Assembly: GCF_947496985.1 (NCBI RefSeq) | Contig: NZ_CANMEZ010000002.1 | Location: forward strand, 310,001 to 374,000 | DNA: 64,000 nt | Origin: an uncultured Kordia sp. | Lineage (GTDB): Bacteria; Bacteroidota; Bacteroidia; Flavobacteriales; Flavobacteriaceae | Direction: 5' to 3' | Part shown: positions 1 through 64,000 of the stretch, one piece after another | How positions within the stretch are numbered: the first letter of the stretch is position 1 | Layout of the letters: every line of letters begins with the position of its first letter | Notes under the pieces: generated by a model | The model's input: only the letters and a program-made list of their open reading frames with translations | Database searches by the model: none | Told to the model about the DNA's origin: nothing | Made by a program: the position numbers and the translations under genes

Positions 1-70
1 TACTTCTTTTTCTTTTTGGCTTCAAGCTGATTTACTATTAAGAAACGCTGCTCAATAAAACTGAATACAC

Positions 71-1000
71 ATGTTCGGTAAAAAAAAGAAACCTACCACA
101 CAAATTGATCAAGAGCAACTTGCGCTTATTGAAGCTGCACAAAAACGAATCAAACAAAAAAAACGACTTTACTATCATTTAGTCATTTTTATTATTGGTT
201 CAGCATTTCTAGTGCTCTTAAATGTTGTTTTAGGATTCGGAAAAGACTTTACATTATTTCAAACAGATTGGTTTGTTTGGGCTGTATTGACTTGGTTTTT
301 TGTGTTCTTATTTCATGTCTTTGACGTATATATTACCAAAAAATTCATGGGAAAAGATTGGGAAGCAGAACAGTTGGAGAAATTAGTATCTAAACAAGAA
401 TTACGAATTGAAAAATTAAAACAAAAGTTCTTAAAAGAAGAAACCGAAATTGCAAAAGCACAAGCAATGGAAGAAATTGACAACAAACCTCAACCCATTT
501 CAAAAAGAAATACACTGTCATTAATTGTCGCTGCTGCCGAAAATCACATCATTGGAAAAGACAACCAATTGATTTGGCATTTAAGTGATGATTTAAAACG
601 TTTTAAGAAATTAACTTCTGGACACTATATTATTATGGGGCGCAAAACATTTGAAAGTTTCCCAAAACCATTACCAAACAGAACGCACGTCGTTATAACA
701 CGTCAAAAAGATTACCAAGTGCCTGAAGGAGTTATTATTGTAAATTCAATTCAAGATGCTATAGAAATTGCAACTGCAAATGATAACGAACCTTTTGTAA
801 TTGGCGGTGGCGAAATATATAAACAAGCACTTCCATATGCTACAAAAATTGAATTGACACGTGTACATCACGAATTTGAAGGTGATACATTTTTTCCAGA
901 AATTGATTTGACTGCATGGAAAGAAGTTGCCAATACTTTTCATAAGAAAGATGAAAAACACGAATATGAATTCTCTTTCATCACCTATGAGAGAATCTAA
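71..1000 (+). CDS. folA: 2TM-domain / dihydrofolate reductase fusion protein
   Basis: Reduces dihydrofolate to tetrahydrofolate with NADPH. The 309 residues form two parts. Residues about 30-95 hold two membrane segments of the flavobacterial 2TM type (LVIFIIGSAFLVLLNVVL, then WFVWAVLTWFFVFLFHVF), followed by a charged helix to about 140. Residues about 148-309 are a full DHFR with LSLIVAAAENHIIG, the LIWHLSDDLKRFK helix, IIMGRKTFES and FVIGGGEIY. Ordinary DHFR is about 160 residues. In relatives I know the 2TM protein and DHFR as neighbours, so the single frame here suggests a fusion that would tether DHFR to the inner membrane. An alternative is two proteins, but no start codon with a good ribosome site separates them. 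The first 70 bases of the window hold no gene I can assign. Confidence 0.9.
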   Translation: MFGKKKKPTTQIDQEQLALIEAAQKRIKQKKRLYYHLVIFIIGSAFLVLLNVVLGFGKDFTLFQTDWFVWAVLTWFFVFLFHVFDVYITKKFMGKDWEAEQLEKLVSKQELRIEKLKQKFLKEETEIAKAQAMEEIDNKPQPISKRNTLSLIVAAAENHIIGKDNQLIWHLSDDLKRFKKLTSGHYIIMGRKTFESFPKPLPNRTHVVITRQKDYQVPEGVIIVNSIQDAIEIATANDNEPFVIGGGEIYKQALPYATKIELTRVHHEFEGDTFFPEIDLTAWKEVANTFHKKDEKHEYEFSFITYERI

Positions 1001-1021
1001 TACTAAAACAACTTACCGTTA

Positions 1022-2170
1022 ATGAATCACTTTAATTTCTTTATAAAGAAGCGTACGAACTATTTTTATTTAATTTTTGTCCTTTTCTGTTCTAATATAC
1101 ATGCGCAAGATAGTTGGACTTCTTTTACATATAACCTAAAAATAGAAGCAAGCAAAAAGTTAAAATTTAAGCTTTCCGCAGATATAAAAGTAGAAAATAT
1201 TGATAAAGTAGCTTGGGGAGCTATTTACGCGCGAGTAGATACTAAAAATGAGGAAAATGGCTTTTTTGACAATATGGGAGATAGACCTGTACTATCTAAT
1301 GAATGGAAAAACTACGAAATTAACGGATATATTGATCAAAACTCTACTAGTTTAGTGTTTGGAGGTATTTGTATTTCTAATGGCAAGTTCTATTTTGACA
1401 ATTTTGAACTTTTTATCGAAAATATAGAAACTGGAATATTAGAAAAAACAACGATCAGTAATCATAACTTTGAAGATAATACAGGTAATATTAAATTATC
1501 AGCATGGGATACTGATTTTCAACGAATGACTGTTGATTTTGAAAAAGGATATGCGTACAATCTTGTAAAAGATGATACTGAAAAAGGATATTCATTAGTC
1601 ATTGAAGGAAAAAATTTAAAGATTGATGATTCCAGTCTTATTGGAGAACGCGAAGAGTATACTCCACAAATCGGAACTTTAGTTTCTATGCTCAACAATC
1701 TTAGTGATCGTGTCGAATATCATGTTAAAAATCTTGACCAACGTGAATTAGATCATTTACACGATGAAAAGGCAAATTCTATTGGAGCGCTCATTATGCA
1801 TTTGGCTGCAGCCGAAAAAATATATCAACTATATACATTTGAAAATAGAGGTTTTAACGATGAAGAAAGAAAATTTTGGGGACCCGCATTAAATTTAGAT
1901 GATGCAGGGAGAGAAACCTATAAAGGACATGATGTAGAATACTATTTAAAAATTTATAGAGAAGTTAGGGCAATAACTTTAAAAGAACTTAAAAAAAGAG
2001 ATGATTCGTGGTTAGAAATAACGAATGCTACTCGAGAATCCAACAATCACTATTATTGGTTTCATGTTATGGAACATCAATCTAGTCATTTGGGACAAAT
2101 ATTATTTCTTAAAAAGAGAATTCCGCCACCGCCAACCATCAATCTAGAGAATAAAAAGAAAATTGATTAA
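1022..2170 (+). CDS. Secreted protein with C-terminal DinB-like domain
   Basis: The 382-residue product begins with a signal peptide (NYFYLIFVLFCSNIHAQ, cut near residue 28). Residues about 30-190 look like a beta-sandwich binding module. Residues about 215-370 form a four-helix DinB/YfiT-type domain, with His in HLHDEKANSIGALIMHLAAAE and in HVMEHQSSHLGQ at the places where this superfamily binds a metal. DinB-like domains often act in thiol or metal-dependent transferases, but no substrate can be read here. It lies 21 bases after the DHFR fusion and may be cotranscribed. The domain call is fairly sure and the function unknown. Confidence 0.65.
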   Translation: MNHFNFFIKKRTNYFYLIFVLFCSNIHAQDSWTSFTYNLKIEASKKLKFKLSADIKVENIDKVAWGAIYARVDTKNEENGFFDNMGDRPVLSNEWKNYEINGYIDQNSTSLVFGGICISNGKFYFDNFELFIENIETGILEKTTISNHNFEDNTGNIKLSAWDTDFQRMTVDFEKGYAYNLVKDDTEKGYSLVIEGKNLKIDDSSLIGEREEYTPQIGTLVSMLNNLSDRVEYHVKNLDQRELDHLHDEKANSIGALIMHLAAAEKIYQLYTFENRGFNDEERKFWGPALNLDDAGRETYKGHDVEYYLKIYREVRAITLKELKKRDDSWLEITNATRESNNHYYWFHVMEHQSSHLGQILFLKKRIPPPPTINLENKKKID

Positions 2171-2290
2171 TCATAAAAAACTGTATCAAAATATTCAGTA
2201 ACAAACATTCTTTAGAATTGCTTATTTTTGTCAAATATTTTTAATTAAGAAATTATTTCTTTTTTAGTAAAAGAAACAAAATACATACAC

Positions 2291-3181
2291 ATGAAAGCAT
2301 ATATATTTCCAGGGCAAGGTGCTCAATTTACAGGAATGGGATTAGATCTTTATGAGAAATCTGACGTAGCACAACATCTTTTTGAAGATGCAAATGATAT
2401 TCTAGGATTTCACATAACAGATATCATGTTTGAAGGTAGCGCAGAAGATTTGAAACAAACTAAAGTTACACAACCTGCTATCTTTTTACATTCTGTTATT
2501 TTAAGCAAAGTATTAGGTAACGAATTTCAGCCAGAAATGGTTGCAGGACATTCACTAGGAGAGCTTTCTGCTTTAGTTGCTAATGGAGCATTAACTTTTG
2601 AGGATGGTTTAAAACTTGTTTCTCAACGTGCTTTAGCGATGCAAAAAGCCTGTGAGGCACAACAAAGTACAATGGCTGCCGTTTTAGGTTTAGATAATGA
2701 AGTAGTTGAAAAAGTATGTAATGAAACAGCCGGAATTGTAGTAGCAGCAAATTATAACTGTCCGGGACAGATTGTGATTTCAGGAGAAATTGATGCTATC
2801 AATACTGCTTGTGAAACATTAAAGGAAGCTGGAGCTAGAAGAGCTTTAGTTTTACCTGTAGGTGGTGCTTTTCATTCTCCTTTAATGGAGCCTGCACGTG
2901 AAGAATTAGCAGCTGCTATTGAAAATACAACATTTAATAATCCTAATTGTCCTATTTATCAAAATGTAACAACAACTGCTATAACAGATGCTGATGAAAT
3001 TAAAAAGAATTTAATTTCTCAATTAACAGCTCCTGTAAAATGGACACAATCAATTCAACAAATGATTGCCGATGGAGCGACTTCATTTACAGAAGTTGGA
3101 CCTGGTAAGGTTTTACAAGGATTGCTACGTAAAATTGATCGTTCTGTAGCAGCGCAAAGTGCTACTTTTGGAGAAGAATAA
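2291..3181 (+). CDS. fabD: Malonyl-CoA:ACP transacylase
   Basis: Moves malonyl from CoA to acyl carrier protein to supply fatty acid synthesis in the cytoplasm. The start FPGQGAQFTGMG, the nucleophile elbow GHSLGE (Ser88), the catalytic His in GGAFHSPLM and the C-terminal EVGPGKVLQGL are all present. At 296 residues it is of normal length. It is followed after 15 bases by lspA, so the two are probably one transcript ending at the hairpin at 3711-3735. There are 120 gene-free bases in front of it, which should hold the promoter. Confidence 0.95.
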   Translation: MKAYIFPGQGAQFTGMGLDLYEKSDVAQHLFEDANDILGFHITDIMFEGSAEDLKQTKVTQPAIFLHSVILSKVLGNEFQPEMVAGHSLGELSALVANGALTFEDGLKLVSQRALAMQKACEAQQSTMAAVLGLDNEVVEKVCNETAGIVVAANYNCPGQIVISGEIDAINTACETLKEAGARRALVLPVGGAFHSPLMEPAREELAAAIENTTFNNPNCPIYQNVTTTAITDADEIKKNLISQLTAPVKWTQSIQQMIADGATSFTEVGPGKVLQGLLRKIDRSVAAQSATFGEE

Positions 3182-3196
3182 GATACTAAAATTGCT

Positions 3197-3703
3197 ATGA
3201 AAATTTCTAAGACTTTCCGAATGCTATTGATTTTCGGACTGATTTTGATAAACGTTGGTTGTGACCAAGTTTCTAAATCAGTAGCGCGAACTCATATTAA
3301 TGCAAAGGAACAAATTTCTGTTATTGGTGAATATGTTATTTTAACTAAAACCGAAAACAGAGGAGCGTTTTTAGGATTTTTATCTACTTTAGAAAACCCA
3401 ATACTAAAAGCTATCCTTTTAATATTACTCCCAATTGCTGTATTATTCTTTATTCTACGGATGATCATTATCAATACAGATTTAGACAAATACATGATTT
3501 TTGGATTGTGCTGTATTATTGGTGGCGGAATTGGAAATTTGTATGATCGAATTCTGTATAGTTCCGTAACAGACTTTATGCATATTGATTTGGGCGGAGT
3601 TTTTAAAACAGGAATTTTCAACATGGCAGATGTTTCCGTCATGCTTGGAACAGGATTGCTTATTATTTCTTTTATTAGACGAAAAGAATTTTCTATATCT
3701 TAA
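3197..3703 (+). CDS. lspA: Lipoprotein signal peptidase II
   Basis: Inner-membrane aspartyl protease that removes the signal peptide of prolipoproteins after lipidation. Four membrane segments are visible in 168 residues. Family motifs are TENRGAFLGF, GGIGNLYDRI, VTDFMHIDLGG and FNMADVSVMLG; the catalytic aspartates should be Asp126 (VTDFM) and Asp145 (NMAD). Several lipoproteins in this window are likely substrates, for example the products starting at 9493 and 17837. It is cotranscribed with fabD. Confidence 0.95.
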   Translation: MKISKTFRMLLIFGLILINVGCDQVSKSVARTHINAKEQISVIGEYVILTKTENRGAFLGFLSTLENPILKAILLILLPIAVLFFILRMIIINTDLDKYMIFGLCCIIGGGIGNLYDRILYSSVTDFMHIDLGGVFKTGIFNMADVSVMLGTGLLIISFIRRKEFSIS

Positions 3704-3710
3704 AAAACAA

Positions 3711-3735
3711 AAAGCCTAGTGAAAACTAGGCTTTT
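3711..3735. terminator. Bidirectional terminator after lspA
   Basis: AAAGCCTAGT and ACTAGGCTTTT pair across a GAAA loop, with T-rich sequence on both sides. It can stop lspA from the left and the minus-strand precursor gene from the right. Confidence 0.85.
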
Positions 3736-3760
3736 CTTTTATATTATTACTCTTTTCTCA

Positions 3761-3967
3761 CTATACAAATGGAACACTCTCACACTCACTTGGAAGTGCT
3801 CCTTGCATATCTCTAGAAGTATACGGTTCATACACTTGGCAGTTAATATCCTCTGTAAAAACTTCTTTTGGGCAAAACCAAGTATATCCTGGTAATCCAC
3901 CTTTAATGGCCAAGTTAGAAATTGATTTTTTGTTTAATGATAAGTTTTTAATTTTTTGCTTTTTCAT
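3761..3967 (-). CDS. RiPP (lanthipeptide-like) precursor A
   Basis: A 68-residue peptide with a Lys-rich leader containing NLSLNKKSISNL and a Gly-Gly site (AIKGG), followed by a core of about 44 residues with three Cys and several Ser/Thr. The LxLxKxSIxxL leader and double-glycine cleavage site match Bacteroidota natural-product precursors of the TIGR04149 type, many of which are annotated as class I lanthipeptides. No LanB, LanC, radical SAM enzyme or transporter is in the window, so the modification is unknown. It is divergent from precursor B. The palindrome at 4121 is 154 bases from its start, further than for the other genes. The product call rests on the leader, which is shared by five other peptides here. 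Confidence 0.75.
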   Translation of the reverse strand: MKKQKIKNLSLNKKSISNLAIKGGLPGYTWFCPKEVFTEDINCQVYEPYTSRDMQGALPSECESVPFV

Positions 3968-4120
3968 AGTTTAATGTTTTATAGATTAATATTTATTTAT
4001 ACCTAAATTATAAAACAATACTTTATTCAACTAGAGGTAATTTCTGAATATACTATTTGAATTGCTAAACGTTTAATGACTAAATTTAGTTTTCAAACTA
4101 ATCTAAATCAAAATGTTAAC

Positions 4121-4135
4121 TACGGCTTTCCCGTA
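4121..4135. promoter_or_regulatory. Palindromic operator TACGG-N5-CCGTA before precursor B
   Basis: TACGG CTTTC CCGTA is a perfect 5-base inverted repeat with a 5-base spacer. Its centre is 67 bases before the start of precursor B and about 33 bases before TAATTTG at 4158-4164, a near match to the Bacteroidota -10 element. The same motif recurs at 10274, 12210, 63071 and 63240. Confidence 0.7.
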
Positions 4136-4194
4136 CTTATTTTTTGAGTGATTTTCATAATTTGAAAAAACTATTAACCTATAAATTATAGATC

Positions 4195-4377
4195 ATGAAA
4201 AAAAGAAACACTCAATCACTAAAACTTCGTAAGAGTTCAATTTCAAAACTCGGAAATGAACAAATTAAAGGGGGAATAAAACTTACCGATACATGCACAT
4301 CATTTATTGATGCTTGCCCTACGGCTTGGTGTCCACAGTCATTAATACCGAGAGATTGTGTATTTACAACTTGGTAA
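4195..4377 (+). CDS. RiPP (lanthipeptide-like) precursor B
   Basis: A 60-residue peptide. The leader has SLKLRKSSISKL and ends IKGG at about residue 28. The core of about 32 residues has four Cys (DTCTS, DACP, AWCP, RDCVF) and many Ser/Thr, suited to thioether rings but also to disulfides. It is the only precursor here on the plus strand and is preceded by the TACGG-N5-CCGTA palindrome. It ends in front of a strong hairpin shared with the converging amidohydrolase gene. No processing enzyme lies nearby. Confidence 0.75.
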   Translation: MKKRNTQSLKLRKSSISKLGNEQIKGGIKLTDTCTSFIDACPTAWCPQSLIPRDCVFTTW

Positions 4378-4401
4378 TACGTACGCTATTATAAAAACAA
4401 A

Positions 4402-4437
4402 AAAAGGAGAAGTGAATTACAACTCACTTCTCCTTTT
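4402..4437. terminator. Bidirectional terminator between precursor B and amidohydrolase
   Basis: AAAAGGAGAAGTGA pairs with TCACTTCTCCTTTT, a 14-base perfect stem with an 8-base loop and A/T tracts on each side. It lies between two converging genes. Confidence 0.9.
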
Positions 4438-4458
4438 AAATAATTTATTTTAAAAATA

Positions 4459-5739
4459 TTACTGCTTGTAAATTTTCCCATCTTTCATTACAAACACAAC
4501 ATTCTCCATTGTGTCAATATTTTTAGTAGGATCTTCATTAACTGCTACAATATCAGCTAAAAACCCTGCTTTTAATTGTCCTAATTCATTTTCCATTCCT
4601 AAAATTTTTGCATTGGTAATGGTCGCTGATTGAATTGTTTCCATAGCTGGCATTCCCGCTTCTACCATAAATCCAAATTCTTTTCCATTGAGTCCATGTT
4701 CATAAACACCAGCATCAGTTCCAAAAGCAATTCCAACACCTTTTTTGTATGCCTTCGCAAATGTTCCTTGAATTTTAGGCCCAACAGCTAATGCCTTTGG
4801 CACAATAATATCTGGATAATACCCGTCAATTTTTGCCTTTGCAGCTACTTCTTTCCCTGCAGTAATTGTTGGCACTAAATACGCATCATGCTTTTTCATG
4901 AGCTCCATTGTTTCATCACTCATTAATGTTCCATGTTCTATAGTTTTAACACCGCCAATAATAGCGCGTTGCATTCCTTCATCTCCATGTGCGTGTGCTG
5001 CTACATGCATTCCATAATCTTTTGCTGTTTCGCAAATTACTTTCACTTCCTCTACTGTAAACTGTGGATTACTTCCACTTTTTGCAACACTTAATACTCC
5101 TCCAGTTGCTGTAATTTTAATAACATCTGCGCCGTTTTTATAACGTTGACGTACTGCTTTTTTAGCATCACTTACATTATTTACAACACCTTCTTTTGGG
5201 CCTGGATCTCCAATAATTTCTTTTCTATTCCCGTTTGTAGGATCGGCATGTCCACCTGTGGTAGCCAGTGCTTTTCCTGCTGTAAAAATTCGAGGGCCTT
5301 CAATTTTTCCTTGATTGATAGCATTTCGCAGAGAAATATTTACGCCAGTCCCGCCTAAATCTCTTACCGTGGTGAATCCTGCTTGTAATGTTACATCAGC
5401 AAAACCAACCGAACGAAAAGCTACATCTGCATCATTTAGTGTATACTTTTCTATGTATGCTTTCGGATTTGTTTCGCTTTCAATATGTACATGCATATCT
5501 ATCAATCCTGGCATTACTGTTTTTGATTTTAAATCAATAACTATGTCGTTTGTATTTTTAGGGTCTACAAAACCATTATCAATACGCACAATTTTATTTC
5601 CTGAAACAACTATTGTCTTATTTGTCAGTACTTTTCCACTTTCTGTGTCTACTATTTTTCCACAATGAAGATACGTGTCTTGCGCAATAGCAATAGTAGA
5701 ACACAATATTCCTAAGAATAATATGAGTAGTTTTTTCAT
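4459..5739 (-). CDS. Exported metal-dependent amidohydrolase
   Basis: A 426-residue amidohydrolase-superfamily enzyme (imidazolonepropionase/prolidase-like group) with a signal peptide (LLILFLGILCSTIAIAQ). Metal-binding motifs run in order: MHVHIES (about residue 83), Lys in DVIKITATGG (possible carboxylated Lys), AAHAHGDEG, KTIEHGT and FGTDAGVYEHG. Such enzymes hydrolyse dipeptides or cyclic amides; the substrate cannot be told. It is probably the last gene of a transcript with galE (15-base gap) and the DegT gene, although its function does not obviously match theirs. Confidence 0.85.
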   Translation of the reverse strand: MKKLLILFLGILCSTIAIAQDTYLHCGKIVDTESGKVLTNKTIVVSGNKIVRIDNGFVDPKNTNDIVIDLKSKTVMPGLIDMHVHIESETNPKAYIEKYTLNDADVAFRSVGFADVTLQAGFTTVRDLGGTGVNISLRNAINQGKIEGPRIFTAGKALATTGGHADPTNGNRKEIIGDPGPKEGVVNNVSDAKKAVRQRYKNGADVIKITATGGVLSVAKSGSNPQFTVEEVKVICETAKDYGMHVAAHAHGDEGMQRAIIGGVKTIEHGTLMSDETMELMKKHDAYLVPTITAGKEVAAKAKIDGYYPDIIVPKALAVGPKIQGTFAKAYKKGVGIAFGTDAGVYEHGLNGKEFGFMVEAGMPAMETIQSATITNAKILGMENELGQLKAGFLADIVAVNEDPTKNIDTMENVVFVMKDGKIYKQ

Positions 5740-5754
5740 CTGTTATGTTTATGG

Positions 5755-6783
5755 TTAGTTATTTGGTTTTCGTATTTTTTGTTCCCACTTCCAAGCTGAA
5801 AGCATAGCTTCGTCTAATGTAGAAGTTGCTTTCCAACCTAAAATAGTATTCGCTTTAGTCGTATCTGCATACGCAGAAATTACATCTCCTTCTCTCCTAT
5901 CTACTATTTTATAGTTTAATGCTTGTTTGCTTACACGTTCAAAACTCTGAATAACTTCTAAAACAGAACTCCCTTTTCCTGTTCCAATATTGAACACTTC
6001 AAAAGAAGTTTCATGTTCTTTATCTACTAATCTCTTTAAAGCAATTACATGCGCTTTCGCAAGATCAACCACGTGGATATAATCACGTATGCAAGTTCCA
6101 TCTTCCGTAGGATAATCATTTCCAAATACAGACAATTGTTTACGTAAACCAATAGCTGTTTGCGTTATAAAAGGCACTAAGTTTTGCGGTACACCATCTG
6201 GCAATTCTCCAATAGCAGCACTTGCATGTGCTCCTATTGGGTTAAAGTATCGTAATGATATTACTTGTAATCCTTTCGCAATTTTGGCTGTATCTTGCAA
6301 AATTTCTTCACCAATTTGCTTAGTATTTCCGTATGGAGAAAACGCTTGTTGAATAGGCGCATTTTCCGAGATCGGCATTTTTTTGGCTTGACCGTAAACC
6401 GTACACGAAGAACTAAAGATAAAAGCTATGTTTTCTTTGTGTTGAATTTGCTGTAAAATAGTTATTAGTGTAGAAATATTATTTTCATAATATAATAACG
6501 GATTTTCAACACTTTCACCAACTGCCTTACTTGCTGCAAAGTGAATAATTCCTTGAATATCTCGCTGTTTTTGAAAGAATGAAATTGTTGCTTGTTTGTC
6601 ACGTAAATCTAATTCTTCAAATGTTGGACGAATTCCTGTAATACTTTCTATTCCATCTAAAACTTCTATGGAAGTATTTGACAAATTGTCAATCAGTACA
6701 ACTTCAAATCCTGCTGTTTGTAACTCTACAACCGTGTGAGAGCCAATGTAACCTAATCCGCCAGTAACTACTATTTTTTTCAA
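5755..6783 (-). CDS. galE: UDP-glucose 4-epimerase
   Basis: Interconverts UDP-glucose and UDP-galactose. It is an extended short-chain dehydrogenase of 342 residues with the NAD site TGGLGYIGSHT at the N-terminus, a catalytic Ser/Thr in FSSSCTVYG, and the YxxxK pair in SPYGNTKQIGE. FNIGTGKGSSVLEV near the C-terminus is typical of GalE. It sits between a DegT aminotransferase and an amidohydrolase, and beside waaA on the other strand, so a role in surface polysaccharide or LPS sugar supply is likely. Confidence 0.93.
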   Translation of the reverse strand: MKKIVVTGGLGYIGSHTVVELQTAGFEVVLIDNLSNTSIEVLDGIESITGIRPTFEELDLRDKQATISFFQKQRDIQGIIHFAASKAVGESVENPLLYYENNISTLITILQQIQHKENIAFIFSSSCTVYGQAKKMPISENAPIQQAFSPYGNTKQIGEEILQDTAKIAKGLQVISLRYFNPIGAHASAAIGELPDGVPQNLVPFITQTAIGLRKQLSVFGNDYPTEDGTCIRDYIHVVDLAKAHVIALKRLVDKEHETSFEVFNIGTGKGSSVLEVIQSFERVSKQALNYKIVDRREGDVISAYADTTKANTILGWKATSTLDEAMLSAWKWEQKIRKPNN

Positions 6784-6860
6784 ACTTTTTTGATTTGGAT
6801 ATTGAATTTTTAGGCTTTTAGTTTTAGATGTTAAATTCTCAAAACTAAATGATTATAATT

Positions 6861-8018
6861 TTATCCATTCACAAAATCTAACACAGTTTTTGTGATAAAC
6901 GCTATTTGATCATCTTCAAGTTCTGTATGCATTGGCAGCGAAATTACTTCTTTCACTAACTGATTGGTTACAGGAAAATCTGCTTCATTGTAACGATCAT
7001 CTTTGTACGCTTTTTGCAAGTGCAAAGGAATTGGATAATATACTCCACAAGGAATTCCATTATCATTTAAATGTTGCACTAATGCATCTCTATCAACATT
7101 TACAACACGTAATGTATATTGATGATATACATGACAATTACAACCACCTTTTTCTGGTTTCCCACATAATTGTGTAGTTTTTGGTGTAATAATTTTATCA
7201 CTTCCTTTAAATGCTTCAGTATATTTATATGCTGTCATTTGACGTGCTGCATTGTATGCATCTAAATTTGGAAGTTTTGCTCGTAAGATTGTTGCTTGAA
7301 TAGAGTCTAATCGAGAATTTACACCAACAACATCATGATGGTAACGTTTGTACATTCCGTGATTTACAATTCCTCGAATCGTATGTGCTAAGTCATCGTC
7401 ATTGGTAAAGATTGCTCCTCCATCTCCATAACAACCTAAATTTTTTGAAGGAAAGAAAGACGTTGAAGCTACATGTCCAATTCCGCCTGCTTTTTTTACA
7501 CTTCCGTCAGCAAATGTATAACTTGCTCCAATAGCTTGGGCGTTGTCTTCAATGACATATAGGTTATGCGCTTTCGCAATTTCTTGAATCGCGTCCATGT
7601 TTGCACATTGTCCAAATAAATGTACAGGCACAATTGCTTTTGTTTTTGGCGTAATTGCTTTACGAATTGCTTCAGGATCTATGTTAAATGAATCTTTTTC
7701 TACATCAACAAGTACAGGAGTTAATTGCAATAATGCAATAACCTCAACAGTTGCAGCAAAAGTAAAATCTGCAGTAATGACTTCGTCTCCTGGTTTTAAT
7801 CCAAGTCCCATCATTGCAATTTGTAATGCATCGGTTCCATTAGCACAAGGAATGACATGCTTTACGTCTAAATATTCTTCTAATTCTTTTTGAAATGCGT
7901 GTACTTCAGGTCCGTTTATGAATGCAGAGGATGCAATTACATCTAATACGGATTGATCAACTTGGTCTTTTATTTTTGCGTATTGACCTTTCAGGTCGAC
8001 CATTTGGATTTTCTTCAT
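6861..8018 (-). CDS. DegT/DnrJ/EryC1 sugar aminotransferase
   Basis: PLP-dependent transaminase acting on a nucleotide-linked keto-sugar. Visible are PCANGTDALQIAM near the N-terminus, the Asp/Gln pair IEDNAQAIGA, the PLP lysine in SFFPSKNLGCYGDGGA and the NSRLDSIQA segment. The 385 residues are of normal length. A CGKPEKGGCNCHVYHQ insertion with three Cys lies near residue 295. It is head of the minus-strand group with galE, facing waaA across a 98-base gap. The exact sugar is not determinable. Confidence 0.9.
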   Translation of the reverse strand: MKKIQMVDLKGQYAKIKDQVDQSVLDVIASSAFINGPEVHAFQKELEEYLDVKHVIPCANGTDALQIAMMGLGLKPGDEVITADFTFAATVEVIALLQLTPVLVDVEKDSFNIDPEAIRKAITPKTKAIVPVHLFGQCANMDAIQEIAKAHNLYVIEDNAQAIGASYTFADGSVKKAGGIGHVASTSFFPSKNLGCYGDGGAIFTNDDDLAHTIRGIVNHGMYKRYHHDVVGVNSRLDSIQATILRAKLPNLDAYNAARQMTAYKYTEAFKGSDKIITPKTTQLCGKPEKGGCNCHVYHQYTLRVVNVDRDALVQHLNDNGIPCGVYYPIPLHLQKAYKDDRYNEADFPVTNQLVKEVISLPMHTELEDDQIAFITKTVLDFVNG

Positions 8019-8116
8019 TCGTATCTTTCTTTTGTTCTAACAATATTACAAAATTGTACAACGGTAAGCAATGAATTTAAGGGAAAGAATGTATTTTAGC
8101 ATTAAACTTTTGGCTT

Positions 8117-9355
8117 TTGTATTTTATCTACAACATATTGATCTATATTACAGGTTTCTTCTTAAAAATAGTTGCATTATTTAATAAGAAACTTGGACTT
8201 TTTGTTGCGGGAAGAAAGACCGTTTTTGAAACTTTGTCTAACCAAATTCAATCTACAGATAAAATTATTTGGTTTCATACGGCTTCTTTAGGTGAATATG
8301 AACAAGGTTTACCTGTATTGGAAGCATTGAAAAAACAATATCCTACACATACTTTTGTATTAACATTTTTTTCTCCTTCTGGTTATGAAGTAAAGAAAAA
8401 CAGTAGTGTTGCAGACGTTATTACATATTTACCTTTAGACACAAAAGCAAATGCAAAGCGTTTTTTAGATTTGGTCAAGCCAGAATTGGTTGTGTTTGTG
8501 AAATATGAATTTTGGCCAAACTATTTAGCAGCATTAAAAAAACGTAAGATTCATACCATTTCAATTTCTACTATTTTTAGACCTTCGCAAGTATTTTTTA
8601 AATCATATGGTGGCTGGATGCGAAAATCACTGCATGCATTTGATCATATTTTTGTACAAGATGAAAATTCTAAAAAATTGCTTGAATCTGTTAATTATAC
8701 AAACATAACTATTAGTGGAGATACACGTTTCGATAGAGTTTTAGAGATTTTAGAGCGTGATAATTCGCTATCTTTTATTGAAGATTTTAAAGGCGATGCT
8801 ACCTGCATTGTTATTGGTAGTAGTTGGCAAGAAGATGAAGCTATTTTTGTTCCTTTTATCAATTCGTCTAAGCAAGATTGTAAATATATTATTGCACCTC
8901 ATAATATTAAATCGCAAGAGATTCAAAAACTTAAACAAAATATTACAAAATCAACCGTTTTGTTTTCTGAGATGGATCAACATAAAAATTTAAATCAGTT
9001 TGATGTTTTTATTGTAGATACTATTGGAATTTTAACAAAGATATACAGTTATGCTGACATTGCTTATGTTGGCGGCGGTATGGGTACTACAGGCTTACAC
9101 AATACATTGGAGCCTGCCGTTTTTGGAATTCCTGTTGTAATTGGCAAACATTATATTGGATTTAAAGAAGCGGAAGATTTGGTTCAACTGAAAGGTGTAC
9201 TTTCTGTAAAGCTTCAAACTGAATTCTCTACATTGATGACACGCTTGTTGACTGATATTAATTTTAGAAAGGAAGTTGGCGACATTAATCACAACTATGT
9301 TCATTCGCATGGAAATGCAAGTGAAATTATTATGAAATACCTCACTAAATTTTAA
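8117..9355 (+). CDS. waaA: 3-deoxy-D-manno-octulosonic acid (Kdo) transferase
   Basis: Adds Kdo to lipid A at the inner membrane. The 412 residues show an N-terminal membrane anchor (YNILIYITGFFLKIVALF), WFHTASLGEYEQGLPVLEAL, a central FVKYEFWPNYL and the nucleotide-sugar motif GGGMGTTGLHNTLEPA. Translation must begin at a TTG codon at 8117: the nearest upstream ATG (8089) is out of frame, and homologues I know start with the same YN(I/L)L membrane helix. A non-ATG start may keep expression low. Confidence 0.92.
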   Translation: MYFIYNILIYITGFFLKIVALFNKKLGLFVAGRKTVFETLSNQIQSTDKIIWFHTASLGEYEQGLPVLEALKKQYPTHTFVLTFFSPSGYEVKKNSSVADVITYLPLDTKANAKRFLDLVKPELVVFVKYEFWPNYLAALKKRKIHTISISTIFRPSQVFFKSYGGWMRKSLHAFDHIFVQDENSKKLLESVNYTNITISGDTRFDRVLEILERDNSLSFIEDFKGDATCIVIGSSWQEDEAIFVPFINSSKQDCKYIIAPHNIKSQEIQKLKQNITKSTVLFSEMDQHKNLNQFDVFIVDTIGILTKIYSYADIAYVGGGMGTTGLHNTLEPAVFGIPVVIGKHYIGFKEAEDLVQLKGVLSVKLQTEFSTLMTRLLTDINFRKEVGDINHNYVHSHGNASEIIMKYLTKF

Positions 9356-9492
9356 AGATTTCTCAAAAAATTACCTTTTATCTATTAAAATGACAATTTC
9401 AAAGAGTGTTAAAAAGATGTTAAAACATTCTTTGTTTATCCGTAAAAGAAACCTTAACATTGTTATACAATTTAACAATAAATAGAATAGAG

Positions 9493-9915
9493 ATGAAAAA
9501 AGTAATTTTAAGAGTAGCGCTTGCTGTTGCATTAGTATTTGGTGTGACTTCGTGTGAAGAAGTAAAAAAGAAAACGGATGATGCAGTTGAAAAAACTGAA
9601 AAAGCTGCTAATGATGTAAAAGAAGATGTAAAAGATGCTGCTGACAAAACTAAAGAAACTGTAAAAGATGCTGCTGAAGATGTAAAAGACGCTGCTAACG
9701 AAGTAAAAGAAGGAACTGAAAAAGCAGTTAAAGATGCTGTTGATGGAGCAAAAGATGCTGCAAATGATTTAAAAGAAGGAGCTAAGAAAGCTGTTGGAGA
9801 TGTAAAAGACGCTGCAAATAAAGCTGCTGGAGATGCAAAAGATGCTGCTAACAAAGCTGTAGATGATACTAAAAAAGCAGCTAAAAACTTAAAAGAAAAA
9901 GCTACAGGTCATTAA
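9493..9915 (+). CDS. LEA-like repetitive lipoprotein
   Basis: A lipoprotein of 140 residues. The chosen start gives MKKVILRVALAVALVFGVTSC, a signal peptide ending in a lipobox with Cys21; an in-frame ATG 33 bases upstream would spoil it. The rest is almost wholly Ala, Lys, Asp and Glu in degenerate 11-residue units such as VKDAADKTKE and VKDAANE. This matches group 3 late-embryogenesis-abundant or apolipoprotein-like amphipathic helices. Such proteins usually protect membranes or proteins under desiccation or osmotic stress; that role is inferred. It is monocistronic, ending at a strong hairpin. Confidence 0.85.
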   Translation: MKKVILRVALAVALVFGVTSCEEVKKKTDDAVEKTEKAANDVKEDVKDAADKTKETVKDAAEDVKDAANEVKEGTEKAVKDAVDGAKDAANDLKEGAKKAVGDVKDAANKAAGDAKDAANKAVDDTKKAAKNLKEKATGH

Positions 9916-9941
9916 GAACTACTTCTTTTTGATTATAAATT

Positions 9942-9971
9942 AAAAGCTTCTCCACATGGAGAAGCTTTTTT
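9942..9971. terminator. Terminator after LEA-like lipoprotein
   Basis: AAAAGCTTCTCC and GGAGAAGCTTTTTT pair over an ACAT loop. It also faces the end of minus-strand precursor C, which stops at 9984, so it probably works both ways. Confidence 0.9.
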
Positions 9972-9983
9972 ATTCTGTAGCTA

Positions 9984-10220
9984 CTAACAAATTGGAAGCG
10001 TATTTGGGTCTAACTCATTTGTATTAACGCAGCCTACTCTCCTCGTTCTATCGCAATTTACGATTGTTGGAAAACAAAGATTGTTTCCATTTTGATCTTC
10101 AAGTGTAAGAATGCAAATGTATATTGAATTTTGTTTTATTCCTCCTATTCCTTGACTTGCGTGTAAGCTAGAAATCGATTTTTTGTTTAACGATAAGTTT
10201 TTAATGCTCTTTTTTTTCAT
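9984..10220 (-). CDS. RiPP (lanthipeptide-like) precursor C
   Basis: A 78-residue peptide with the leader NLSLNKKSISSL and GIGG at about residues 24-27, then a core of about 51 residues with four Cys (YICIL, NLCFP, VNCDR, VGCVN) plus a C-terminal Cys. The leader is nearly identical to that of precursor A although they are 6 kb apart, which suggests a shared modifying enzyme encoded elsewhere. Its start lies 61 bases from the centre of the palindrome at 10272-10290. Precursor D lies upstream on the same strand but is separated by a terminator. Confidence 0.75.
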   Translation of the reverse strand: MKKKSIKNLSLNKKSISSLHASQGIGGIKQNSIYICILTLEDQNGNNLCFPTIVNCDRTRRVGCVNTNELDPNTLPIC

Positions 10221-10271
10221 GATGTATGATTTTTAATTACACTTGAAGTTAAAAAACTTCAGATTGAGTGT

Positions 10272-10290
10272 ATTACGGATTTACCGTAAT
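10272..10290. promoter_or_regulatory. Palindromic operator before precursor C
   Basis: ATTACGG ATTTA CCGTAAT, 7-base perfect arms around a 5-base spacer, with the same TACGG-N5-CCGTA core as at 4121. Its centre is 61 bases from the start codon of precursor C and about 33 bases from TAACTTCA (10244-10251, minus strand), a weak -10 candidate. A second inverted repeat, GAAGTT/AACTTC, lies in the presumed 5' leader at 10245-10260. Confidence 0.75.
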
Positions 10291-10320
10291 TAACATTATT
10301 ACAGTATGTTTTTAAATAAA

Positions 10321-10343
10321 AAAGTGAGCATTTTGCTCACTTT
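10321..10343 (-). terminator. Terminator of precursor D
   Basis: AAAGTGAGC pairs with GCTCACTTT over a 5-base loop. On the minus strand it is followed by a T-rich run, and it separates precursor D from precursor C and its operator. Confidence 0.85.
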
Positions 10344-10367
10344 TAGTTCACTATTTATAATAATCTG

Positions 10368-10553
10368 TTATTTACATTTACATGCACTCGCATTGTTTAA
10401 TGTAAAACAGCCTTCTGACATTGGTGGACATTGTTGTGTACATATCACCGAACAAAGGTTGGAAGTTCTTGTTCCTCCTTTTATATTATCTGTAGCTAAA
10501 TTAGATACAATGCTTTTTTTAAATACGATTTTTTTGATTTCTCTTTTTTTCAT
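10368..10553 (-). CDS. RiPP (lanthipeptide-like) precursor D
   Basis: A 61-residue peptide starting at MKKREIKK; an in-frame ATG 36 bases upstream is possible but gives a hydrophobic extension unlike the other precursors. The leader has KIVFKKSIVSNL and ends NIKGG at about residue 27. The core of about 34 residues is the most Cys-rich here: six Cys (NLCS, VICTQQCPP, GCF, ACKCK) with several Ser/Thr. No TACGG palindrome precedes it. It lies between the S74 surface protein gene and precursor C, all on one strand. Confidence 0.75.
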   Translation of the reverse strand: MKKREIKKIVFKKSIVSNLATDNIKGGTRTSNLCSVICTQQCPPMSEGCFTLNNASACKCK

Positions 10554-10641
10554 GATTTTAAATTTTATAAATGAAACTATTGTAAGCAATTAAGTTTTTA
10601 TGTAAATAATGTGGGACAAAATAAATGCTATGATTTAAAAA

Positions 10642-12150
10642 TTATTTTACAATCATCTTTTTAGTAACCATTATTTCTCCGTTAGAAACTAAGCTATAGA
10701 TAAACATTCCTTTTCCAATTTCACTTGAATTGATAGTCACTTGTCCTTTTTGATTTGTTAGATTATAATCTCTAATGAATTTCCCTGCCATATCGAATAC
10801 TGAAATTGCTGCTCTTGTATTATTTGGTAAAGCATAGTTTACAACCGTTTGATTTGTAAAAGGATTCGGTTTGTTTTGCTCCATTGAAAAATCAAGCTCG
10901 TCATCTTTTACCTTATCTAAACTATTTTTACTGCTAGATTGCTCCTTTTTAATTGTTTCGAGTTCATTTTCTAATGCTATAACTTTTTCGTTCATTTCTT
11001 TTAAACTAGATGTTAAAACAGAAATCATCCCAACATAATTGACAGCTTTATACTCGTATGTACCAGTCTCTTTATTTTCTTTATCTATAATTGGTTTATT
11101 AATTGTAGTCACTAATTCAGGAAAAATTTTTTCAAGGTTTTGTGCTAAAAATCCATGCTGCAATCCTTCAGGTAAATTCAATTGATCATTTGGTTTAAAT
11201 GTATATGTTACTGCATCTAACTGCGCTAGTTTTTCTAATACATTTTCTTCGTCTTTAATGTTTTCTTTAAATTTTTTGTCAGAAACTGTAAAAGTTCCAG
11301 TTACAAAAACATTTCCATTAAAATATCCTGCATATCGGTTTGTAGAAGTTGATGCGCTTCCGTATATGGCAGCTCCAAAACCAGTTGGTCTAGCACCAGT
11401 GGAACTACTAGAAATACTTCCTCGAACACCATACGTACTTCCAGTTGCACTACCCGTAACAAAAGCAGTCAATCCGTTACTCTGAAATGCATCATTAATT
11501 CTAATATTAATTCCAGTATCTGCGTAAGCACCACCACTACTACGAATATCTAAACCGTTTTTTATGTAACAAGAAAAATTATTAATAGATTTAAACCCTG
11601 TAACAGAACCGCTTGAAGTAGCATTATTTTCTGCGGTTACACCTGTACGAGTACTACCTATATCTGTATAATCAACACCTACTCTGGTTGAGTTTGTAGT
11701 AAGTGGAGTTCCAAAAAATGTTCTACCATCATTTGTCATAGTTGTAACTAATGTAGAAGTTGTAGATGTAAAGCTATTCGCTACTCTAAACTCTAGATCA
11801 GTTCCAGAAGCGAAAGAATCGCCAATCCATTGTATTCTAGGATTGATATCATTGGTATCTTGATATCCCATAGTTAACGCTCTATTTTTTAGCTGAAAGC
11901 GTAAACCAAATACTTGTTGACTTCCGGTATTTAATTTCCCAATAGAAAACCATTGACTTGTATTAAAATCGAAAGCAGTACCAGCATCTAATTGCGTTAC
12001 CAAACCTGGCTGGAACCTAAAAATTTCTTGTCCTCCGAATTGTTGTGGTATTGGATTAAAAATTGCAGGTTGCACATTTCCTGCTGATTGATTTTGTGCA
12101 AATGAAAACACACTAAAGAATAGTGCGAGCATTAAAGTAACTTTTTTCAT
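10642..12150 (-). CDS. Surface protein with S74 chaperone domain and T9SS sorting signal
   Basis: 502 residues: a signal peptide (LMLALFFSVFSFAQ), a Ser/Thr/Gly-rich beta region to about 290, then FTVSDKKFKENIKD, which opens a peptidase S74 (endosialidase-type intramolecular chaperone) domain to about residue 400. S74 domains trimerise fibres and cut themselves off. A coiled coil (MNEKVIALENELETIKKEQ) follows, then a type IX secretion C-terminal domain with MEQNKPNPFTNQTVVNYALP, ending MVTKKMIVK. The combination suggests an exported trimeric fibre. Its promoter carries the same palindrome as two RiPP precursors, 66 bases before the start codon. Confidence 0.88.
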   Translation of the reverse strand: MKKVTLMLALFFSVFSFAQNQSAGNVQPAIFNPIPQQFGGQEIFRFQPGLVTQLDAGTAFDFNTSQWFSIGKLNTGSQQVFGLRFQLKNRALTMGYQDTNDINPRIQWIGDSFASGTDLEFRVANSFTSTTSTLVTTMTNDGRTFFGTPLTTNSTRVGVDYTDIGSTRTGVTAENNATSSGSVTGFKSINNFSCYIKNGLDIRSSGGAYADTGINIRINDAFQSNGLTAFVTGSATGSTYGVRGSISSSSTGARPTGFGAAIYGSASTSTNRYAGYFNGNVFVTGTFTVSDKKFKENIKDEENVLEKLAQLDAVTYTFKPNDQLNLPEGLQHGFLAQNLEKIFPELVTTINKPIIDKENKETGTYEYKAVNYVGMISVLTSSLKEMNEKVIALENELETIKKEQSSSKNSLDKVKDDELDFSMEQNKPNPFTNQTVVNYALPNNTRAAISVFDMAGKFIRDYNLTNQKGQVTINSSEIGKGMFIYSLVSNGEIMVTKKMIVK

Positions 12151-12207
12151 AAGTCTTGTGTTTTTGGTTAATTTTGTTTAAATATATTTACAAAAAGTTA
12201 AACAAAA

Positions 12208-12224
12208 TTACGGTTTAACCGTAA
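12208..12224. promoter_or_regulatory. Palindromic operator before the S74/T9SS gene
   Basis: TTACGG TTTAA CCGTAA, again TACGG-N5-CCGTA. Its centre is 66 bases before the start codon and about 34 bases before TATATTTA (12179-12186, minus strand), a close match to the Bacteroidota -10 element. The placement equals that before precursors B and C. Confidence 0.75.
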
Positions 12225-12505
12225 AAATACCTCATTATCAGATATTTATGATTTTATTAACATTTTATATCTATAGAGTTAAATACAATAATTATATACG
12301 TAAAGCCTTTATTAAAGTTCTACAAGGTTGAAAATATACTTAATTACCAGAACCATGCAGGCATAAAAAAACTCTTTAAAACTTAAAGAGTCTTGAAGTG
12401 TATTTCTGTTTATAGAAATTAAGTTTACAATTATTTTCTATCAAACAATAAGTCTTTTTTAACCAGAACAATAGATTTTTTCTAATTGCAAAAAACTACT
12501 TGATT
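12225..12505. other. AT-rich gene-free stretch
   Basis: No coding sequence seen. It contains the promoter side of the operator at 12208 and the hairpin at 12371-12391. Confidence 0.6.
12371..12391 (-). terminator. Probable terminator downstream of the small membrane protein
   Basis: ACTCTTTAA and TTAAAGAGT pair around a short loop. On the minus strand a run of seven T follows. It is about 115 bases past the stop of the gene at 12506-12754. Confidence 0.6.
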
Positions 12506-12754
12506 CTACGAAGATTCAATTTTATTGACTTTTCTCCATTTTAAATATCCTCTGACCATTAATAAAAAGTTGATAAAATGCATGACAGCTAAGAACCATA
12601 AAGAAGTCATTATACAAACAATAGTCGCCAATAGTTGCCCAATTGCCATTATTGAGAATCCTTTAAGACTTTTCCGATTCATTAACTCAAACGCTACTAA
12701 AATTAAAATAGCTGAAGCAATTTCTATAATAGTTTTTGGGAACTCAAATTCCAT
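12506..12754 (-). CDS. Small three-helix membrane protein
   Basis: 82 residues starting MEFEFPKTIIEI, with three hydrophobic segments (IASAILILVAFEL, GQLLATIVCIMTSLWFLAVM, MHFINFLLMVRGYL) and a basic tail. I do not recognise it with certainty; the arrangement faintly recalls a half PnuC-type transporter. A longer frame running upstream is rejected because it crosses the tRNA-Leu terminator and tRNA. The gene follows that tRNA on the same strand. Confidence 0.6.
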   Translation of the reverse strand: MEFEFPKTIIEIASAILILVAFELMNRKSLKGFSIMAIGQLLATIVCIMTSLWFLAVMHFINFLLMVRGYLKWRKVNKIESS

Positions 12755-12820
12755 AACATCTAAAGTTATAAGATTATTAAACTTTAAATATAGTAAAGTT
12801 CGAAACTGTATTAAATAAAA

Positions 12821-12847
12821 AAAGCCGAAGTTTAGAACTTCGGCTTT
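12821..12847 (-). terminator. Terminator of tRNA-Leu
   Basis: AAAGCCGAAG pairs perfectly with CTTCGGCTTT over TTTAGAA. On the minus strand it follows the tRNA 3' end by ten bases and is followed by T-rich sequence. Confidence 0.9.
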
Positions 12848-12856
12848 CGCTTGTTG

Positions 12857-12938
12857 TGCGGGTGAAAGGACTCGAACCTTCACACCGTGAGGCACTAGAT
12901 CCTAAGTCTAGCGTGTCTACCAATTTCACCACACCCGC
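12857..12938 (-). tRNA. tRNA-Leu (anticodon UAG)
   Basis: On the minus strand GCGGGTG opens the acceptor stem and pairs with CACCCGC before discriminator A. The anticodon arm is CTAGA-CTTAGGA-TCTAG with TAG in the loop. A long variable arm (class II) and GGTTCGAGTCC in the T arm fit leucine. The length is 82 bases and CCA is not encoded. Confidence 0.95.
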
Positions 12939-13047
12939 AAATGTGGGTGCAAATATAAAGAAGATTTTCAATATTCAAAGGAAGTCACAACTATTTTTAC
13001 TACTTTTTTTAGTACTTTTGAGTATCTAGATAAATTCAATATATTAC

Positions 13048-14436
13048 ATGAATACTATAAAATCTTATGTTGAAGCGCATAAACAACGTTTCATTGATGA
13101 ACTCATCGAACTTTTAAAAATTCCCTCAATAAGCGCTGATCCAGCCTATACACAAGATGTAATTGATACTTCAACTGCTATCAAAGTTAGCTTAGAAAAA
13201 GCTGGTTGCGACCATGTTGAAATCTGTGAAACACCGGGATATCCTATCGTTTACGGGCACAAACATATTTCTGACGATTTACCAACAGTACTTGTATATG
13301 GACATTATGACGTACAACCGCCAGATCCATTAGACTTATGGGAAAGTGGACCATTTGAACCTATTATTAAAAAAACAGAAATTCATCCTGAAGGTGCAAT
13401 TTTTGCCCGTGGATCTTGTGACGATAAAGGCCAGATGTACATGCACGTAAAAGCATTGGAGTTAATGAACGAAACTGACCAATTGCCATGCAATGTAAAA
13501 TTCATGATTGAAGGGGAAGAAGAAGTCGGTTCAGAAAGTTTAGCTTGGTTTGTAGAACGCAACCAAGAAAAATTAGCCAATGATGTTATTTTAATTTCCG
13601 ATACTGGCATGATTAGCAATACGCAACCATCAATTACAACAGGTTTACGCGGATTAAGTTATGTAGAAGTTGAAGTTACAGGACCAAATCGTGATTTACA
13701 CTCAGGATTATATGGTGGTGCTGTTGCAAATCCAATTAATGTATTAACAAAAATGATTGCTTCTTTACATGATGAAAACAATCATATTACCATTCCAGGT
13801 TTTTACGATAAAGTAGAAGAGTTATCAAAAGAAGAACGTGCAGAAATGGCAAAAGCGCCATTCTCCCTTCAAGAATACAAAGATGCACTAGATATTGATG
13901 ATGTATATGGTGAAGCTGGTTACACAACAAATGAACGCAACTCTATTCGTCCAACTTTAGATGTTAACGGAATTTGGGGAGGATATACAGGTGAAGGAGC
14001 AAAAACGGTTATTGCAAGCAAAGCATATGCTAAAATTTCTATGCGTTTAGTACCAAATCAAGATTGGCGTGAGATTACGGAACTTTTTAAAACGCACTTT
14101 GAAAGTCTAGCGCCAAAAGGTACGACCGTTAAAGTAACACCACATCATGGTGGACAAGGCTATGTAACGCCAATTGACAATATTGGATACCAAGCAGCTA
14201 GTAAAGCCTATGAAGATACATTTGGTGTTCCTGCTATTCCACAACGTTCAGGAGGAAGCATTCCTATTGTTTCTCTATTTGAAAAAGAACTCAAAAGTAA
14301 AACGATTTTGATGGGATTTGGACTTAATAGTGATGCCATTCACTCACCAAATGAACATTTTGGAATCTTCAATTACCTGAAAGGAATCGAAACTATTCCA
14401 CTGTTCTATAAATACTTTACAGAACTTTCTAAGTAA
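13048..14436 (+). CDS. M20-family dipeptidase
   Basis: A zinc-dependent cytosolic exopeptidase of 462 residues, CNDP/dipeptidase group. Metal and catalytic residues lie in LVYGHYDVQPPDPLDLW (first His and Asp), SCDDKGQMYMHVKAL (bridging Asp) and IEGEEEVGSESL (Glu pair). DLHSGLYGGAV is the dimer-domain His and GSIPIV closes the site. No signal peptide. It stands alone between tRNA-Leu and a clear terminator. Confidence 0.93.
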   Translation: MNTIKSYVEAHKQRFIDELIELLKIPSISADPAYTQDVIDTSTAIKVSLEKAGCDHVEICETPGYPIVYGHKHISDDLPTVLVYGHYDVQPPDPLDLWESGPFEPIIKKTEIHPEGAIFARGSCDDKGQMYMHVKALELMNETDQLPCNVKFMIEGEEEVGSESLAWFVERNQEKLANDVILISDTGMISNTQPSITTGLRGLSYVEVEVTGPNRDLHSGLYGGAVANPINVLTKMIASLHDENNHITIPGFYDKVEELSKEERAEMAKAPFSLQEYKDALDIDDVYGEAGYTTNERNSIRPTLDVNGIWGGYTGEGAKTVIASKAYAKISMRLVPNQDWREITELFKTHFESLAPKGTTVKVTPHHGGQGYVTPIDNIGYQAASKAYEDTFGVPAIPQRSGGSIPIVSLFEKELKSKTILMGFGLNSDAIHSPNEHFGIFNYLKGIETIPLFYKYFTELSK

Positions 14437-14457
14437 GAAAGAATACATACAATTTAC

Positions 14458-14480
14458 AAAATCCGCTTCGTGCGGATTTT
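14458..14480 (+). terminator. Terminator of the dipeptidase gene
   Basis: AAATCCGC and GCGGATTT pair over TTCGT, followed by a T tract. Confidence 0.9.
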
Positions 14481-14485
14481 TTTAT

Positions 14486-14594
14486 GGGCGTTTCCTCCAA
14501 AGTACACTTAGCGTAGCAGAAGTGTACTTTGGAGGTCAGGCTTGCGGCAGTCGCTCTCTTTGAGGAGCTCCAACAATACCGCCATCCTTAACGC
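14486..14594. repeat. Structured extragenic element (GGGCGTT...TTAACGC)
   Basis: A GC-richer block in AT-rich DNA. It opens with GGGCGTT and ends with TTAACGC, so its ends can pair (GCGTT with AACGC). Inside is a perfect 16-base stem, CCTCCAAAGTACACTT at 14494-14509 with its complement at 14520-14535, around a 10-base loop, then GGTCAGGCTTGCGGCAGTCG. From memory, extragenic elements with the same ends (GGGCGTTnCC, GGTCGGGCT, TAACGC) are scattered in flavobacterial genomes. Only this copy is seen here. Confidence 0.65.
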
Positions 14595-14612
14595 AAAACG
14601 AAATATTTTACC

Positions 14613-14654
14613 TCTACACTTGTAGAATTAAATTTTATATTCTACATTTGTAGA
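14613..14654. promoter_or_regulatory. Two BlaI-type operators
   Basis: TCTACACTTGTAGA (14613-14626) and TCTACATTTGTAGA (14641-14654) are palindromes TCTACA-N2-TGTAGA spaced 28 bases apart. The core TACA-N2-TGTA is the known BlaI/MecI/CopY operator core, and the sites precede a blaI-like gene. A TTG at 14670 with TTATTTTG at 14691-14698 is a possible promoter just downstream of them. Confidence 0.8.
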
Positions 14655-14764
14655 GTAATATTACAGTAATTGTTACAAACTGTGCTGTTTTTATTTTGAT
14701 GTCGACCAAAACAAAAACATTCACTTTTAGAAACAATTAAAAAGATGAACTAAAATTTTGACGT

Positions 14765-15136
14765 GTGAAACTATCTAAAACAGAAGAACAATTGATGCAG
14801 CATTTATGGAAACTCGAAAAAGCATTCATGAAAGATATTTTGGAACAATACAACGAACCAAAACCTGCAACAACAACGATTGCAACTTTATTGAAACGCA
14901 TGACAGATAAAGGATATGTTTCCTACGCAACGTTTGGAAAATCAAGAGAATACTATCCATTAATAAAAAAGGAGGATTATTTTTCCAATCATTTAAATGG
15001 ATTAATCAAAAACTTCTTCAATGATTCTGCATCACAATTTGCTTCTTTCTTTACCAAAGAAACCAACTTGTCCGATACTGAGTTAAAAGATTTACGAAAG
15101 ATTATCGATCAACAAATAAAAGACAACAACAAATGA
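14765..15136 (+). CDS. BlaI/MecI/CopY-family repressor (first copy)
   Basis: A winged-helix repressor of 123 residues starting at GTG. It shows KLSKTEEQLMQHLWKLEKAFMKDI, the recognition region KPATTTIATLLKRM and the wing KGYVSYATFGKSREYYPL; the C-terminal half is the dimer domain cut by the partner protease in this family. It overlaps the M56 gene by four bases (ATGA), so the two are translationally coupled. It presumably binds the two TCTACA-N2-TGTAGA sites in front of it. Confidence 0.9.
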   Translation: MKLSKTEEQLMQHLWKLEKAFMKDILEQYNEPKPATTTIATLLKRMTDKGYVSYATFGKSREYYPLIKKEDYFSNHLNGLIKNFFNDSASQFASFFTKETNLSDTELKDLRKIIDQQIKDNNK

Positions 15137-17721
15137 TTACATATATTATCAAATCAGGATTGTGTATCGCATTGATTTTGCTTGTGTATAAAGTTCTTTT
15201 AGAACGTGAACGCATGTACAAATTCAATAGATATTATTTACTTTTCGGATTGTGTTTTGCGCTTGTAGTACCTTTTATTACGATGGAAGTCACTACTGAA
15301 ATTCCTGTTGTCGAAAATACAAACGTGATCAATTTTGAAGATGAAAATTTTGCAGAAGCAATTCCATTAGCAAATGAAACGAATCAAAATACTTCAAGCT
15401 TTTCAATATGGATAGTTCTTTTAGTGAGTTTGTATGTTATTGGTTACTTAGTATTCTTTTTACGTTTTATGAATAATATTTATCAAATTTTCTATAAAAT
15501 TACGCGAAATGTAAAAGCATTGTACAAAAAAGCATCGCTCGTTTTACTGAAAGAAGATACACTTCCGCATACATTTTTACATTATATATTTATTGAAAAA
15601 GAAGCATATGAAACAAAAAATATTGCTGAAGAATTGTACACGCATGAACTTGCGCATGTAACACAAAAACATACGCTAGACATTATTTTTATTGAATTGA
15701 TTCAAATTGTATTTTGGTTCAATCCGTTACTTATATACTACAAAAAAGCAATTCAGCTCAATCATGAATTTTTAGCTGATGATGCTGTAATAAAATCAAA
15801 TATTCAGATTCCTCATTATCAACAATTATTACTTGATAATGCCAGCTGGAATCATAACTTATATTTAGCCAGTAATTTAAATTTTTCTGTAACTAAAAAA
15901 AGACTACAAATGATGACAAAACATACATCCAGAATTCGTACTTGGCTTTTTGCCACACTTACGATTCCAATTTTTATAGGTGCTTTATTTTTATTTAGCA
16001 CAAAAATAATTGCTCAAGAAACTGCTACTACTGCTGCGGTGATAATTGAAATCCCTACGCAAGAAGCACAGATTATCATTCAGGAAGATTCAAAAGCTGC
16101 ATATTATAAAAATGCTACATTTATTTTTGAAGATGAAAATGGAAACAAAACTTCTAAGAAATATGCTGAACTTACACAAGAAGAAAAAGCAAGGTTATTG
16201 CCAGTTCCAAAGACACCGTTGGCAAATCGTCCAACTTCAACACTTTTAAACAATTGGAAAAACAAAAAAGAGTTTGCCGTTTGGGTTGATGGAAAAGTTA
16301 TTGAAAACGCTACAGTTTCAAACTATAACTTAGTGCATTATATAGAAAGTTTTGTACACAAAAATGCACGTAGTAAACGTTTTCCACAAGCACATCAAAT
16401 AAATTTATACACAGCAAATGGTTTCGAATCCTTTAAGAAGAAAATAGCAAGTTTTTTACCGGAAGGCGCTGTTTTACATTTTAAAAAAGGGAAACACAGT
16501 AAAAAAGTAGGCACAACTACACCAAAAGCATTAAATGCAAAAGGCGAGCTAGCTGAAACAAAAGAAGAAAAAGGTATTCAAAATAAAAAAGACATTGTAA
16601 TTCATATTAATAAGAACGGAAAGTTTCTTGTCAACTATGAGCATATGGGAGACCAAAAACAGCTTAATGGTTTTATTAAAACTGAACTTGCTAAAATTCA
16701 ACATAAAAAAGCTAGAACAGGTTTAATTATTTATGACGGATATAATAAAAAATCGCTTACTTCTGCTATTGCTGAAGCAAAAAAAGCATTAAGAAAATTT
16801 AAAATTCTTAATATTGATCTTATGAGTTCGGCAGATGTTCCACCACCACCGCCACCTGCTCCTAAAAAGCCAATAGTTATAGAGGTAACTGAAGTTAATA
16901 CTCCAAAACCCAAAAAACCTGTTGTTATAGAAGTAACTGAGGTAAATGCTCCAAAACCAAAGAAACCTGTTGTTATAGAAGTAACTGAAGCAGCTATGCC
17001 AAACGTTACTGAAAAAAAAGCAAAAGACATTGGTAAGATGCACCAAAATATCCGAGGGGAAGAGTTAAAAACAATGTCTATTAACGGTAAAAAACATTAT
17101 TACATCATCAAAAATGGTGTGAAGTACATTTATAATGAAGATAGTCAGTTGGTAGATGAAAAAGGAAATGTGATTCCACCGCCTCCACCAAGAAAAAAAG
17201 ATGGAAAAGCCAGCTTAAAACAAGTTAATTCAGCGTCTAAAAAAACAACTAAATGGAAAGATGTAGCTTATTTTTCTGAACAAGAACAAGGAAAAGAAAC
17301 TGGTTACGTGACGATTAATGGAGAGACTTATTATTATACTACAAAAAATGGACAGCGATTAGTTTACAATCGATATGGACAACCTGTAGATAAAAACGGA
17401 AAAGTGATTCCTCCACCACCGCCAAAAAAGAAAGTAGGCGCCAACAAAAAGAGAAAAAAAGGGGAAAGAACTCCTTTAGTTGGCGTAAAGCATGTTCCTG
17501 ATGAAAACGCAACAGTAACAACATTTCCAACTGTAAATGCAGGTAATATTGTAGCACATGTAAAAGTAATGAATAGACATAATGCTGTGTTTTATTACAA
17601 TGAAAAAAGAATTACATATAGAGAAGCATTACGCATGGTTCGAAAGAATAAACACATGCATGTATATTCACAATATGAAACAGAAAAAACGAGTGCTTTT
17701 GTGAAACTTACAGATTCATAA
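15133..17721 (+). CDS. BlaR1-type M56 membrane metalloprotease with repetitive C-terminus
   Basis: 862 residues. Residues 1-300 are an M56 sensor-protease: membrane helices, the zinc motif HELAH in YTHELAHVTQKH (about residue 172), FWFNPLL and the third ligand in NHEFLADDA, then a last helix near 275-295. The remaining 560 residues lie outside the membrane and are unusual: two and a half copies of a 16-residue unit (VVIEVTEVN.PKPKKP), and two copies of an about 45-residue unit with ING..YY and KNG ending in VIPPPPP. There is no penicillin-binding domain, so the signal sensed is not evidently a beta-lactam. It should inactivate the BlaI homologue encoded just upstream. Confidence 0.87.
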   Translation: MITYIIKSGLCIALILLVYKVLLERERMYKFNRYYLLFGLCFALVVPFITMEVTTEIPVVENTNVINFEDENFAEAIPLANETNQNTSSFSIWIVLLVSLYVIGYLVFFLRFMNNIYQIFYKITRNVKALYKKASLVLLKEDTLPHTFLHYIFIEKEAYETKNIAEELYTHELAHVTQKHTLDIIFIELIQIVFWFNPLLIYYKKAIQLNHEFLADDAVIKSNIQIPHYQQLLLDNASWNHNLYLASNLNFSVTKKRLQMMTKHTSRIRTWLFATLTIPIFIGALFLFSTKIIAQETATTAAVIIEIPTQEAQIIIQEDSKAAYYKNATFIFEDENGNKTSKKYAELTQEEKARLLPVPKTPLANRPTSTLLNNWKNKKEFAVWVDGKVIENATVSNYNLVHYIESFVHKNARSKRFPQAHQINLYTANGFESFKKKIASFLPEGAVLHFKKGKHSKKVGTTTPKALNAKGELAETKEEKGIQNKKDIVIHINKNGKFLVNYEHMGDQKQLNGFIKTELAKIQHKKARTGLIIYDGYNKKSLTSAIAEAKKALRKFKILNIDLMSSADVPPPPPPAPKKPIVIEVTEVNTPKPKKPVVIEVTEVNAPKPKKPVVIEVTEAAMPNVTEKKAKDIGKMHQNIRGEELKTMSINGKKHYYIIKNGVKYIYNEDSQLVDEKGNVIPPPPPRKKDGKASLKQVNSASKKTTKWKDVAYFSEQEQGKETGYVTINGETYYYTTKNGQRLVYNRYGQPVDKNGKVIPPPPPKKKVGANKKRKKGERTPLVGVKHVPDENATVTTFPTVNAGNIVAHVKVMNRHNAVFYYNEKRITYREALRMVRKNKHMHVYSQYETEKTSAFVKLTDS

Positions 17722-17743
17722 TTGTAGACATAATTCCTATTAA

Positions 17744-17790
17744 AAAAGTTCTTATACTAGATTTAAGCAAAATCTTGAATAAGAACTTTT
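17744..17790 (+). terminator. Terminator after the M56 gene
   Basis: AAAAGTTCTTAT and ATAAGAACTTTT form a 12-base stem across a 23-base loop that holds a smaller inverted pair, followed by CTTTTTT. Confidence 0.75.
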
Positions 17791-17836
17791 CTTTTTTGTA
17801 TATCTTTAAAACATCAATTAGATAACCAATCTCACC

Positions 17837-19279
17837 ATGAAACAATTCATTTTTTCACTCTGTCTGCTTTTTTGTATTTCTTGTACAAAAGAAGAAGAAA
17901 AACCAGCTTCTATTAAAGTCAAAACAGATGCGATTGCATTTATAGAAGTTAGAACTCCTATTGATGGAATTACACTTTGGAATAATAAAACGGATACAAT
18001 TTATGCAAATGATGAAAATGAATTTTTATTCACTAAAAATATTAAAATACCTGAATTTGTATCTATTCAAATTGGGGATCAACGATTGAAATCAATTTTA
18101 CTTCCTGGTAAAGATGTAACAATTACTTCACTTGATTCTGCCTATGTTTTTGAAGGAACAAACAAAGCCGGAATGCAGTTTTTTAATGATGTAGATAGAC
18201 CGTATTTTTCTATGACGGAATCTAATAAATTCAGAAACGATACAACTGCAGTTCAAATAGAAGAAAAAATAAAACCTTTAAAAGCTGCTGAATTAGAAAA
18301 ACTTCAAACGCTTGTTGAGGCAAAAGAAATAGATGCAGATTTTGAAACCATTCTTAAGCAAGAAATCAATTATTTTTATGCCTTACGCATTTCGCAAATT
18401 GTTACTGTAAAACAATATGCAAAAACTCCAATTGCGGATGACTTAATTGCATTGTTAGAAAAAACAGTACAGGAATATCCATTGACAACTACTTATAAAA
18501 CTAGTACTTGGAACAAGTATGCAGAAACAGTTTTAAGAGAAAAAGCATTGTATGAAGTGCTTACTTCTGGAACAATTACGAAGGATACATTACAAAATTA
18601 TTATTTAAAAGATAAGTTGCACCCTTTTTATTACAACTTAATTAGTTCTTATAAAGATAAAGCTGTAGCTGAAAAAGCCTCTGCAAACTATATCATTGGT
18701 GAAGCAAAACAGACAAAATTTGAAAAAAGCTTGATTTCGGTATATGAGCAATTTCAAATTGATTTTCCAAACAGTCCATATGAATCATACTTAGCACCTG
18801 ATATTCAAAAAATTCGTGATTATCACGAAAAAATTTCTGGGAATATGCCAACTAATGTAAAATTCTATGAAAATGAAAATGTTGCAAGCTTAAATGATTT
18901 AATAGCCGATTTAAAAGGAGAGAAATACTATATTGATCTTTGGGCGACTTGGTGCAGTCCTTGTAAAAGAGAATTTAAACACAATGATGTATTGAATGCT
19001 TTACTTAAAGAAAAAGGATATAAAAAGCTTTATATTTCTTTAGATAAGCCAGAACAACGTACGAAATGGGAACAAGACATTAAGTATTTTGAGTTAGGCG
19101 GTTTGCACTTGTTAGCTAGTAAAGAATTTTTTGCAGATTTTGAAGCAAATCATTCATTAGCAAATGGCTATATTACAATTCCTCAATATTTGATTATTGA
19201 TAAAAAAGGGAATTTAGTTACAAATGATGCACCTAGACCAAGTCAAATAGAAAAACTTCGCGCATTCTTAGAAAAATAA
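17837..19279 (+). CDS. TlpA-like thioredoxin-fold lipoprotein
   Basis: 480 residues beginning with a lipoprotein signal (FIFSLCLLFCISC, Cys16). Residues about 20-330 are a beta-rich and then helical N-terminal region (DUF4369-like). A thioredoxin fold follows with WATWCSPCKRE near residue 371 and the cis-Pro region TIPQYLIID. It probably acts as a periplasmic thiol reductase anchored to a membrane. In Flavobacteriaceae such proteins are common and their substrates are mostly unknown. Confidence 0.85.
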   Translation: MKQFIFSLCLLFCISCTKEEEKPASIKVKTDAIAFIEVRTPIDGITLWNNKTDTIYANDENEFLFTKNIKIPEFVSIQIGDQRLKSILLPGKDVTITSLDSAYVFEGTNKAGMQFFNDVDRPYFSMTESNKFRNDTTAVQIEEKIKPLKAAELEKLQTLVEAKEIDADFETILKQEINYFYALRISQIVTVKQYAKTPIADDLIALLEKTVQEYPLTTTYKTSTWNKYAETVLREKALYEVLTSGTITKDTLQNYYLKDKLHPFYYNLISSYKDKAVAEKASANYIIGEAKQTKFEKSLISVYEQFQIDFPNSPYESYLAPDIQKIRDYHEKISGNMPTNVKFYENENVASLNDLIADLKGEKYYIDLWATWCSPCKREFKHNDVLNALLKEKGYKKLYISLDKPEQRTKWEQDIKYFELGGLHLLASKEFFADFEANHSLANGYITIPQYLIIDKKGNLVTNDAPRPSQIEKLRAFLEK

Positions 19280-19367
19280 TAGTGCTCTCATAAAAAAGTA
19301 AGCAAAAGTTTGTAACATTTCTATGAATTTTGCGTTCTAATAGTATCATCATTCAAAAGACTTTTTT

Positions 19368-20468
19368 ATGTTAAAACAATTTTTCCTCGTTTGTTCGGGC
19401 GTAGACCTCAACTTGGTACGTGACTGTAGCGATGGCGAACAAACCAAATATGTCGGAATTGGCGCTACTGTATTTTTTACCGCATTAATGGCTTTTATTG
19501 CAAGTGGTTACGCATTATATACTGTTTTTGACAATCCATTCGCAGCTATTGGTTTTGGGCTTATTTGGGGATTATTGATTTTTAATTTAGATCGCTTTAT
19601 TGTTTCTACACTTCGAAAAAGAGATAATAAGTTTGATGAAATTCTACAAGCCACACCACGTATTATTCTGGCTATCATTATTGCCGTTGTTATTTCCAAA
19701 CCATTGGAATTAAAGATATTTGAAAAAGAAATTAATCAAGTTTTATTAGAACAAAAAAATGAACTCACACTTGCTAATAAAACGCAAATCGCTCAGCAAT
19801 ATACTCCTGAAATTGAAAAAATTAAAAATGAAATTACACAGTTAAAAAGCGATGTTGTTACAAAAGAGAATGAAGTAAACGATTTGTATGAAACGTACAT
19901 TGCTGAAGCCGAAGGACGCAAAGGAACTGAACTTCTTGGAAAAGGTCCTGTGTATAAAGAAAAAAGAGAAAAGCATGATGCTGCTTTGCTAGAACTACAA
20001 AGTTTACGTACAGAAACAAATGGTAAATTAGCCGTAAAAGAACTTGCTATTGCAGATTTAATAGAAAAGCAAAAAACACAAGAAGCTACTTCGCAACCAA
20101 TCATTGACGGCTTTGATGGTTTAATGGCACGTGTAAACGCTTTAGGCGAATTGCCCTGGCTTCCCTCCTTTTTTATCTTTTTATTATTCTTAGCTGTTGA
20201 AACATCCCCAATATTTGCAAAATTATTTACTTCAAAAGGTGAATATGATGTAAAATTACAAGATGCAGAAGATGCTGTAAAAACTTGGGTTGCACAGAAA
20301 GTACATCAGCGAAAAACTTTGTTAGATACTGACATTTCCTTAAATAATAAAGTATATACCGATATTGCTGAAGAGGAAGAATTATACACACATAAACGCA
20401 AAAAAGCACGTGAATTAATGAAATTACAAGCGGATGCTTTTTTCAATTTACAGAAGAAACAATTCTAA
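19368..20468 (+). CDS. DUF4407 membrane protein
   Basis: 366 residues matching DUF4407: FLVCSGVDLNLVRDCSDGEQTKYVGIG at the N-terminus, two membrane helices, then NLDRFIVST and a helix before a long charged coiled coil (about 115-245), and a last membrane helix (LPSFFIFLLFLAVETSPIF). The arrangement, cytoplasmic ends with a long periplasmic coiled coil, is typical. Its function is unknown. It ends five bases from the stop of the converging gene at 20473. Confidence 0.85.
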   Translation: MLKQFFLVCSGVDLNLVRDCSDGEQTKYVGIGATVFFTALMAFIASGYALYTVFDNPFAAIGFGLIWGLLIFNLDRFIVSTLRKRDNKFDEILQATPRIILAIIIAVVISKPLELKIFEKEINQVLLEQKNELTLANKTQIAQQYTPEIEKIKNEITQLKSDVVTKENEVNDLYETYIAEAEGRKGTELLGKGPVYKEKREKHDAALLELQSLRTETNGKLAVKELAIADLIEKQKTQEATSQPIIDGFDGLMARVNALGELPWLPSFFIFLLFLAVETSPIFAKLFTSKGEYDVKLQDAEDAVKTWVAQKVHQRKTLLDTDISLNNKVYTDIAEEEELYTHKRKKARELMKLQADAFFNLQKKQF

Positions 20469-20472
20469 GTCG

Positions 20473-20697
20473 CTAATTCGATAAACTTTTTAAATGTCGG
20501 ATCATTCGTTGTTGAGCTTTGGCTTGTGCAATTTGCAGGCTTGTTGCAAATTCGCTTTCTGTTATTGCCCTGTAAAGTACTTCGCCGTTTTTATAAACGA
20601 TCCACCAATATTTACTTTCTTGGATATATTCGGCTTTTAAATGGTAGCCATCTTCGGTAATGACTTCCTTGAATTTTTTATCTCCTTTCCATCTCAT
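20473..20697 (-). CDS. Small protein of unknown function
   Basis: 74 residues, soluble, with an all-beta N-terminal half (EDGYHLKAEYIQESKYWWIVYKNGEVLY) and a helical, Gln/Ala-rich tail. I do not recognise the family. It converges on the DUF4407 gene with only five bases between, and has its own upstream gap of 124 bases. Confidence 0.55.
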   Translation of the reverse strand: MRWKGDKKFKEVITEDGYHLKAEYIQESKYWWIVYKNGEVLYRAITESEFATSLQIAQAKAQQRMIRHLKSLSN

Positions 20698-20821
20698 TGT
20701 TATATAGGCTATTTTTTGGAGAGAAAAAATAAGAAAAATAATGTATTTATTCTAAGTTACTGACGTTAAATGTTCTAAAGGCAAGCAAAATAGATTTTTA
20801 ACTCTTGTAATTTGTTCTCTA

Positions 20822-21541
20822 TTATAAAAGATTCAAACGCTGCATTAACTCTTTTTTATTGGCTCTACTTACAGGAATTACATCTTGTTTTATCAATACA
20901 CTATTGTCTTCAATATCTACAATTTTAGTTGTATTAATAATATATGAACGATGTACTTTAAGAAATAATGAATTTGGTAACTTCTCTTCTATTTTTTTTA
21001 GTGTAGAATGTACAATATAGTTTTTGTCTTCTGCTTTTATTTTTATGTAATCGCCTTTGGCTTCTATAACGCAAATATCAGGAATATTTATTTTTACCAA
21101 GCGACGATCAATGTTTACATACAAATCGTTTCCTACACTTGCTGTATCATCAGATGCTGTCAATACAGGCTCTTCAGGTTTAGCTGGTGCGCTTCTATCT
21201 TTCATACGATCAACAGCTTTTGTAAAACGTTCTGGAGTAATTGGTTTTACTAAATAATCAACAACACAATCGTACTCAAAAGCATCTAATGCAAAGTTTC
21301 TGTCTGATGTTGTCAATATAATTTGTGGTGGATTTTTCAATGTTTGAATAAAGTCAAAGCCAGAAAAAGTTGGCATATGAATGTCTAAAAAAATAAGATC
21401 AACTGTTTCTGAATTTAAGTATTTAATAGCATCAATTGCATTATCAAATTCTTTTTCAATAACGAGTTCTTCTATTTTTTTACAGAGCTGTCTTGTAATT
21501 GCTCTTGCTGTTGCTTCATCATCAACAATTATACACTTCAT
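20822..21541 (-). CDS. LytTR-type response regulator
   Basis: 239 residues. The receiver domain has DD at 7-8, phospho-acceptor Asp53 in IFLDIHMP, Thr in TTSDR and Lys in LVKPI. A linker follows, then a C-terminal LytTR DNA-binding domain (FLKVHRSYIINTTKI and PVSRANKKELMQRL). It is the last gene of a row with an Hpt protein and a hybrid-type sensor kinase, so it is the likely output of that phosphorelay. LytTR sites usually differ from the TACGG palindrome found elsewhere here. Confidence 0.93.
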   Translation of the reverse strand: MKCIIVDDEATARAITRQLCKKIEELVIEKEFDNAIDAIKYLNSETVDLIFLDIHMPTFSGFDFIQTLKNPPQIILTTSDRNFALDAFEYDCVVDYLVKPITPERFTKAVDRMKDRSAPAKPEEPVLTASDDTASVGNDLYVNIDRRLVKINIPDICVIEAKGDYIKIKAEDKNYIVHSTLKKIEEKLPNSLFLKVHRSYIINTTKIVDIEDNSVLIKQDVIPVSRANKKELMQRLNLL

Positions 21542-21553
21542 AAGTAGGTAGGC

Positions 21554-21877
21554 TTAAATTTTAGTTAAAAAATTCTCCATGTTTTGCAAGATTTTCATAA
21601 ACATATCATATCCACTTGAATCTTCTTCTTTTAGAGATTCTTCAAATGAAACGGCAAACTCATAGCTTTTTACAAGTCCCAAAATACTAATTTTATGTTT
21701 AATTTTATGCACGTGTTCGGCAGAAATTTTATAGTTTTTATCAAGTATGCTTTCCACAAACGCTGCTTTTTCTATTGGAAGCTCTCTTTTTAAGATCGCA
21801 ATCATGCTTGCTTCAAACTCTTTATCTCCATCAGAAAGCATGTGTATATATGATAAATTTGGCGTGTCTAACTGCAT
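21554..21877 (-). CDS. Hpt-domain phosphotransfer protein
   Basis: 107 residues, all helical. The segment EHVHKIKHKISILGL matches the Hpt site, with His57 as phospho-acceptor, followed by the small-residue turn of the family. It lies one base after the sensor kinase and 12 bases before the LytTR regulator on the same strand, suggesting that it carries phosphate between kinase and regulator. Kinases with a fixed receiver usually need this step; the kinase here lacks one, so the lone receiver encoded at 24092 may take part. Confidence 0.8.
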   Translation of the reverse strand: MQLDTPNLSYIHMLSDGDKEFEASMIAILKRELPIEKAAFVESILDKNYKISAEHVHKIKHKISILGLVKSYEFAVSFEESLKEEDSSGYDMFMKILQNMENFLTKI

Positions 21878-21878
21878 A

Positions 21879-23942
21879 TTATTTCTTTATTGTAAAAAAG
21901 AATTTTGTTCCTTCTCCTTCTTCTGATTCTACATAGATTTCCCCACTATAGAGCTCAATAATTTTTTTCACGATAGATAAACCAATTCCAGTTGATTTCC
22001 CTTTTTCATTAAGTGTTTGGAATATTTTAAATATTTTATCGTGATAATTTTTAGCTATCCCAACACCATTATCTTCTACTGAAAATTTCCAAAAGTTTTT
22101 ATGTTCTTCAAAAGTTACTTCTATTTTTCCTTCTTCTTTATCAACATAATTAATTGCATTACTTATCAAGTTTTGAAACACTTGTTTAATACGTGTTTTA
22201 TCTGCTTGTATTATTGGCAATTCTTCAGGATATATAAATTTGATGTGTTCAGGAATGTATAAAATTGTTTGAATATCTTCTAAAACTTCTTGAACATTTA
22301 CGCTTTGAACCGTAATAACGTTTTTATCGCTTACGCTAGAATAACGCAAAATACCATCAATAAGCGCATCCATTTGTTCTAATTTATTGTTTAGCTTATC
22401 AAATGTTTCTGTGGCATCATCGTCTAAGACCTCTTCATAATCTTCCTGAAACCAAGAAATTAATGCATTTATACTTCGTAAAGGTGATTTTAAATCGTGT
22501 GAAACAATATGTGCAAAATCTTGAAGCTCTTTATTACTTCGTTGTAGATTTTCGAGCAATTCTTTGTTTTGACTTTCAGCTTCAATCGTACGTTCTAAGT
22601 TTGCCGCATTTGTCAATTGAATTGACACCAAATCTGCTACATTTTTAAGTAATCGTAGGTGTTGTTTTGTAAAAAACTTTTTTGCTGAATTTTCAGAATC
22701 TATCACACCAATTACTTCTCCACCTACAATGATAGGAACCGTAATTTCAGAATATCTTCTTTTGTCATCTATCACATATCGATCATCATTACTTGTATCA
22801 TGAATCAATTCTGCTTTTCCAGTTTCGGCAACATGTCCAACAATACCTTTTCCGAAAGGAATAAAGATTTTATCTATAATTTCTTTATTCTCATCCACTT
22901 TTGCACCATAGCCTGCAATTTGCTCGAGCACTTTGTTTTCTTTATTTACAAGATATACCACACAATCTTCAAATTCTAAATCACGTGCAATCACATTGGC
23001 AATTTCCCATGCAATGTCATGAATATTTAGTTTTCCAATAAATGAACGTGTCAAGTTGTTGAGAGTATTCAACATTAGGCGTCTTTTGTGCTTTTCTGTT
23101 ATATCTTGCACAAATGCTAATTGATATTTTATACTGCCTGAAGCATCTCTAATTGCTGAAACGTTGGTTTTGGATAAGAAATAGGTTCCGTCTTTACGTT
23201 TGTATTTCTCTGTAAGATCGTATCGATCTATTTCTCCAGAAACCATTTGATCGTAATACATTCTGGATTCTTCATGCGCTTCTTCATATGATAAATCCTC
23301 CACAGGAACACCAAATAATTCTTCTTCAGTTTGCTGTGTAAACTTCTGAAATGCTCTATTAGTTTTTACGATTTTTCGATCTTGCGCCAATACAATTCCA
23401 GCTAATGAATTATCAACAATAGCGGTTAATTGTTCTTGTTGTTCATCAAAAACTGTTGTATCTTTTTTTGCTTGGGTAATATCGCGTACAATTCCTTGTG
23501 CTGCAATAATACGTCCTTCCTCATTGTATATAAGGCTCGAATTAATTTGAACCCATTTTACTTCTTTCGTTTTTGTATAAACTCTGGCTTCATAGTTTTC
23601 AAAAGAACCATCTTCAATCAGTTTTGCAAAAGAATTCATTGCATACTCAAAATCATCTTTATATATGATGTTTAATACATTGAAGTCTTCATTCTTTATA
23701 TTGTATCCAAAAAGTTTAACGGCTGCGTCATTCATTTTGATGACATTTCCCATAATATCCATCAAAATAAAAGAGTCGAGAATGTTTTGAAAAACTCCAT
23801 CAAATTCAATGGTTTTTTTCTTAAGCGCTTCTTGTACTTCTAAAAGCTCACTTGTACGGTGCAACAAAATTGCTTCCGCTTTTTCACGTGCTTTTTTTTC
23901 GTTTTGTAGCGCTAGTTTTAGGGTTTCGATCGGGTCTTTCAT
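21879..23942 (-). CDS. Multi-PAS/GAF sensor histidine kinase
   Basis: 687 residues without membrane segments. A coiled coil (1-35) is followed by PAS 1 (about 45-155), PAS 2 (about 170-285), GAF (about 305-455), a HisKA domain with acceptor His near 482 (IVSHDLKSPLRSIN) and a HATPase domain with NLISNAINYV, VEDNGVGI and STGIGLSIVKKI. The cytoplasmic PAS/GAF array suggests it senses a small molecule, redox state or light. Hpt and LytTR genes follow directly. Confidence 0.92.
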   Translation of the reverse strand: MKDPIETLKLALQNEKKAREKAEAILLHRTSELLEVQEALKKKTIEFDGVFQNILDSFILMDIMGNVIKMNDAAVKLFGYNIKNEDFNVLNIIYKDDFEYAMNSFAKLIEDGSFENYEARVYTKTKEVKWVQINSSLIYNEEGRIIAAQGIVRDITQAKKDTTVFDEQQEQLTAIVDNSLAGIVLAQDRKIVKTNRAFQKFTQQTEEELFGVPVEDLSYEEAHEESRMYYDQMVSGEIDRYDLTEKYKRKDGTYFLSKTNVSAIRDASGSIKYQLAFVQDITEKHKRRLMLNTLNNLTRSFIGKLNIHDIAWEIANVIARDLEFEDCVVYLVNKENKVLEQIAGYGAKVDENKEIIDKIFIPFGKGIVGHVAETGKAELIHDTSNDDRYVIDDKRRYSEITVPIIVGGEVIGVIDSENSAKKFFTKQHLRLLKNVADLVSIQLTNAANLERTIEAESQNKELLENLQRSNKELQDFAHIVSHDLKSPLRSINALISWFQEDYEEVLDDDATETFDKLNNKLEQMDALIDGILRYSSVSDKNVITVQSVNVQEVLEDIQTILYIPEHIKFIYPEELPIIQADKTRIKQVFQNLISNAINYVDKEEGKIEVTFEEHKNFWKFSVEDNGVGIAKNYHDKIFKIFQTLNEKGKSTGIGLSIVKKIIELYSGEIYVESEEGEGTKFFFTIKK

Positions 23943-24033
23943 TCAACGCAAATCTAAATTGATTCATAATTTGCGCTTGAATATACTAAATTCCGTATAA
24001 ATTTTAGACGTTTAACCTAATTAACCGACGATC

Positions 24034-24053
24034 TGCACACTTTGCAAAAAGTG
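24034..24053. terminator. Hairpin between receiver gene and kinase gene
   Basis: CACACTTT and AAAGTGTG pair over GCAA. It has no good T tract on the minus strand, so it may be a weak terminator or a leader hairpin. Confidence 0.4.
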
Positions 24054-24091
24054 TGTTAATGCAATATTTTGAGAAATAGGGGAATTATAAT

Positions 24092-24532
24092 TTAGAAAGT
24101 AATGACTTCATTTACCATCCAATAGTCAATAACTCGTTGAATTTTAAGAATGTAATCTTCGTATCGTAATGGTTTTATAATATAACCTGCAATTCCAAGT
24201 TTGTAACTTTCAAGCATATCTTTATGATTGTTAGAAGTTGTTACAATAATTGCTGGAATATAACGCAAATGTTCGTCCTGCTTAAGTTCTTTTAAGAATT
24301 CAAGTCCGTTCATTTTTGGCATGTTCAAATCGAGCAAAATGACATTTGGAAGCTCTTCCTTTTTTTTCAAAATAGCAAGTGCTTCTTCTCCATTCTTAGC
24401 TTCAAGTATACGATGTTTAAATCCTAATTTTTTCAAGGATCTTTTAAACTTCATAACTTCAATCTCGTCATCCTCGATGAATAAAAACGAAAGATTTTCT
24501 ACCATTGGTGTTAATGTTATATCTCCAATCAC
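24092..24532 (-). CDS. Single-domain response regulator (CheY/Rcp1-like)
   Basis: 146 residues consisting only of a receiver: acidic pair in FIEDDEIEV, phospho-acceptor Asp68 in VILLDLNMPKMNG, Thr in IIVTTSNN and Lys in IIKPLRYED. An internal Met at residue 10 (MVENLSF, 24505) is an equally good start. It precedes the sensor kinase on the same strand, 149 bases away, and may exchange phosphate with the kinase/Hpt pair. There is no output domain. Confidence 0.9.
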   Translation of the reverse strand: MIGDITLTPMVENLSFLFIEDDEIEVMKFKRSLKKLGFKHRILEAKNGEEALAILKKKEELPNVILLDLNMPKMNGLEFLKELKQDEHLRYIPAIIVTTSNNHKDMLESYKLGIAGYIIKPLRYEDYILKIQRVIDYWMVNEVITF

Positions 24533-24740
24533 AACGTAAATTTCTTGTTTATATGTTAGATAAAAAACATCTTTCGATTAAAGTAGTTTTAAAATAGGTC
24601 GAATGGTATTTTAAGCTAGATTAATGGTTTTCCTGAATAAGTGTTTTTCGTCGATTACCTATTGTTTTCAGTGATGTTCTTACAATGCCTTTCTAAATAT
24701 GTAGGATTATAAACACGTTTTAAACTTGGCAGATATTTTG

Positions 24741-24926
24741 CTAATAATCGTTTCTCACGAATTGTCTTTTTGTAAAATTGCCTTCACAATTTGAACGTGT
24801 ATTGTGAAGAATTGTAGTTACACATTCTTTATAATATATACATTCAAATGTACAAATAAATACAGCTGTGGCATCAAAAGGTATATCTTTATCACAATGC
24901 TCACAACTGCGTCTAATTTCTAGCAC
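24741..24926 (-). CDS. DUF1272-like small Cys protein, partly degenerate
   Basis: 61 residues. MLEIRRSCEHCDKDIPFDA followed by ICTFECIYYKECV and SNCEGNF follows the DUF1272 pattern, which normally carries four CxxC-like Cys pairs for a zinc site. Here the usual FECTFC is FECIYY, and CPNC has lost its first Cys. The protein may bind metal less tightly or be drifting. It is 12 bases downstream of the YjbR-like gene on the same strand. Confidence 0.7.
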   Translation of the reverse strand: MLEIRRSCEHCDKDIPFDATAVFICTFECIYYKECVTTILHNTRSNCEGNFTKRQFVRNDY

Positions 24927-24938
24927 ATCTTTATGATG

Positions 24939-25310
24939 TTATTCATAATTTTTGAGTTCAGCTTGTTGTTTCTTTGTCATGCCTTTTACTACTAATTCAT
25001 AGGAATGATCTATTAATTCTTGAACAAATTCATTGGAAAGTTCGTGTTGAAATAGTTCTATGGTATTCCAATGTTTTTTGTTCATATGAAACCCAGGTGT
25101 TATACTTTCATATGTTTCACGAAGTACTACTGATTTTTCAGGATTGCATTTAAGATTTATTGATGCCAATCCTTGCTCCCACTTTTTTAATGAGGTTAAT
25201 GCAAACATTTTCCCTAAAACTTTAAATACTAGCGTATTTTCATCAAAAGGAAACTCTTCTGTAACAGCAGGTTTTGAAATACAGTATTCGCGAAGCAGCT
25301 CAATATTCAT
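24939..25310 (-). CDS. MmcQ/YjbR-family protein
   Basis: 123 residues from the chosen start MNIELLREYC; five more residues are possible upstream. The fold signature is clear: CISKPAVTEEFPF near the N-terminus, LVFKVLGKMFAL, INLKCNPE, ITPGFHMNKKHWNTI and the helical end. YjbR proteins have a double-wing CyaY-like DNA-binding fold, but their role is unknown. It probably forms a two-gene transcript with the DUF1272-like gene. Confidence 0.88.
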   Translation of the reverse strand: MNIELLREYCISKPAVTEEFPFDENTLVFKVLGKMFALTSLKKWEQGLASINLKCNPEKSVVLRETYESITPGFHMNKKHWNTIELFQHELSNEFVQELIDHSYELVVKGMTKKQQAELKNYE

Positions 25311-25375
25311 ACAATTAATTTGCACACAATATATAAAAAACCTTTGAATAGGATAGTATGTTTATGTAGGGAGAA

Positions 25376-25510
25376 CTAGACGTTAATGTCTGTTTCTGTA
25401 GCAGTATTATTTTTATTTTTTGATTTTGCTTCAATTTCTTGAACAGGTGCAATATCTAAACTTACAAGGACATCATTTAGATAGTAAACTACTTTATCAA
25501 TTAAAGACAT
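25376..25510 (-). CDS. 44-residue micropeptide
   Basis: Reads MSLIDKVVYYLNDVL, then SLDIAPVQEIE and a Lys/Asn/Thr-rich tail, ending at TAG (25376-25378). It is supported by a good -10 element (TATATTTG) 27 bases upstream on the same strand. The N-terminal half would be an amphipathic helix. I do not recognise it, and it could be a non-functional frame. Confidence 0.45.
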   Translation of the reverse strand: MSLIDKVVYYLNDVLVSLDIAPVQEIEAKSKNKNNTATETDINV

Positions 25511-25536
25511 CTTTTTATTCTTTTAGGATTTGGGTA

Positions 25537-25544
25537 CAAATATA
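25537..25544 (-). promoter_or_regulatory. -10 element of the micropeptide gene
   Basis: TATATTTG on the minus strand fits the Bacteroidota TAnnTTTG consensus exactly. No clear TTTG lies at -33. Confidence 0.45.
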
Positions 25545-25622
25545 CAGCTAGATTCTTGAATTATAAGTTATCCTAGCTTTAAATCATTATAAAGTATATG
25601 TAAAAATGTTATAAAGTTAATG

Positions 25623-26237
25623 TTAGTGTGTTTTTAGATAGGAAATATCATCTTCTTGAAGTTCTAATTCAGAATAGTCTAATTCCCAGCCAATGGTTTC
25701 CACTATTTTTTCTATGACAAGAATTGCATTTAATGCTTCTTTTTTTGCCGTGTAAATTAATCCACTTTGCGGAACTTTGTCAACAATGTATTGCTTAGCT
25801 TCTTTATTAAGTGTAGTTAAATCTTCAGCTCCAAATTTATTTAACAAACCGTCTTTTTTGTCATAGTAAGTAAAATCTGTTTCTACTGCTAAAATTTCAG
25901 GTTGTGGAAAATGCAAAATTCGAACTTGTTTTTTTTCTTTATCAGCATGCAAGCGCAATTTTTTTAAGTCGTAACCAACACTAGCTTTCGCTTTAATTAC
26001 GACAAGTGCTCTTTTTTTACTAGAAATTAATTTTAGAAAATGTTCCGATTTATCTTCATAATGATAGATTTCACTAAAATCACCTTCAACAGTGGTAAGC
26101 TTGCAAACACTTTTTATTTTATCTAATAGTAAATGTGATTGACGAACTGTCAATTGTTCGGTTTGCTTTTTTCCTAAGTAATTATACACAAAATACGAGA
26201 CAACGCCTCCAAGTAATAGTGCTAAAAATATATCCAT
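25623..26237 (-). CDS. DUF4230 membrane-anchored protein
   Basis: 204 residues: an N-terminal membrane helix (IFLALLLGGVVSYFVYNYL) and a DUF4230 domain with KSVCKLTTVEGDFSEIYHYED, ALVVIKAKASVGYDL and RILHFPQPEILAVETD. The domain probably lies in the periplasm. Its function is unknown. It stands alone, with about 100-base gaps on both sides. Confidence 0.85.
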   Translation of the reverse strand: MDIFLALLLGGVVSYFVYNYLGKKQTEQLTVRQSHLLLDKIKSVCKLTTVEGDFSEIYHYEDKSEHFLKLISSKKRALVVIKAKASVGYDLKKLRLHADKEKKQVRILHFPQPEILAVETDFTYYDKKDGLLNKFGAEDLTTLNKEAKQYIVDKVPQSGLIYTAKKEALNAILVIEKIVETIGWELDYSELELQEDDISYLKTH

Positions 26238-26344
26238 ATAGTATCAGCATTTACAATAACTATACCTTAATTATTGGAATACAAATTTACATTAATTTTA
26301 AGCAACTCTATTAAATACTATATTTTGTCATAAAACATGGAAGT

Positions 26345-26605
26345 TTACTGAATTCCTAAAATTTTATTTCGTGTTTCAATAGTTTCTTTTTCTTCCTCTT
26401 GTGTTCGTACAAAAAGTTCTATAATTGCATTTTCGATATCTTCATTTTCATTAAGTCCATTAAAGACATTTCTAATCATTGAAGAGCCATATGCTTTTCC
26501 GTTTCTACTCGTAATTCTCTTTTCTTTTAAGATTTTTAAGACACCATCTGTGTAGTGATACCCTAAAATTTCTTTGAGTTTTTTTCTTTGTTCCTTATGT
26601 ATCAT
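26345..26605 (-). CDS. Small putative DNA-binding protein
   Basis: 86 residues, soluble and helical. The N-terminal KKLKEILGYHYTDGVLKILKEK and the following KAYGSSMIRNVFNGL resemble phage-repressor-like small HTH proteins common in Flavobacteriaceae, but the helix-turn-helix is not clear enough for a firm call. It is divergent from the tandem repressor-like pair that starts at 26746, with 140 bases between, and may regulate it. Confidence 0.55.
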   Translation of the reverse strand: MIHKEQRKKLKEILGYHYTDGVLKILKEKRITSRNGKAYGSSMIRNVFNGLNENEDIENAIIELFVRTQEEEKETIETRNKILGIQ

Positions 26606-26745
26606 TTCGTATTCATGAATTAATGCATATATTTACTAATTGTTACTTTGATGCTATTTTAATGACGATATATGCAGCTGACAGTATAATATTACAACCT
26701 ATTTTCTATAAAATTAAACATTTTGTAGCTTAATTTCTAATTATT

Positions 26746-27138
26746 ATGAAAATAATCGACAGAATTATTATCTTTATTAAGTATAAAAACCTGAGTATGC
26801 GTGCGTTTGATATGTCTATAGGCGTGGGAAATGGATACACAAGTAAGCAATCAAAGTCAGGTGCTTCTGTAGGTAGCGATGTATTGGAGAGAATAATCGA
26901 TGTGTATCCTGATTTGAGTCCGCTTTGGTTGATTACGGGAAAAGAACCTATGATTCTTCCTATTGATACTTCTGAAGAACCTCTTCCTGATTATGGAAAA
27001 TCGATTGATGAAATTTTAGAGAATAAAATAAAACGTATTGTAAGAGAACAACTGAAAGACTTCAGTGATAAATTAGAAAACTTCCCTACACTAGATCAAA
27101 TAAGTAAAGAAATTCAGAAAAATTTAAAAGGAAAATAA
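26746..27138 (+). CDS. Phage-repressor-like HTH protein, tandem copy 1
   Basis: 130 residues. IDRIIIFIKYKNLSMRAFDMS, GVGNGYTSKQ and LERIIDVYPDLSPLWLITGK form the helix-turn-helix pattern typical of phage-like (XRE) repressors in Bacteroidota. The acidic linker and the helical C-terminus (ILENKIKRIVREQLKDF) may oligomerise. It is paralogous along its whole length to the next gene, 213 bases downstream; both leaders end in CTTAATTTCT about 15 bases before the ATG. Confidence 0.8.
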   Translation: MKIIDRIIIFIKYKNLSMRAFDMSIGVGNGYTSKQSKSGASVGSDVLERIIDVYPDLSPLWLITGKEPMILPIDTSEEPLPDYGKSIDEILENKIKRIVREQLKDFSDKLENFPTLDQISKEIQKNLKGK

Positions 27139-27351
27139 ACTAGTTTTTCTTCCAAAAACCTTCCTATCTGCTATGTAAAATACTGTAACTACAGTATAAA
27201 ACTGTACACCTTTGTATATATCAAAACGAAATATGTATATTTACAAATTGTTAAACTTGTGCTGTTTTACTGTCAGTTTGCACAGCCTTTAGCATACATT
27301 AAATCTTATTTTCTACAAAATTGGATTTATTTATAACTTAATTTCTCTATC

Positions 27352-27747
27352 ATGAAAATAATTGAACGAATCGTACAATTTATAAAATATAAAAATCTTA
27401 GCATGCGCGCATTTGATATTTCAATTGGCGTAGGTAATGGTTATACTAGTAAACAGGCAAAAACAAACGCTTCCGTTGGAAGTGATGTTTTAGAAAAAAT
27501 AATTGATGTGTATCGTGATTTAAGCCCACTTTGGTTGATGACAGGAGAAGGACCAATGACTATTGATCCTGATAAGTCTTCAGATGAACCACCTTTGGAA
27601 TATGGTAATAGTATTGATGATATTATAGAAAATAAAATCAAGCGTATCGTAGAAGATCAATTTAAAGAATTTAGCGACAAGCTAGATAATTTCCCAACTT
27701 TAGAACAAATTAGACAAGAAATTCAAAATAATTTGAAAAAGAATTAA
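27352..27747 (+). CDS. Phage-repressor-like HTH protein, tandem copy 2
   Basis: 131 residues, near-identical in layout to the gene at 26746: IERIVQFIKYKNLSMRAFDIS, GVGNGYTSKQ and LEKIIDVYRDLSPLWLMTGE. The differences cluster in the linker (DPDKSSDEPPLEYG against DTSEEPLPDYG) and the last helix. The DNA-contact region is almost unchanged, so both may bind the same site. It ends ten bases from the converging cyclase gene. Confidence 0.8.
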   Translation: MKIIERIVQFIKYKNLSMRAFDISIGVGNGYTSKQAKTNASVGSDVLEKIIDVYRDLSPLWLMTGEGPMTIDPDKSSDEPPLEYGNSIDDIIENKIKRIVEDQFKEFSDKLDNFPTLEQIRQEIQNNLKKN

Positions 27748-27756
27748 TCCTTTCTA

Positions 27757-28533
27757 TTACTTCTGAATCTTGTATAAAATTGGTTTACTTGGCGATGCGT
27801 CGTTTTCAAAAGGTGCAATTTGTAAATTCAGATAATACGCACCATCTTCGATATTGTTTGCTACATAAATAAATTCTGTAATCGTTGCATCTAGACGAAT
27901 TTCCCCATCTGTATTCCAAAAAGCATTATGTGCTAATAAATCCCCACCATCCTTTTCTTTGTCTATACTAGGTAGATCTATTAATAAATGATCAATCCCT
28001 TTTTCTCTAAGATATATTGCTGCTGCTTCCATAAGGTATGGAGGATTTGTATGCGAATATTGCATATTTTTTTTATCTCTAAAATTTGGAAGAGTTCTTA
28101 TGATAATCGCTTCTCGCTTTTTGTTACCGATAGCTATTTGTAATTGCTTTTTTGAAATGATATTGTCTTCTCCTTGCTTTTCTGGAACTACTGTAATGAC
28201 CTCAGCATAAAAGAAAAATCTTTTTAGGTTTTCATTTACAGAATGAATTTCCTCTGTAATGTGTCCCACACATTCTGTATGCGTTCCATGTGCATGTGGA
28301 TTGAAATGAATATTATTAAAGTTAACATCGCCACCTTCTTTTACATTTCCAACCCATTCATCTGTTCTCACAGGAAAAATCTTTGGTTCATCAACATACC
28401 ATGCATTTACATTATCTTTTGAAGCGCGAAGTGGAATTGAAATGTCTAACGGTTTTGATAAGTCAATTTGGTGCTTTGCAGTTTTGCGTTGAATGGTACA
28501 GATCATTTTTACAGGCTTTGGTTTCGTCAACAA
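27757..28533 (-). CDS. Cyclase-family metal hydrolase (kynurenine-formamidase-like)
   Basis: Up to 258 residues; MICTIQRK at 28506 is an alternative start. The metal motif NPHAHGTHTECVGHI corresponds to the family HxGTHxDxPxH, with Cys-Val in place of the usual Asp-x-Pro. LLIDLPSIDKEKDGG and NAFWNTDGEIRLDATITEF follow the family. Members hydrolyse formylkynurenine, isatin or similar compounds; the substrate here is unknown. It follows hemW by 21 bases. Confidence 0.8.
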   Translation of the reverse strand: MLTKPKPVKMICTIQRKTAKHQIDLSKPLDISIPLRASKDNVNAWYVDEPKIFPVRTDEWVGNVKEGGDVNFNNIHFNPHAHGTHTECVGHITEEIHSVNENLKRFFFYAEVITVVPEKQGEDNIISKKQLQIAIGNKKREAIIIRTLPNFRDKKNMQYSHTNPPYLMEAAAIYLREKGIDHLLIDLPSIDKEKDGGDLLAHNAFWNTDGEIRLDATITEFIYVANNIEDGAYYLNLQIAPFENDASPSKPILYKIQK

Positions 28534-28554
28534 AATTACACTAAAAAGATTAGA

Positions 28555-29679
28555 TTATACCTTAAAAAAGTCTGAAGCAATTCCGTCACATAAGAATTTT
28601 CCTTTTTGAGTGGTTTTTATACTATCAGAGCTTTGTGTAATTCTTTGTTCTTGAAGATGTATGCTAGCAATTTTGTTGGTATGATTTACATATACTTCGC
28701 CGAATTCCTTTTGAATGTATGCTAATGAAATTCCCCAAACAGTTCGTAAACCTGTCATCACGTATTCATTGTATTGATCATTGATTGACAATATTTCTAT
28801 AGTTGAAGGTAGTTTTTCTTCTTGAATATTTTTGATATAGATTGCATTATTGGCAATATTCCAACTTCTTGAAGTTTTGTTAAAAGAATGCGCACTTGGA
28901 CCAATTCCTACATATTTTGCTCCTTTCCAATAGGAAGTATTATGCTTTGAGAAATAGTTTGGTTTTCCAAAGTTTGAAATTTCATAATGTATAAATCCTT
29001 GTTTTTCCGTTTCAGAAACCAATACATTAAAATGTGCTAAAGCTTCTTCTTCTGAGATATTTGGATAGGTTCCTTGTCGGATAAATTTTTCCAAAGCAGT
29101 TTTTGGTTCTACCGTAAGTGCATAACTTGAGATATGTTTTACACCAAAACCAAATGCAATTTTAAGATTTTCTTTCCATTGCTCCATGCTCATTGTGGGT
29201 ACGCCATAAATAAGGTCTATAGTAATGTTATCAAAATATTGGGTAGCAATTTTTAAACATTCGTTTGCTTCATTAGCTGCATGTGCACGATTCATAAGTT
29301 TTAAATCATTGTCAAAAAACGATTGAATTCCAATACTTAATCTATTGATAGGTGAAGCTGCTAATTCTTTTATTTTTTCTTCTGATAAATCATCAGGGTT
29401 GGCTTCAAGTGTAATTTCTGGAGCTGCTACAACCGTATAGTTTTCTTGAACAACTTTTAGTATTTTGTTTATTTCGGCCAACGACAATAAACTTGGTGTT
29501 CCACCGCCAAAATAGATTGTTTCAATATTAACATCTTTTAATTCTGCTTTGCGAAGTTTCAATTCTTTTTGAATCGCGTCAAGCATTGTATCTTTTTTCG
29601 CCAATGAAGTGGAAAAATGAAAATCGCAGTAATGACATGCTTGTTTGCAAAACGGTATGTGTATGTAAATTCCAGCCAT
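28555..29679 (-). CDS. hemW: Radical SAM heme chaperone HemW
   Basis: 374 residues. GIYIHIPFCKQACHYCDFHF carries the CxxxCxxC iron-sulfur motif with the extra Phe/Cys pattern of HemW. TIYFGGGTPSLL, EITLEANPDDL and RLSIGIQSF follow, and the C-terminal domain is complete. HemN proper would have a longer N-terminus. It probably delivers heme to membrane respiratory proteins. The start overlaps the end of the DUF3667 gene by one base, so the two are coupled. Confidence 0.92.
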   Translation of the reverse strand: MAGIYIHIPFCKQACHYCDFHFSTSLAKKDTMLDAIQKELKLRKAELKDVNIETIYFGGGTPSLLSLAEINKILKVVQENYTVVAAPEITLEANPDDLSEEKIKELAASPINRLSIGIQSFFDNDLKLMNRAHAANEANECLKIATQYFDNITIDLIYGVPTMSMEQWKENLKIAFGFGVKHISSYALTVEPKTALEKFIRQGTYPNISEEEALAHFNVLVSETEKQGFIHYEISNFGKPNYFSKHNTSYWKGAKYVGIGPSAHSFNKTSRSWNIANNAIYIKNIQEEKLPSTIEILSINDQYNEYVMTGLRTVWGISLAYIQKEFGEVYVNHTNKIASIHLQEQRITQSSDSIKTTQKGKFLCDGIASDFFKV

Positions 29680-30431
29680 TATAGATTTAAAAAAACAATT
29701 AGTGTTGATACCCCAAAACTACAAAGCATAAATAAAATAACTGCTAATGCATAGGCCATAATTCCTTTTAGAATTGTTTTTAGCTTCCATTCTTTAAACA
29801 ATGAAATGACCACATAGATAAAATATAGCGCTATAAGTATCAACGGGATTGAACGAAAACTAGCAGATAACTTATTGATAAAATACATGAAACATGTAAT
29901 CATCAACGTGTACATTCCTACAAAGTAAAAAGCAATTGCAAAATATTCTGCTAATGTGTAGCGTTTTCTGAATAAGGTTTTTAATGAAATCCCTATAGTA
30001 AGGACAAAGAGGAACAGAAAATTAGTAATGTTTCGCTGCATAAACATACTTGCTCTGCTTAATAATTTCTCTGCTTCTATCGAAATATTAGTCTCAAATC
30101 TAAATCCTGGGTTTAAAGCTTCTGTATTAAGTATAGAACTCATAAGCACATACAAAACCGTCATTAGTATAAAAAATGGAACCGGTTTGTAATAGGTTTT
30201 CCTTTTCCCCTGAATAAATTCCCTAAATACTTTTCCAGGATTGATGCATAAATATTTTAGTGTTACCATTAAAGGTGCATTTACAGAGAAAAACATATCT
30301 AGAATGTCTTGTAATGTTTCTTTAATGGTAATTTTTGAAACGGTTGACTTCTGTCCGCATACAATGCAATAATTACCGTTGAGTGGCGTATTGCAATTTT
30401 TACATATATGTGACGAAGTCTTTGTATTCAT
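29679..30431 (-). CDS. DUF3667 membrane protein
   Basis: 250 residues. An N-terminal zinc ribbon (CKNCNTPLNGNYCIVCGQK) is followed by TIKETLQDILDMFFSV, the conserved NPGKVFREFIQGKRKTYYKPVPFF segment, and about five membrane helices. This is the standard DUF3667 layout in Bacteroidota. Its function is unknown. It sits directly upstream of hemW. Confidence 0.88.
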   Translation of the reverse strand: MNTKTSSHICKNCNTPLNGNYCIVCGQKSTVSKITIKETLQDILDMFFSVNAPLMVTLKYLCINPGKVFREFIQGKRKTYYKPVPFFILMTVLYVLMSSILNTEALNPGFRFETNISIEAEKLLSRASMFMQRNITNFLFLFVLTIGISLKTLFRKRYTLAEYFAIAFYFVGMYTLMITCFMYFINKLSASFRSIPLILIALYFIYVVISLFKEWKLKTILKGIMAYALAVILFMLCSFGVSTLIVFLNL

Positions 30432-30442
30432 TGAAAAACACC

Positions 30443-30733
30443 TTAGTTATTAGAGCACCGCACCGCAATACGTACCATAACTAGTATAAATACAATTACA
30501 CTCCAAGCTATTCGCCAGCCAGAAACGGAGTTTCCGCTTTCATCTACATAATCACCTTCTGCCATTGCAGCTTGTCGTTGAATTATTTTGCGCTCTTCTT
30601 TTTCATCTTTTACATAATCAGGACATTTGGTTAAGAATGTCGGTTTTTCATTCGTTAATCCACATACAACTCCTTGCGCTGAAGAAAAAGATTTGTTTAC
30701 ACATTTTTTACAAAATTCTAGTTGGTAACTCAT
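30443..30733 (-). CDS. Small Cys-containing membrane protein
   Basis: 96 residues with four Cys in the first 40 (FCKKCVNKSF, GVVCGL, TKCPDY), which could form a zinc ribbon, a charged middle, and one C-terminal membrane helix (IAWSVIVFILVMVRIAV). Not a family I can name. It lies 11 bases before the DUF3667 gene, which also has a zinc ribbon and membrane part, so the two may act together. Confidence 0.65.
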   Translation of the reverse strand: MSYQLEFCKKCVNKSFSSAQGVVCGLTNEKPTFLTKCPDYVKDEKEERKIIQRQAAMAEGDYVDESGNSVSGWRIAWSVIVFILVMVRIAVRCSNN

Positions 30734-30799
30734 ATACTAAATTGGTTTGATTGTGTTTGAATGCATTAAAATCATTCAGTATTTATTATTGTTTTCGGT

Positions 30800-31354
30800 T
30801 TACTTTTTTACTCTTTTTTCATTTTGTTTGACAAAACTTGCCCAACCTGAATAATTCTTTCCTACTTCTACTCTACCTTCATTGTAAAAATGGCAAACTG
30901 CAGCCGCTAAACCATCTGTTGAATCTAAGTTTTTCGGTAGTGTTTTTAAGCCTAATAAGCTTTGTAACATTTTGGCAACCTGCTCTTTACTTGCATTTCC
31001 ATTTCCTGTGATTGCCATTTTTATTTTCTTGGGAGAATACTCTGTAATTGGTACTTCGCGCGATAAACCTGCTGCCATAGCTACTCCTTGCGCACGACCT
31101 AGTTTTAGCATAGATTGTACATTTTTACCAAAGAAAGGTGCTTCAATTGCTATTTCATCTGGATGATATGTATCTATTAATTCAATTGTACGCTCAAAGA
31201 TTAATTTTAACTTTAAATAATGATCGTTGTATTTTTGTAATTGAAGTTCATTGAGTTGTAAAAACTGCATCTTCTTCCCTACTATTTTTATCAATCCAAA
31301 TCCCATAATTGTTGTTCCTGGATCAATTCCTAATATGATTCTTTCTGTCTTCAA
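30800..31354 (-). CDS. ruvC: Holliday junction resolvase RuvC
   Basis: 184 residues. Catalytic residues are visible in IILGIDPGTT (Asp11), IAIEAPFFGKN (Glu) and LDSTDGLAAAVCH (Asp pair). SPKKIKMAITGNGNASKEQVAKML is the conserved junction-binding helix. It is complete and of normal length. It stands first in the minus-strand group leading to hemW. Confidence 0.95.
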   Translation of the reverse strand: MKTERIILGIDPGTTIMGFGLIKIVGKKMQFLQLNELQLQKYNDHYLKLKLIFERTIELIDTYHPDEIAIEAPFFGKNVQSMLKLGRAQGVAMAAGLSREVPITEYSPKKIKMAITGNGNASKEQVAKMLQSLLGLKTLPKNLDSTDGLAAAVCHFYNEGRVEVGKNYSGWASFVKQNEKRVKK

Positions 31355-31489
31355 TTCGTTTTTTAGAATATTTCCAATAAATGTTAATTATTTTCTTACA
31401 ATTTTATTAGTTTTACCCTGCTTTTAGTTTTGCACAGCAAAAGTGAACGATTATGTAATTTTATGTAACGAAATGCTTTTCTTTGCAGC

Positions 31490-32473
31490 ATGCGCACTAC
31501 GGTATCTCACAAATCTAAGCAATTCTTTGCTTTGGTCATAAAACTCGCCATAGTTATTGGAGCAGCTTACTTTATATATAACAAGTTGGCTCATAACAAA
31601 CAGCTAGATTTAGAGACGTTTATTTCGCAGTTAAAAGCCTCAAAGCTTATTAACACACCTATTATTTTGACACTTTTTTTAGCAACATTTTGCAACTGGT
31701 TTCTAGAGATTCTAAAGTGGAAAACGCTTGTTTCTCATATAAAGCAAATTTCTATTTGGGAAAGTACTTCGCAATCTTTAGGCGGACTTACCGCTTCTTT
31801 ATTAACACCTAACAGAGTGGGAGAATATGGTGCTAAAGCATTGTATTTTAACAAATCAGAACGTAAACATATTGTTGGTTTAAATTTTCTTGGAAACTTT
31901 GCTCAACTTTTTGTCACCTTACTTTTTGGTTTGATTGGGTTTTCTTTTTTTGTGTATCAATTTCATATTGAATTACCTTGGTATAAGATTGCTCGTATAA
32001 GTGTAATTTTAGGAATATTTGGACTTTTCTTTTTCTTAGGAACTAGACAGAAACGCTTTCAAGTAAAAGGATATACTTGGGAAAACTTGAAAAATTTCAT
32101 TCAGCATATTTCACAAAGTATTCATTTGAAAAATATCAGTTTTTCTATTGTTAGGTATTTAATTTTTTCTCATCAGTTTTACTTTTTGATCTTACTTTTC
32201 GGCAATGACACATCCTATGCAACCACTATGAGTGCAATTACAGCAATGTATTTGATTACATCTATTATTCCGATGCTTTTTATTTTTGATGTAATTGTTA
32301 AAGGAAGTGTTGCTGTTTGGCTGTTTGGCTATTTACAAATTACTGAATTACATATTTTAAGTATTGTAGCACTCATGTGGGTTTTAAATTTTGTGATTCC
32401 AAGTATTGTGGGAAGTTATTTTGTATTGAGTTTTAACCCTTCGTATAAAGAAGATAATACGGTGTCATTATGA
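31490..32473 (+). CDS. Flippase-like membrane protein (LPG synthase TM family)
   Basis: 327 residues with about eight membrane helices. NWFLEILKWKTLV, GLTASLLTPNRVGEYGAKALYF and the C-terminal FVIPSIVGSY match the UPF0104/lysylphosphatidylglycerol-synthase TM family, which moves or modifies lipid-linked molecules. It overlaps the following glycosyltransferase by four bases, so a joint role in envelope glycan or glycolipid assembly is likely. Confidence 0.8.
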   Translation: MRTTVSHKSKQFFALVIKLAIVIGAAYFIYNKLAHNKQLDLETFISQLKASKLINTPIILTLFLATFCNWFLEILKWKTLVSHIKQISIWESTSQSLGGLTASLLTPNRVGEYGAKALYFNKSERKHIVGLNFLGNFAQLFVTLLFGLIGFSFFVYQFHIELPWYKIARISVILGIFGLFFFLGTRQKRFQVKGYTWENLKNFIQHISQSIHLKNISFSIVRYLIFSHQFYFLILLFGNDTSYATTMSAITAMYLITSIIPMLFIFDVIVKGSVAVWLFGYLQITELHILSIVALMWVLNFVIPSIVGSYFVLSFNPSYKEDNTVSL

Positions 32474-33600
32474 TAGATATTCTTTTGTGTGCCGTTATCG
32501 CTGTGTATGTTGTTATGATTAGTAGTTTTGTGTTTGGCTTTTGGAAACAACCTACTATCAAACAACAACATATAAATCCGGTAGTCGATTTTTCAGTAAT
32601 TATTCCTTTTAGAAATGAAGCATTACATTTACCCGCATTACTAAACTCTATTACAGAACTAAAATACCCTGAAACAAAGGTTTCTTTTTGGTTTATTGAT
32701 GATGATTCAGAAGATAATTCAACAGAAATTATTCAACAATTTAGCGAGCAACATCCAACAATTAGTATTACTGTTTTACAAAATAATCGCGTTTCAAATT
32801 CTCCAAAAAAAGATGCAATTCGTACCGCTGTTAGAGAAATTAAAAGTAATTGGATCATTACTACAGATGCAGATTGCATGCTACCATCAAATTGGTTGCA
32901 ACTATTCAATCAGGAAATTTTCTTGAAACGTCCAAGAATGATTGCTGCGCCAGTTACTTATACAAATACAACTTCATTTTTTACCTATTTTCAATTGCTT
33001 GATTTCTTAAGCTTACAAGGCGCCACAATCGGAAGTTATGGATTACGAATTCCTTTTATGTGTAATGGTGCAAATTTAGCCTATCAAAAAGAAGCTTTTT
33101 TAGAAGTCCAAGGCTTTGCCGGAAATGATACAATTGCTAGTGGTGATGATGTTTTTCTATTAGAAAAGTTCATCAAAAAATGGCCAAATAGAGTACATTT
33201 TTTAAAATCAAAAGAAGCTATTATTAGTACTTTCCCTGTAAACTCATTTCAAGAATTAATTGGGCAACGCGTTCGTTGGGCTTCAAAAAGTGCCAATTAT
33301 AATTTGATACGAGGAAAGCTTGTTGGAATTATAGTAATGTTGATGAATGTTCTTTTTTGTCTACTTCCTATTTTGTTATTATTTACAGCTATTTCTTGGA
33401 AATTAATCATAGCAATGATATTCTTAAAGTTTATAATTGACAGTATTTTATTATTTCAAACCTTTCAATTTACTGAACAAAAATTTCATTTTCTTCATTT
33501 TACGATGAGTACAATTTTGTATCCGTTTTTTATTGTTTTTGTTCTCTTTAAGTCATTATTTAAGTCTTACACATGGAAAAATAGAGTCTTTAACACTTAA
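32470..33600 (+). CDS. Family 2 glycosyltransferase
   Basis: 376 residues with an N-terminal helix, a GT-A domain (FSVIIPFRNEALHLPALL, FWFIDDDSEDNS, IITTDADCMLP) and RVRWASKSANY matching the QxxRW acceptor motif, then three C-terminal membrane helices. It acts at the cytoplasmic face of the inner membrane on an unknown acceptor. Start codon overlaps the stop of the flippase-like gene. Confidence 0.9.
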   Translation: MIDILLCAVIAVYVVMISSFVFGFWKQPTIKQQHINPVVDFSVIIPFRNEALHLPALLNSITELKYPETKVSFWFIDDDSEDNSTEIIQQFSEQHPTISITVLQNNRVSNSPKKDAIRTAVREIKSNWIITTDADCMLPSNWLQLFNQEIFLKRPRMIAAPVTYTNTTSFFTYFQLLDFLSLQGATIGSYGLRIPFMCNGANLAYQKEAFLEVQGFAGNDTIASGDDVFLLEKFIKKWPNRVHFLKSKEAIISTFPVNSFQELIGQRVRWASKSANYNLIRGKLVGIIVMLMNVLFCLLPILLLFTAISWKLIIAMIFLKFIIDSILLFQTFQFTEQKFHFLHFTMSTILYPFFIVFVLFKSLFKSYTWKNRVFNT

Positions 33601-33695
33601 CATGAAAGGTTAATTATAAGTGAAAAATAGTAATACCGTAATGGTTTTTGCAAAAAACACGTTATTTTTAGAGGAACAACCAATGAAATTAACAT

Positions 33696-34973
33696 ATGCA
33701 AATTACCACCACTTGGAATCTTTTTGAAAAAATTGGATTTAGATTTCTCTTTATTTATTTTTTACTATTTACACTACCATTTCCTTTAGATATATTTGAA
33801 TATTTATCAAAAATCACAAAATTTTATGATGATGTTACTTGGAAAAAAATCATCCCTTTTGTAAGTGAAAATATTTTTAATATTCCGTATGATACCTTAG
33901 CATTACCACTTGGAAGTGGAGATACAACCTATAATTACATTCAGCTATTTTGTTTTATCATCATCACAGTTTTAATAACTATAATTTGGTCTATTCTTGA
34001 TCGAAAACGAAAAAATTATAAACGATTGCTTCAATACTTTATCATATACATAGCCTATTATTTAATATACATCATGTTTGTTTATGGCTTTATTAAAGTA
34101 TATAAACTTCAATTCCCAGATCCACGCTTATCAAGATTACTACAACCATATGGAAATTCATCTCCAATGGGAATTGCTTGGACATTTATGGGTGCTTCTA
34201 AAGGGTATACATTTTTCTCTGGACTTTCTGAAATTATTGCTGGGTTATTGTTAATCTTTAGACGTACACGAACATTAGGCGGATTGGTTTGTTTTGGAGT
34301 AATGCTAAATGTTTTTATGATGAATATGTGTTATGATATTCCTGTAAAAATCTTCTCTTTTCACTTGCTACTTCTTGCACTCTTTATTTTTATGCAAGAC
34401 TGGAAACGTCTGTTGAATATATTTTTTACCACTTCTTCAGTTCCTCCAAGAAGTTTTCCTAAGTATTTTAAAAAACCAGTATTCAATATTGGCGCCATTG
34501 TTCTTAAAACCTGTCTTATTGGTTTCTTTCTATATTCAAATATTTCAAATGCAATTATTCGAAATGAAGCTCGTGGACCAAGTGTAAAAAAACCTCCTAT
34601 GTATGGAATATATAATATTACAAACATCGTTCAAAATCAAGATACGATTCCACTTTTAATTACAAACGATACTTTATGGGGAAAAGTTGTCATACAAAGT
34701 GATAAATACGTACTTGTATATCAAATGAGAGGAAATTTTGATCGATTTGAATTAAAACTAGACACCATTAATCACACAATGAAATTGACACAACGTTTTG
34801 ATTCTACAAATATTTATAAATTCAAGTATACATTAAAAGATAGTATTCTTACATTACAAGGAACACATTTAAAAGATACCATTCGTTTTGAAGCAAAACA
34901 ATACGATTTAAAAAAGTTTCAATTAATGAACAGAGGTTTTCATTGGATTAATGAGTATCCATATAATCGTTAA
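33696..34973 (+). CDS. Polytopic membrane protein, DoxX-like
   Basis: 425 residues: about eight membrane helices up to residue 300, with GIAWTFMGASKGYTFFSGLSEIIAGLLLIFRRTRTLGG resembling the DoxX core, then a soluble C-terminal beta-rich domain of about 125 residues. Homologues in Flavobacteriaceae are mostly labelled hypothetical. Its function is unknown. It is separated from the glycosyltransferase by 95 bases. Confidence 0.6.
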   Translation: MQITTTWNLFEKIGFRFLFIYFLLFTLPFPLDIFEYLSKITKFYDDVTWKKIIPFVSENIFNIPYDTLALPLGSGDTTYNYIQLFCFIIITVLITIIWSILDRKRKNYKRLLQYFIIYIAYYLIYIMFVYGFIKVYKLQFPDPRLSRLLQPYGNSSPMGIAWTFMGASKGYTFFSGLSEIIAGLLLIFRRTRTLGGLVCFGVMLNVFMMNMCYDIPVKIFSFHLLLLALFIFMQDWKRLLNIFFTTSSVPPRSFPKYFKKPVFNIGAIVLKTCLIGFFLYSNISNAIIRNEARGPSVKKPPMYGIYNITNIVQNQDTIPLLITNDTLWGKVVIQSDKYVLVYQMRGNFDRFELKLDTINHTMKLTQRFDSTNIYKFKYTLKDSILTLQGTHLKDTIRFEAKQYDLKKFQLMNRGFHWINEYPYNR

Positions 34974-34979
34974 TGTATT

Positions 34980-35444
34980 TTATACATCATGATATAAACG
35001 TGAGTCAAAGGTAAATTTCTGAATTTTCGCTACTTTGATTTTATGAAAATCAATATGTCTTGGATTTAAAATATAGTTGAATTCATCACGAACAATCGCA
35101 GATGGGACTTTCATAACGGCTTGTTTGTTATCTTCAACAAACTTGGTAAATATTTCTTGTGTTTTACTGTTGTACGGAAAAGTATTCCAGTTTTTGGGTA
35201 GTTTTTTTAGTTGATATATAGCTACATCATCAGGTATTTCTATATGAACTAAAATTCGATCACTTGGTAAATCTTCTGTAATGTCTAAATGCATTACTAC
35301 TTCTAAATAGGAAAGAGATATATGTTGAGAAGTATATATGGCACGCGTTCCAATTTCATTCCATCGACCGCCAATTTTTTCCGCACCAATTCCTGAGAGC
35401 AAATCGTTTCTACGCTTTGCACGGTCTATTCTGTATACAATCAT
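34980..35444 (-). CDS. RES-domain toxin
   Basis: 154 residues of the RES family. The conserved Arg-Glu-Ser-type site can be followed in VYRIDRAKRRND, GGRWNEIGTRAIYTS, LEVVMHLD and SAIVRDEFNYILNP. RES toxins degrade or modify NAD+ (MbcT, ParT). Its start overlaps the stop of the Xre-type antitoxin gene by one base, the standard order for this pair. There is no sign of decay. Confidence 0.9.
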   Translation of the reverse strand: MIVYRIDRAKRRNDLLSGIGAEKIGGRWNEIGTRAIYTSQHISLSYLEVVMHLDITEDLPSDRILVHIEIPDDVAIYQLKKLPKNWNTFPYNSKTQEIFTKFVEDNKQAVMKVPSAIVRDEFNYILNPRHIDFHKIKVAKIQKFTFDSRLYHDV

Positions 35445-35857
35445 TAGGCAAAAATTCCGTAATCAATACGTCTAATTTCGTCAATAACTAGTTTTACGCC
35501 ATAACTTGTATCAAGTAGTGAAAAAGGCGTTTGACTTCCTAAAACTTTACTTTTTTTGTTAAGCCATCGTGCGAATTTTTTTTCATCACCAAAAACTTCA
35601 AATCCTTTTGAGTATACTTCTGCAATTTCAAACAATCGTTCACTAACTTCTTTGTCGTAACTGTTTTTTTTAGATAAGGTAGAATAGGATGCAGGAACTA
35701 TTTCTGATATCTTTGTTAATGGCAACGCAACACGCATGCTAAATTTTTTTAGTTGTGAACGTGTGACTCCTGTACGTGTAGCATGAATAATTTTTAATTT
35801 ATTTTGCGGGGAATCATTTCTGTTATCGATATAGCTTGTTAAGGTTAGCGCCTCCAT
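35444..35857 (-). CDS. Xre/MbcA/ParS-type antitoxin
   Basis: 137 residues: an HTH N-terminal half (HATRTGVTRSQLKKFSM, LTKISEIVPASYSTLSKK) and a DUF2384 C-terminal half (FEVFGDEKKFARWLNKKS, GSQTPFSLLDTSYG) that blocks the RES active site. It is first in the operon, as expected of the antitoxin that also represses the promoter. Confidence 0.9.
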   Translation of the reverse strand: MEALTLTSYIDNRNDSPQNKLKIIHATRTGVTRSQLKKFSMRVALPLTKISEIVPASYSTLSKKNSYDKEVSERLFEIAEVYSKGFEVFGDEKKFARWLNKKSKVLGSQTPFSLLDTSYGVKLVIDEIRRIDYGIFA

Positions 35858-35959
35858 ATTTTAGTTATTTTACCTATAAGTATATGTAAATTTACAACTA
35901 TTTTCCTGAAGTGATATCATTTACTTCATTTTTTTATTATTTTTAACAAAAAACAACAC

Positions 35960-36706
35960 ATGAGTTTATTTGGATTATCAACTTCAAATCCTGCTTTTAC
36001 AGGTTATTTCTGGAAAAATTCTGGAACGAAACGAACTCAGGGTAAAATGACACTTGGTGGCGTTGTACTAAAATCACTTTTTTGTCTGTTGCTTGTTTGC
36101 GTAACAGCTGCCATTACATGGAAGTTACATTTTGACGGAGTAGACATTCAATGGTATACAACTGCTGGAATGGTTGTAGCACTTATTTGTAGTATTCTTA
36201 TTTCTGTACGCCGTCAATGGATTGTTTGGCTAACTATTATTTATGCATTGGCTAAGGGATTATTTGTTGGAGGTTTTAGTGCTTATATTCACAATCGTTA
36301 TCCAAATTTACCCATACAAGCTGTCATAATTACCTTAGTGACGTTCATAACTATGTTACTCCTCTTTGTCACTAAAATTATAAAAGTGACTAAAAAATTT
36401 AAAAGTGTTGTTATTACAGTAACTACGACAATTTTTATGATTTACATCGTAGCTTTTATTTTAAGTATATTTGGAATAAGAGTTACATTTTTATCTAGTA
36501 CTTCTTGGTATGCAATTGCTTTTAATATTATTACGGCAATTTTTGCATCGTTGAGTTTACTACTCGATTTTGATTATATAGATCGTCATATGGGAAAAGC
36601 GAACAAATCGTATGAATGGTTTGCTACTTGGGGATTATTAGTCACTATTATTTGGCTGTATGTAGAAGTGTTGCGTTTGTTAAGAAAATTGGCAATTCGA
36701 TTCTAA
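35960..36706 (+). CDS. Bax inhibitor-1/YccA-like membrane protein
   Basis: 248 residues with seven membrane helices. Its arrangement (NPAFTGYFWK, YALAKGLFVGGFSAY, LLLDFDYIDRHMG) matches the YccA branch of the BI-1 family, whose di-aspartyl motif in FDYID may bind protons or calcium. The physiological role in bacteria is unclear. It is divergent from the RES/Xre operon. Confidence 0.85.
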   Translation: MSLFGLSTSNPAFTGYFWKNSGTKRTQGKMTLGGVVLKSLFCLLLVCVTAAITWKLHFDGVDIQWYTTAGMVVALICSILISVRRQWIVWLTIIYALAKGLFVGGFSAYIHNRYPNLPIQAVIITLVTFITMLLLFVTKIIKVTKKFKSVVITVTTTIFMIYIVAFILSIFGIRVTFLSSTSWYAIAFNIITAIFASLSLLLDFDYIDRHMGKANKSYEWFATWGLLVTIIWLYVEVLRLLRKLAIRF

Positions 36707-36712
36707 AAAGAA

Positions 36713-37207
36713 TTATTCTTCAACATTTAAAATAATTGGCAGTATAAATTTAGTAGCCACTGGAATACCGCGCTTGTTCGCTGGAGAAGCCTTTGGCAAA
36801 CTGTTAATACTTGCTCGAAGTAAACTATCTAAGTTTGGCAATTGATCTATGGTTAATTGATTTTTTTGAATTGCATCAATCTTAATAATTCCTAATGTAT
36901 CAATTTGTAAAGAAACCTGAATCGTGTCATGTATAGTTTTAGAAACCATGAAATCATTTACCGATAGACGCTCGTATATTTGATCGGTTAGTGTTTGAAA
37001 GAAACAGTTTTTTTGTGCTTCTTTTTTTAAATGATCACAACTTTCAAACGATGGAAATTCGTCCACTGTATCCAAATTTATACTTTTCTTTTCTTCTGCG
37101 ACAATGACTTCTTCTTTTACAATAGAACCATTGATGTATTCACACGAAATACATACAAAAAGTAGTAAACAATATTTCCAAAGGTGTTTCATTAGTACAA
37201 ATATCAT
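36713..37207 (-). CDS. TonB-like lipoprotein
   Basis: 164 residues with a lipoprotein signal (LLLFVCISC near residue 22). The FPSFESCDHLKKEAQKNCF stretch and the repeated FILPIILNVE end correspond to the TonB C-terminal-like domain seen in flavobacterial M56/TonB proteins. It lies downstream of the TPR gene and second M56 gene on the same strand. It may take part in the same envelope signal pathway. Confidence 0.6.
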   Translation of the reverse strand: MIFVLMKHLWKYCLLLFVCISCEYINGSIVKEEVIVAEEKKSINLDTVDEFPSFESCDHLKKEAQKNCFFQTLTDQIYERLSVNDFMVSKTIHDTIQVSLQIDTLGIIKIDAIQKNQLTIDQLPNLDSLLRASINSLPKASPANKRGIPVATKFILPIILNVEE

Positions 37208-37251
37208 GAAAAATACAACTTTTAGATATTTTGTAGTAACTTTCCGTTGGA

Positions 37252-38400
37252 TTATTCTGATTTTAAGTGAATTTCCTCCTTTAACTCTCGAATTCTAGTT
37301 CGTACAATTTTTACCATGTCTAATTTTGCTTTCGGAAACTTTTCCAGAAAACGTTCGTACATTTTTAGCTTTTCTTTTAAATCAGCGTATAAATTATCTG
37401 CACACAATGCCATTTGAAATTGCGCTTCTTCAAAATCTGGGTTTTCTTTTAAAGCTATTTTAAAATATTTCATTGCTGTTTTGTGTGCTTTTTTATCAAA
37501 AGCAATCAAACCTAAAATATAGTAATCTCCTGAAGTATCTATCATTTTTGCAGCAATGGATTGTGAGGCATGATATACCGCTTTTTCATGAACTCCATCC
37601 TTGTAATATAAAGTCGCCAATTGTGAATGGTAAAAATAGTTTCCCGGTTCGCGTTTCAAAGCTTCATTGTAATACTCGATTGCTTTTAAAATTTTCGAAA
37701 CTCTATAGGCCGCAAAAGCTGATTTTTCATAAACAAACTGTGTTGCTTTTTTTCGCTTGATGATTTTTTCAAACCAAAATAGTGCTTTCCCATATTTTCG
37801 CAATGCATAATAGTATTGTGCTTTATAGCCTATAACTTTTAAATCGTCTGGATTATTTTTCAAACCTACATCAATGACACTTTTTACCTCTTCAAAATTC
37901 TTTTGTTGCAAATGGTATACAATCAATTTGTAAATGCTTTTTTGATGTTGCGGATCAAGCTGAAAAGCCATTTCATAAGAAGTTACATAATCTCCAGCTT
38001 GTAAAGCTTCTTTTGACAGACCTATTTGATAATAAAAATTAGGGTTCAGTGTATCTTTTGCTTTTAACTTTTCAAAAATGGATAATGAGTTTTCATATTT
38101 ACTTGTAGCAAAAAGCAATTTTCCATAATCATATAAGACAAGTGTATTTAACGAATCTATTTGTAATGATTTTTCATAGTTTTCAAGCGCTTTTTTACTA
38201 TTTCCTAAGGCTTTATATGCTTTTGCTATTTGGATCGTTGCATACGCTTTATTTTCTATCTGTTCATATGCTTTAATAGCTTTTGAATAATTCCCAACAC
38301 GATACAAACTATCTGCATCTGACAAAGATAAAGTCGAAGTTTGCGCTCCGACTTTGAAAGTTGTCATTATAAGAATACCTAAAATGAATAATCTATTCAT
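37252..38400 (-). CDS. Exported TPR-repeat protein
   Basis: 382 residues with a signal peptide (LFILGILIMTTFKVGAQ) and about nine TPR units, such as YSKAIKAYEQIENK, SKKALENYEKSLQID and GKALFWFEKIIK. TPRs form a protein-binding scaffold. It follows the M56 gene by five bases, so it probably belongs to the second BlaI/M56 operon. Confidence 0.85.
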   Translation of the reverse strand: MNRLFILGILIMTTFKVGAQTSTLSLSDADSLYRVGNYSKAIKAYEQIENKAYATIQIAKAYKALGNSKKALENYEKSLQIDSLNTLVLYDYGKLLFATSKYENSLSIFEKLKAKDTLNPNFYYQIGLSKEALQAGDYVTSYEMAFQLDPQHQKSIYKLIVYHLQQKNFEEVKSVIDVGLKNNPDDLKVIGYKAQYYYALRKYGKALFWFEKIIKRKKATQFVYEKSAFAAYRVSKILKAIEYYNEALKREPGNYFYHSQLATLYYKDGVHEKAVYHASQSIAAKMIDTSGDYYILGLIAFDKKAHKTAMKYFKIALKENPDFEEAQFQMALCADNLYADLKEKLKMYERFLEKFPKAKLDMVKIVRTRIRELKEEIHLKSE

Positions 38401-38405
38401 AGGTG

Positions 38406-39890
38406 TTAATGTATTTTAAATGCAATTGGCAATAAATATTTTATACTTACTGGTTTCCCATCTTTTTCTCCAGGCGCTAATTTTGGTAACATTAGTAAAA
38501 TACGCTCAACTTCTGTTTCCAAATCAGGATGTGGTGCACGAACATTCATATCAGTTACGGCTCCGTTTTTATCTATAATAAACTTTGCATAAATTTTTTG
38601 AACTTCTTCTCCTAACTCTAACTTCCCAGCCATTTTCATATCAAAATTTTTATTAACATGTTTTTGGATACTGAGAATAAAACAATCTTTCAATTCCTCT
38701 AAAGTTCCAGAAGATTCACAACCTGGAAAAACTGGTGCTTTATCTATAACTTTGAACTCAATAGGGTCACTTTGTAATTCACTATAATTACCACCTTCAG
38801 CAATGCGTTTTTTACGAATGTTAAGGTAATCTTCATATGATTGAAGTTTGTATTCCTTCGCAAATTCTCCATCTTTATCTACTAGTTTTGAAATTTCAGT
38901 CATCAACTTAACTACTTCATCATATTGCATTCTAGTGAAGTATTCATCATCTTTAAGATTTTGATTAAGTTCATTCAATCGCTTATACAGACTTTTAAGT
39001 TTCGCATCTTTATCTCCTGGATCAACACTTTCAATAGTATATTCAATATCTGCTATATTAGTTGCATTAGAAGTATAGAATAATGAAAGGATTAATACGG
39101 GTACTAATACTAAGTACTTTAACTTTAAAATTTGACGGGATTTTTGTTTTGTTAACATAATAATTCGTTTTTTAATTAATGAGTGTTTAAAGAATTGATT
39201 GGTAAACGAAAAATGCTGTGTTTGAAAGACTTCAGCCAACAATTTTTCATAATAATCGGATTTGTTATTTTCTTTAGCTACAGAAGCATCTGCGATATAT
39301 TCATGTACTTCTGAGATTCGTTTTTGATAGATATATACTAACGGATTGAACCAACATAGAATACGTAAGAGTTCAAAGTATAATAAGTCGATAGAATGTT
39401 TTTCACGAACGTGAACCAATTCGTGTGAAAGTATGTTTTGTAATTTTTCTTCGCTAATATTATTTCCAATAAATACATAATTGAAAATTGAAAATGCAAC
39501 ACTACTATTGGGTATTTTTATGATTTTATGATCTCCTTTATGTACAATGATCCCTTTTAATTTTAGTTGAATCAATTGTGTTATTTTGTATATGAACAAT
39601 GAACTACTCACTACAATTCCTATAATAACATACCAATTCCATGATGGAGCAATAACTTCTACTGTTTTTTCAGGCGTTAATACAATTTCGGGCAACAATA
39701 CTATATATTCTTGCGGAACCGCATTTTGAAAGCTTTCAATTTTAATAAAAGGCAATACAAAAGAAATCAGTGAGGAAAAAATTAAGTAAACTCTGTTCCA
39801 ATTAAAGAATGTCTCTTTTTTTAAAAATAAATCGTATGCTAGTAAAAATAGCAATTGAAACGCTAAAACTTGAATGAGATATTGTATCAT
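38406..39890 (-). CDS. BlaR1-type M56 metalloprotease with TonB C-terminal domain
   Basis: 494 residues. Membrane helices and the zinc site HELVH in LSHELVHVREKH (about residue 155), FNPLVYIYQKR and HEYIADA form the M56 part; a helix at about 255-275 is followed by a linker and a C-terminal TonB-like domain (APVFPGCES, VQKIYAKFIIDKNG, KYLLPIAFKIH). It overlaps the BlaI homologue by four bases. The exported domain differs completely from that of the M56 protein at 15133, so the signals sensed probably differ. Confidence 0.88.
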   Translation of the reverse strand: MIQYLIQVLAFQLLFLLAYDLFLKKETFFNWNRVYLIFSSLISFVLPFIKIESFQNAVPQEYIVLLPEIVLTPEKTVEVIAPSWNWYVIIGIVVSSSLFIYKITQLIQLKLKGIIVHKGDHKIIKIPNSSVAFSIFNYVFIGNNISEEKLQNILSHELVHVREKHSIDLLYFELLRILCWFNPLVYIYQKRISEVHEYIADASVAKENNKSDYYEKLLAEVFQTQHFSFTNQFFKHSLIKKRIIMLTKQKSRQILKLKYLVLVPVLILSLFYTSNATNIADIEYTIESVDPGDKDAKLKSLYKRLNELNQNLKDDEYFTRMQYDEVVKLMTEISKLVDKDGEFAKEYKLQSYEDYLNIRKKRIAEGGNYSELQSDPIEFKVIDKAPVFPGCESSGTLEELKDCFILSIQKHVNKNFDMKMAGKLELGEEVQKIYAKFIIDKNGAVTDMNVRAPHPDLETEVERILLMLPKLAPGEKDGKPVSIKYLLPIAFKIH

Positions 39891-40261
39891 GATTGCTTGT
39901 TATTTTTTTCAATTTCTTTGAGAATATCTTCTAACTCAGAAGTATTGATATCATTTTTTTGCATGAAAAACGAAACCATACTTTTAAAAGATCCTTGAAA
40001 ATAACCATTCACTAATTTCGAAATAGATTGATTGCTATATTCTGATTGAGCTAATAAAGGAAAATAGATATGTCCTTTACCTACTTTTTCATACCCTACA
40101 AATCCTTTCCCTTCTAGAATTCGAACAATTGTAGAAACAGTATTATATGCAGGTTTTGAACCTTTAAAATTTTCAATAATAGTTTTTACGTTTGCCTTTT
40201 TCAGTTGCCAGAGGATTTGCATAATCTCCTCTTCTGCCTTCGTTAATTGTTTCATATTCAA
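39887..40261 (-). CDS. BlaI/MecI/CopY-family repressor (second copy)
   Basis: 124 residues, or 122 from MKQLTKAEEEIMQILW. The recognition region KPAYNTVSTIVRIL differs from KPATTTIATLLKRM in the first copy, which fits the quite different palindromes in front of each operon. The wing is KGFVGYEKVGKGHIYFPL. It heads a row with the M56, TPR and TonB-like genes. Confidence 0.9.
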   Translation of the reverse strand: MNMKQLTKAEEEIMQILWQLKKANVKTIIENFKGSKPAYNTVSTIVRILEGKGFVGYEKVGKGHIYFPLLAQSEYSNQSISKLVNGYFQGSFKSMVSFFMQKNDINTSELEDILKEIEKNNKQS

Positions 40262-40273
40262 TTAAATTTATTC

Positions 40274-40338
40274 AACTAATTCCTTAGTTCTACGAAACAA
40301 ATATAACTAAAATTTTAGTTTAAACTAATTTGTTAGTT
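40274..40338. promoter_or_regulatory. Three AACTAA-N4-TTAGTT operators
   Basis: AACTAATTCCTTAGTT (40274-40289), AACTAAAATTTTAGTT (40305-40320) and AACTAATTTGTTAGTT (40323-40338) share perfect 6-base arms and a 4-base spacer. They fill the region before the second blaI-like gene, 13-77 bases from its start, so it is likely autorepressed. Confidence 0.85.
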
Positions 40339-40388
40339 TAAAAATTGTAACATTTTTTAATTCTTAACGTCATACAGAAAAAACAGTA

Positions 40389-40889
40389 ATGGATATTTTC
40401 TTTACAATACTAGGTTTCTTTTTAATGCTTCTTGGTATTATTGGCAGCTTCTTACCTGTACTTCCTGGACCAATTACCAGTTGGTTTGGGCTACTTTTAT
40501 TATACCTTACTGATGCAATCCCTAATGATTGGACATTTTTAGGAATTACACTTGTAATTGCTATTGTTGTTTTTATAATGGATTACATAATTCCCGCCAT
40601 AGGAACCAAACGCTTTGGAGGAAGTAAGTACGGAGTATACGGAACTACTATTGGTTTAATTTTAGGATTAATATTTATTGGGCCAACCGGAATTATTATA
40701 GGACCGTTTGTAGGCGCTTTAGTTGGAGAATTGGCATTTGCTAATAAAGATGCAAATAGTGCTTTTAAAGCTGCTTTTGGATCATTTTTAGGCTTTTTGT
40801 TTTCTACTTTTCTAAAATTTATTGTAGCCGTTATCTACTTTGGTTTCTTCATGCGTGATTTTTGGACATACAAGAGTGTTATTTTTTAA
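40389..40889 (+). CDS. DUF456 membrane protein
   Basis: 166 residues with about five membrane helices rich in Gly/Ile/Leu. LLGIIGSFLPVLPGPITSWFGLLLLYLTD and IGPFVGALVGELAF are signatures of DUF456. Its function is unknown. It is divergent from the second BlaI operon and may share the operator region. Confidence 0.88.
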   Translation: MDIFFTILGFFLMLLGIIGSFLPVLPGPITSWFGLLLLYLTDAIPNDWTFLGITLVIAIVVFIMDYIIPAIGTKRFGGSKYGVYGTTIGLILGLIFIGPTGIIIGPFVGALVGELAFANKDANSAFKAAFGSFLGFLFSTFLKFIVAVIYFGFFMRDFWTYKSVIF

Positions 40890-40916
40890 ATAGAATTCAT
40901 TAAGTACATTTTTCTA

Positions 40917-43900
40917 TTATTTTAAAATATTCACTTTACTTCCTGCTTTCCAGGTTTTAAACTCATCTCCATAATACAAATATACTGTACTGGCTGGCGC
41001 TTGATAGTTTCCTGGAACGTCTGCTTTTAAATCTAAACGAATTGTTTTGGTTTCGTTTGCTCTGAAAAATCGCCAATAGAACACTAAATAGTTGTCAAAA
41101 ATTTCATAGTATGCTATTTCATTTTCTTCCATCAGCTTTTTAAGTTGCCACGATTGTGGTGTTGTTCCAGATGGAATACCAATAATCGCTGTAACCATTC
41201 CTAAGTTTTCATTCTTCTTATTGATGACATTGATTGCCATACTCACATTATCTCCTACATTATACGACTTATCCGCAATAATAGTTTCTAGGTTTATCGG
41301 AGACTGCGCTGACGATTTTGGTAAAGAACTATCATAATTAATATTTAAAGAATACGGAAATGTGTTTTTAGGATTTGAAAATTTGACTTTTATTTTTTGG
41401 TTTCCTCTCGTTATATACGAATCAATATTATTAATAGTGATTTTACCGTTTTTAGCAATGTTTAATTCACTATTTAATTGTTTTCCATTAATTGTTAACG
41501 CCACAAAATCACCTTTTGCTACTAGTTTTGTTTTTTGAGTTTTTGTATATTCAATTAATGCTTTTAATGCCATTGCTGTAGATTGCGTAGAGCCAAAACT
41601 ATTGTTTTGTCGTTTGCTTACTAAATGCTCAATACCTTGTGAGATTAAAATTTCGTCAGGCTTCTCTTCTTTTAATAAAGCAAGTAGAGAAAAAGCAACC
41701 GCTTCTATATTTTTGGCATTACCATAAGAACGTGTAATTGTGTTTTCTACTGGTAACTGCGAGAAATTGTATATTTCTATATTCTTCTTGATTTTACCAA
41801 TCAATACTTGCGCATTTTTATTTTCACCAAGATTGAAACTAACGCAAGCCAACAATGCCATTTTATAGGTATCATTAGTCTTTAAGGCATCTTGTAGTGC
41901 ATACTGATACTCTTTTTCAATTGTTACATTTACTCCAGATTCGCTTAAAGCATATATAATGTAAGCGTTGGCTACGTCATCTGGTGAACTCGCAAAACTA
42001 TCATATCCCTTATTACTTCTATTAAATCCTCCTTTTCCATCACGCCTGCTCAACAACCATTGAACTGTTCTATCAATCATTTTTTGATCAACGTCTCCAA
42101 ATACTTCTTTCATCTCAGTAAATTCCAAGATACCATATGCAGTAAGTGTTTCATGTGGCGGCGTTTTTCCAAACCATTCAAAACCGCCCTTTTTGGTTTC
42201 AAAACTAATTAAGCGCTTGTAACCTTCTTTTATGAAACTTAATGCTTGCTTTTCAATTTCGGGATTACTTTTATTAGCTTCTTTTAGATATTTTAAAACC
42301 ATAATGTTAGGATACGTAGCTGAGGAAGTTTGCTCAAAACATCCATATGGTTTTCTGATCATTCCTTCTATTCCATCCATAACATCACCAATAATATCTG
42401 TGTAAATGGTAAAATCGGCTTCCAGACTTCCATCTACTGCATGATCTACTGAAAAGTTATACGATGCTGATTTAGATCCTGAAATGGAAACCTCCGTTGG
42501 AAAATAAGGACTTAGTATTGTAGCTTCTCTTTCAACAAAATCAGTTAAACTCTCCGATTTTAAATCAATACCAATCATCACTTTTTCAGCTTTTTTAATT
42601 GGCTTCACTTTTACATATTTTACAATGCTACTATTTGCTTCAACAACAATATTTTTATCATACGACTCCAACAATTCAAGTGCTTTTGGAAGTTTCATTT
42701 CTAAAGTAGTTTCAATCCTTTCCCTTGTTTCATTCGTAATGGTAACTGGCAATATTACAGTATCATTCAACACCATATAATTTGGTGACTTAAAATCAAC
42801 ATTTAATAACTTTTTTGTAGCATAATCTTTCTTTTCACGTCCAACTAAACCATTGTATCCAATACCTTCCACAAGAACTTGAAAAGACGTAATTGCATCT
42901 GAATTATATAATTCAAACGAAGCTTTTCCGCTTTCATCAGTTTGTACTACCGGATTCCAATAAATGGTTTGCCTAAAGTCTTTACGCTCCTGTGGTAATT
43001 CTTTACTATCATACATAGGAATGTAAAATTGCTTTGCAGTATATACGTTGGTAGGTTTATTATTGGAAAAAGTTTTAAAAGCATAATTTTTATACTTTGC
43101 ATACTTCAATTTTTTCTTTCCCCAATTATGGAAATTTGATTTTTTTGTGGTAATTACGACAACACCATTTGTAGCGGCACTACCATATAAAGAAGTAGCT
43201 GCTGCATTTTTTAAAATAGCAATATTATCTATTTCGTTATTATTGATTTTTGATAAAACTTTACTATCACAAAGAACTCCATCTACAATAAATAAAGGTT
43301 GATTATTTCCTTTTATTGAACTTGCACCTCTGATTGAAATTGTAGTCCCATTTCCATATGCCCAATTAGAGTTTACTATTTCAATTCCTGCTGCTCTACC
43401 TCGTAACACCTGTGCTATAGATTCATTAGCTCCTAACTCTTCTGACTCTACCTCAACTACATAACCAGCCACATTATTTATTTTTTCAACTCCATAAGCT
43501 ACAACAACTACTTCACCTAAACTTGCGTCATCACCAGCTAAAGAAACTGACACATTTGCTTTTTTCTTTATTTTTTGTTGTGTTGGATTATTAAATTTTG
43601 ACGGCGAATCTTTTAGTCTGTTTTTATTTTTTTGTGCTGCTGCGGGTGCACCATCATTGCTAGTAACTAACCTTTCTTGTTCAATGATTTCTAACTTTCT
43701 TCCATCTTCTGTATAGGCAATCAAAGTAAGATTATATGCGCTATTAAATTTAAAATAAAATTGTCCCTTTTTGTTCGTTTCAAAAGCTAGTACTTTATTT
43801 CCGTATTGATTAAATAATAATAATTTAGCATGTACCGGATTTCCTTTTTCATCAACAACTTTACCTGATTGTATCGTAAATTGCTCTGGTAAATATGCCG

Positions 43901-45479
43901 CTTCACTTATTAAGACTGGTTTCTCTATATAATTTCTCCAACCATGTGTAAGCATCACATAATCTAATGCTTTATATGACTTTTCTTCTTCAGGGTTGAA
44001 ATAGAAGTTTGGCTTGTGTATTTTTGCCTTTAGCTCCGATGATAATAATAAATATGATAATATATGATCTTGTTTATCATCTGCATAAGACAATAATTTA
44101 TTATCAACAATTGCTACAGATACATTTGAAGGAATAGGATTATTGTCTTCATCTTTTGTAGTGATTGTTACTTTTACTTTTTCGCGTGTTAAATAACTTT
44201 CTTTGTCAAGTTCTACGTCAATTTGAAGCTGCTTGTGTGCATTTAAAAAGACCAATCTTTCTGCTAACGGATTGTTATCTGTATCAACAATTCTAAATTT
44301 TGTAATACCAATAGGAAATTTTTTGGTATCTATAGAAATATTATGCTGCTTATATGTTATTCTTTTCTTCAATAACATGTTTTCAGTATCTGAAATTTCT
44401 AAATACAATTGTTTATCAATAGTTGTGTTTACTTGAATTTTTGTTAATAAACTATCTGTTTGCACCATAAAATTTACTCCTTTTTGATGAATTTCTGGAA
44501 GTGTTATTTTTTTCACTGACGCAAAAGGAACAGTTAGTTTTGCATAGTATTTTCTAGCGAAAGCTGGATTGAGATAAAAAGCGCCCATACCATCATGAAA
44601 ACTCTCAAAAGAAGTTACAAAACTTCCATTTTCGTCTATGATATTACCCTGTACATCAACAGGTTTCCCAAATTCATCAATAGCTTTAAAAGCTACATTG
44701 CTTTTTACGCCTTGTATTAGTTTTCCACTTTCTGGAAAAAATTGCAGATCAATCGTATCCAAGACCATCGGAATGCTTCTTGAAATAGATTCCGTTGTAC
44801 CTTTGTGTGGAATTTGAATATTGAGCACAACATCTCTTGTAGCTACATCATCTGGAAGTTTAAATTGCAATTTTGCTTTTCCTTCTTCGTTTGTATTATC
44901 TTTTTTGGAAAGAATCACTTCTCCTTTTATAGAAACTTCATATGATAGTTCTGTATTACGCAACGGATTGTTTTTTAAATCTTTTGCTTCAAAATTTGCT
45001 ACTACTGAAGATGATTTTCCATATCCTTTCTTTTCAAACTTTAATGATAATAATACATTTGGCTTTATAACTTTTTGAACGGTTATTTTCTTGGTAAAGA
45101 AAGCTTCATCTCCATAATTATGCATCCAGTTGGTGTACATTTTCATTGTATAAATTCCTCCTACCCAATTTTTATTAATTGCAAAATCGCCATAAGCATA
45201 TCCTTGATTGATTGCCAATTTTAATCTTTTTACAATACTTCCTTTTGGTGAGATTAATTCTGCGTACATGACATCATTTACGGTAGAAATTGTATGATCT
45301 CCGTTAACAACATATGACTTGAACCATATGGTTTCACCTGGAAAGTAAAATGGTCTATCAGTTTGTGTATAAATTTTTTCTAAATTTCCTTTTTCTCCCT
45401 GTGCATTTACCTGCATTGCAAAACTTGCTAAAAATGCTACACACACTATTTTAATGAGGTTGTTTTTTAATGCTTTCAT
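40917..45479 (-). CDS. Alpha-2-macroglobulin-like protein with an internal TonB plug domain
   Basis: 1520 residues with a signal peptide (ending MQVNAQ). The first 520 residues are macroglobulin-type beta domains, including MG2 (KIYTQTDRPFYFPGETIWFKS). At about 540-600 there is a carboxypeptidase-regulatory-like fold (SGKVVDEKGNPVHAKL). Residues about 650-780 are a SusC-type TonB receptor plug: GEVVVVAYG, VLRGRAAGIEI, TISIRGASSI, PLFIVDGV, SLYGSAATNGVVVITTKK. Macroglobulin domains resume, and RKPYGCFEQTSSATYPNIM near 1043 holds an intact CxEQ thioester motif, followed by a helical toroid (WLLSRRDGKGGFNRS) and the receptor-binding-like end. It probably traps proteases or binds large substrates at the outer membrane. 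It begins three bases after a SusC-like barrel gene that seems to lack a plug. Confidence 0.85.
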   Translation of the reverse strand: MKALKNNLIKIVCVAFLASFAMQVNAQGEKGNLEKIYTQTDRPFYFPGETIWFKSYVVNGDHTISTVNDVMYAELISPKGSIVKRLKLAINQGYAYGDFAINKNWVGGIYTMKMYTNWMHNYGDEAFFTKKITVQKVIKPNVLLSLKFEKKGYGKSSSVVANFEAKDLKNNPLRNTELSYEVSIKGEVILSKKDNTNEEGKAKLQFKLPDDVATRDVVLNIQIPHKGTTESISRSIPMVLDTIDLQFFPESGKLIQGVKSNVAFKAIDEFGKPVDVQGNIIDENGSFVTSFESFHDGMGAFYLNPAFARKYYAKLTVPFASVKKITLPEIHQKGVNFMVQTDSLLTKIQVNTTIDKQLYLEISDTENMLLKKRITYKQHNISIDTKKFPIGITKFRIVDTDNNPLAERLVFLNAHKQLQIDVELDKESYLTREKVKVTITTKDEDNNPIPSNVSVAIVDNKLLSYADDKQDHILSYLLLSSELKAKIHKPNFYFNPEEEKSYKALDYVMLTHGWRNYIEKPVLISEAAYLPEQFTIQSGKVVDEKGNPVHAKLLLFNQYGNKVLAFETNKKGQFYFKFNSAYNLTLIAYTEDGRKLEIIEQERLVTSNDGAPAAAQKNKNRLKDSPSKFNNPTQQKIKKKANVSVSLAGDDASLGEVVVVAYGVEKINNVAGYVVEVESEELGANESIAQVLRGRAAGIEIVNSNWAYGNGTTISIRGASSIKGNNQPLFIVDGVLCDSKVLSKINNNEIDNIAILKNAAATSLYGSAATNGVVVITTKKSNFHNWGKKKLKYAKYKNYAFKTFSNNKPTNVYTAKQFYIPMYDSKELPQERKDFRQTIYWNPVVQTDESGKASFELYNSDAITSFQVLVEGIGYNGLVGREKKDYATKKLLNVDFKSPNYMVLNDTVILPVTITNETRERIETTLEMKLPKALELLESYDKNIVVEANSSIVKYVKVKPIKKAEKVMIGIDLKSESLTDFVEREATILSPYFPTEVSISGSKSASYNFSVDHAVDGSLEADFTIYTDIIGDVMDGIEGMIRKPYGCFEQTSSATYPNIMVLKYLKEANKSNPEIEKQALSFIKEGYKRLISFETKKGGFEWFGKTPPHETLTAYGILEFTEMKEVFGDVDQKMIDRTVQWLLSRRDGKGGFNRSNKGYDSFASSPDDVANAYIIYALSESGVNVTIEKEYQYALQDALKTNDTYKMALLACVSFNLGENKNAQVLIGKIKKNIEIYNFSQLPVENTITRSYGNAKNIEAVAFSLLALLKEEKPDEILISQGIEHLVSKRQNNSFGSTQSTAMALKALIEYTKTQKTKLVAKGDFVALTINGKQLNSELNIAKNGKITINNIDSYITRGNQKIKVKFSNPKNTFPYSLNINYDSSLPKSSAQSPINLETIIADKSYNVGDNVSMAINVINKKNENLGMVTAIIGIPSGTTPQSWQLKKLMEENEIAYYEIFDNYLVFYWRFFRANETKTIRLDLKADVPGNYQAPASTVYLYYGDEFKTWKAGSKVNILK

Positions 45480-45482
45480 AGC

Positions 45483-48320
45483 CTAAATTTTTATATTTAA
45501 TGTTAAACCAACCTCGCTTAAAAGTGGCGTATTGAAAAAGTTAAGTTCTTGAGCGGAGCTATTTCCATACAAAGCTCCATAAGGTGAGTTTCCTCTGAAT
45601 TTTGACCAAGTGAATAGATTTTTTGCATACAAGCCTAATTTACACTCTCTAAAGAAAGGATCTTCATTGTGCTTATTTTCAAAAGAGTATGAGATATCAA
45701 TTGATTTGATATTCACGTAACTTGCATCTACAATAGCATCTTCTGCAACACCTTCAAAACCATATTGAACAAATCTGTTTTCTGATACAGGATTCCCAGA
45801 ATTGTAGAAATCAACCGGAATTGTATTTGTATTTCCTTGTTGATTAACTCCATTGAAAATAAAATTAGTGATGCCTCTATCTGTTGCAGATTGTTGTGAA
45901 GTCCCTAAATAGTTGAGGACATTTTGAGTTCCATTCCAACTATCGCCGCCTTTTTGAATATCAATGACAATATTTAATGCAAAATTCTTCCATTCAAATG
46001 TATTGCTAAAACCTATATTATAATCAGGTATTGGGTCACCAATAATTTGAGATGTTGGGTTTACCAATGGAAAACCATCATCGCCAATTACAAGATTGTT
46101 TTGTGCGTCTCTTTGGTAAGCACTACCGACAATTACACCTGCAGGCTGACCAACTATTAGATTTTTAGACGTTGTTGAAAATCCAGCAATTGGAATTCGT
46201 GCTTCATTAGTTGATAGTTTTTTGACTTCGGTATCATACGTATTAAAAGAAACACGAGGTTTATAGTAAAAATGACTCCCAATTGAAACTCTTGAATCGA
46301 TACTAATTTCGAATCCTGAACTTTTAATATCTGCAACATTAGCTAAGCTAAAAGCTCCATTGTTGATGACAGGAAAAACACTTCCTTTTGTTTTTGTGTA
46401 GTAATGCGTAAAATCTATATCAGTTCTTCCTTCAAGTATATACAAACCTACTGAAAGATTCGTTTCATAATTAAACACCTCTTCCAAGTCAAGAGCAGAA
46501 TTGATAAATAAATCGTTGTTAGAGGTATAACTCAAACTTTCTTGCGGAGAAATAAGCAAACTATTATGACTTAAATTATTATAATAAAGCGGAGCGTCAT
46601 TAACATCAAAAGATATATTTGAAGACAATGTCAAATTATTTAACATTCCATATATATCAAACAATCTACTTAGGTTTACTTTAGTGTAAAACGACGGTAA
46701 AAACCATTTATCATCTTGTATGGATGAATAATAGGAATTATTAGTAAATTTAAATGTAACTTCTCTATCTAAGTCATATGAAAATTGATTCAACAATCGT
46801 AACGTACTTCTTGTTTTTGTTTGATTTATTTGAATCGTATTTGCTGCATTTTCAAATGAAAAAGGAGTAAAACCTGAAGATTCTAGCAATGAAAAACCTA
46901 AGTCCTGATGTACATAATTAATAATTGACTTAACCTTAATTTCATTATCATTACCTGTATAAGTATTGAATGTAAAACTACCAACCGCATTCAAATTATT
47001 TTCTTTGATTTGTTTATTACTTGCAAATCCTTCTTCAAATCCTGCCGTTCCATTTACTACACCAAATTTTTGTTCTTGGTTTGCATGTCTGTAGTTTAAC
47101 TTTCCTTTGAGTTTGATATCGTCTGTAATATCAATTTCATTTTGAATACTGGCTACAAAAGAGCTGTTTTCAATTGCGTTTCTATTAGTACTTAACAACC
47201 ATTCAGGATTATTGAATTCTGTATTAAATCTTCGTTGTGTATTGTTTGCTAAAGTTGCTCCTTGACTGTTGCTGAAAGATGGTGGTGTTGCCCACAGATT
47301 TAAAAGTAAGTTATTTTGAAAACCGTTGATGTTTGGCTGATTATCTTTATCTACTTCATAAATAACAAACGCATCCCATCCTAGTTTATCCCTTTTTCTA
47401 TTCTTTTTGTAATTGATTTTGAACTTGTTATTAAAACTCCGTTCTCTATTGTATACATCTTTAAAACTTTGGTTAGAAAAGTTAAAATTGATAAGGTTTA
47501 AATTTGTAGATAGATCAAAATATACTTGATGCGAATTAACAATTATATTTTCAAACAATGAGTTGTCATATGAATTGGCAGCAATTCCATTTCCACTTCC
47601 TTGATTCACTAATTGTCCATTTGTATCGTATATATAATTAGCGCTGTTAAACTCAAGTGTGTTAAGCGCAGGTCCATAAGAAAATGGATTCCCTGTTGCT
47701 GCTCCCTGAAACGCGAGCGCTCCAAAAATTGGAATTCCCTGACTAAAAGAACGTTGCAATTCTGGTAAATTTCTGTCTCTGACAAATTGAAATCCAACAC
47801 TTGAATTATATCCTATTTCATAAAAAATGTCTGAAGGAAAGTAAGTTAATCTTACATTTTCTTTTTGAATTTCAACATCTTTAATTCTGTTATACTCAAA
47901 ATAAGTTTCATTTTTATTATAAGTCCTGTTAGAATTTTCAAGACTTTGAACAAAATCGACTTCTTTTTTAAGCTTATTAATAGTTTCTGAATATGCATCA
48001 GAGTGTATTTTTTTTACGGATACGTATCGTAGTTTTGTATTGGTTACTTCTCCAAACATTTCAGGAGACACAACAACTTCTCTCTTTGCCATTCCAATAT
48101 AGGTAAAGACTAAAGTTTCGCCAACACTACATTCAATAGTATAGTTTCCATCAAAATCTGCTACAGTTCCAATAAAGGTTCCTTTTACAATAATGCTAGC
48201 ACCTGGTAACGGAAGACCGCTATCATCAAGTAGCGTTCCTGAAATTTTTCCTTGTTGTGCAAATAGTATCGATGTTGCCAACAAACAAACAACTGCAAGT
48301 ATTTTATTTTTCAAATTCAT
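45483..48320 (-). CDS. SusC/RagA-like outer-membrane barrel lacking a recognisable plug
   Basis: 945 residues with a signal peptide (ILFAQQ) and a carboxypeptidase-regulatory-like domain at about 24-100 (GKISGTLLDDSGLPLPGASI). A SusC family plug should follow, but residues about 100-180 are charged and helical (KIHSDAYSETINKLKKEVDFV) with none of the plug motifs. From about 182 (RNLPELQRSFSQG, FSYGPALNTLEF) the sequence matches the part of SusC that follows the plug, and runs as a complete barrel to FNTPLLSEVGLTLNIKI. The usual plug length is therefore missing. The next gene, three bases on, encodes a SusC-type plug inside a macroglobulin-like protein. No susD partner is adjacent. Confidence 0.85.
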   Translation of the reverse strand: MNLKNKILAVVCLLATSILFAQQGKISGTLLDDSGLPLPGASIIVKGTFIGTVADFDGNYTIECSVGETLVFTYIGMAKREVVVSPEMFGEVTNTKLRYVSVKKIHSDAYSETINKLKKEVDFVQSLENSNRTYNKNETYFEYNRIKDVEIQKENVRLTYFPSDIFYEIGYNSSVGFQFVRDRNLPELQRSFSQGIPIFGALAFQGAATGNPFSYGPALNTLEFNSANYIYDTNGQLVNQGSGNGIAANSYDNSLFENIIVNSHQVYFDLSTNLNLINFNFSNQSFKDVYNRERSFNNKFKINYKKNRKRDKLGWDAFVIYEVDKDNQPNINGFQNNLLLNLWATPPSFSNSQGATLANNTQRRFNTEFNNPEWLLSTNRNAIENSSFVASIQNEIDITDDIKLKGKLNYRHANQEQKFGVVNGTAGFEEGFASNKQIKENNLNAVGSFTFNTYTGNDNEIKVKSIINYVHQDLGFSLLESSGFTPFSFENAANTIQINQTKTRSTLRLLNQFSYDLDREVTFKFTNNSYYSSIQDDKWFLPSFYTKVNLSRLFDIYGMLNNLTLSSNISFDVNDAPLYYNNLSHNSLLISPQESLSYTSNNDLFINSALDLEEVFNYETNLSVGLYILEGRTDIDFTHYYTKTKGSVFPVINNGAFSLANVADIKSSGFEISIDSRVSIGSHFYYKPRVSFNTYDTEVKKLSTNEARIPIAGFSTTSKNLIVGQPAGVIVGSAYQRDAQNNLVIGDDGFPLVNPTSQIIGDPIPDYNIGFSNTFEWKNFALNIVIDIQKGGDSWNGTQNVLNYLGTSQQSATDRGITNFIFNGVNQQGNTNTIPVDFYNSGNPVSENRFVQYGFEGVAEDAIVDASYVNIKSIDISYSFENKHNEDPFFRECKLGLYAKNLFTWSKFRGNSPYGALYGNSSAQELNFFNTPLLSEVGLTLNIKI

Positions 48321-48580
48321 TTCATTATTGGTATTACTGAAATATTAATTTCTTGTATCAAATGTATAGACACGCGTTAATATTAAAAATCAATAATGAG
48401 TGAATAGGTATTTTAACTTAGGGAAGTGATATAAATTTACTTTTATACACTTTACAGTAGATACGTATAAAGTATTTAAAGAGAGTTTCTTAAAGGAACG
48501 ATAAGACCTTAATTTTCATCAAGATTCCTTCAACTTACAATTTAGTGTGCGTCCTTCGGGCTTTTCAGAATTGAGTTTCA
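48321..48580. other. Gene-free region upstream of the barrel operon
   Basis: AT-rich; no coding sequence seen. It should contain the promoter of the barrel/macroglobulin operon, but no clear TTG/TAnnTTTG pair was picked out. Confidence 0.5.
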
Positions 48581-48705
48581 CTAAAATAAAAAAGCATCCC
48601 AATCTTCTTTTAAAAGAAAATAGGAAAGCTTTTCATTGGTTTAACTACTAAACCAAGGTAAATCAAGGATTTACCTTAAACAACACAACTAAATCATTTT
48701 GCCAA

Positions 48706-48736
48706 AAAAAGCTTCTCTTCGAGGGAGAAGCTTTTT
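48706..48736 (-). terminator. Terminator of tRNA-Asp copy 1
   Basis: AAAAAGCTTCTC pairs with GAGAAGCTTTTT over TTCGAGG. It follows the tRNA on the minus strand. Confidence 0.9.
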
Positions 48737-48746
48737 GCAATTTTAG

Positions 48747-48820
48747 CGGTCTGGACGGGATTCGAACCCGCGACCCCATGCGTGACAGGCATGTATTCTA
48801 ACCAGCTGAACTACCAAACC
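48747..48820 (-). tRNA. tRNA-Asp (anticodon GUC), copy 1
   Basis: Acceptor GGTTTGG pairs with CCAGACC (one G-U) before discriminator G. The anticodon arm is CATGC-CTGTCAC-GCATG with GTC; the T arm has GGGTTCGAATCCC. The length is 74 bases, CCA not encoded. Confidence 0.95.
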
Positions 48821-49136
48821 GTTGCTTGATTGCGGATGCAAATATACACCACAATTCTATTTATACAAACATATTTTGCATAATATCAAAAACTAATAAT
48901 GATAATTCTTTATACGAACTCTTATTAGCTAGCAATATTTTAAGAATTATTATTGAGTTTGAAAAAAATTTCTAAAGAAGTTTTTTAATGATTTATTAAA
49001 GAAGAATTGTTCTAAAATAAAAAAAGCATCCCAATCTTCTATGAAGAAAAAAGGAAAGCTTTTCATTGGTTTAACTACTAAACCAAAGGTAAATCAAGGA
49101 CTTACCTTAAACAACACAACTAAATCATTTTGCCAA

Positions 49137-49167
49137 AAAAAGCTTCTCTTCGAGGGAGAAGCTTTTT
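49137..49167 (-). terminator. Terminator of tRNA-Asp copy 2
   Basis: Same hairpin as at 48706-48736. Confidence 0.9.
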
Positions 49168-49177
49168 GCAATTTTAG

Positions 49178-49251
49178 CGGTCTGGACGGGATTCGAACCC
49201 GCGACCCCATGCGTGACAGGCATGTATTCTAACCAGCTGAACTACCAAACC
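49178..49251 (-). tRNA. tRNA-Asp (anticodon GUC), copy 2
   Basis: Sequence identical to copy 1 over all 74 bases, with 357 bases between the two. Confidence 0.95.
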
Positions 49252-49336
49252 GTTGCTTGATTGCGGATGCAAATATACACCACAATTCTATTTATGCAAA
49301 CATATTTCAATGAAAAATTTATTTTTTTTCATTTAT

Positions 49337-50266
49337 TTATGCAAACTTTTGTCTTTCAACCAAATACGTTATTAAAATTTTTTCAAAATTTTTCGTGATA
49401 TCTGCAGGAACGTACTTTATTTTGTATTGAGCGCATTTCATTTTTAATCGTAAAAAATAATCTGAAACAGCTTTTTGATAATTTTCTTGAACAGTATCTG
49501 CGTACAAATCGATATGTTCTCCAGATTCTACATCAATAAATCGTTTTGGTTTGTTATCAAAATCGAAGTTTACTTCTTTTTCCGCATCAAACACATGAAA
49601 TAAAATAACTTCATGTTTGTTATATTTTAAGTGTTGTAATGCTTCAAATAATTTTTCATCTTCTACTCCATCCTGAAACATATCTGTAAAAAGAAAAATA
49701 AGGCTTCTACGATGTATTTTCTCTGCTATTTGATGTAGATAGGTGTATGTATTCGTTTTTTTATTAATTCGCTTTGTAGTGACAGTTTTATCAAGAGCAT
49801 TTAGCAATAATTGATGATGACGTTCACTTCCTTTTTCTGGCGCATAAAAATCATAGTTATCCGAGTAAATACTCAAGCCAATAGCATCTCGCTGTTTTTT
49901 AAGAATATTCATCAAGGAAGCTGTTGCCAATACAGAAAAACCTATTTTATTTAAGTTATCAATAGATGGAGAAGTTACTTTTGGGTAATGCATGGAGGAA
50001 GAATTATCAATAATGATATGGCATCTCAAATTGGTTTCTTCTTCATATTTTTTAGTATATAATTTGTCAGTTTTTGCAAAAAGCTTCCAGTCAATATGTT
50101 TGGTGCTTTCTCCTGAATTGTAAATTTTATGTTCTGCAAATTCAGCAGAAAACCCATGAAATGGACTTTTATGCATTCCAGAAATAAACCCTTCAACTAC
50201 CTGTTGCGCAAGTAATTCTAGGTTTTTAAACCCTGAAGTTTTATTAAATTCTTGTTGTAAGTTCAC
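49337..50266 (-). CDS. DUF58 / von Willebrand A-like protein
   Basis: 309 residues. The DUF58 signature KIYNSGESTKHIDWKLFAKTDKLYTK is followed by HIIIDNSSSMHYP, which is a MIDAS-like DxSxS site of a von Willebrand factor A fold. No membrane helix. DUF58 proteins usually accompany a MoxR ATPase and aerotolerance (Bat) genes, none of which is in view. No transcription partner is seen. Confidence 0.88.
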   Translation of the reverse strand: MNLQQEFNKTSGFKNLELLAQQVVEGFISGMHKSPFHGFSAEFAEHKIYNSGESTKHIDWKLFAKTDKLYTKKYEEETNLRCHIIIDNSSSMHYPKVTSPSIDNLNKIGFSVLATASLMNILKKQRDAIGLSIYSDNYDFYAPEKGSERHHQLLLNALDKTVTTKRINKKTNTYTYLHQIAEKIHRRSLIFLFTDMFQDGVEDEKLFEALQHLKYNKHEVILFHVFDAEKEVNFDFDNKPKRFIDVESGEHIDLYADTVQENYQKAVSDYFLRLKMKCAQYKIKYVPADITKNFEKILITYLVERQKFA

Positions 50267-50436
50267 AAGCGTTATTCTTTAGTAAAATATATTTTTATGA
50301 AATATACTGATTTTAGTCGTTATGCGACAACTCTTTGCGTTAAAGTAACTATAATGAATTGCCTAGCAACAATAATTATAGATTTCAATTTTCAATACAT
50401 CTTTCAGGTTTTTGAAAATTGAGTTTCACGAATAAA

Positions 50437-50465
50437 AAAAGGTTTGGCATAACACCAAACCTTTT
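50437..50465 (-). terminator. Terminator of trxA
   Basis: AAAAGGTTTGG and CCAAACCTTTT pair over CATAACA, followed on the minus strand by a T run. Confidence 0.9.
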
Positions 50466-50487
50466 CCTTTTTTATAAAAATTATTTT

Positions 50488-50808
50488 TTAAGCTAATAAC
50501 TTATCAATAGCTTCTGTATATACGTTTTTTGGAGCAACTCCTACTTGACGACCTACTAATTCTCCTTTTTGGAAAATTAATACTGTTGGTATATTACGTA
50601 CTCCAAACTGAGCAGCGTATTTTTGGTTAGCATCAACATCTAACTTTCCTACAACAGCTTTTCCTTCATATTCATCAGCGATTTGATTTACTACAGGACC
50701 TAACATTTTACAAGGTCCACACCAAACTGCCCAAAAGTCAACCATTACTGGTTTGTCGCTATTCATTACTATTTCTTCAAAGTTAGCATCTGTGATTTCT
50801 AAAGCCAT
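50488..50808 (-). CDS. trxA: Thioredoxin
   Basis: 106 residues, a stand-alone thioredoxin with the active site WCGPC (Cys30 and Cys33), VGKLDVDANQ and the cis-Pro in NIPTVLIF. It reduces cytosolic disulfides with thioredoxin reductase. It is monocistronic, with a hairpin behind it. Confidence 0.96.
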   Translation of the reverse strand: MALEITDANFEEIVMNSDKPVMVDFWAVWCGPCKMLGPVVNQIADEYEGKAVVGKLDVDANQKYAAQFGVRNIPTVLIFQKGELVGRQVGVAPKNVYTEAIDKLLA

Positions 50809-51019
50809 AATATTTATTTTTTTAATTTATTTTTTTGTTAATATGCAATATTAGTCAAATATTCTGCCAAAACTTACACCGCTAGTATTAGTTTTGACTA
50901 TACTTCTATTGTTTTTTTTTATGTATTAATTTCAAACTCATATAGATGCGCAAAGATACTGAATTAAACTATTTTTTATACATTTTAAAATAATATAGCA
51001 TCTGTGTTTAAAAAAATAC

Positions 51020-51076
51020 GCAACCAAAAAGTTGCTTATTCGAATTTTATTCTTAATTTAGCAACCAATCAGTTGC
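51020..51076. promoter_or_regulatory. Twin GCAAC-N6-GTTGC operators of the ArsR-type operon
   Basis: GCAACCAAAAAGTTGC (51020-51035) and GCAACCAATCAGTTGC (51061-51076) have the same arms and are 41 bases apart, about four helical turns. They lie 25 bases or more before the SRPBCC gene, consistent with autoregulation by the ArsR-family regulator of the operon. Confidence 0.8.
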
Positions 51077-51100
51077 ATATTAATTTAATTTATATCTATT

Positions 51101-51529
51101 ATGAAAGACGCAATACAAAAAGAAACTATTTTTCAACATCCAATTGATGTTGTTTGGAATGCCATTACTACGGCAGAAGAATTGTCTACTTGGTTTATTA
51201 AAACTAATTTTAAAGCCGAAAAAGGATTTCAATACACTTTTTTCCCTGTCGAAGAAAAAGGTTGCGAAGCTATTACTGGAGAAATAAAAAGTGCCAATCC
51301 TTATACATTAGTGTATACTTGGGAAGTGGCGGATACAAATGTTGAAACTCTAGTTAGCTGGACTTTAGAAAAAGTAGCAGAAGGCACCAAATTGTATTTA
51401 AAACATTCAGGTATTTCTAATTATACTGGAGAAACTGCCATTGCTATGTTTGAAAGTTTTAATGGCGGTTGGGATAATTGTATTACAAATTTAGAAGCCC
51501 ATTTAAAAGAACACATACATGCAAGATAA
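51101..51529 (+). CDS. SRPBCC (AHSA1-like) protein
   Basis: 142 residues of the START/Bet v1 fold: KETIFQHPIDVVWNAITTAEELSTWF at the N-terminus and FESFNGGWDNCITNLEAHL in the last helix, a typical AHSA1-like pattern. Small hydrophobic ligands bind in this fold. It overlaps the following ArsR-type gene by 11 bases, a common pairing. Confidence 0.9.
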   Translation: MKDAIQKETIFQHPIDVVWNAITTAEELSTWFIKTNFKAEKGFQYTFFPVEEKGCEAITGEIKSANPYTLVYTWEVADTNVETLVSWTLEKVAEGTKLYLKHSGISNYTGETAIAMFESFNGGWDNCITNLEAHLKEHIHAR

Positions 51530-51845
51530 GATTACAAAATTATTCAAAGCTATAGCAGATCCAACAAGGCGTGATATTTTTCACGCCTTAGTGATTGCTA
51601 GTTCAACATTATCAATTTCACAGATTTCAAATCAGTTTGAAATGACACGACAAGGAATTACAAAACATATTAAAACACTTGAAGAAGCTGGTTTGGTTTC
51701 TTTAGAAAGCAAAGGTAGAGAACGCTTTTGCAATGTGCATACACAGCCGTTGCAAGAAGTCAATAAATGGTTGAAATTTTACGAACAGTTTTGGGGTGAT
51801 TCTATGCAGGATTTAGGTAATTATCTAGATTCTAAAAATAGTTAG
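51519..51845 (+). CDS. ArsR-family HTH repressor
   Basis: 108 residues with the winged helix IADPTRRDIFHALVIA, FEMTRQGITKHIKTLEEAGLV and the wing SKGRERFCNVH. No metal-binding Cys pair is seen, so it belongs to the metal-free ArsR-like group linked with SRPBCC proteins. It probably binds the twin palindromes upstream of the operon. Confidence 0.92.
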   Translation: MQDKITKLFKAIADPTRRDIFHALVIASSTLSISQISNQFEMTRQGITKHIKTLEEAGLVSLESKGRERFCNVHTQPLQEVNKWLKFYEQFWGDSMQDLGNYLDSKNS

Positions 51846-51856
51846 ATAGCTTTCTA

Positions 51857-52876
51857 TTACTTTTTGACTTCAAACGAATACGTAGCTATTAAATCATTTT
51901 TGATGTATAAATGCACGTCATAATAGCCTCTAAAGTCAAATGCATGTTCGAAGATTAAAGTTGTTTTCTCTGTGGAAATGAAACTAGGCTTTACTTTCTT
52001 TTCATTTTCATTTTTTTCAACAATCAGATGAACATCATTTTTATTTATATTTTTCAATAAGCGATATCGAAATGTAACTTTTTCATTTTGCTTAACGGTA
52101 TTGTCTAGTTTTTTTGGCTCAAGGTGATTGCTGAAATAGTTATACGCGTTTCCATAAATTACTGGTGCTTCTAAAAACATATTAAAAGTTGGTTTTTCTT
52201 CTGCTAGTAAAAACCATTCTTCATTTTGAGGATAATGATTTATAGAAAATATATTTGGATCTGACAGAAAAAAACCATCATTAAAATAAAATTGAAAGCG
52301 ATATGTTGTAGGGTTTGGGATTCCACTTGCCCAAGTTGGATCGCAGAGATACCATTTATCGTTGAGTTTTACGGCATTCCAAGAGTGATTTGGCGAGTTT
52401 ATGTCTAATGTTTCAATATTGATGGTACTCGTTCGCGCATGACCATTTACTATTTTACATTCAATGCCTGCCAAACTTGCTAATTCTTTTACTAAATAAG
52501 CATATCCTGTACAAACTGTTCTATTCTTTTTGAGGAGCTTTTTGAAAGCTGTTTTTTTAAATTCAGCATTCCATGCAGCAAGTTTTACACTATCATTTCT
52601 GTAGCGCCTGCGTTTTCGCATGTTTCTTGTAAACATGCTATAATCATTAGAAATATTACTACAAACCCATTTAAATATGGCTCTAAAACGCTCAATATCT
52701 GTTGTTAATTCAGAAGTTAGTTTGTATGATAATTGAGGTAGATTGGAAAGATTTTCATCTTTGTATTTCAGTGCAATTTTATCTGCTTTATCAAATTTTA
52801 CAGTTTTAAAATCAGCAATTTGTGCATTGGACTGAAATACAAAAATGAATAAAAAAATATACGTTATTCTTCTCAT
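51857..52876 (-). CDS. Secreted transglutaminase-like protein
   Basis: 339 residues with a signal peptide (ITYIFLFIFVFQSNAQ). The transglutaminase-like triad is Cys in RTVCTGYAYLVKELASLAGI, His in NHSWNAVKL and Asp in YLCDPTWASG. The C-terminal 100 residues form a beta-sandwich. It may cleave or cross-link peptides in the periplasm. It lies upstream of nothing else on this strand and follows a small CarboxypepD-like gene by 26 bases. Confidence 0.85.
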   Translation of the reverse strand: MRRITYIFLFIFVFQSNAQIADFKTVKFDKADKIALKYKDENLSNLPQLSYKLTSELTTDIERFRAIFKWVCSNISNDYSMFTRNMRKRRRYRNDSVKLAAWNAEFKKTAFKKLLKKNRTVCTGYAYLVKELASLAGIECKIVNGHARTSTINIETLDINSPNHSWNAVKLNDKWYLCDPTWASGIPNPTTYRFQFYFNDGFFLSDPNIFSINHYPQNEEWFLLAEEKPTFNMFLEAPVIYGNAYNYFSNHLEPKKLDNTVKQNEKVTFRYRLLKNINKNDVHLIVEKNENEKKVKPSFISTEKTTLIFEHAFDFRGYYDVHLYIKNDLIATYSFEVKK

Positions 52877-52902
52877 TAAGTAATTACGATGTGTATCAAT
52901 AA

Positions 52903-53310
52903 CTAGTTGTTACGTTTCGATTTGTAACGTTTGTTCGAGTTTGGAGCACCTGTAAATTCAAATACTTCCTCATAAATTGTTAGTTTGATAAACGTAGTAG
53001 TGTCTTTAATTTTAAATTCTTTCGTTTTATATCCAATAAAACTAATGACTAAGACATCTCCTGTTTTTAAAGCAGTTGGGAATGTAAACTCTCCTTTTTC
53101 ATTCGTTACAACTCCCATATTGGTATCTTTTAGAATGACATTAGCGCCAAGGATAGGTCCGCTTTCATTACTAACAATACCTTTTATCGTTTTACCTTTT
53201 TGTGAAGTAGTTGTATTTGATTGTCCAAACATTGGATTAAATGCAAAAATGGCAAATACCAACATTGTAGTATACCACAGCTTTCGTGTACTTGTTAATT
53301 GAATCTTCAT
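52903..53310 (-). CDS. Secreted carboxypeptidase-regulatory-like domain protein
   Basis: 135 residues with a signal peptide (MLVFAIFAFNPMFGQ) and one CarboxypepD_reg-like fold (GKTIKGIVSNESGPILGANVIL, GEFTFPTALKTGDVLVISFIGYKTKEF). This is the domain that usually precedes TonB receptors, here alone. It may be a cut-down receptor fragment or an independent small exported protein. It precedes the transglutaminase-like gene. Confidence 0.8.
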   Translation of the reverse strand: MKIQLTSTRKLWYTTMLVFAIFAFNPMFGQSNTTTSQKGKTIKGIVSNESGPILGANVILKDTNMGVVTNEKGEFTFPTALKTGDVLVISFIGYKTKEFKIKDTTTFIKLTIYEEVFEFTGAPNSNKRYKSKRNN

Positions 53311-53445
53311 AATGCTAAATATTTTGTTTTATCAAATTTATGATTAGAAATACGCTTAAAAAAACTACATTGAGTAAACCTCTACTCTGAATGAGTGAAT
53401 GCAATTTTTATACAATTTACAACTTTAAGCTGATATGTATCTGAT

Positions 53446-54102
53446 TCACAATAAATTTATATCAAATTCTTTAAAATTGACAAAGTGATGTTTTGCGCCT
53501 TTTGCTGCTAGTTTTTCTTTGTTCTTTTCTCCAATTCCTATGAATTCAAGGTTTAAATTTTGTGCAGTTTTCACATCCCATATTCCATCTCCAAGAGAAA
53601 TAACACGCTTAAATTTTTTTACACCAAAATATGTTTTCGCTTTCGCGATGGCAGCATTTACGATTTCTTCTCGCGTAAGATAATGGCTTGAAGTAACTAG
53701 CAATTCTTTATCATATCGAATATTAGCGCGATTTAGCTTTAAGATTGCTGGTTTTAATAATGAACCCGTAGCAAAACAAACTCCATAATTGGTTTCCGTC
53801 AAAATTTTATTCAAAAAAGCATCTGCACCTTGAATTTCCGTAACACTTGCATCTAGAATTTCTTTTAAAAATTCATCTTCAAAGCGCGTTAATATTTGAT
53901 TAGAAAACCCACGATTTATCACTATTTCATAGTTTTCTTTGGCAATATAACTATCCGTTAAATGTGTGTAACTTTCCCAATTCGTATTTACAGAAGAAAC
54001 CCCAATAGCTTTCATCGCTTTTACAAAACCAGTTTGATGTACATTTTCGCTATCAAGTAAAGTTCCATCAATATCAAAAACGAGTAGATTTTCTTTTTTC
54101 AT
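53446..54102 (-). CDS. HAD-family hydrolase
   Basis: 218 residues from MKKENLLVFDIDGTLLDSENV; a TTG start 15 bases upstream is less likely. HAD motifs: nucleophile Asp in FDIDGT, Thr/Ser in FATGSL, Lys/Arg in KILKLN, and ISLGDGIWDVKTA. A helical cap lies at 20-95. Phosphoglycolate-phosphatase-like, substrate unknown. Confidence 0.88.
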   Translation of the reverse strand: MKKENLLVFDIDGTLLDSENVHQTGFVKAMKAIGVSSVNTNWESYTHLTDSYIAKENYEIVINRGFSNQILTRFEDEFLKEILDASVTEIQGADAFLNKILTETNYGVCFATGSLLKPAILKLNRANIRYDKELLVTSSHYLTREEIVNAAIAKAKTYFGVKKFKRVISLGDGIWDVKTAQNLNLEFIGIGEKNKEKLAAKGAKHHFVNFKEFDINLL

Positions 54103-54194
54103 AGTGTACCGTTGCAAATCTCAATTTTAATCAAAACAAGACTTCTCATTGTGTGCAATCGTTCATCTTTTGAACTTCCCCAAATTGAGTCTCA

Positions 54195-57100
54195 CTAATT
54201 AATTTTATACTTTACCTCTTCTTCTTCTAATGCATCCAACAATTCTTGTGTAATATTTACTTTTCGTTTTTTACTTGACGTTTGCAATTTGATTTTTTCC
54301 TTTGCTTCGTATAGTGTAAAATGTAACGATTTATCACCTTTGTGCGTTTCTACAATATCATTAATAAAATCAAGTTTTTGATTCTCTAATTTATTCACAT
54401 CTAATAAGATTGTCAATTTCCGCGCAGCAGTTTCCATTATATCTTGCAACAATTGCATAGAATTGAATTGAATTCTTGGGTCGCCACGTTTTCCAGTGTC
54501 TTTATTTACCCAACCTTCTTTGATAAATGCTTTTATGTACACAAATGAATTTGGCACGAAGAAATGTCTAAACTTTAAATAATCTTCTCCAAAAATTCTG
54601 AATTCATATGAGTTTAAATAATCTTCCACTGTAAATAATGCCCAACCTTTTCCATTTTTCGAAACTCTATGTTGCACATCAGTTACAACACCCGCAAAAG
54701 GAATTTCACGGTTTACATAGTTCTCCATTTGCATGAAATAAGATAAATCTCCTTTACAGAAATATTTCATTTCTGCTTTGAAATCATCTAACGGATGCCC
54801 CGAAATATAGATTCCGACAACTTCTTTTTCACGTGCTAGTTTTTCCATAGTTCCCCATTCTTCACATGGTGGAACTTTTGGTTCTTCTATTTGTACTTCA
54901 CTGGCTTCTCCAAATAAACTTACTTGCGAAGAGTTTTGGTTTTCTTGAAATTTTGCTCCGTATTTTACTGCTTTTTCTAAAAATGTAATGGTATCATTTT
55001 CGGTGTGAAAGTATTGTGCGCGATGTGTATCTCCAAAAGAATCAAATCCGCCAGCTAAGGCTAAATTTTCAAATGCTTTTTTGTTTGCTGCGCGAAGATC
55101 GATTCTTTTAGCCAGATCGAACACAGATTTATATTTTCCTTCAGAACGTTCTTTTACAATCGTTTTTACAGCTCCATGTCCAACTCCTTTGATGGCTCCC
55201 ATTCCAAAACGAACAGCTCCTTCATCATTTACTGTAAATTTATAGAATGATTCGTTTACATCTGGACCTAATACATCTAGTTTCATACGTTTACATTCTT
55301 CCATAAAGAAGGTAATCGTTTTGATATCATTCATGTTATTAGAAAGTACAGCTGCCATGTACTCTGCAGGATAGTGTGCTTTTAAATAGGCTGTTTGGTA
55401 GGCAATCCAAGCATAACATGTTGAATGCGATTTGTTGAAGGCATAGGCAGCAAATGCTTCCCAGTCTTTCCAAATTTTTTCTAATCTATCTTCGGCATGT
55501 CCTTTAGCTGAAGCTTGCGAAATAAATTTCGGCTTCATCTTATCTAGTACAGCTTTTTGCTTTTTACCCATTGCTTTACGCAAGACATCGGCTTCACCTT
55601 TTGTAAAGTCTGCCAATTTCTGCGAAAGCAACATCACTTGCTCCTGATATACTGTAATTCCGTAAGTTTCTTCTAAGTATTCTTCACATGCATCTAAATC
55701 GTACTCAATGTCTTCTTCTCCGTGTTTTCTACGAATAAAACTCGGAATGTATTCCATTGGACCTGGACGATACAATGCATTCATTGCAATTAAATCGGCA
55801 AACGTTGTTGGCTTGAGCGATTTCATGTGCTTCTGCATTCCAGGCGATTCATACTGGAACACACCTACCGTTTCTCCACGTTGGAATAACGCATACGTTT
55901 CTTCATCTTCCAACGATATATTCTCAATATCGATTTCTACATCGTGCTTGTATTTTACTAGTTTTACGGTATCTTTTATAAGGGTTAGGGTTTTTAGTCC
56001 TAAGAAATCCATTTTTAGCAGACCAGCATCTTCCACAACCGAGTTATCAAATTGTGTACAGTACATTTCTGAATCTTTCGCCAACGCAACAGGAACGAAC
56101 TTTGTAATATCATCAGGCGTAATGATAACTCCACAAGCGTGAATTCCGGTATTACGTACCGAACCTTCCAACACACGTGCCATATTTACGGTTTCCGCTG
56201 CTAAATCATCTTCTTCCGAAATATTTACCAATTCATTAATTAGTAATACTTCTTCTGCTCTAAATTTTTGTTTTAATTCAGCTTCCGATTTTCCGAAAAT
56301 CTTTGCAAGTTTCGTATTCGGAATCAGTTTAGCAATCCTATCCGCATCACTTAAAGGTAAATCCAATACACGAGCTGTATCACGAATAGAAGATTTTGCT
56401 GCCATCGTTCCATACGTAATAATCTGTGCTACCTGATTTTCACCATATTTATCAATTACATATTGCATCACACGACCACGACCTTCATCATCAAAGTCAA
56501 TATCAATATCGGGCATGGATACACGATCAGGATTTAAGAAACGCTCAAAAAGTAAATCGTACAGCATTGGATCAATATTCGTAATCCACAAACAGTAGGC
56601 AACTACCGATCCTGCTGCAGATCCACGACCTGGACCAACCGAAACATCCATGTTTCGGGCTTCCCTAATAAAATCTTCTACAATTAAGAAATATCCTGGA
56701 TATCCTGTGTTTTCAATTGTTGCCAACTCAAAATCGAGTCGCTCTTCAATTTCTGGCGTAATTTCACCATATCGTTTTTTTGCACCTTCGTACGTTAAGT
56801 GTCTTAGAAATTTGTTTTCTCCACGTTTTCCGCCATCAATTTTATCTTCTTCAAACTGAAATTCTTCTGGAATATCAAACGCTGGTAATAATACATCACG
56901 TGCTAACTCAAAAGGCTCTACTTTGTCAATGATTTCTTGAATAGAAAGTATGGCACTTGGCAAATCTTTAAACAAGGTTTTCATTTCATCAGGCGACTTG
57001 AAATAGTATTCCTGATTTGGTAATCCATAACGATAACCACGTCCACGTCCAATTGGCGTTGCTTGTTTTTCACCATCTTTTACACATAATAAAATATCAT

Positions 57101-58577
57101 GCGCATTTGCGTCTTCTTGTGAAATATAATAGGTATTGTTAGTCGCAACTAGTTGTATTTCATGTTTTTTTGCCAACTTCACCAAGACATCATTTACACG
57201 ATTTTCATCTTCTTGATTGTGACGCATAATTTCTACATAGAGATCATCTTGAAAAGTTTCTTTCCACCAAAGCAATGCTTCCTCGGCTTGTATTTCTCCT
57301 ATGTTTAGTACTTTATTCGGAACTTCTCCATAGAGGTTTCCAGTTAAGACTATTAAGTCTTCTTTGTATTGTTCTATTATTTTTTTGTCAATTCGCGGCA
57401 CATAGTAAAATCCTTTTGTATAGGCGATTGATGACATTTTTGCCAAGTTGTGATAACCTTTTTTATTTTTGGCTAAGAGTACAATTTGGTATCCGTTGTC
57501 TTTTCTAGTTTTATCTAAATGATCTTCACATACAAAAAATTCACAACCGATAATTGGTTTTAGAAGTTGTTCTGTACTAGTTTCTCCTTTTGCTTCTGCT
57601 TCCGCGATGCGTGCCTTGACGCCTTTATTATGGTTTCCGACTTGTTTTACAAAGTGAAATGCTCCCATCATGTTGGCATGATCCGTAATGGAAACCGCTT
57701 GCATATTATATTTGCTTGCTGCTTTTACTAAATCAGGAATACTTGAAGTTGATTGTAATACGGAGAATTGCGAATGATTGTGCAGATGTACAAATTCGGC
57801 ATTTTGTAATGCTTGAAGGTTTTCTGCAATTTCTTCTTTAGAAATTCCGCTTCCACCTTGTTCTTTTTCTAAACGCTTACGAATTTTCTCTGATGCCGCT
57901 TTTAGATTGATATGTTTCAACCCGATCATCTCAATCGACTGTGGATTGTTTTCAGAGAAACGTTCAAAATAATCTGGCAATACATCTAATTGCTCAGTTG
58001 TATATTCTTTTCTACGAACAAGTTCTAAGAAACAACGTGTAGTTGCTTCCACATCGGCAGTTGCGTTGTGCGCTTCACCAAATCCTACTCCAAAAAGATA
58101 TTGGTGTAATTCTGTTAGTGTTGGTAATTTGAACTTTCCTCCTCGTCCACCAGGAATTTGACACAAACTTGCTGTTGCTTCTGTACACGTATCTAGCACA
58201 GGTAGTTCCTGTAATGTATTGGCAACATCTTCTCTGTAGAATTCTGCGCCCATAATATTTACATCAAAGCCAACATTTTGTCCGACAATGAATTTCGTTT
58301 TAGAAAGCGCTATGTTGAATTTTTCTAAAACCTCTGAAAGTGTAATTCCTTGTTCGGCTGCTAATTCTGTAGAAATTCCGTGAATTTTTTCGGCATCATA
58401 TGGAATATTAAAACCTTCTGGTTGCACCAAATAATCCTGATGTTCGATCAAGTTTCCTAATTCATCATGCAATTGCCAAGCGATTTGAATACATCTTGGC
58501 CAATTGTCTGTATCAGAAATTGGTGCATCCCATCGTTTTGGTAACCCTGTTGTTTCGGTATCAAATATTAAGTACAT
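54195..58577 (-). CDS. dnaE: DNA polymerase III alpha subunit with fused exonuclease
   Basis: 1460 residues. Residues 1-200 are a DnaQ-type 3'-5' exonuclease (MYLIFDTETTGLP, HNATADVEAT), which is typical of Bacteroidota DnaE. The PHP domain begins near 262 (FVHLHNHSQFSVLQ). The polymerase core has SVGPGRGSAAGS and the catalytic Asp cluster in PDIDIDFDDEGRGR near 689, with FNKSHSTCYAWIAYQ in the fingers. A C-terminal helix-hairpin-helix and OB fold follow. It replicates the chromosome. Confidence 0.95.
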   Translation of the reverse strand: MYLIFDTETTGLPKRWDAPISDTDNWPRCIQIAWQLHDELGNLIEHQDYLVQPEGFNIPYDAEKIHGISTELAAEQGITLSEVLEKFNIALSKTKFIVGQNVGFDVNIMGAEFYREDVANTLQELPVLDTCTEATASLCQIPGGRGGKFKLPTLTELHQYLFGVGFGEAHNATADVEATTRCFLELVRRKEYTTEQLDVLPDYFERFSENNPQSIEMIGLKHINLKAASEKIRKRLEKEQGGSGISKEEIAENLQALQNAEFVHLHNHSQFSVLQSTSSIPDLVKAASKYNMQAVSITDHANMMGAFHFVKQVGNHNKGVKARIAEAEAKGETSTEQLLKPIIGCEFFVCEDHLDKTRKDNGYQIVLLAKNKKGYHNLAKMSSIAYTKGFYYVPRIDKKIIEQYKEDLIVLTGNLYGEVPNKVLNIGEIQAEEALLWWKETFQDDLYVEIMRHNQEDENRVNDVLVKLAKKHEIQLVATNNTYYISQEDANAHDILLCVKDGEKQATPIGRGRGYRYGLPNQEYYFKSPDEMKTLFKDLPSAILSIQEIIDKVEPFELARDVLLPAFDIPEEFQFEEDKIDGGKRGENKFLRHLTYEGAKKRYGEITPEIEERLDFELATIENTGYPGYFLIVEDFIREARNMDVSVGPGRGSAAGSVVAYCLWITNIDPMLYDLLFERFLNPDRVSMPDIDIDFDDEGRGRVMQYVIDKYGENQVAQIITYGTMAAKSSIRDTARVLDLPLSDADRIAKLIPNTKLAKIFGKSEAELKQKFRAEEVLLINELVNISEEDDLAAETVNMARVLEGSVRNTGIHACGVIITPDDITKFVPVALAKDSEMYCTQFDNSVVEDAGLLKMDFLGLKTLTLIKDTVKLVKYKHDVEIDIENISLEDEETYALFQRGETVGVFQYESPGMQKHMKSLKPTTFADLIAMNALYRPGPMEYIPSFIRRKHGEEDIEYDLDACEEYLEETYGITVYQEQVMLLSQKLADFTKGEADVLRKAMGKKQKAVLDKMKPKFISQASAKGHAEDRLEKIWKDWEAFAAYAFNKSHSTCYAWIAYQTAYLKAHYPAEYMAAVLSNNMNDIKTITFFMEECKRMKLDVLGPDVNESFYKFTVNDEGAVRFGMGAIKGVGHGAVKTIVKERSEGKYKSVFDLAKRIDLRAANKKAFENLALAGGFDSFGDTHRAQYFHTENDTITFLEKAVKYGAKFQENQNSSQVSLFGEASEVQIEEPKVPPCEEWGTMEKLAREKEVVGIYISGHPLDDFKAEMKYFCKGDLSYFMQMENYVNREIPFAGVVTDVQHRVSKNGKGWALFTVEDYLNSYEFRIFGEDYLKFRHFFVPNSFVYIKAFIKEGWVNKDTGKRGDPRIQFNSMQLLQDIMETAARKLTILLDVNKLENQKLDFINDIVETHKGDKSLHFTLYEAKEKIKLQTSSKKRKVNITQELLDALEEEEVKYKIN

Positions 58578-58816
58578 ATGTTGCTTTTGTGTAGAGGAAA
58601 TTGAACGGATAAAATTACAAATTTATTTCCTGTTTTTTAATGAGAGTTATTAACACTGTATTAGTGACTGAATGACATGTTGAAGCTCTTTTTAGCACCG
58701 ACTACAACTATCTGTCTTTGAGTTATTAACTATATTTGACGTGCTAAAAAAGCGACTAATGAAGGCACGACCACACTTTTTCGTGTGGGAATATCAAAAA
58801 AAGTTAATTTAAGTAG
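58578..58816. other. Gene-free region between dnaE and rpsP
   Basis: Contains CTTTTTAGCAC (58688-58698) and GTGCTAAAAAAG (58742-58753), an inverted pair 43 bases apart, and CCACAC/GTGTGG (58772-58789). The first could be a terminator or a leader structure. No small gene seen. Confidence 0.5.
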
Positions 58817-58844
58817 TTGTGTTTCAGAAATAATAGTATTTTTG
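58817..58844 (+). promoter_or_regulatory. Promoter of rpsP
   Basis: TTG at 58817-58819, 17 bases, then TATTTTTG at 58837-58844, a full match to the Bacteroidota -33/-7 pattern TTG-N17-TAnnTTTG. It gives a 5' leader of about 40 bases. Confidence 0.75.
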
Positions 58845-58890
58845 CGCCTCATTAATAACAGAGGTCGAGAACCTCACAAATTAATTTTTT

Positions 58891-59394
58891 ATGCCTGTTA
58901 AAATTAGATTACAGAGACACGGTAAAAAAGGAAAACCTTTTTACTGGATCGTTGCAGCTGATGCACGTTCAAAAAGAGATGGTAGATACTTAGAGAAATT
59001 AGGTACTTACAATCCAAACACTAACCCTGCAACTATTGACTTAAACCTTGATGGTGCTGTAGCATGGTTACAAAACGGTGCTCAACCAACTGATACTGCA
59101 CGAGCAATCCTTTCTTATAAAGGTGCTATGTACAAGAATCACTTACTTGGTGGAGTTCGTAAAGGTGCTTTAACTGAAGCGCAAGTAGAAGAGAAATTTA
59201 CTGCTTGGCTTGAGACTAAAGAAGGATCAGTACAAGGAAAAGTTGACAGTTTAGCGCAAGCTGAAGCAGATGCAAAAGCGAAAGCTTTTGAAGCAGAGAA
59301 AGCTGTAAACGAAGCTCGTATTGCCGCAAATGCTCCTGTTGTAGAAGATGCAGCAGAAGATGCTGGAGAAACTCCTGCAGGTGAAGAAGAATAA
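58891..59394 (+). CDS. rpsP: 30S ribosomal protein S16
   Basis: 167 residues. The first 80 are the usual S16 ([34 protein letters not shown]), followed by a long Ala/Glu/Lys-rich extension ending in acidic residues. Extensions are common in Bacteroidota. It begins a plus-strand row with rimM. Confidence 0.97.
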
Positions 59395-59418
59395 ATTATA
59401 GACTTACATATAATTTTT

Positions 59419-59447
59419 AGCCTAGTAAATACTAAATTTGCTAGGCT
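59419..59447 (+). terminator. Hairpin between rpsP and rimM
   Basis: AGCCTAG pairs with CTAGGCT over 15 bases and is followed by a T run. It is 18 bases before the rimM start, so it may partly end rpsP transcription and lower rimM expression. Confidence 0.8.
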
Positions 59448-59464
59448 TTTTTTATGATATAGAT

Positions 59465-59992
59465 ATGCGAATTGAAGATTGTTTTTATTTAGGAAAGATT
59501 GTTAAGAAGTATAGCTTTAAAGGTGAACTTTTAGCAAAATTAGATACAGATCAGCCAGATTTGTATGATGATTTAGACGCCGTTTTTATAAAACTCGGAC
59601 GTAATTTTTTACCATTTTTTATTGAGAAATCATCATTACACAAATCGGATTTGTTACGGTTGAAGTTTGAAGATATAAATACGGAAGAAGATGCAGATCA
59701 ATTACTGAAATGTGAATTATACCTGCCTTTGGAGTTTTTACCAAAGCTAGAAGGCAATAAGTTTTATTACCACGAAATTATTGGTTTTACAGTTGAAGAT
59801 GCTTCTTTTGGAACCGTTGGAAAAGTTACTGGTGTGAATGATAATACATCCCAACCTTTGTTTGAAATTGAACGCCAATCAATTGAAATTCTAATTCCAA
59901 TTAATGATGATATTATTAAGGAAGTGGATCGTGACAATAAAACTATTCATGTTGAAGCACCAGAAGGTTTAATTGATTTGTATTTACAATAA
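59465..59992 (+). CDS. rimM: Ribosome maturation factor RimM
   Basis: 175 residues from MRIEDCFYLGKIVKK; an upstream in-frame ATG at 59438 lies inside the terminator. KYSFKGELLAKLDTD, a central helix-poor region, and the PRC-like second half (FYYHEIIGFTVEDASFGTVGKV, ILIPINDDIIKEVD, LIDLYLQ) identify RimM. It helps process the 16S rRNA and binds S19. Confidence 0.93.
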   Translation: MRIEDCFYLGKIVKKYSFKGELLAKLDTDQPDLYDDLDAVFIKLGRNFLPFFIEKSSLHKSDLLRLKFEDINTEEDADQLLKCELYLPLEFLPKLEGNKFYYHEIIGFTVEDASFGTVGKVTGVNDNTSQPLFEIERQSIEILIPINDDIIKEVDRDNKTIHVEAPEGLIDLYLQ

Positions 59993-60005
59993 AAAGTACG
60001 TTACA

Positions 60006-60515
60006 ATGGTAAAAATGGCAGAAGTTGATTTGAAAACTAAGTACGGAACGTTTCGTGAAGTACTTTTTTATGATGGACAGAAAGAAGCAATTGCTTTTTA
60101 TATGGGCGATATTTCTGAACAAAAAGATGTTTTGTGTAGAGTACATTCATCCTGCATACATGCGCATATTTTTAATAGTATTGAATGTGAATGTAGAGAA
60201 GAAATGGCAATTGCACAACAACTGATTCAGAAAGAAGGTCGCGGAATTATCATTTGGTTAGAGCAAGAAGGAAAAGGGAATGGACATTATGCTTTATTGA
60301 AAAGTATTCCTTTTAAACGAGAAGGAATGTCACAAGCAGAAGCGTATGAAGTTGCTGGTTTTCAAAAAGATGCTAGAGATTTTTCGGCCGCAGCCAAAAT
60401 TTTAAAAGCGTTAAACGTAGCATCCATTAAAATGTTAACGAATAATCAGAAGAAAGTTGATACACTTAACCAGCATGGTATTGAAGTTTCAGGAATTAAA
60501 TCGCTTGAATTGTAA
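60006..60515 (+). CDS. GTP cyclohydrolase II-like protein
   Basis: 169 residues from MVKMAEVDLKTKYG; MAEVDLK (60015) is also possible. RVHSSCIHAHIFNSIECECREEM carries the three Cys of the RibA zinc site. The catalytic region is GRGIIIWLEQEGKGNGHYAL against the usual GRGxIIYLxQEGRGIGL, and KDARDFSAAAKIL against DxRxYxxxAxIL. It is shorter than bifunctional RibBA and carries no RibB domain. It may be a divergent cyclohydrolase in riboflavin synthesis or a related deaminase. It lies between rimM and trmN6, not with rib genes. Confidence 0.75.
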   Translation: MVKMAEVDLKTKYGTFREVLFYDGQKEAIAFYMGDISEQKDVLCRVHSSCIHAHIFNSIECECREEMAIAQQLIQKEGRGIIIWLEQEGKGNGHYALLKSIPFKREGMSQAEAYEVAGFQKDARDFSAAAKILKALNVASIKMLTNNQKKVDTLNQHGIEVSGIKSLEL

Positions 60516-60518
60516 ACT

Positions 60519-61232
60519 ATGAGCAAACCCTTTCGATTTAAAGAATTTACGATACATCAAGATAAAACCGCTATGAAAGTTGGTACAGATGGCGTTTTGT
60601 TGGGCGCATGGGCCTCTATAAAGAAGAATCCTTTTGCTATTTTAGATATTGGTGCCGGCACAGGTTTGATTGCCCTACAATTAGCACAACGTTCACAAGC
60701 AGAAGTGATTGATGCTATCGAAATTGAAGACAATGCCTATGAGCAAGCTGTTGAAAATTTCGAAAATTCTCCTTGGAGCGATCGTTTATTTTGTTATCAT
60801 GCTGGATTGGACGAATTTGTAGATGAAATTGAAGACACGTATGATTTAATTGTTTCAAATCCGCCTTTTTACAGTGAAGATTATAAAAGTGAAGATGTAA
60901 AGCGTGATACGGCTCGTTTTACTGACGCATTGCCTTTTAACGAATTGCTTGCCGGTGTTGCTAAATTATTAGAACCAACAGGAACATTTTGCACCATTAT
61001 TCCTTACAAAGAACAAGAACGCTTTGTTAATCTGGCGGAAGCCAACGGATTATTTCCAAATAACACATGCAACGTAAAAGGAAATCTGGAAGCAGATTTC
61101 AAACGTAGTCTATTGTCGTTTTCTTTTGAAAAAACTGAAAATACAGTAGAAGAGTTAATTATTGAAACCGAGAGACATCAATATACAGACGCTTACATTT
61201 CCTTAACAAAAGACTTTTATTTAAAATTATAA
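60519..61232 (+). CDS. trmN6: tRNA1(Val) adenine-37 N6-methyltransferase
   Basis: 237 residues: motif I ILDIGAGTGLIALQLAQ, an acidic residue in DAIEIEDNA and the catalytic NPPF in LIVSNPPFYSE. The KVGTDGVLLGAW start is typical of the YfiC/TrmN6 branch. It uses SAM. It starts three bases after the cyclohydrolase-like gene, so the two are probably one transcript. Confidence 0.9.
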   Translation: MSKPFRFKEFTIHQDKTAMKVGTDGVLLGAWASIKKNPFAILDIGAGTGLIALQLAQRSQAEVIDAIEIEDNAYEQAVENFENSPWSDRLFCYHAGLDEFVDEIEDTYDLIVSNPPFYSEDYKSEDVKRDTARFTDALPFNELLAGVAKLLEPTGTFCTIIPYKEQERFVNLAEANGLFPNNTCNVKGNLEADFKRSLLSFSFEKTENTVEELIIETERHQYTDAYISLTKDFYLKL

Positions 61233-61336
61233 CAATTTGTCTTTGTTTTGTGAGATTTCATTAATTACTTTTGTGAAAGCGATTTACGAACATTCCGTAA
61301 ATTTGAGTATTAAAAAATGCTATTAAATTACAATCA

Positions 61337-62515
61337 ATGAAACCAGATTTATTCCAAGCTCCTGATTACTACAATTTAGACGAGCTTTTAACAGACGAAC
61401 ATAAGTTAGTAAGAGACGCAGCCCGCGAATGGGTAAAAAGAGACGTTTCTCCAATTATAGAAGATTATGCTCAGCGTGCTGAGTTTCCAACACAAATCAT
61501 TGATGGATTAGCAAATATTGGTGCTTTTGGCCCTTACATTCCAGCAGAATATGGTGGTGCTGGATTGGATCAAATTAGTTACGGATTAATTATGCAAGAG
61601 ATTGAACGCGGAGATTCTGGAGTTCGTTCTACTGCTTCTGTACAATCTTCATTGGTTATGTATCCTATTTGGAAGTATGGAAATGAAGATCAACGTAAAA
61701 AATATTTACCAAAATTAGCTTCTGGTGAATGGATGGGATCTTTTGGTCTTACAGAACCTGATCATGGAAGTAACCCTGGAGGAATGACAACTAATTTTAA
61801 AGATATGGGAGATCATTATCTTTTAAACGGTGCAAAAATGTGGATTTCAAATTCTCCTTTTTGTCAAATCGCAGTTGTTTGGGCTAAGAATGAAGAAGGA
61901 AGAATTCACGGATTGATAGTGGAACGTGGTATGGAAGGATTTTCTACACCTGAAACACACAATAAATGGTCATTAAGAGCTTCTGCAACAGGAGAGCTTA
62001 TTTTTGATAATGTAAAAGTTCCTAAAGAAAATTTATTACCCAACAAATCTGGTCTTGGTGCGCCGCTTGGCTGTTTAGATTCTGCACGTTTTGGTATTGC
62101 TTGGGGAGCTATTGGAGCTGCTATGGATTGTTATGATACAGCTTTACGTTATAGTAAAGAGCGTATTCAGTTTAGCAAACCTATTGGTCAGTTTCAATTA
62201 CAACAAAAGAAACTAGCAGAAATGATTACTGAAATCACAAAAGCACAATTGCTAGCTTGGCGTTTAGGAGTAATGCGTGAAAATGGCACAGCTACATCTG
62301 CCCAAATTTCTATGGCAAAAAGAAACAATGTAGAAATGGCTTTAAAAATTGCACGTGAAGCACGTCAAATGTTAGGCGGAATGGGAATTAGTGGTGAATA
62401 TTCAATCATGAGACACATGATGAATTTAGAAAGTGTAATTACCTATGAAGGAACACACGATATTCACTTGTTAATTACAGGACTTGATGTTACTGGATTA
62501 AATGCTTTTAAATAA
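61337..62515 (+). CDS. Acyl-CoA dehydrogenase, glutaryl-CoA type
   Basis: 392 residues of the acyl-CoA dehydrogenase family with FAD-linked fold: GLTEPDHGSNPGGM, KMWISNSPFCQIAVVWAK, FDNVKVPKENLL and the catalytic Glu in ITYEGTHDIHLLITGLDVTG. The last pattern is that of glutaryl-CoA dehydrogenases. It may take part in lysine breakdown. A degenerate palindrome TTTACG-N7-CGTAAA (61283-61301) lies before it. Confidence 0.9.
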   Translation: MKPDLFQAPDYYNLDELLTDEHKLVRDAAREWVKRDVSPIIEDYAQRAEFPTQIIDGLANIGAFGPYIPAEYGGAGLDQISYGLIMQEIERGDSGVRSTASVQSSLVMYPIWKYGNEDQRKKYLPKLASGEWMGSFGLTEPDHGSNPGGMTTNFKDMGDHYLLNGAKMWISNSPFCQIAVVWAKNEEGRIHGLIVERGMEGFSTPETHNKWSLRASATGELIFDNVKVPKENLLPNKSGLGAPLGCLDSARFGIAWGAIGAAMDCYDTALRYSKERIQFSKPIGQFQLQQKKLAEMITEITKAQLLAWRLGVMRENGTATSAQISMAKRNNVEMALKIAREARQMLGGMGISGEYSIMRHMMNLESVITYEGTHDIHLLITGLDVTGLNAFK

Positions 62516-62522
62516 GAAATAG

Positions 62523-62547
62523 AAAGCTTTTTAGGAAGCTTTTTTTA
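62523..62547 (+). terminator. Terminator of the acyl-CoA dehydrogenase
   Basis: AAAGCTT and AAGCTTT pair over TTTAGG, followed by a T run. It overlaps the stop codon of the minus-strand micropeptide. Confidence 0.75.
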
Positions 62548-62689
62548 ATAAATCAAACAAAGGGCAGCGTTTACAGCGTTTGCCCTTTTTGTATTTTTTG
62601 CAACATTTGCTCTTGCAATTTTTAACGGGTTTGATAGCGTGCTTCTTAGATTTTTTCTGAATTTCTTCTATATCGATCAATAAAGACAT
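62531..62689 (-). CDS. 52-residue Cys/Lys-rich micropeptide
   Basis: Reads MSLLIDIEEIQKKSKKHAI, then six Cys in a very basic stretch (KNCKSKCCKKYKKG, RCKRCPLFDLLKKAS), ending at TAA (62531-62533). I recall similar short flavobacterial proteins with the CKSKCC and CKxCPxFDL motifs, annotated as hypothetical. The Cys cluster could bind zinc or iron. It is too short for many gene callers. It converges on the acyl-CoA dehydrogenase. Confidence 0.7.
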   Translation of the reverse strand: MSLLIDIEEIQKKSKKHAIKPVKNCKSKCCKKYKKGKRCKRCPLFDLLKKAS

Positions 62690-63070
62690 AAACGACTGTT
62701 ATATAATATATTTCGAGTGCAAATATATCTATTTAAATTTAATCTAAATAAAAAAGTTTAATTTTTTGTGCAGAATTTTTAGGAGGATTTTCAAAACTTC
62801 AAAAGTCAGGGAAATCCCTTTTTAGGTTTAAGGAAGTTATTTTAACTACTAAATGAGACCCCCTAATTTCTCAATTTAATATATAACTAACTTTTATATT
62901 TCTCTAAGTCTCCTCAGCAACACTAAAAAAAAGGGAGTAATCACAAGAATGATCTCCCTTTTATCTAATAGAATAATACTATTATAATGAGATTCCCCTA
63001 AACCTCAATATGTTTATTGCTAAATTAAAACATATCCAAAAAGCGCGATATAAATAAACAATACTTATGC
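62690..63070. other. Gene-free AT-rich stretch
   Basis: No coding sequence that I can support on either strand. It contains the hairpin at 62929-62962. A small GGGA/TCCC hairpin with a T run lies at 62810-62825. Confidence 0.6.
62929..62962 (-). terminator. Terminator with no visible gene
   Basis: AAAAGGGAG pairs with CTCCCTTTT, with ATCA/TGAT extending it, and on the minus strand a run of eight T follows. It lies about 110 bases downstream (minus strand) of the palindrome at 63071, with no frame between. Confidence 0.75.
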
Positions 63071-63085
63071 TACGGTAAAACCGTA
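63071..63085. promoter_or_regulatory. Orphan palindromic operator
   Basis: TACGG TAAAA CCGTA, same core as at 4121, 10274 and 12210. No start codon lies 60-70 bases away on either strand. Confidence 0.65.
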
Positions 63086-63234
63086 ATTATAATAAGTTTT
63101 CACATCAAAAAATAATAAAACTATAAAAACCAACCACTTACAATTATTAAAAAAAGATATTTAATAGAATATTTTAAGAAATATACTGCTTTTTGCTAAA
63201 AAACACCTTTATTTTGAGCAATTAGACACTTATC

Positions 63235-63255
63235 AATTACGGTAAAACCGTAATT
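63235..63255. promoter_or_regulatory. Second orphan palindromic operator
   Basis: AATTACGG TAAAA CCGTAATT, 8-base arms, the longest copy in the window. It is itself bracketed by ATTTTGAG (63211-63218) and CTCAAAAT (63257-63264). No gene starts at the distance seen for the other sites. Confidence 0.7.
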
Positions 63256-63266
63256 ACTCAAAATAA

Positions 63267-63292
63267 AAAGGCGAACATAGTCGCTCGCCTTT
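63267..63292 (-). terminator. Terminator of precursor E
   Basis: AAAGGCGA pairs with TCGCCTTT over a 10-base loop, followed on the minus strand by TTTTTATTTT. Confidence 0.85.
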
Positions 63293-63332
63293 CAAAAAGT
63301 ATTCTTAAAATTACTTTTCTTCTCTTTGTTTC

Positions 63333-63596
63333 TTATATATCCATTTGCAAAGGAGTGTTTAATTCTGCTTGTTGTACTGGCGCCTGATGTGCTGGTGGAC
63401 AATAGTAATATGAAGGGCAACCACCTAAGCGAGAATCACACATATGATTTGAACATCCTGCATTTAATGTGTTTGTTGGACAACCATTTGTTACACACAA
63501 CATGTTACCACTTGCCAACCCACCTGTTACCTCATCTCTAAGATTAGAAACTAATTTCTTGTTTAAGCGTAAGCTTTTTAAATTCTTTTTTTTCAT
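63333..63596 (-). CDS. RiPP (lanthipeptide-like) precursor E
   Basis: 87 residues with leader SLRLNKKLVSNL and VTGG near residue 26. The core of about 61 residues has six Cys (MLCVTNGCPTN, GCSNHMC, GGCPSYYYC) followed by a Cys-free tail (APVQQAELNTPLQMDI). It is the longest core among the six. An exact TAAATTTG -10 lies 28 bases upstream. No palindrome precedes it, although two lie downstream of its terminator. Confidence 0.75.
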   Translation of the reverse strand: MKKKNLKSLRLNKKLVSNLRDEVTGGLASGNMLCVTNGCPTNTLNAGCSNHMCDSRLGGCPSYYYCPPAHQAPVQQAELNTPLQMDI

Positions 63597-63624
63597 GATT
63601 TCTATTTTTAATGTTTCGATAAGG

Positions 63625-63632
63625 CAAATTTA
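63625..63632 (-). promoter_or_regulatory. -10 element of precursor E
   Basis: TAAATTTG on the minus strand matches TAnnTTTG exactly; the leader would be about 22 bases. Confidence 0.65.
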
Positions 63633-63730
63633 GTTTGAGAAATCATAGAAAAAGGAAAGGTATTCACTAGAATTGTTAGGGGGTTTTAACGGTAGTCAAC
63701 AAAGGAAAAACTGATATTATTTTATAAAAA

Positions 63731-63760
63731 AATCTCCAAGATGCATACATCTTGGAGATT
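63731..63760 (-). terminator. Terminator of precursor F
   Basis: AATCTCCAAGATG pairs with CATCTTGGAGATT over CATA, followed on the minus strand by a T run. Confidence 0.92.
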
Positions 63761-63792
63761 CTTCATTTTCGCGCTTGTATATTATTAATTTA

Positions 63793-63975
63793 TCATCCAC
63801 AAGCTGCATCTTCAATAGAAAGCTGTCCTCCACATGGATCAGTACACATTGTCCTTGTTTTGGTTCCTGCACATATGTATACAGATCTTTCGTCCGTACC
63901 ACCCTTGACAGATTGTTTGTTTTCTAGTTTAGCAACACTAAGTTTTCGCAAATTTAATTTTTTGAATTTTTTCAT
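63793..63975 (-). CDS. RiPP (lanthipeptide-like) precursor F
   Basis: 60 residues with leader KLNLRKLSVAKL and SVKGG near residue 26. The core of about 34 residues has four Cys (YICAG, TMCTDPCGG, AACG) and several Ser/Thr, with a C-terminal Cys-Gly. It has its own terminator, so it is transcribed separately from precursor E, which lies downstream. The upstream region runs out of the window. Confidence 0.75.
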   Translation of the reverse strand: MKKFKKLNLRKLSVAKLENKQSVKGGTDERSVYICAGTKTRTMCTDPCGGQLSIEDAACG

Positions 63976-64000
63976 TGTAATAAAAAGTTTTGTGTTTTAA

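Follow-up and report, generated by a model that had tools for sequence, protein, structure and literature searches.

Certain flavobacteria seem to cut an outer-membrane transporter in two, with the pore on one protein and the stopper inside a neighbouring protein of the protease-trap type. The split is confirmed in the window (the whole stretch of 64,000 nucleotides of DNA analysed here, from an uncultured Kordia sp.), where it is real and far beyond chance, and it was found in 33 loci. TonB receptors normally carry plug and barrel on one chain. In the window, two adjacent minus-strand genes each match a different part of the SusC profile TIGR04056 (981 positions): a barrel ORF (45483-48320, 945 amino acids) and a macroglobulin ORF (40917-45479, 1520 amino acids). 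Three bases lie between the TAG stop codon of the barrel and the ATG of the macroglobulin, and the reading frame is unchanged. The features of the pair are these:

45483-48320, minus strand: plugless SusC-like outer-membrane barrel protein, 945 amino acids (TIGR04056 270-980; no plug)
48066-48245, minus strand: N-terminal extension (NTE), CarbopepD_reg_2, barrel residues 26-85 (E 1.7e-12)
47826-48059, minus strand: segment in the plug's place, barrel residues 88-165, 78 amino acids, 25 of them charged (no plug match)
45486-47750, minus strand: barrel domain, residues 191-945 (TIGR04056 and 5fq6_B coverage)
40917-45479, minus strand: thioester macroglobulin (MG) with SusC plug, 1520 amino acids (Pfam and TIGR04056)
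45129-45377, minus strand: MG2 domain, MG residues 35-117 (Pfam)
43134-43532, minus strand: full SusC-type plug, MG residues 650-782, between the MG1-6 part and MG7 (Pfam, TIGR04056)
43497-43517, minus strand: TonB-box-like motif GEVVVVA, MG residues 655-661 (compare DEVVVTG of BT1763)
42699-42968, minus strand: A2M domain (PF00207), MG residues 838-927, C-terminal of the plug (Pfam)
41520-42479, minus strand: thioester-containing domain (TED), MG residues ~1001-1320 (Pfam)
42330-42341, minus strand: thioester motif C1047-F-E-Q1050 of the MG (GCxEQ pattern)

The first-pass annotation had described a barrel devoid of plug motifs, with charged residues where the plug should be, and an entire SusC-type plug inside the macroglobulin. 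HMM searches of both proteins bore this out, placing a plug on the macroglobulin only and a SusC-type barrel on the 945-residue protein. Macroglobulin residues 633-821 correspond to TIGR04056 57-242, the part holding TonB box and plug (E 1.7e-45), and barrel residues 244-944 to 270-980, their best stretch (E 3.4e-49). Pfam matches in the macroglobulin are Plug (676-773, E 2.8e-12), MG2, A2M and TED_complement (PF07678, E 1e-33). In the barrel protein, the Pfam scan detected neither a Plug family match at E<=1 nor the STN signalling domain, and residues 88-165 carry no plug match. On its own the barrel scores 168 bits against TIGR04056, whose family cut-off is 368. When profiles of the two halves are run on a solved SusC chain (5fq6_B), residues 10-173 fall to the plug and 246-984 to the barrel. 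By inspection, both proteins begin with a signal peptide. PMC7782687 identifies the NTE of SusC proteins with PF13715.

Co-occurrence of plug-bearing macroglobulins and plugless barrels

Thirty-three thioester macroglobulins with a full plug were collected: that of the window, those of an uncultured Winogradskyella (L054) and a Sphingobacterium (L055), and 30 from survey loci. Of the survey loci, 25 come from a survey of 395 genomes of the order, which gave 26 positives with the window counted (6 in family f1 and 20 in family f2), and five come from a 149-genome survey of the family. The loci cluster in two families, f1 and f2 (the latter taken to be Weeksellaceae), plus one Sphingobacterium. 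A macroglobulin fragment on a 3.9-kb contig (L048, genome G079) was left out of the barrel count. In every one of the 33, the gene just upstream, on the strand of the macroglobulin, encodes a SusC-like barrel, the gap ranging from -86 to +10 nucleotides as called. A plug HMM built from 48 intact SusC proteins and run with HMMER filters off scores these macroglobulins at 102-165 bits (n=33) and matches 0 of the 33 split barrels; it matches all 13 intact SusC controls, but these 13 sit among the model's 48. Among the observations that, according to the first-pass annotation, would speak against a plug in trans are a plug within the barrel and a barrel with an intact plug adjoining such a macroglobulin. 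The former was seen in 0/33 barrels and the latter at 0/33 loci.

A match that skips the plug region was obtained in 42 genomes, 20 of which were fetched. None of 33 related thioester macroglobulins classed as plug-free by the plug HMM has a SusC-like neighbour in the stretch fetched, and the count is 0/30 when L056, L058 and L062, which have too little flank, are left out. For the set of 30, the association between plug and barrel has a Fisher p of ~1e-18, a figure that ignores shared descent. The GCxEQ thioester motif is present in 33/33 plug-bearing proteins and in 33/33 plug-free relatives. The thioester macroglobulin of L143 (6177-10955) has CarbopepD_reg matches and a Pfam plug match that is marginal, at 24.2 bits against a cut-off of 23.9; the sequence fetched around it contains no barrel. 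At L064, a plug-bearing ORF of 791 amino acids lies ~5 kb off and is not SusC-like by the plug HMM.

Plugs of varying completeness also occur in macroglobulins that lack a TED. Such proteins (L088-L107, n=23; 785-913 amino acids) come from other families and from the source genome, which has five (L106, L107), three of them with no plug match; across the 23, plugs score 10-94 bits or are missing, and a plugless barrel adjoins 0/23. The plugs of L102 and L104 (88 and 94 bits) align to almost the full length of the plug model, so a macroglobulin plug does not always imply a plugless barrel. L090 lies near an intact SusC. Plug-like pieces are also found in vWA proteins and in a mini-plug protein of 156 amino acids. 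The first-pass annotation asked whether plugless barrels and plug-bearing macroglobulins always occur together: they do for thioester macroglobulins in the sampled genomes, with L143 as a marginal exception, and they do not for the TED-less ones.

Searches in the opposite direction, with the barrel as query, scored the two or three top candidates of each genome. Among the 395 genomes of the order, 38 match: the 26 with a plug-bearing macroglobulin, and 12 more. From these 12, ten loci were fetched (G740 and G773, the latter with an open frame of 921 amino acids, were left out), and all are intact SusC proteins with the plug in the same chain. In the class, 23 of 295 genomes match; a short frame is present in just two, both with a plug-bearing macroglobulin; the other 21 consist of 20 frames of at least 1023 amino acids, judged by length alone, and one fragment at a contig edge.

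Signature residues, co-divergence and ancestry

Nine plug columns are invariant in the 48 intact SusC proteins; for eight of them, at most one of the 33 macroglobulin plugs departs from the SusC residue. Kept residues include the Arg of IRG, the Asp of DG and the Gly of YG (33/33 each) and the Lys of VLK (32/33). The ninth invariant column, an Ile, is kept in 28/33, and less strict columns vary more among the macroglobulin plugs. A TonB-box-like pattern occurs on the macroglobulin chain in 31/33 cases; elsewhere it is found in 5/13 intact SusC, 1/33 plug-free macroglobulins and 2/33 split barrels (window and L086, both at the NTE end by inspection). Because it finds only 5/13 intact SusC, the pattern is not sensitive and the aligned columns are to be preferred, in which the macroglobulin plugs have E in 32/33 and V in 31/33.

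Split barrels have lost several residues that hardly vary among intact SusC: one Arg goes from 48/48 to 3/21, another from 47/48 to 1/32, and a Glu from 44/48 to 0/33. The fit between plug and barrel may therefore differ from that in SusC, or these residues may serve SusD. A candidate charge cluster of plug Arg and Lys with a barrel Glu, modelled on residues of FhuA, is kept in 33/33, 32/33 and 29/33, and is only suggestive because other barrel residues are lost.

To assess co-divergence, each of the 33 pairs was cut into six parts, and the distances between loci, part by part, were compared by partial Mantel correlation. Given the MG parts, plug and barrel correlate with r 0.49 (p 0.0002, n=33), and with r 0.88 in f2 (n=20), 0.46 in f1 (n=12) and 0.46 and 0.41 in thinned sets, with p<=0.006 in all five sets. 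With other parts held constant, the plug still correlates with the barrel (r 0.49) but shows no correlation with the rest of its own chain (r -0.29, -0.03 and 0.02, n=33). The NTE-linker part of the barrel chain, which is the most divergent part, gives r 0.18 (n=33). Other signals are a plug to MG7-TED correlation in two thinned sets (r 0.24 and 0.33), plug to MG1-6 in f2 (0.26), MG1-6 to barrel in four of the five sets (0.60-0.75, the value in f2 being -0.16) and MG7-TED to barrel in f2 (0.44). Shared rate shifts could cause part of the co-divergence. It is evidence for a joint function of plug and barrel, not proof of contact.

Within f2, L074 and L081 are 87-90% identical in the MG parts, yet their plugs share 40% identity and their barrels 78%, the barrel divergence lying mainly in its middle. 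Comparison of L074 with L081 and L080 delimits a variable plug island at MG residues ~640-830 in an otherwise 85-90% identical protein. This island looks as if plugs had been swapped or had undergone diversifying selection.

All split barrels fall into a single clade (support 0.997). Its nearest relatives in the tree, L108 closest of all, are intact SusC proteins that had been picked by barrel similarity and are thus a biased choice. The plug tree is weak and does not recover the macroglobulin plugs as one clade, and the plug of L108 has a longer loop. Simple fission of one SusC was considered as an origin and rejected on these grounds: the weak tree, the lack of a single macroglobulin-plug clade and the L108 loop suggest that plug and barrel may derive from different SusC proteins.

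A probable plug in trans and alternative explanations

The order in the plug-bearing macroglobulins is MG domains, CarboxypepD-like domain, TonB box, plug, A2M/MG7 and TED, with Lys-rich tethers flanking the plug. By domain order, the plug appears to lie at the bait-region position of macroglobulins, the slot between MG6 and MG7 being filled by the CPD-like domain, the plug and the tethers. The same slot was scanned in 32 of the 33 plug-free relatives (L062 had no scorable segment); 27/32 have a CarboxypepD-like domain there, which in most cases is followed by a segment with many charged and small residues. Two of the 32, both thioester macroglobulins, have a TonB C-terminal domain in the slot (PF03544; L141, 6402-11543, and L142, 6284-10966), a hint that macroglobulins and the TonB system may be connected more widely. 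An AlphaFold model of MG residues 233-1340 (15 sequences) is fair for MG domains and TED and has a pTM of 0.37; its plug lies mostly below 50 pLDDT, so the model neither supports nor refutes a plug acting in trans. Its best Foldseek matches are A2ML1, CD109 and A2M (E 1e-32 to 1e-30, with TM-scores of only ~0.2). A barrel model (three sequences, mean pLDDT 31) was set aside.

Family f2 has an additional plug carrier. A second plug-bearing gene occurs one or two places upstream of the barrel at 20/20 f2 loci (L073-L082, L118-L127) and at L068 in f1; the window locus lacks this arrangement. Eighteen of the second carriers score at least 80 bits and three are partial (41-46 bits; L068, L073, L076). 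When the gene immediately before the barrel was scanned at each of the 20 f2 loci, 18 encoded a vWA domain and 11 a Pfam plug, a count that excludes carriers at seven loci (L082, L118-L121, L123, L125) where the carrier lies one place beyond a directly upstream gene without a plug. By inspection, those second carriers that were read have a transmembrane segment near the N-terminus, and we take the layout for that of an anti-sigma factor. A sigma-type gene lies upstream in nine f2 loci (L073-L081, by clustering; model-checked in L081) and in L068, where a model confirmed it, and eight more f2 loci have a gene of equal size in that position. L068 also encodes, at 4031-4501, a 156-residue protein in which a signal-like N-terminus precedes two copies of the C-terminal half of a plug; the gene order is sigma gene, small gene encoding a TM-like stretch, gene of the 156-residue protein and plugless barrel. 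Two plug carriers per plugless barrel in f2 suggest exchange, or sensing of the state of the barrel.

The plug of the macroglobulin probably serves the neighbouring barrel in trans, which would make the pair a two-chain TonB receptor with its plug on a periplasmic macroglobulin. This agrees with the first-pass annotation and supports it indirectly; as it also inferred, the thioester macroglobulin may gate the barrel or be loaded by it. The 945-residue protein would provide a SusC-type barrel without a plug, to which the 1520-residue thioester macroglobulin in the periplasm would lend its built-in plug. The signal peptide and the lack of a lipobox would place the macroglobulin there. Both ends of the plug of a TonB-dependent transporter face the periplasm, so a plug within a periplasmic protein could enter the barrel from below, where it would sit inside and in contact with the barrel wall. 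TonB would presumably pull the TonB box, which travels with the plug and is now on the macroglobulin. More speculatively, drawing the plug from the barrel, or cutting the Lys-rich tethers, might release the macroglobulin and expose its thioester, an expectation that follows from the bait-region position of the plug; a protease or other protein entering the opened pore might then be caught covalently, the gate being wired to the trap. The arrangement suggests that gate and trap are built as one machine. That release of the plug also arms the thioester is a tentative proposal, which we think rather unlikely to be correct. Just as doubtful is a joint reading in which a TonB-pulled plug replaces the bait region, pore opening and not proteolysis arms the thioester, the entrant is trapped in the periplasm, and the second plug of f2, carried by a vWA protein that is anchored in the membrane and linked to a sigma factor, is a competitor for the barrel and reports whether the macroglobulin plug is spent.

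The macroglobulin plug could instead be only a TonB-docking or structural module, the barrel being closed by its own loops or by the replaced N-terminal segment. Plugs elsewhere fit such a role, in TED-less macroglobulins (with L102 and L104 near-full and lacking a plugless barrel), vWA proteins and the mini-plug protein, as does the recurrence of a plug-replacing segment like that of the window in 9 of 11 other f1 loci (L054 included); L071, L072, f2 and L055 have no match to it. However, a full plug and a plugless barrel come together in 33/33 cases and plug-free thioester macroglobulins lack the barrel, the plugs that accompany a barrel outscore those of the 23 TED-less relatives (at most 94 bits or none), and plug and barrel co-diverge, so that we regard a mere docking module as improbable. 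Still less probable is that the barrel is an export or display channel for the macroglobulin, with the plug marking cargo and the macroglobulin or a trapped product leaving the cell. PMC6434023 offers a precedent in the TonB receptor Oar, needed for secretion of the protease PopC, but gives PopC as 50.8 kDa, far smaller than a multidomain macroglobulin of 1520 residues, and a lipobox was found in none of the 33 plug-bearing macroglobulins searched. The plug might also serve other, intact SusC barrels of the cell, with the pair acting as regulator or decoy. The source genome has 44 plug matches besides the macroglobulin and 22 TIGR04056 matches, macroglobulin included, and the macroglobulin plug retains SusC signature residues; yet intact SusC proteins have plugs of their own, and pairing and co-divergence point to the neighbour, which leaves this explanation with very little to recommend it.

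A two-chain receptor with the plug in trans has an artificial counterpart in FhuA, whose plug and barrel have reportedly been expressed as two chains in a laboratory construct; here the division is natural and the plug is fused to another protein. Compared with SusC/RagA proteins (TIGR04056; BT1763, RagA, BT2264), NTE, TonB box, plug and SusC-type barrel are all present once the two chains are added. SusC/RagA, however, carry plug and TonB box in the barrel chain, whereas the pair has both on the other protein, and the barrel alone falls below the family cut-off. No SusD-like gene was noticed beside the pair when the neighbour genes at 13 loci were read. According to PMC7782687, the Ton box of BT1763 is DEVVVTG, its mutation causes a growth defect on levan, and the BT1763 plug is able to leave the barrel in vitro. 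With thioester alpha-2-macroglobulins (A2ML1, CD109, A2M and the periplasmic ECAM/YfhM), the window protein has MG domains, TED and CxEQ in common; they have a disordered bait region where it has a TonB plug before A2M/MG7. As described in PMC4498604, cutting the disordered bait region of E. coli alpha-2-macroglobulin leaves it untethered with its thioester exposed, and the partner of ECAM is often PBP1C; the partner of the window protein is a barrel. The f2 loci resemble FecA-FecR-FecI, as outlined in PMC11658791 and PMC7782687, in having a sigma-type gene and a transmembrane plug protein upstream. Unlike FecR, the anchored protein of f2 has a plug of its own and, in most cases, a vWA domain, and unlike FecA, the window barrel has no STN that the Pfam scan could find. 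Such a pair was not found in the open-access literature searched; what came up instead, including work on a pyocin and on a zinc receptor, was not relevant.

With a natural receptor whose plug is on a second, functionally different protein, it would be possible to test directly how the plug leaves and re-enters the barrel, by tagging or deleting each partner on its own. Such a receptor would also link TonB force to the complement/macroglobulin fold. Whatever the mechanism, the architecture is unusual enough to merit experiments.

Genes surrounding the pair in the window

Upstream of the window barrel are two tRNA-Asp genes and a DUF58 gene. The tRNA-Asp(gtc) genes, at 48746-48820 and 49177-49251, are 431 bases apart and, by eye, lie in like stretches of a few hundred bases. 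A promoter scan gave 56 matches where 44.7 were expected and was uninformative. Positions 36713-40261, near the macroglobulin, encode a BlaI-type repressor, an M56 (BlaR1-type) peptidase with a C-terminal TonB_C domain, and a TPR protein; an opposite-strand DUF456 gene intervenes. At 51857-53310, a Transglutaminase-like protein is encoded beside a stand-alone CarbopepD_reg_2 protein of 135 amino acids.
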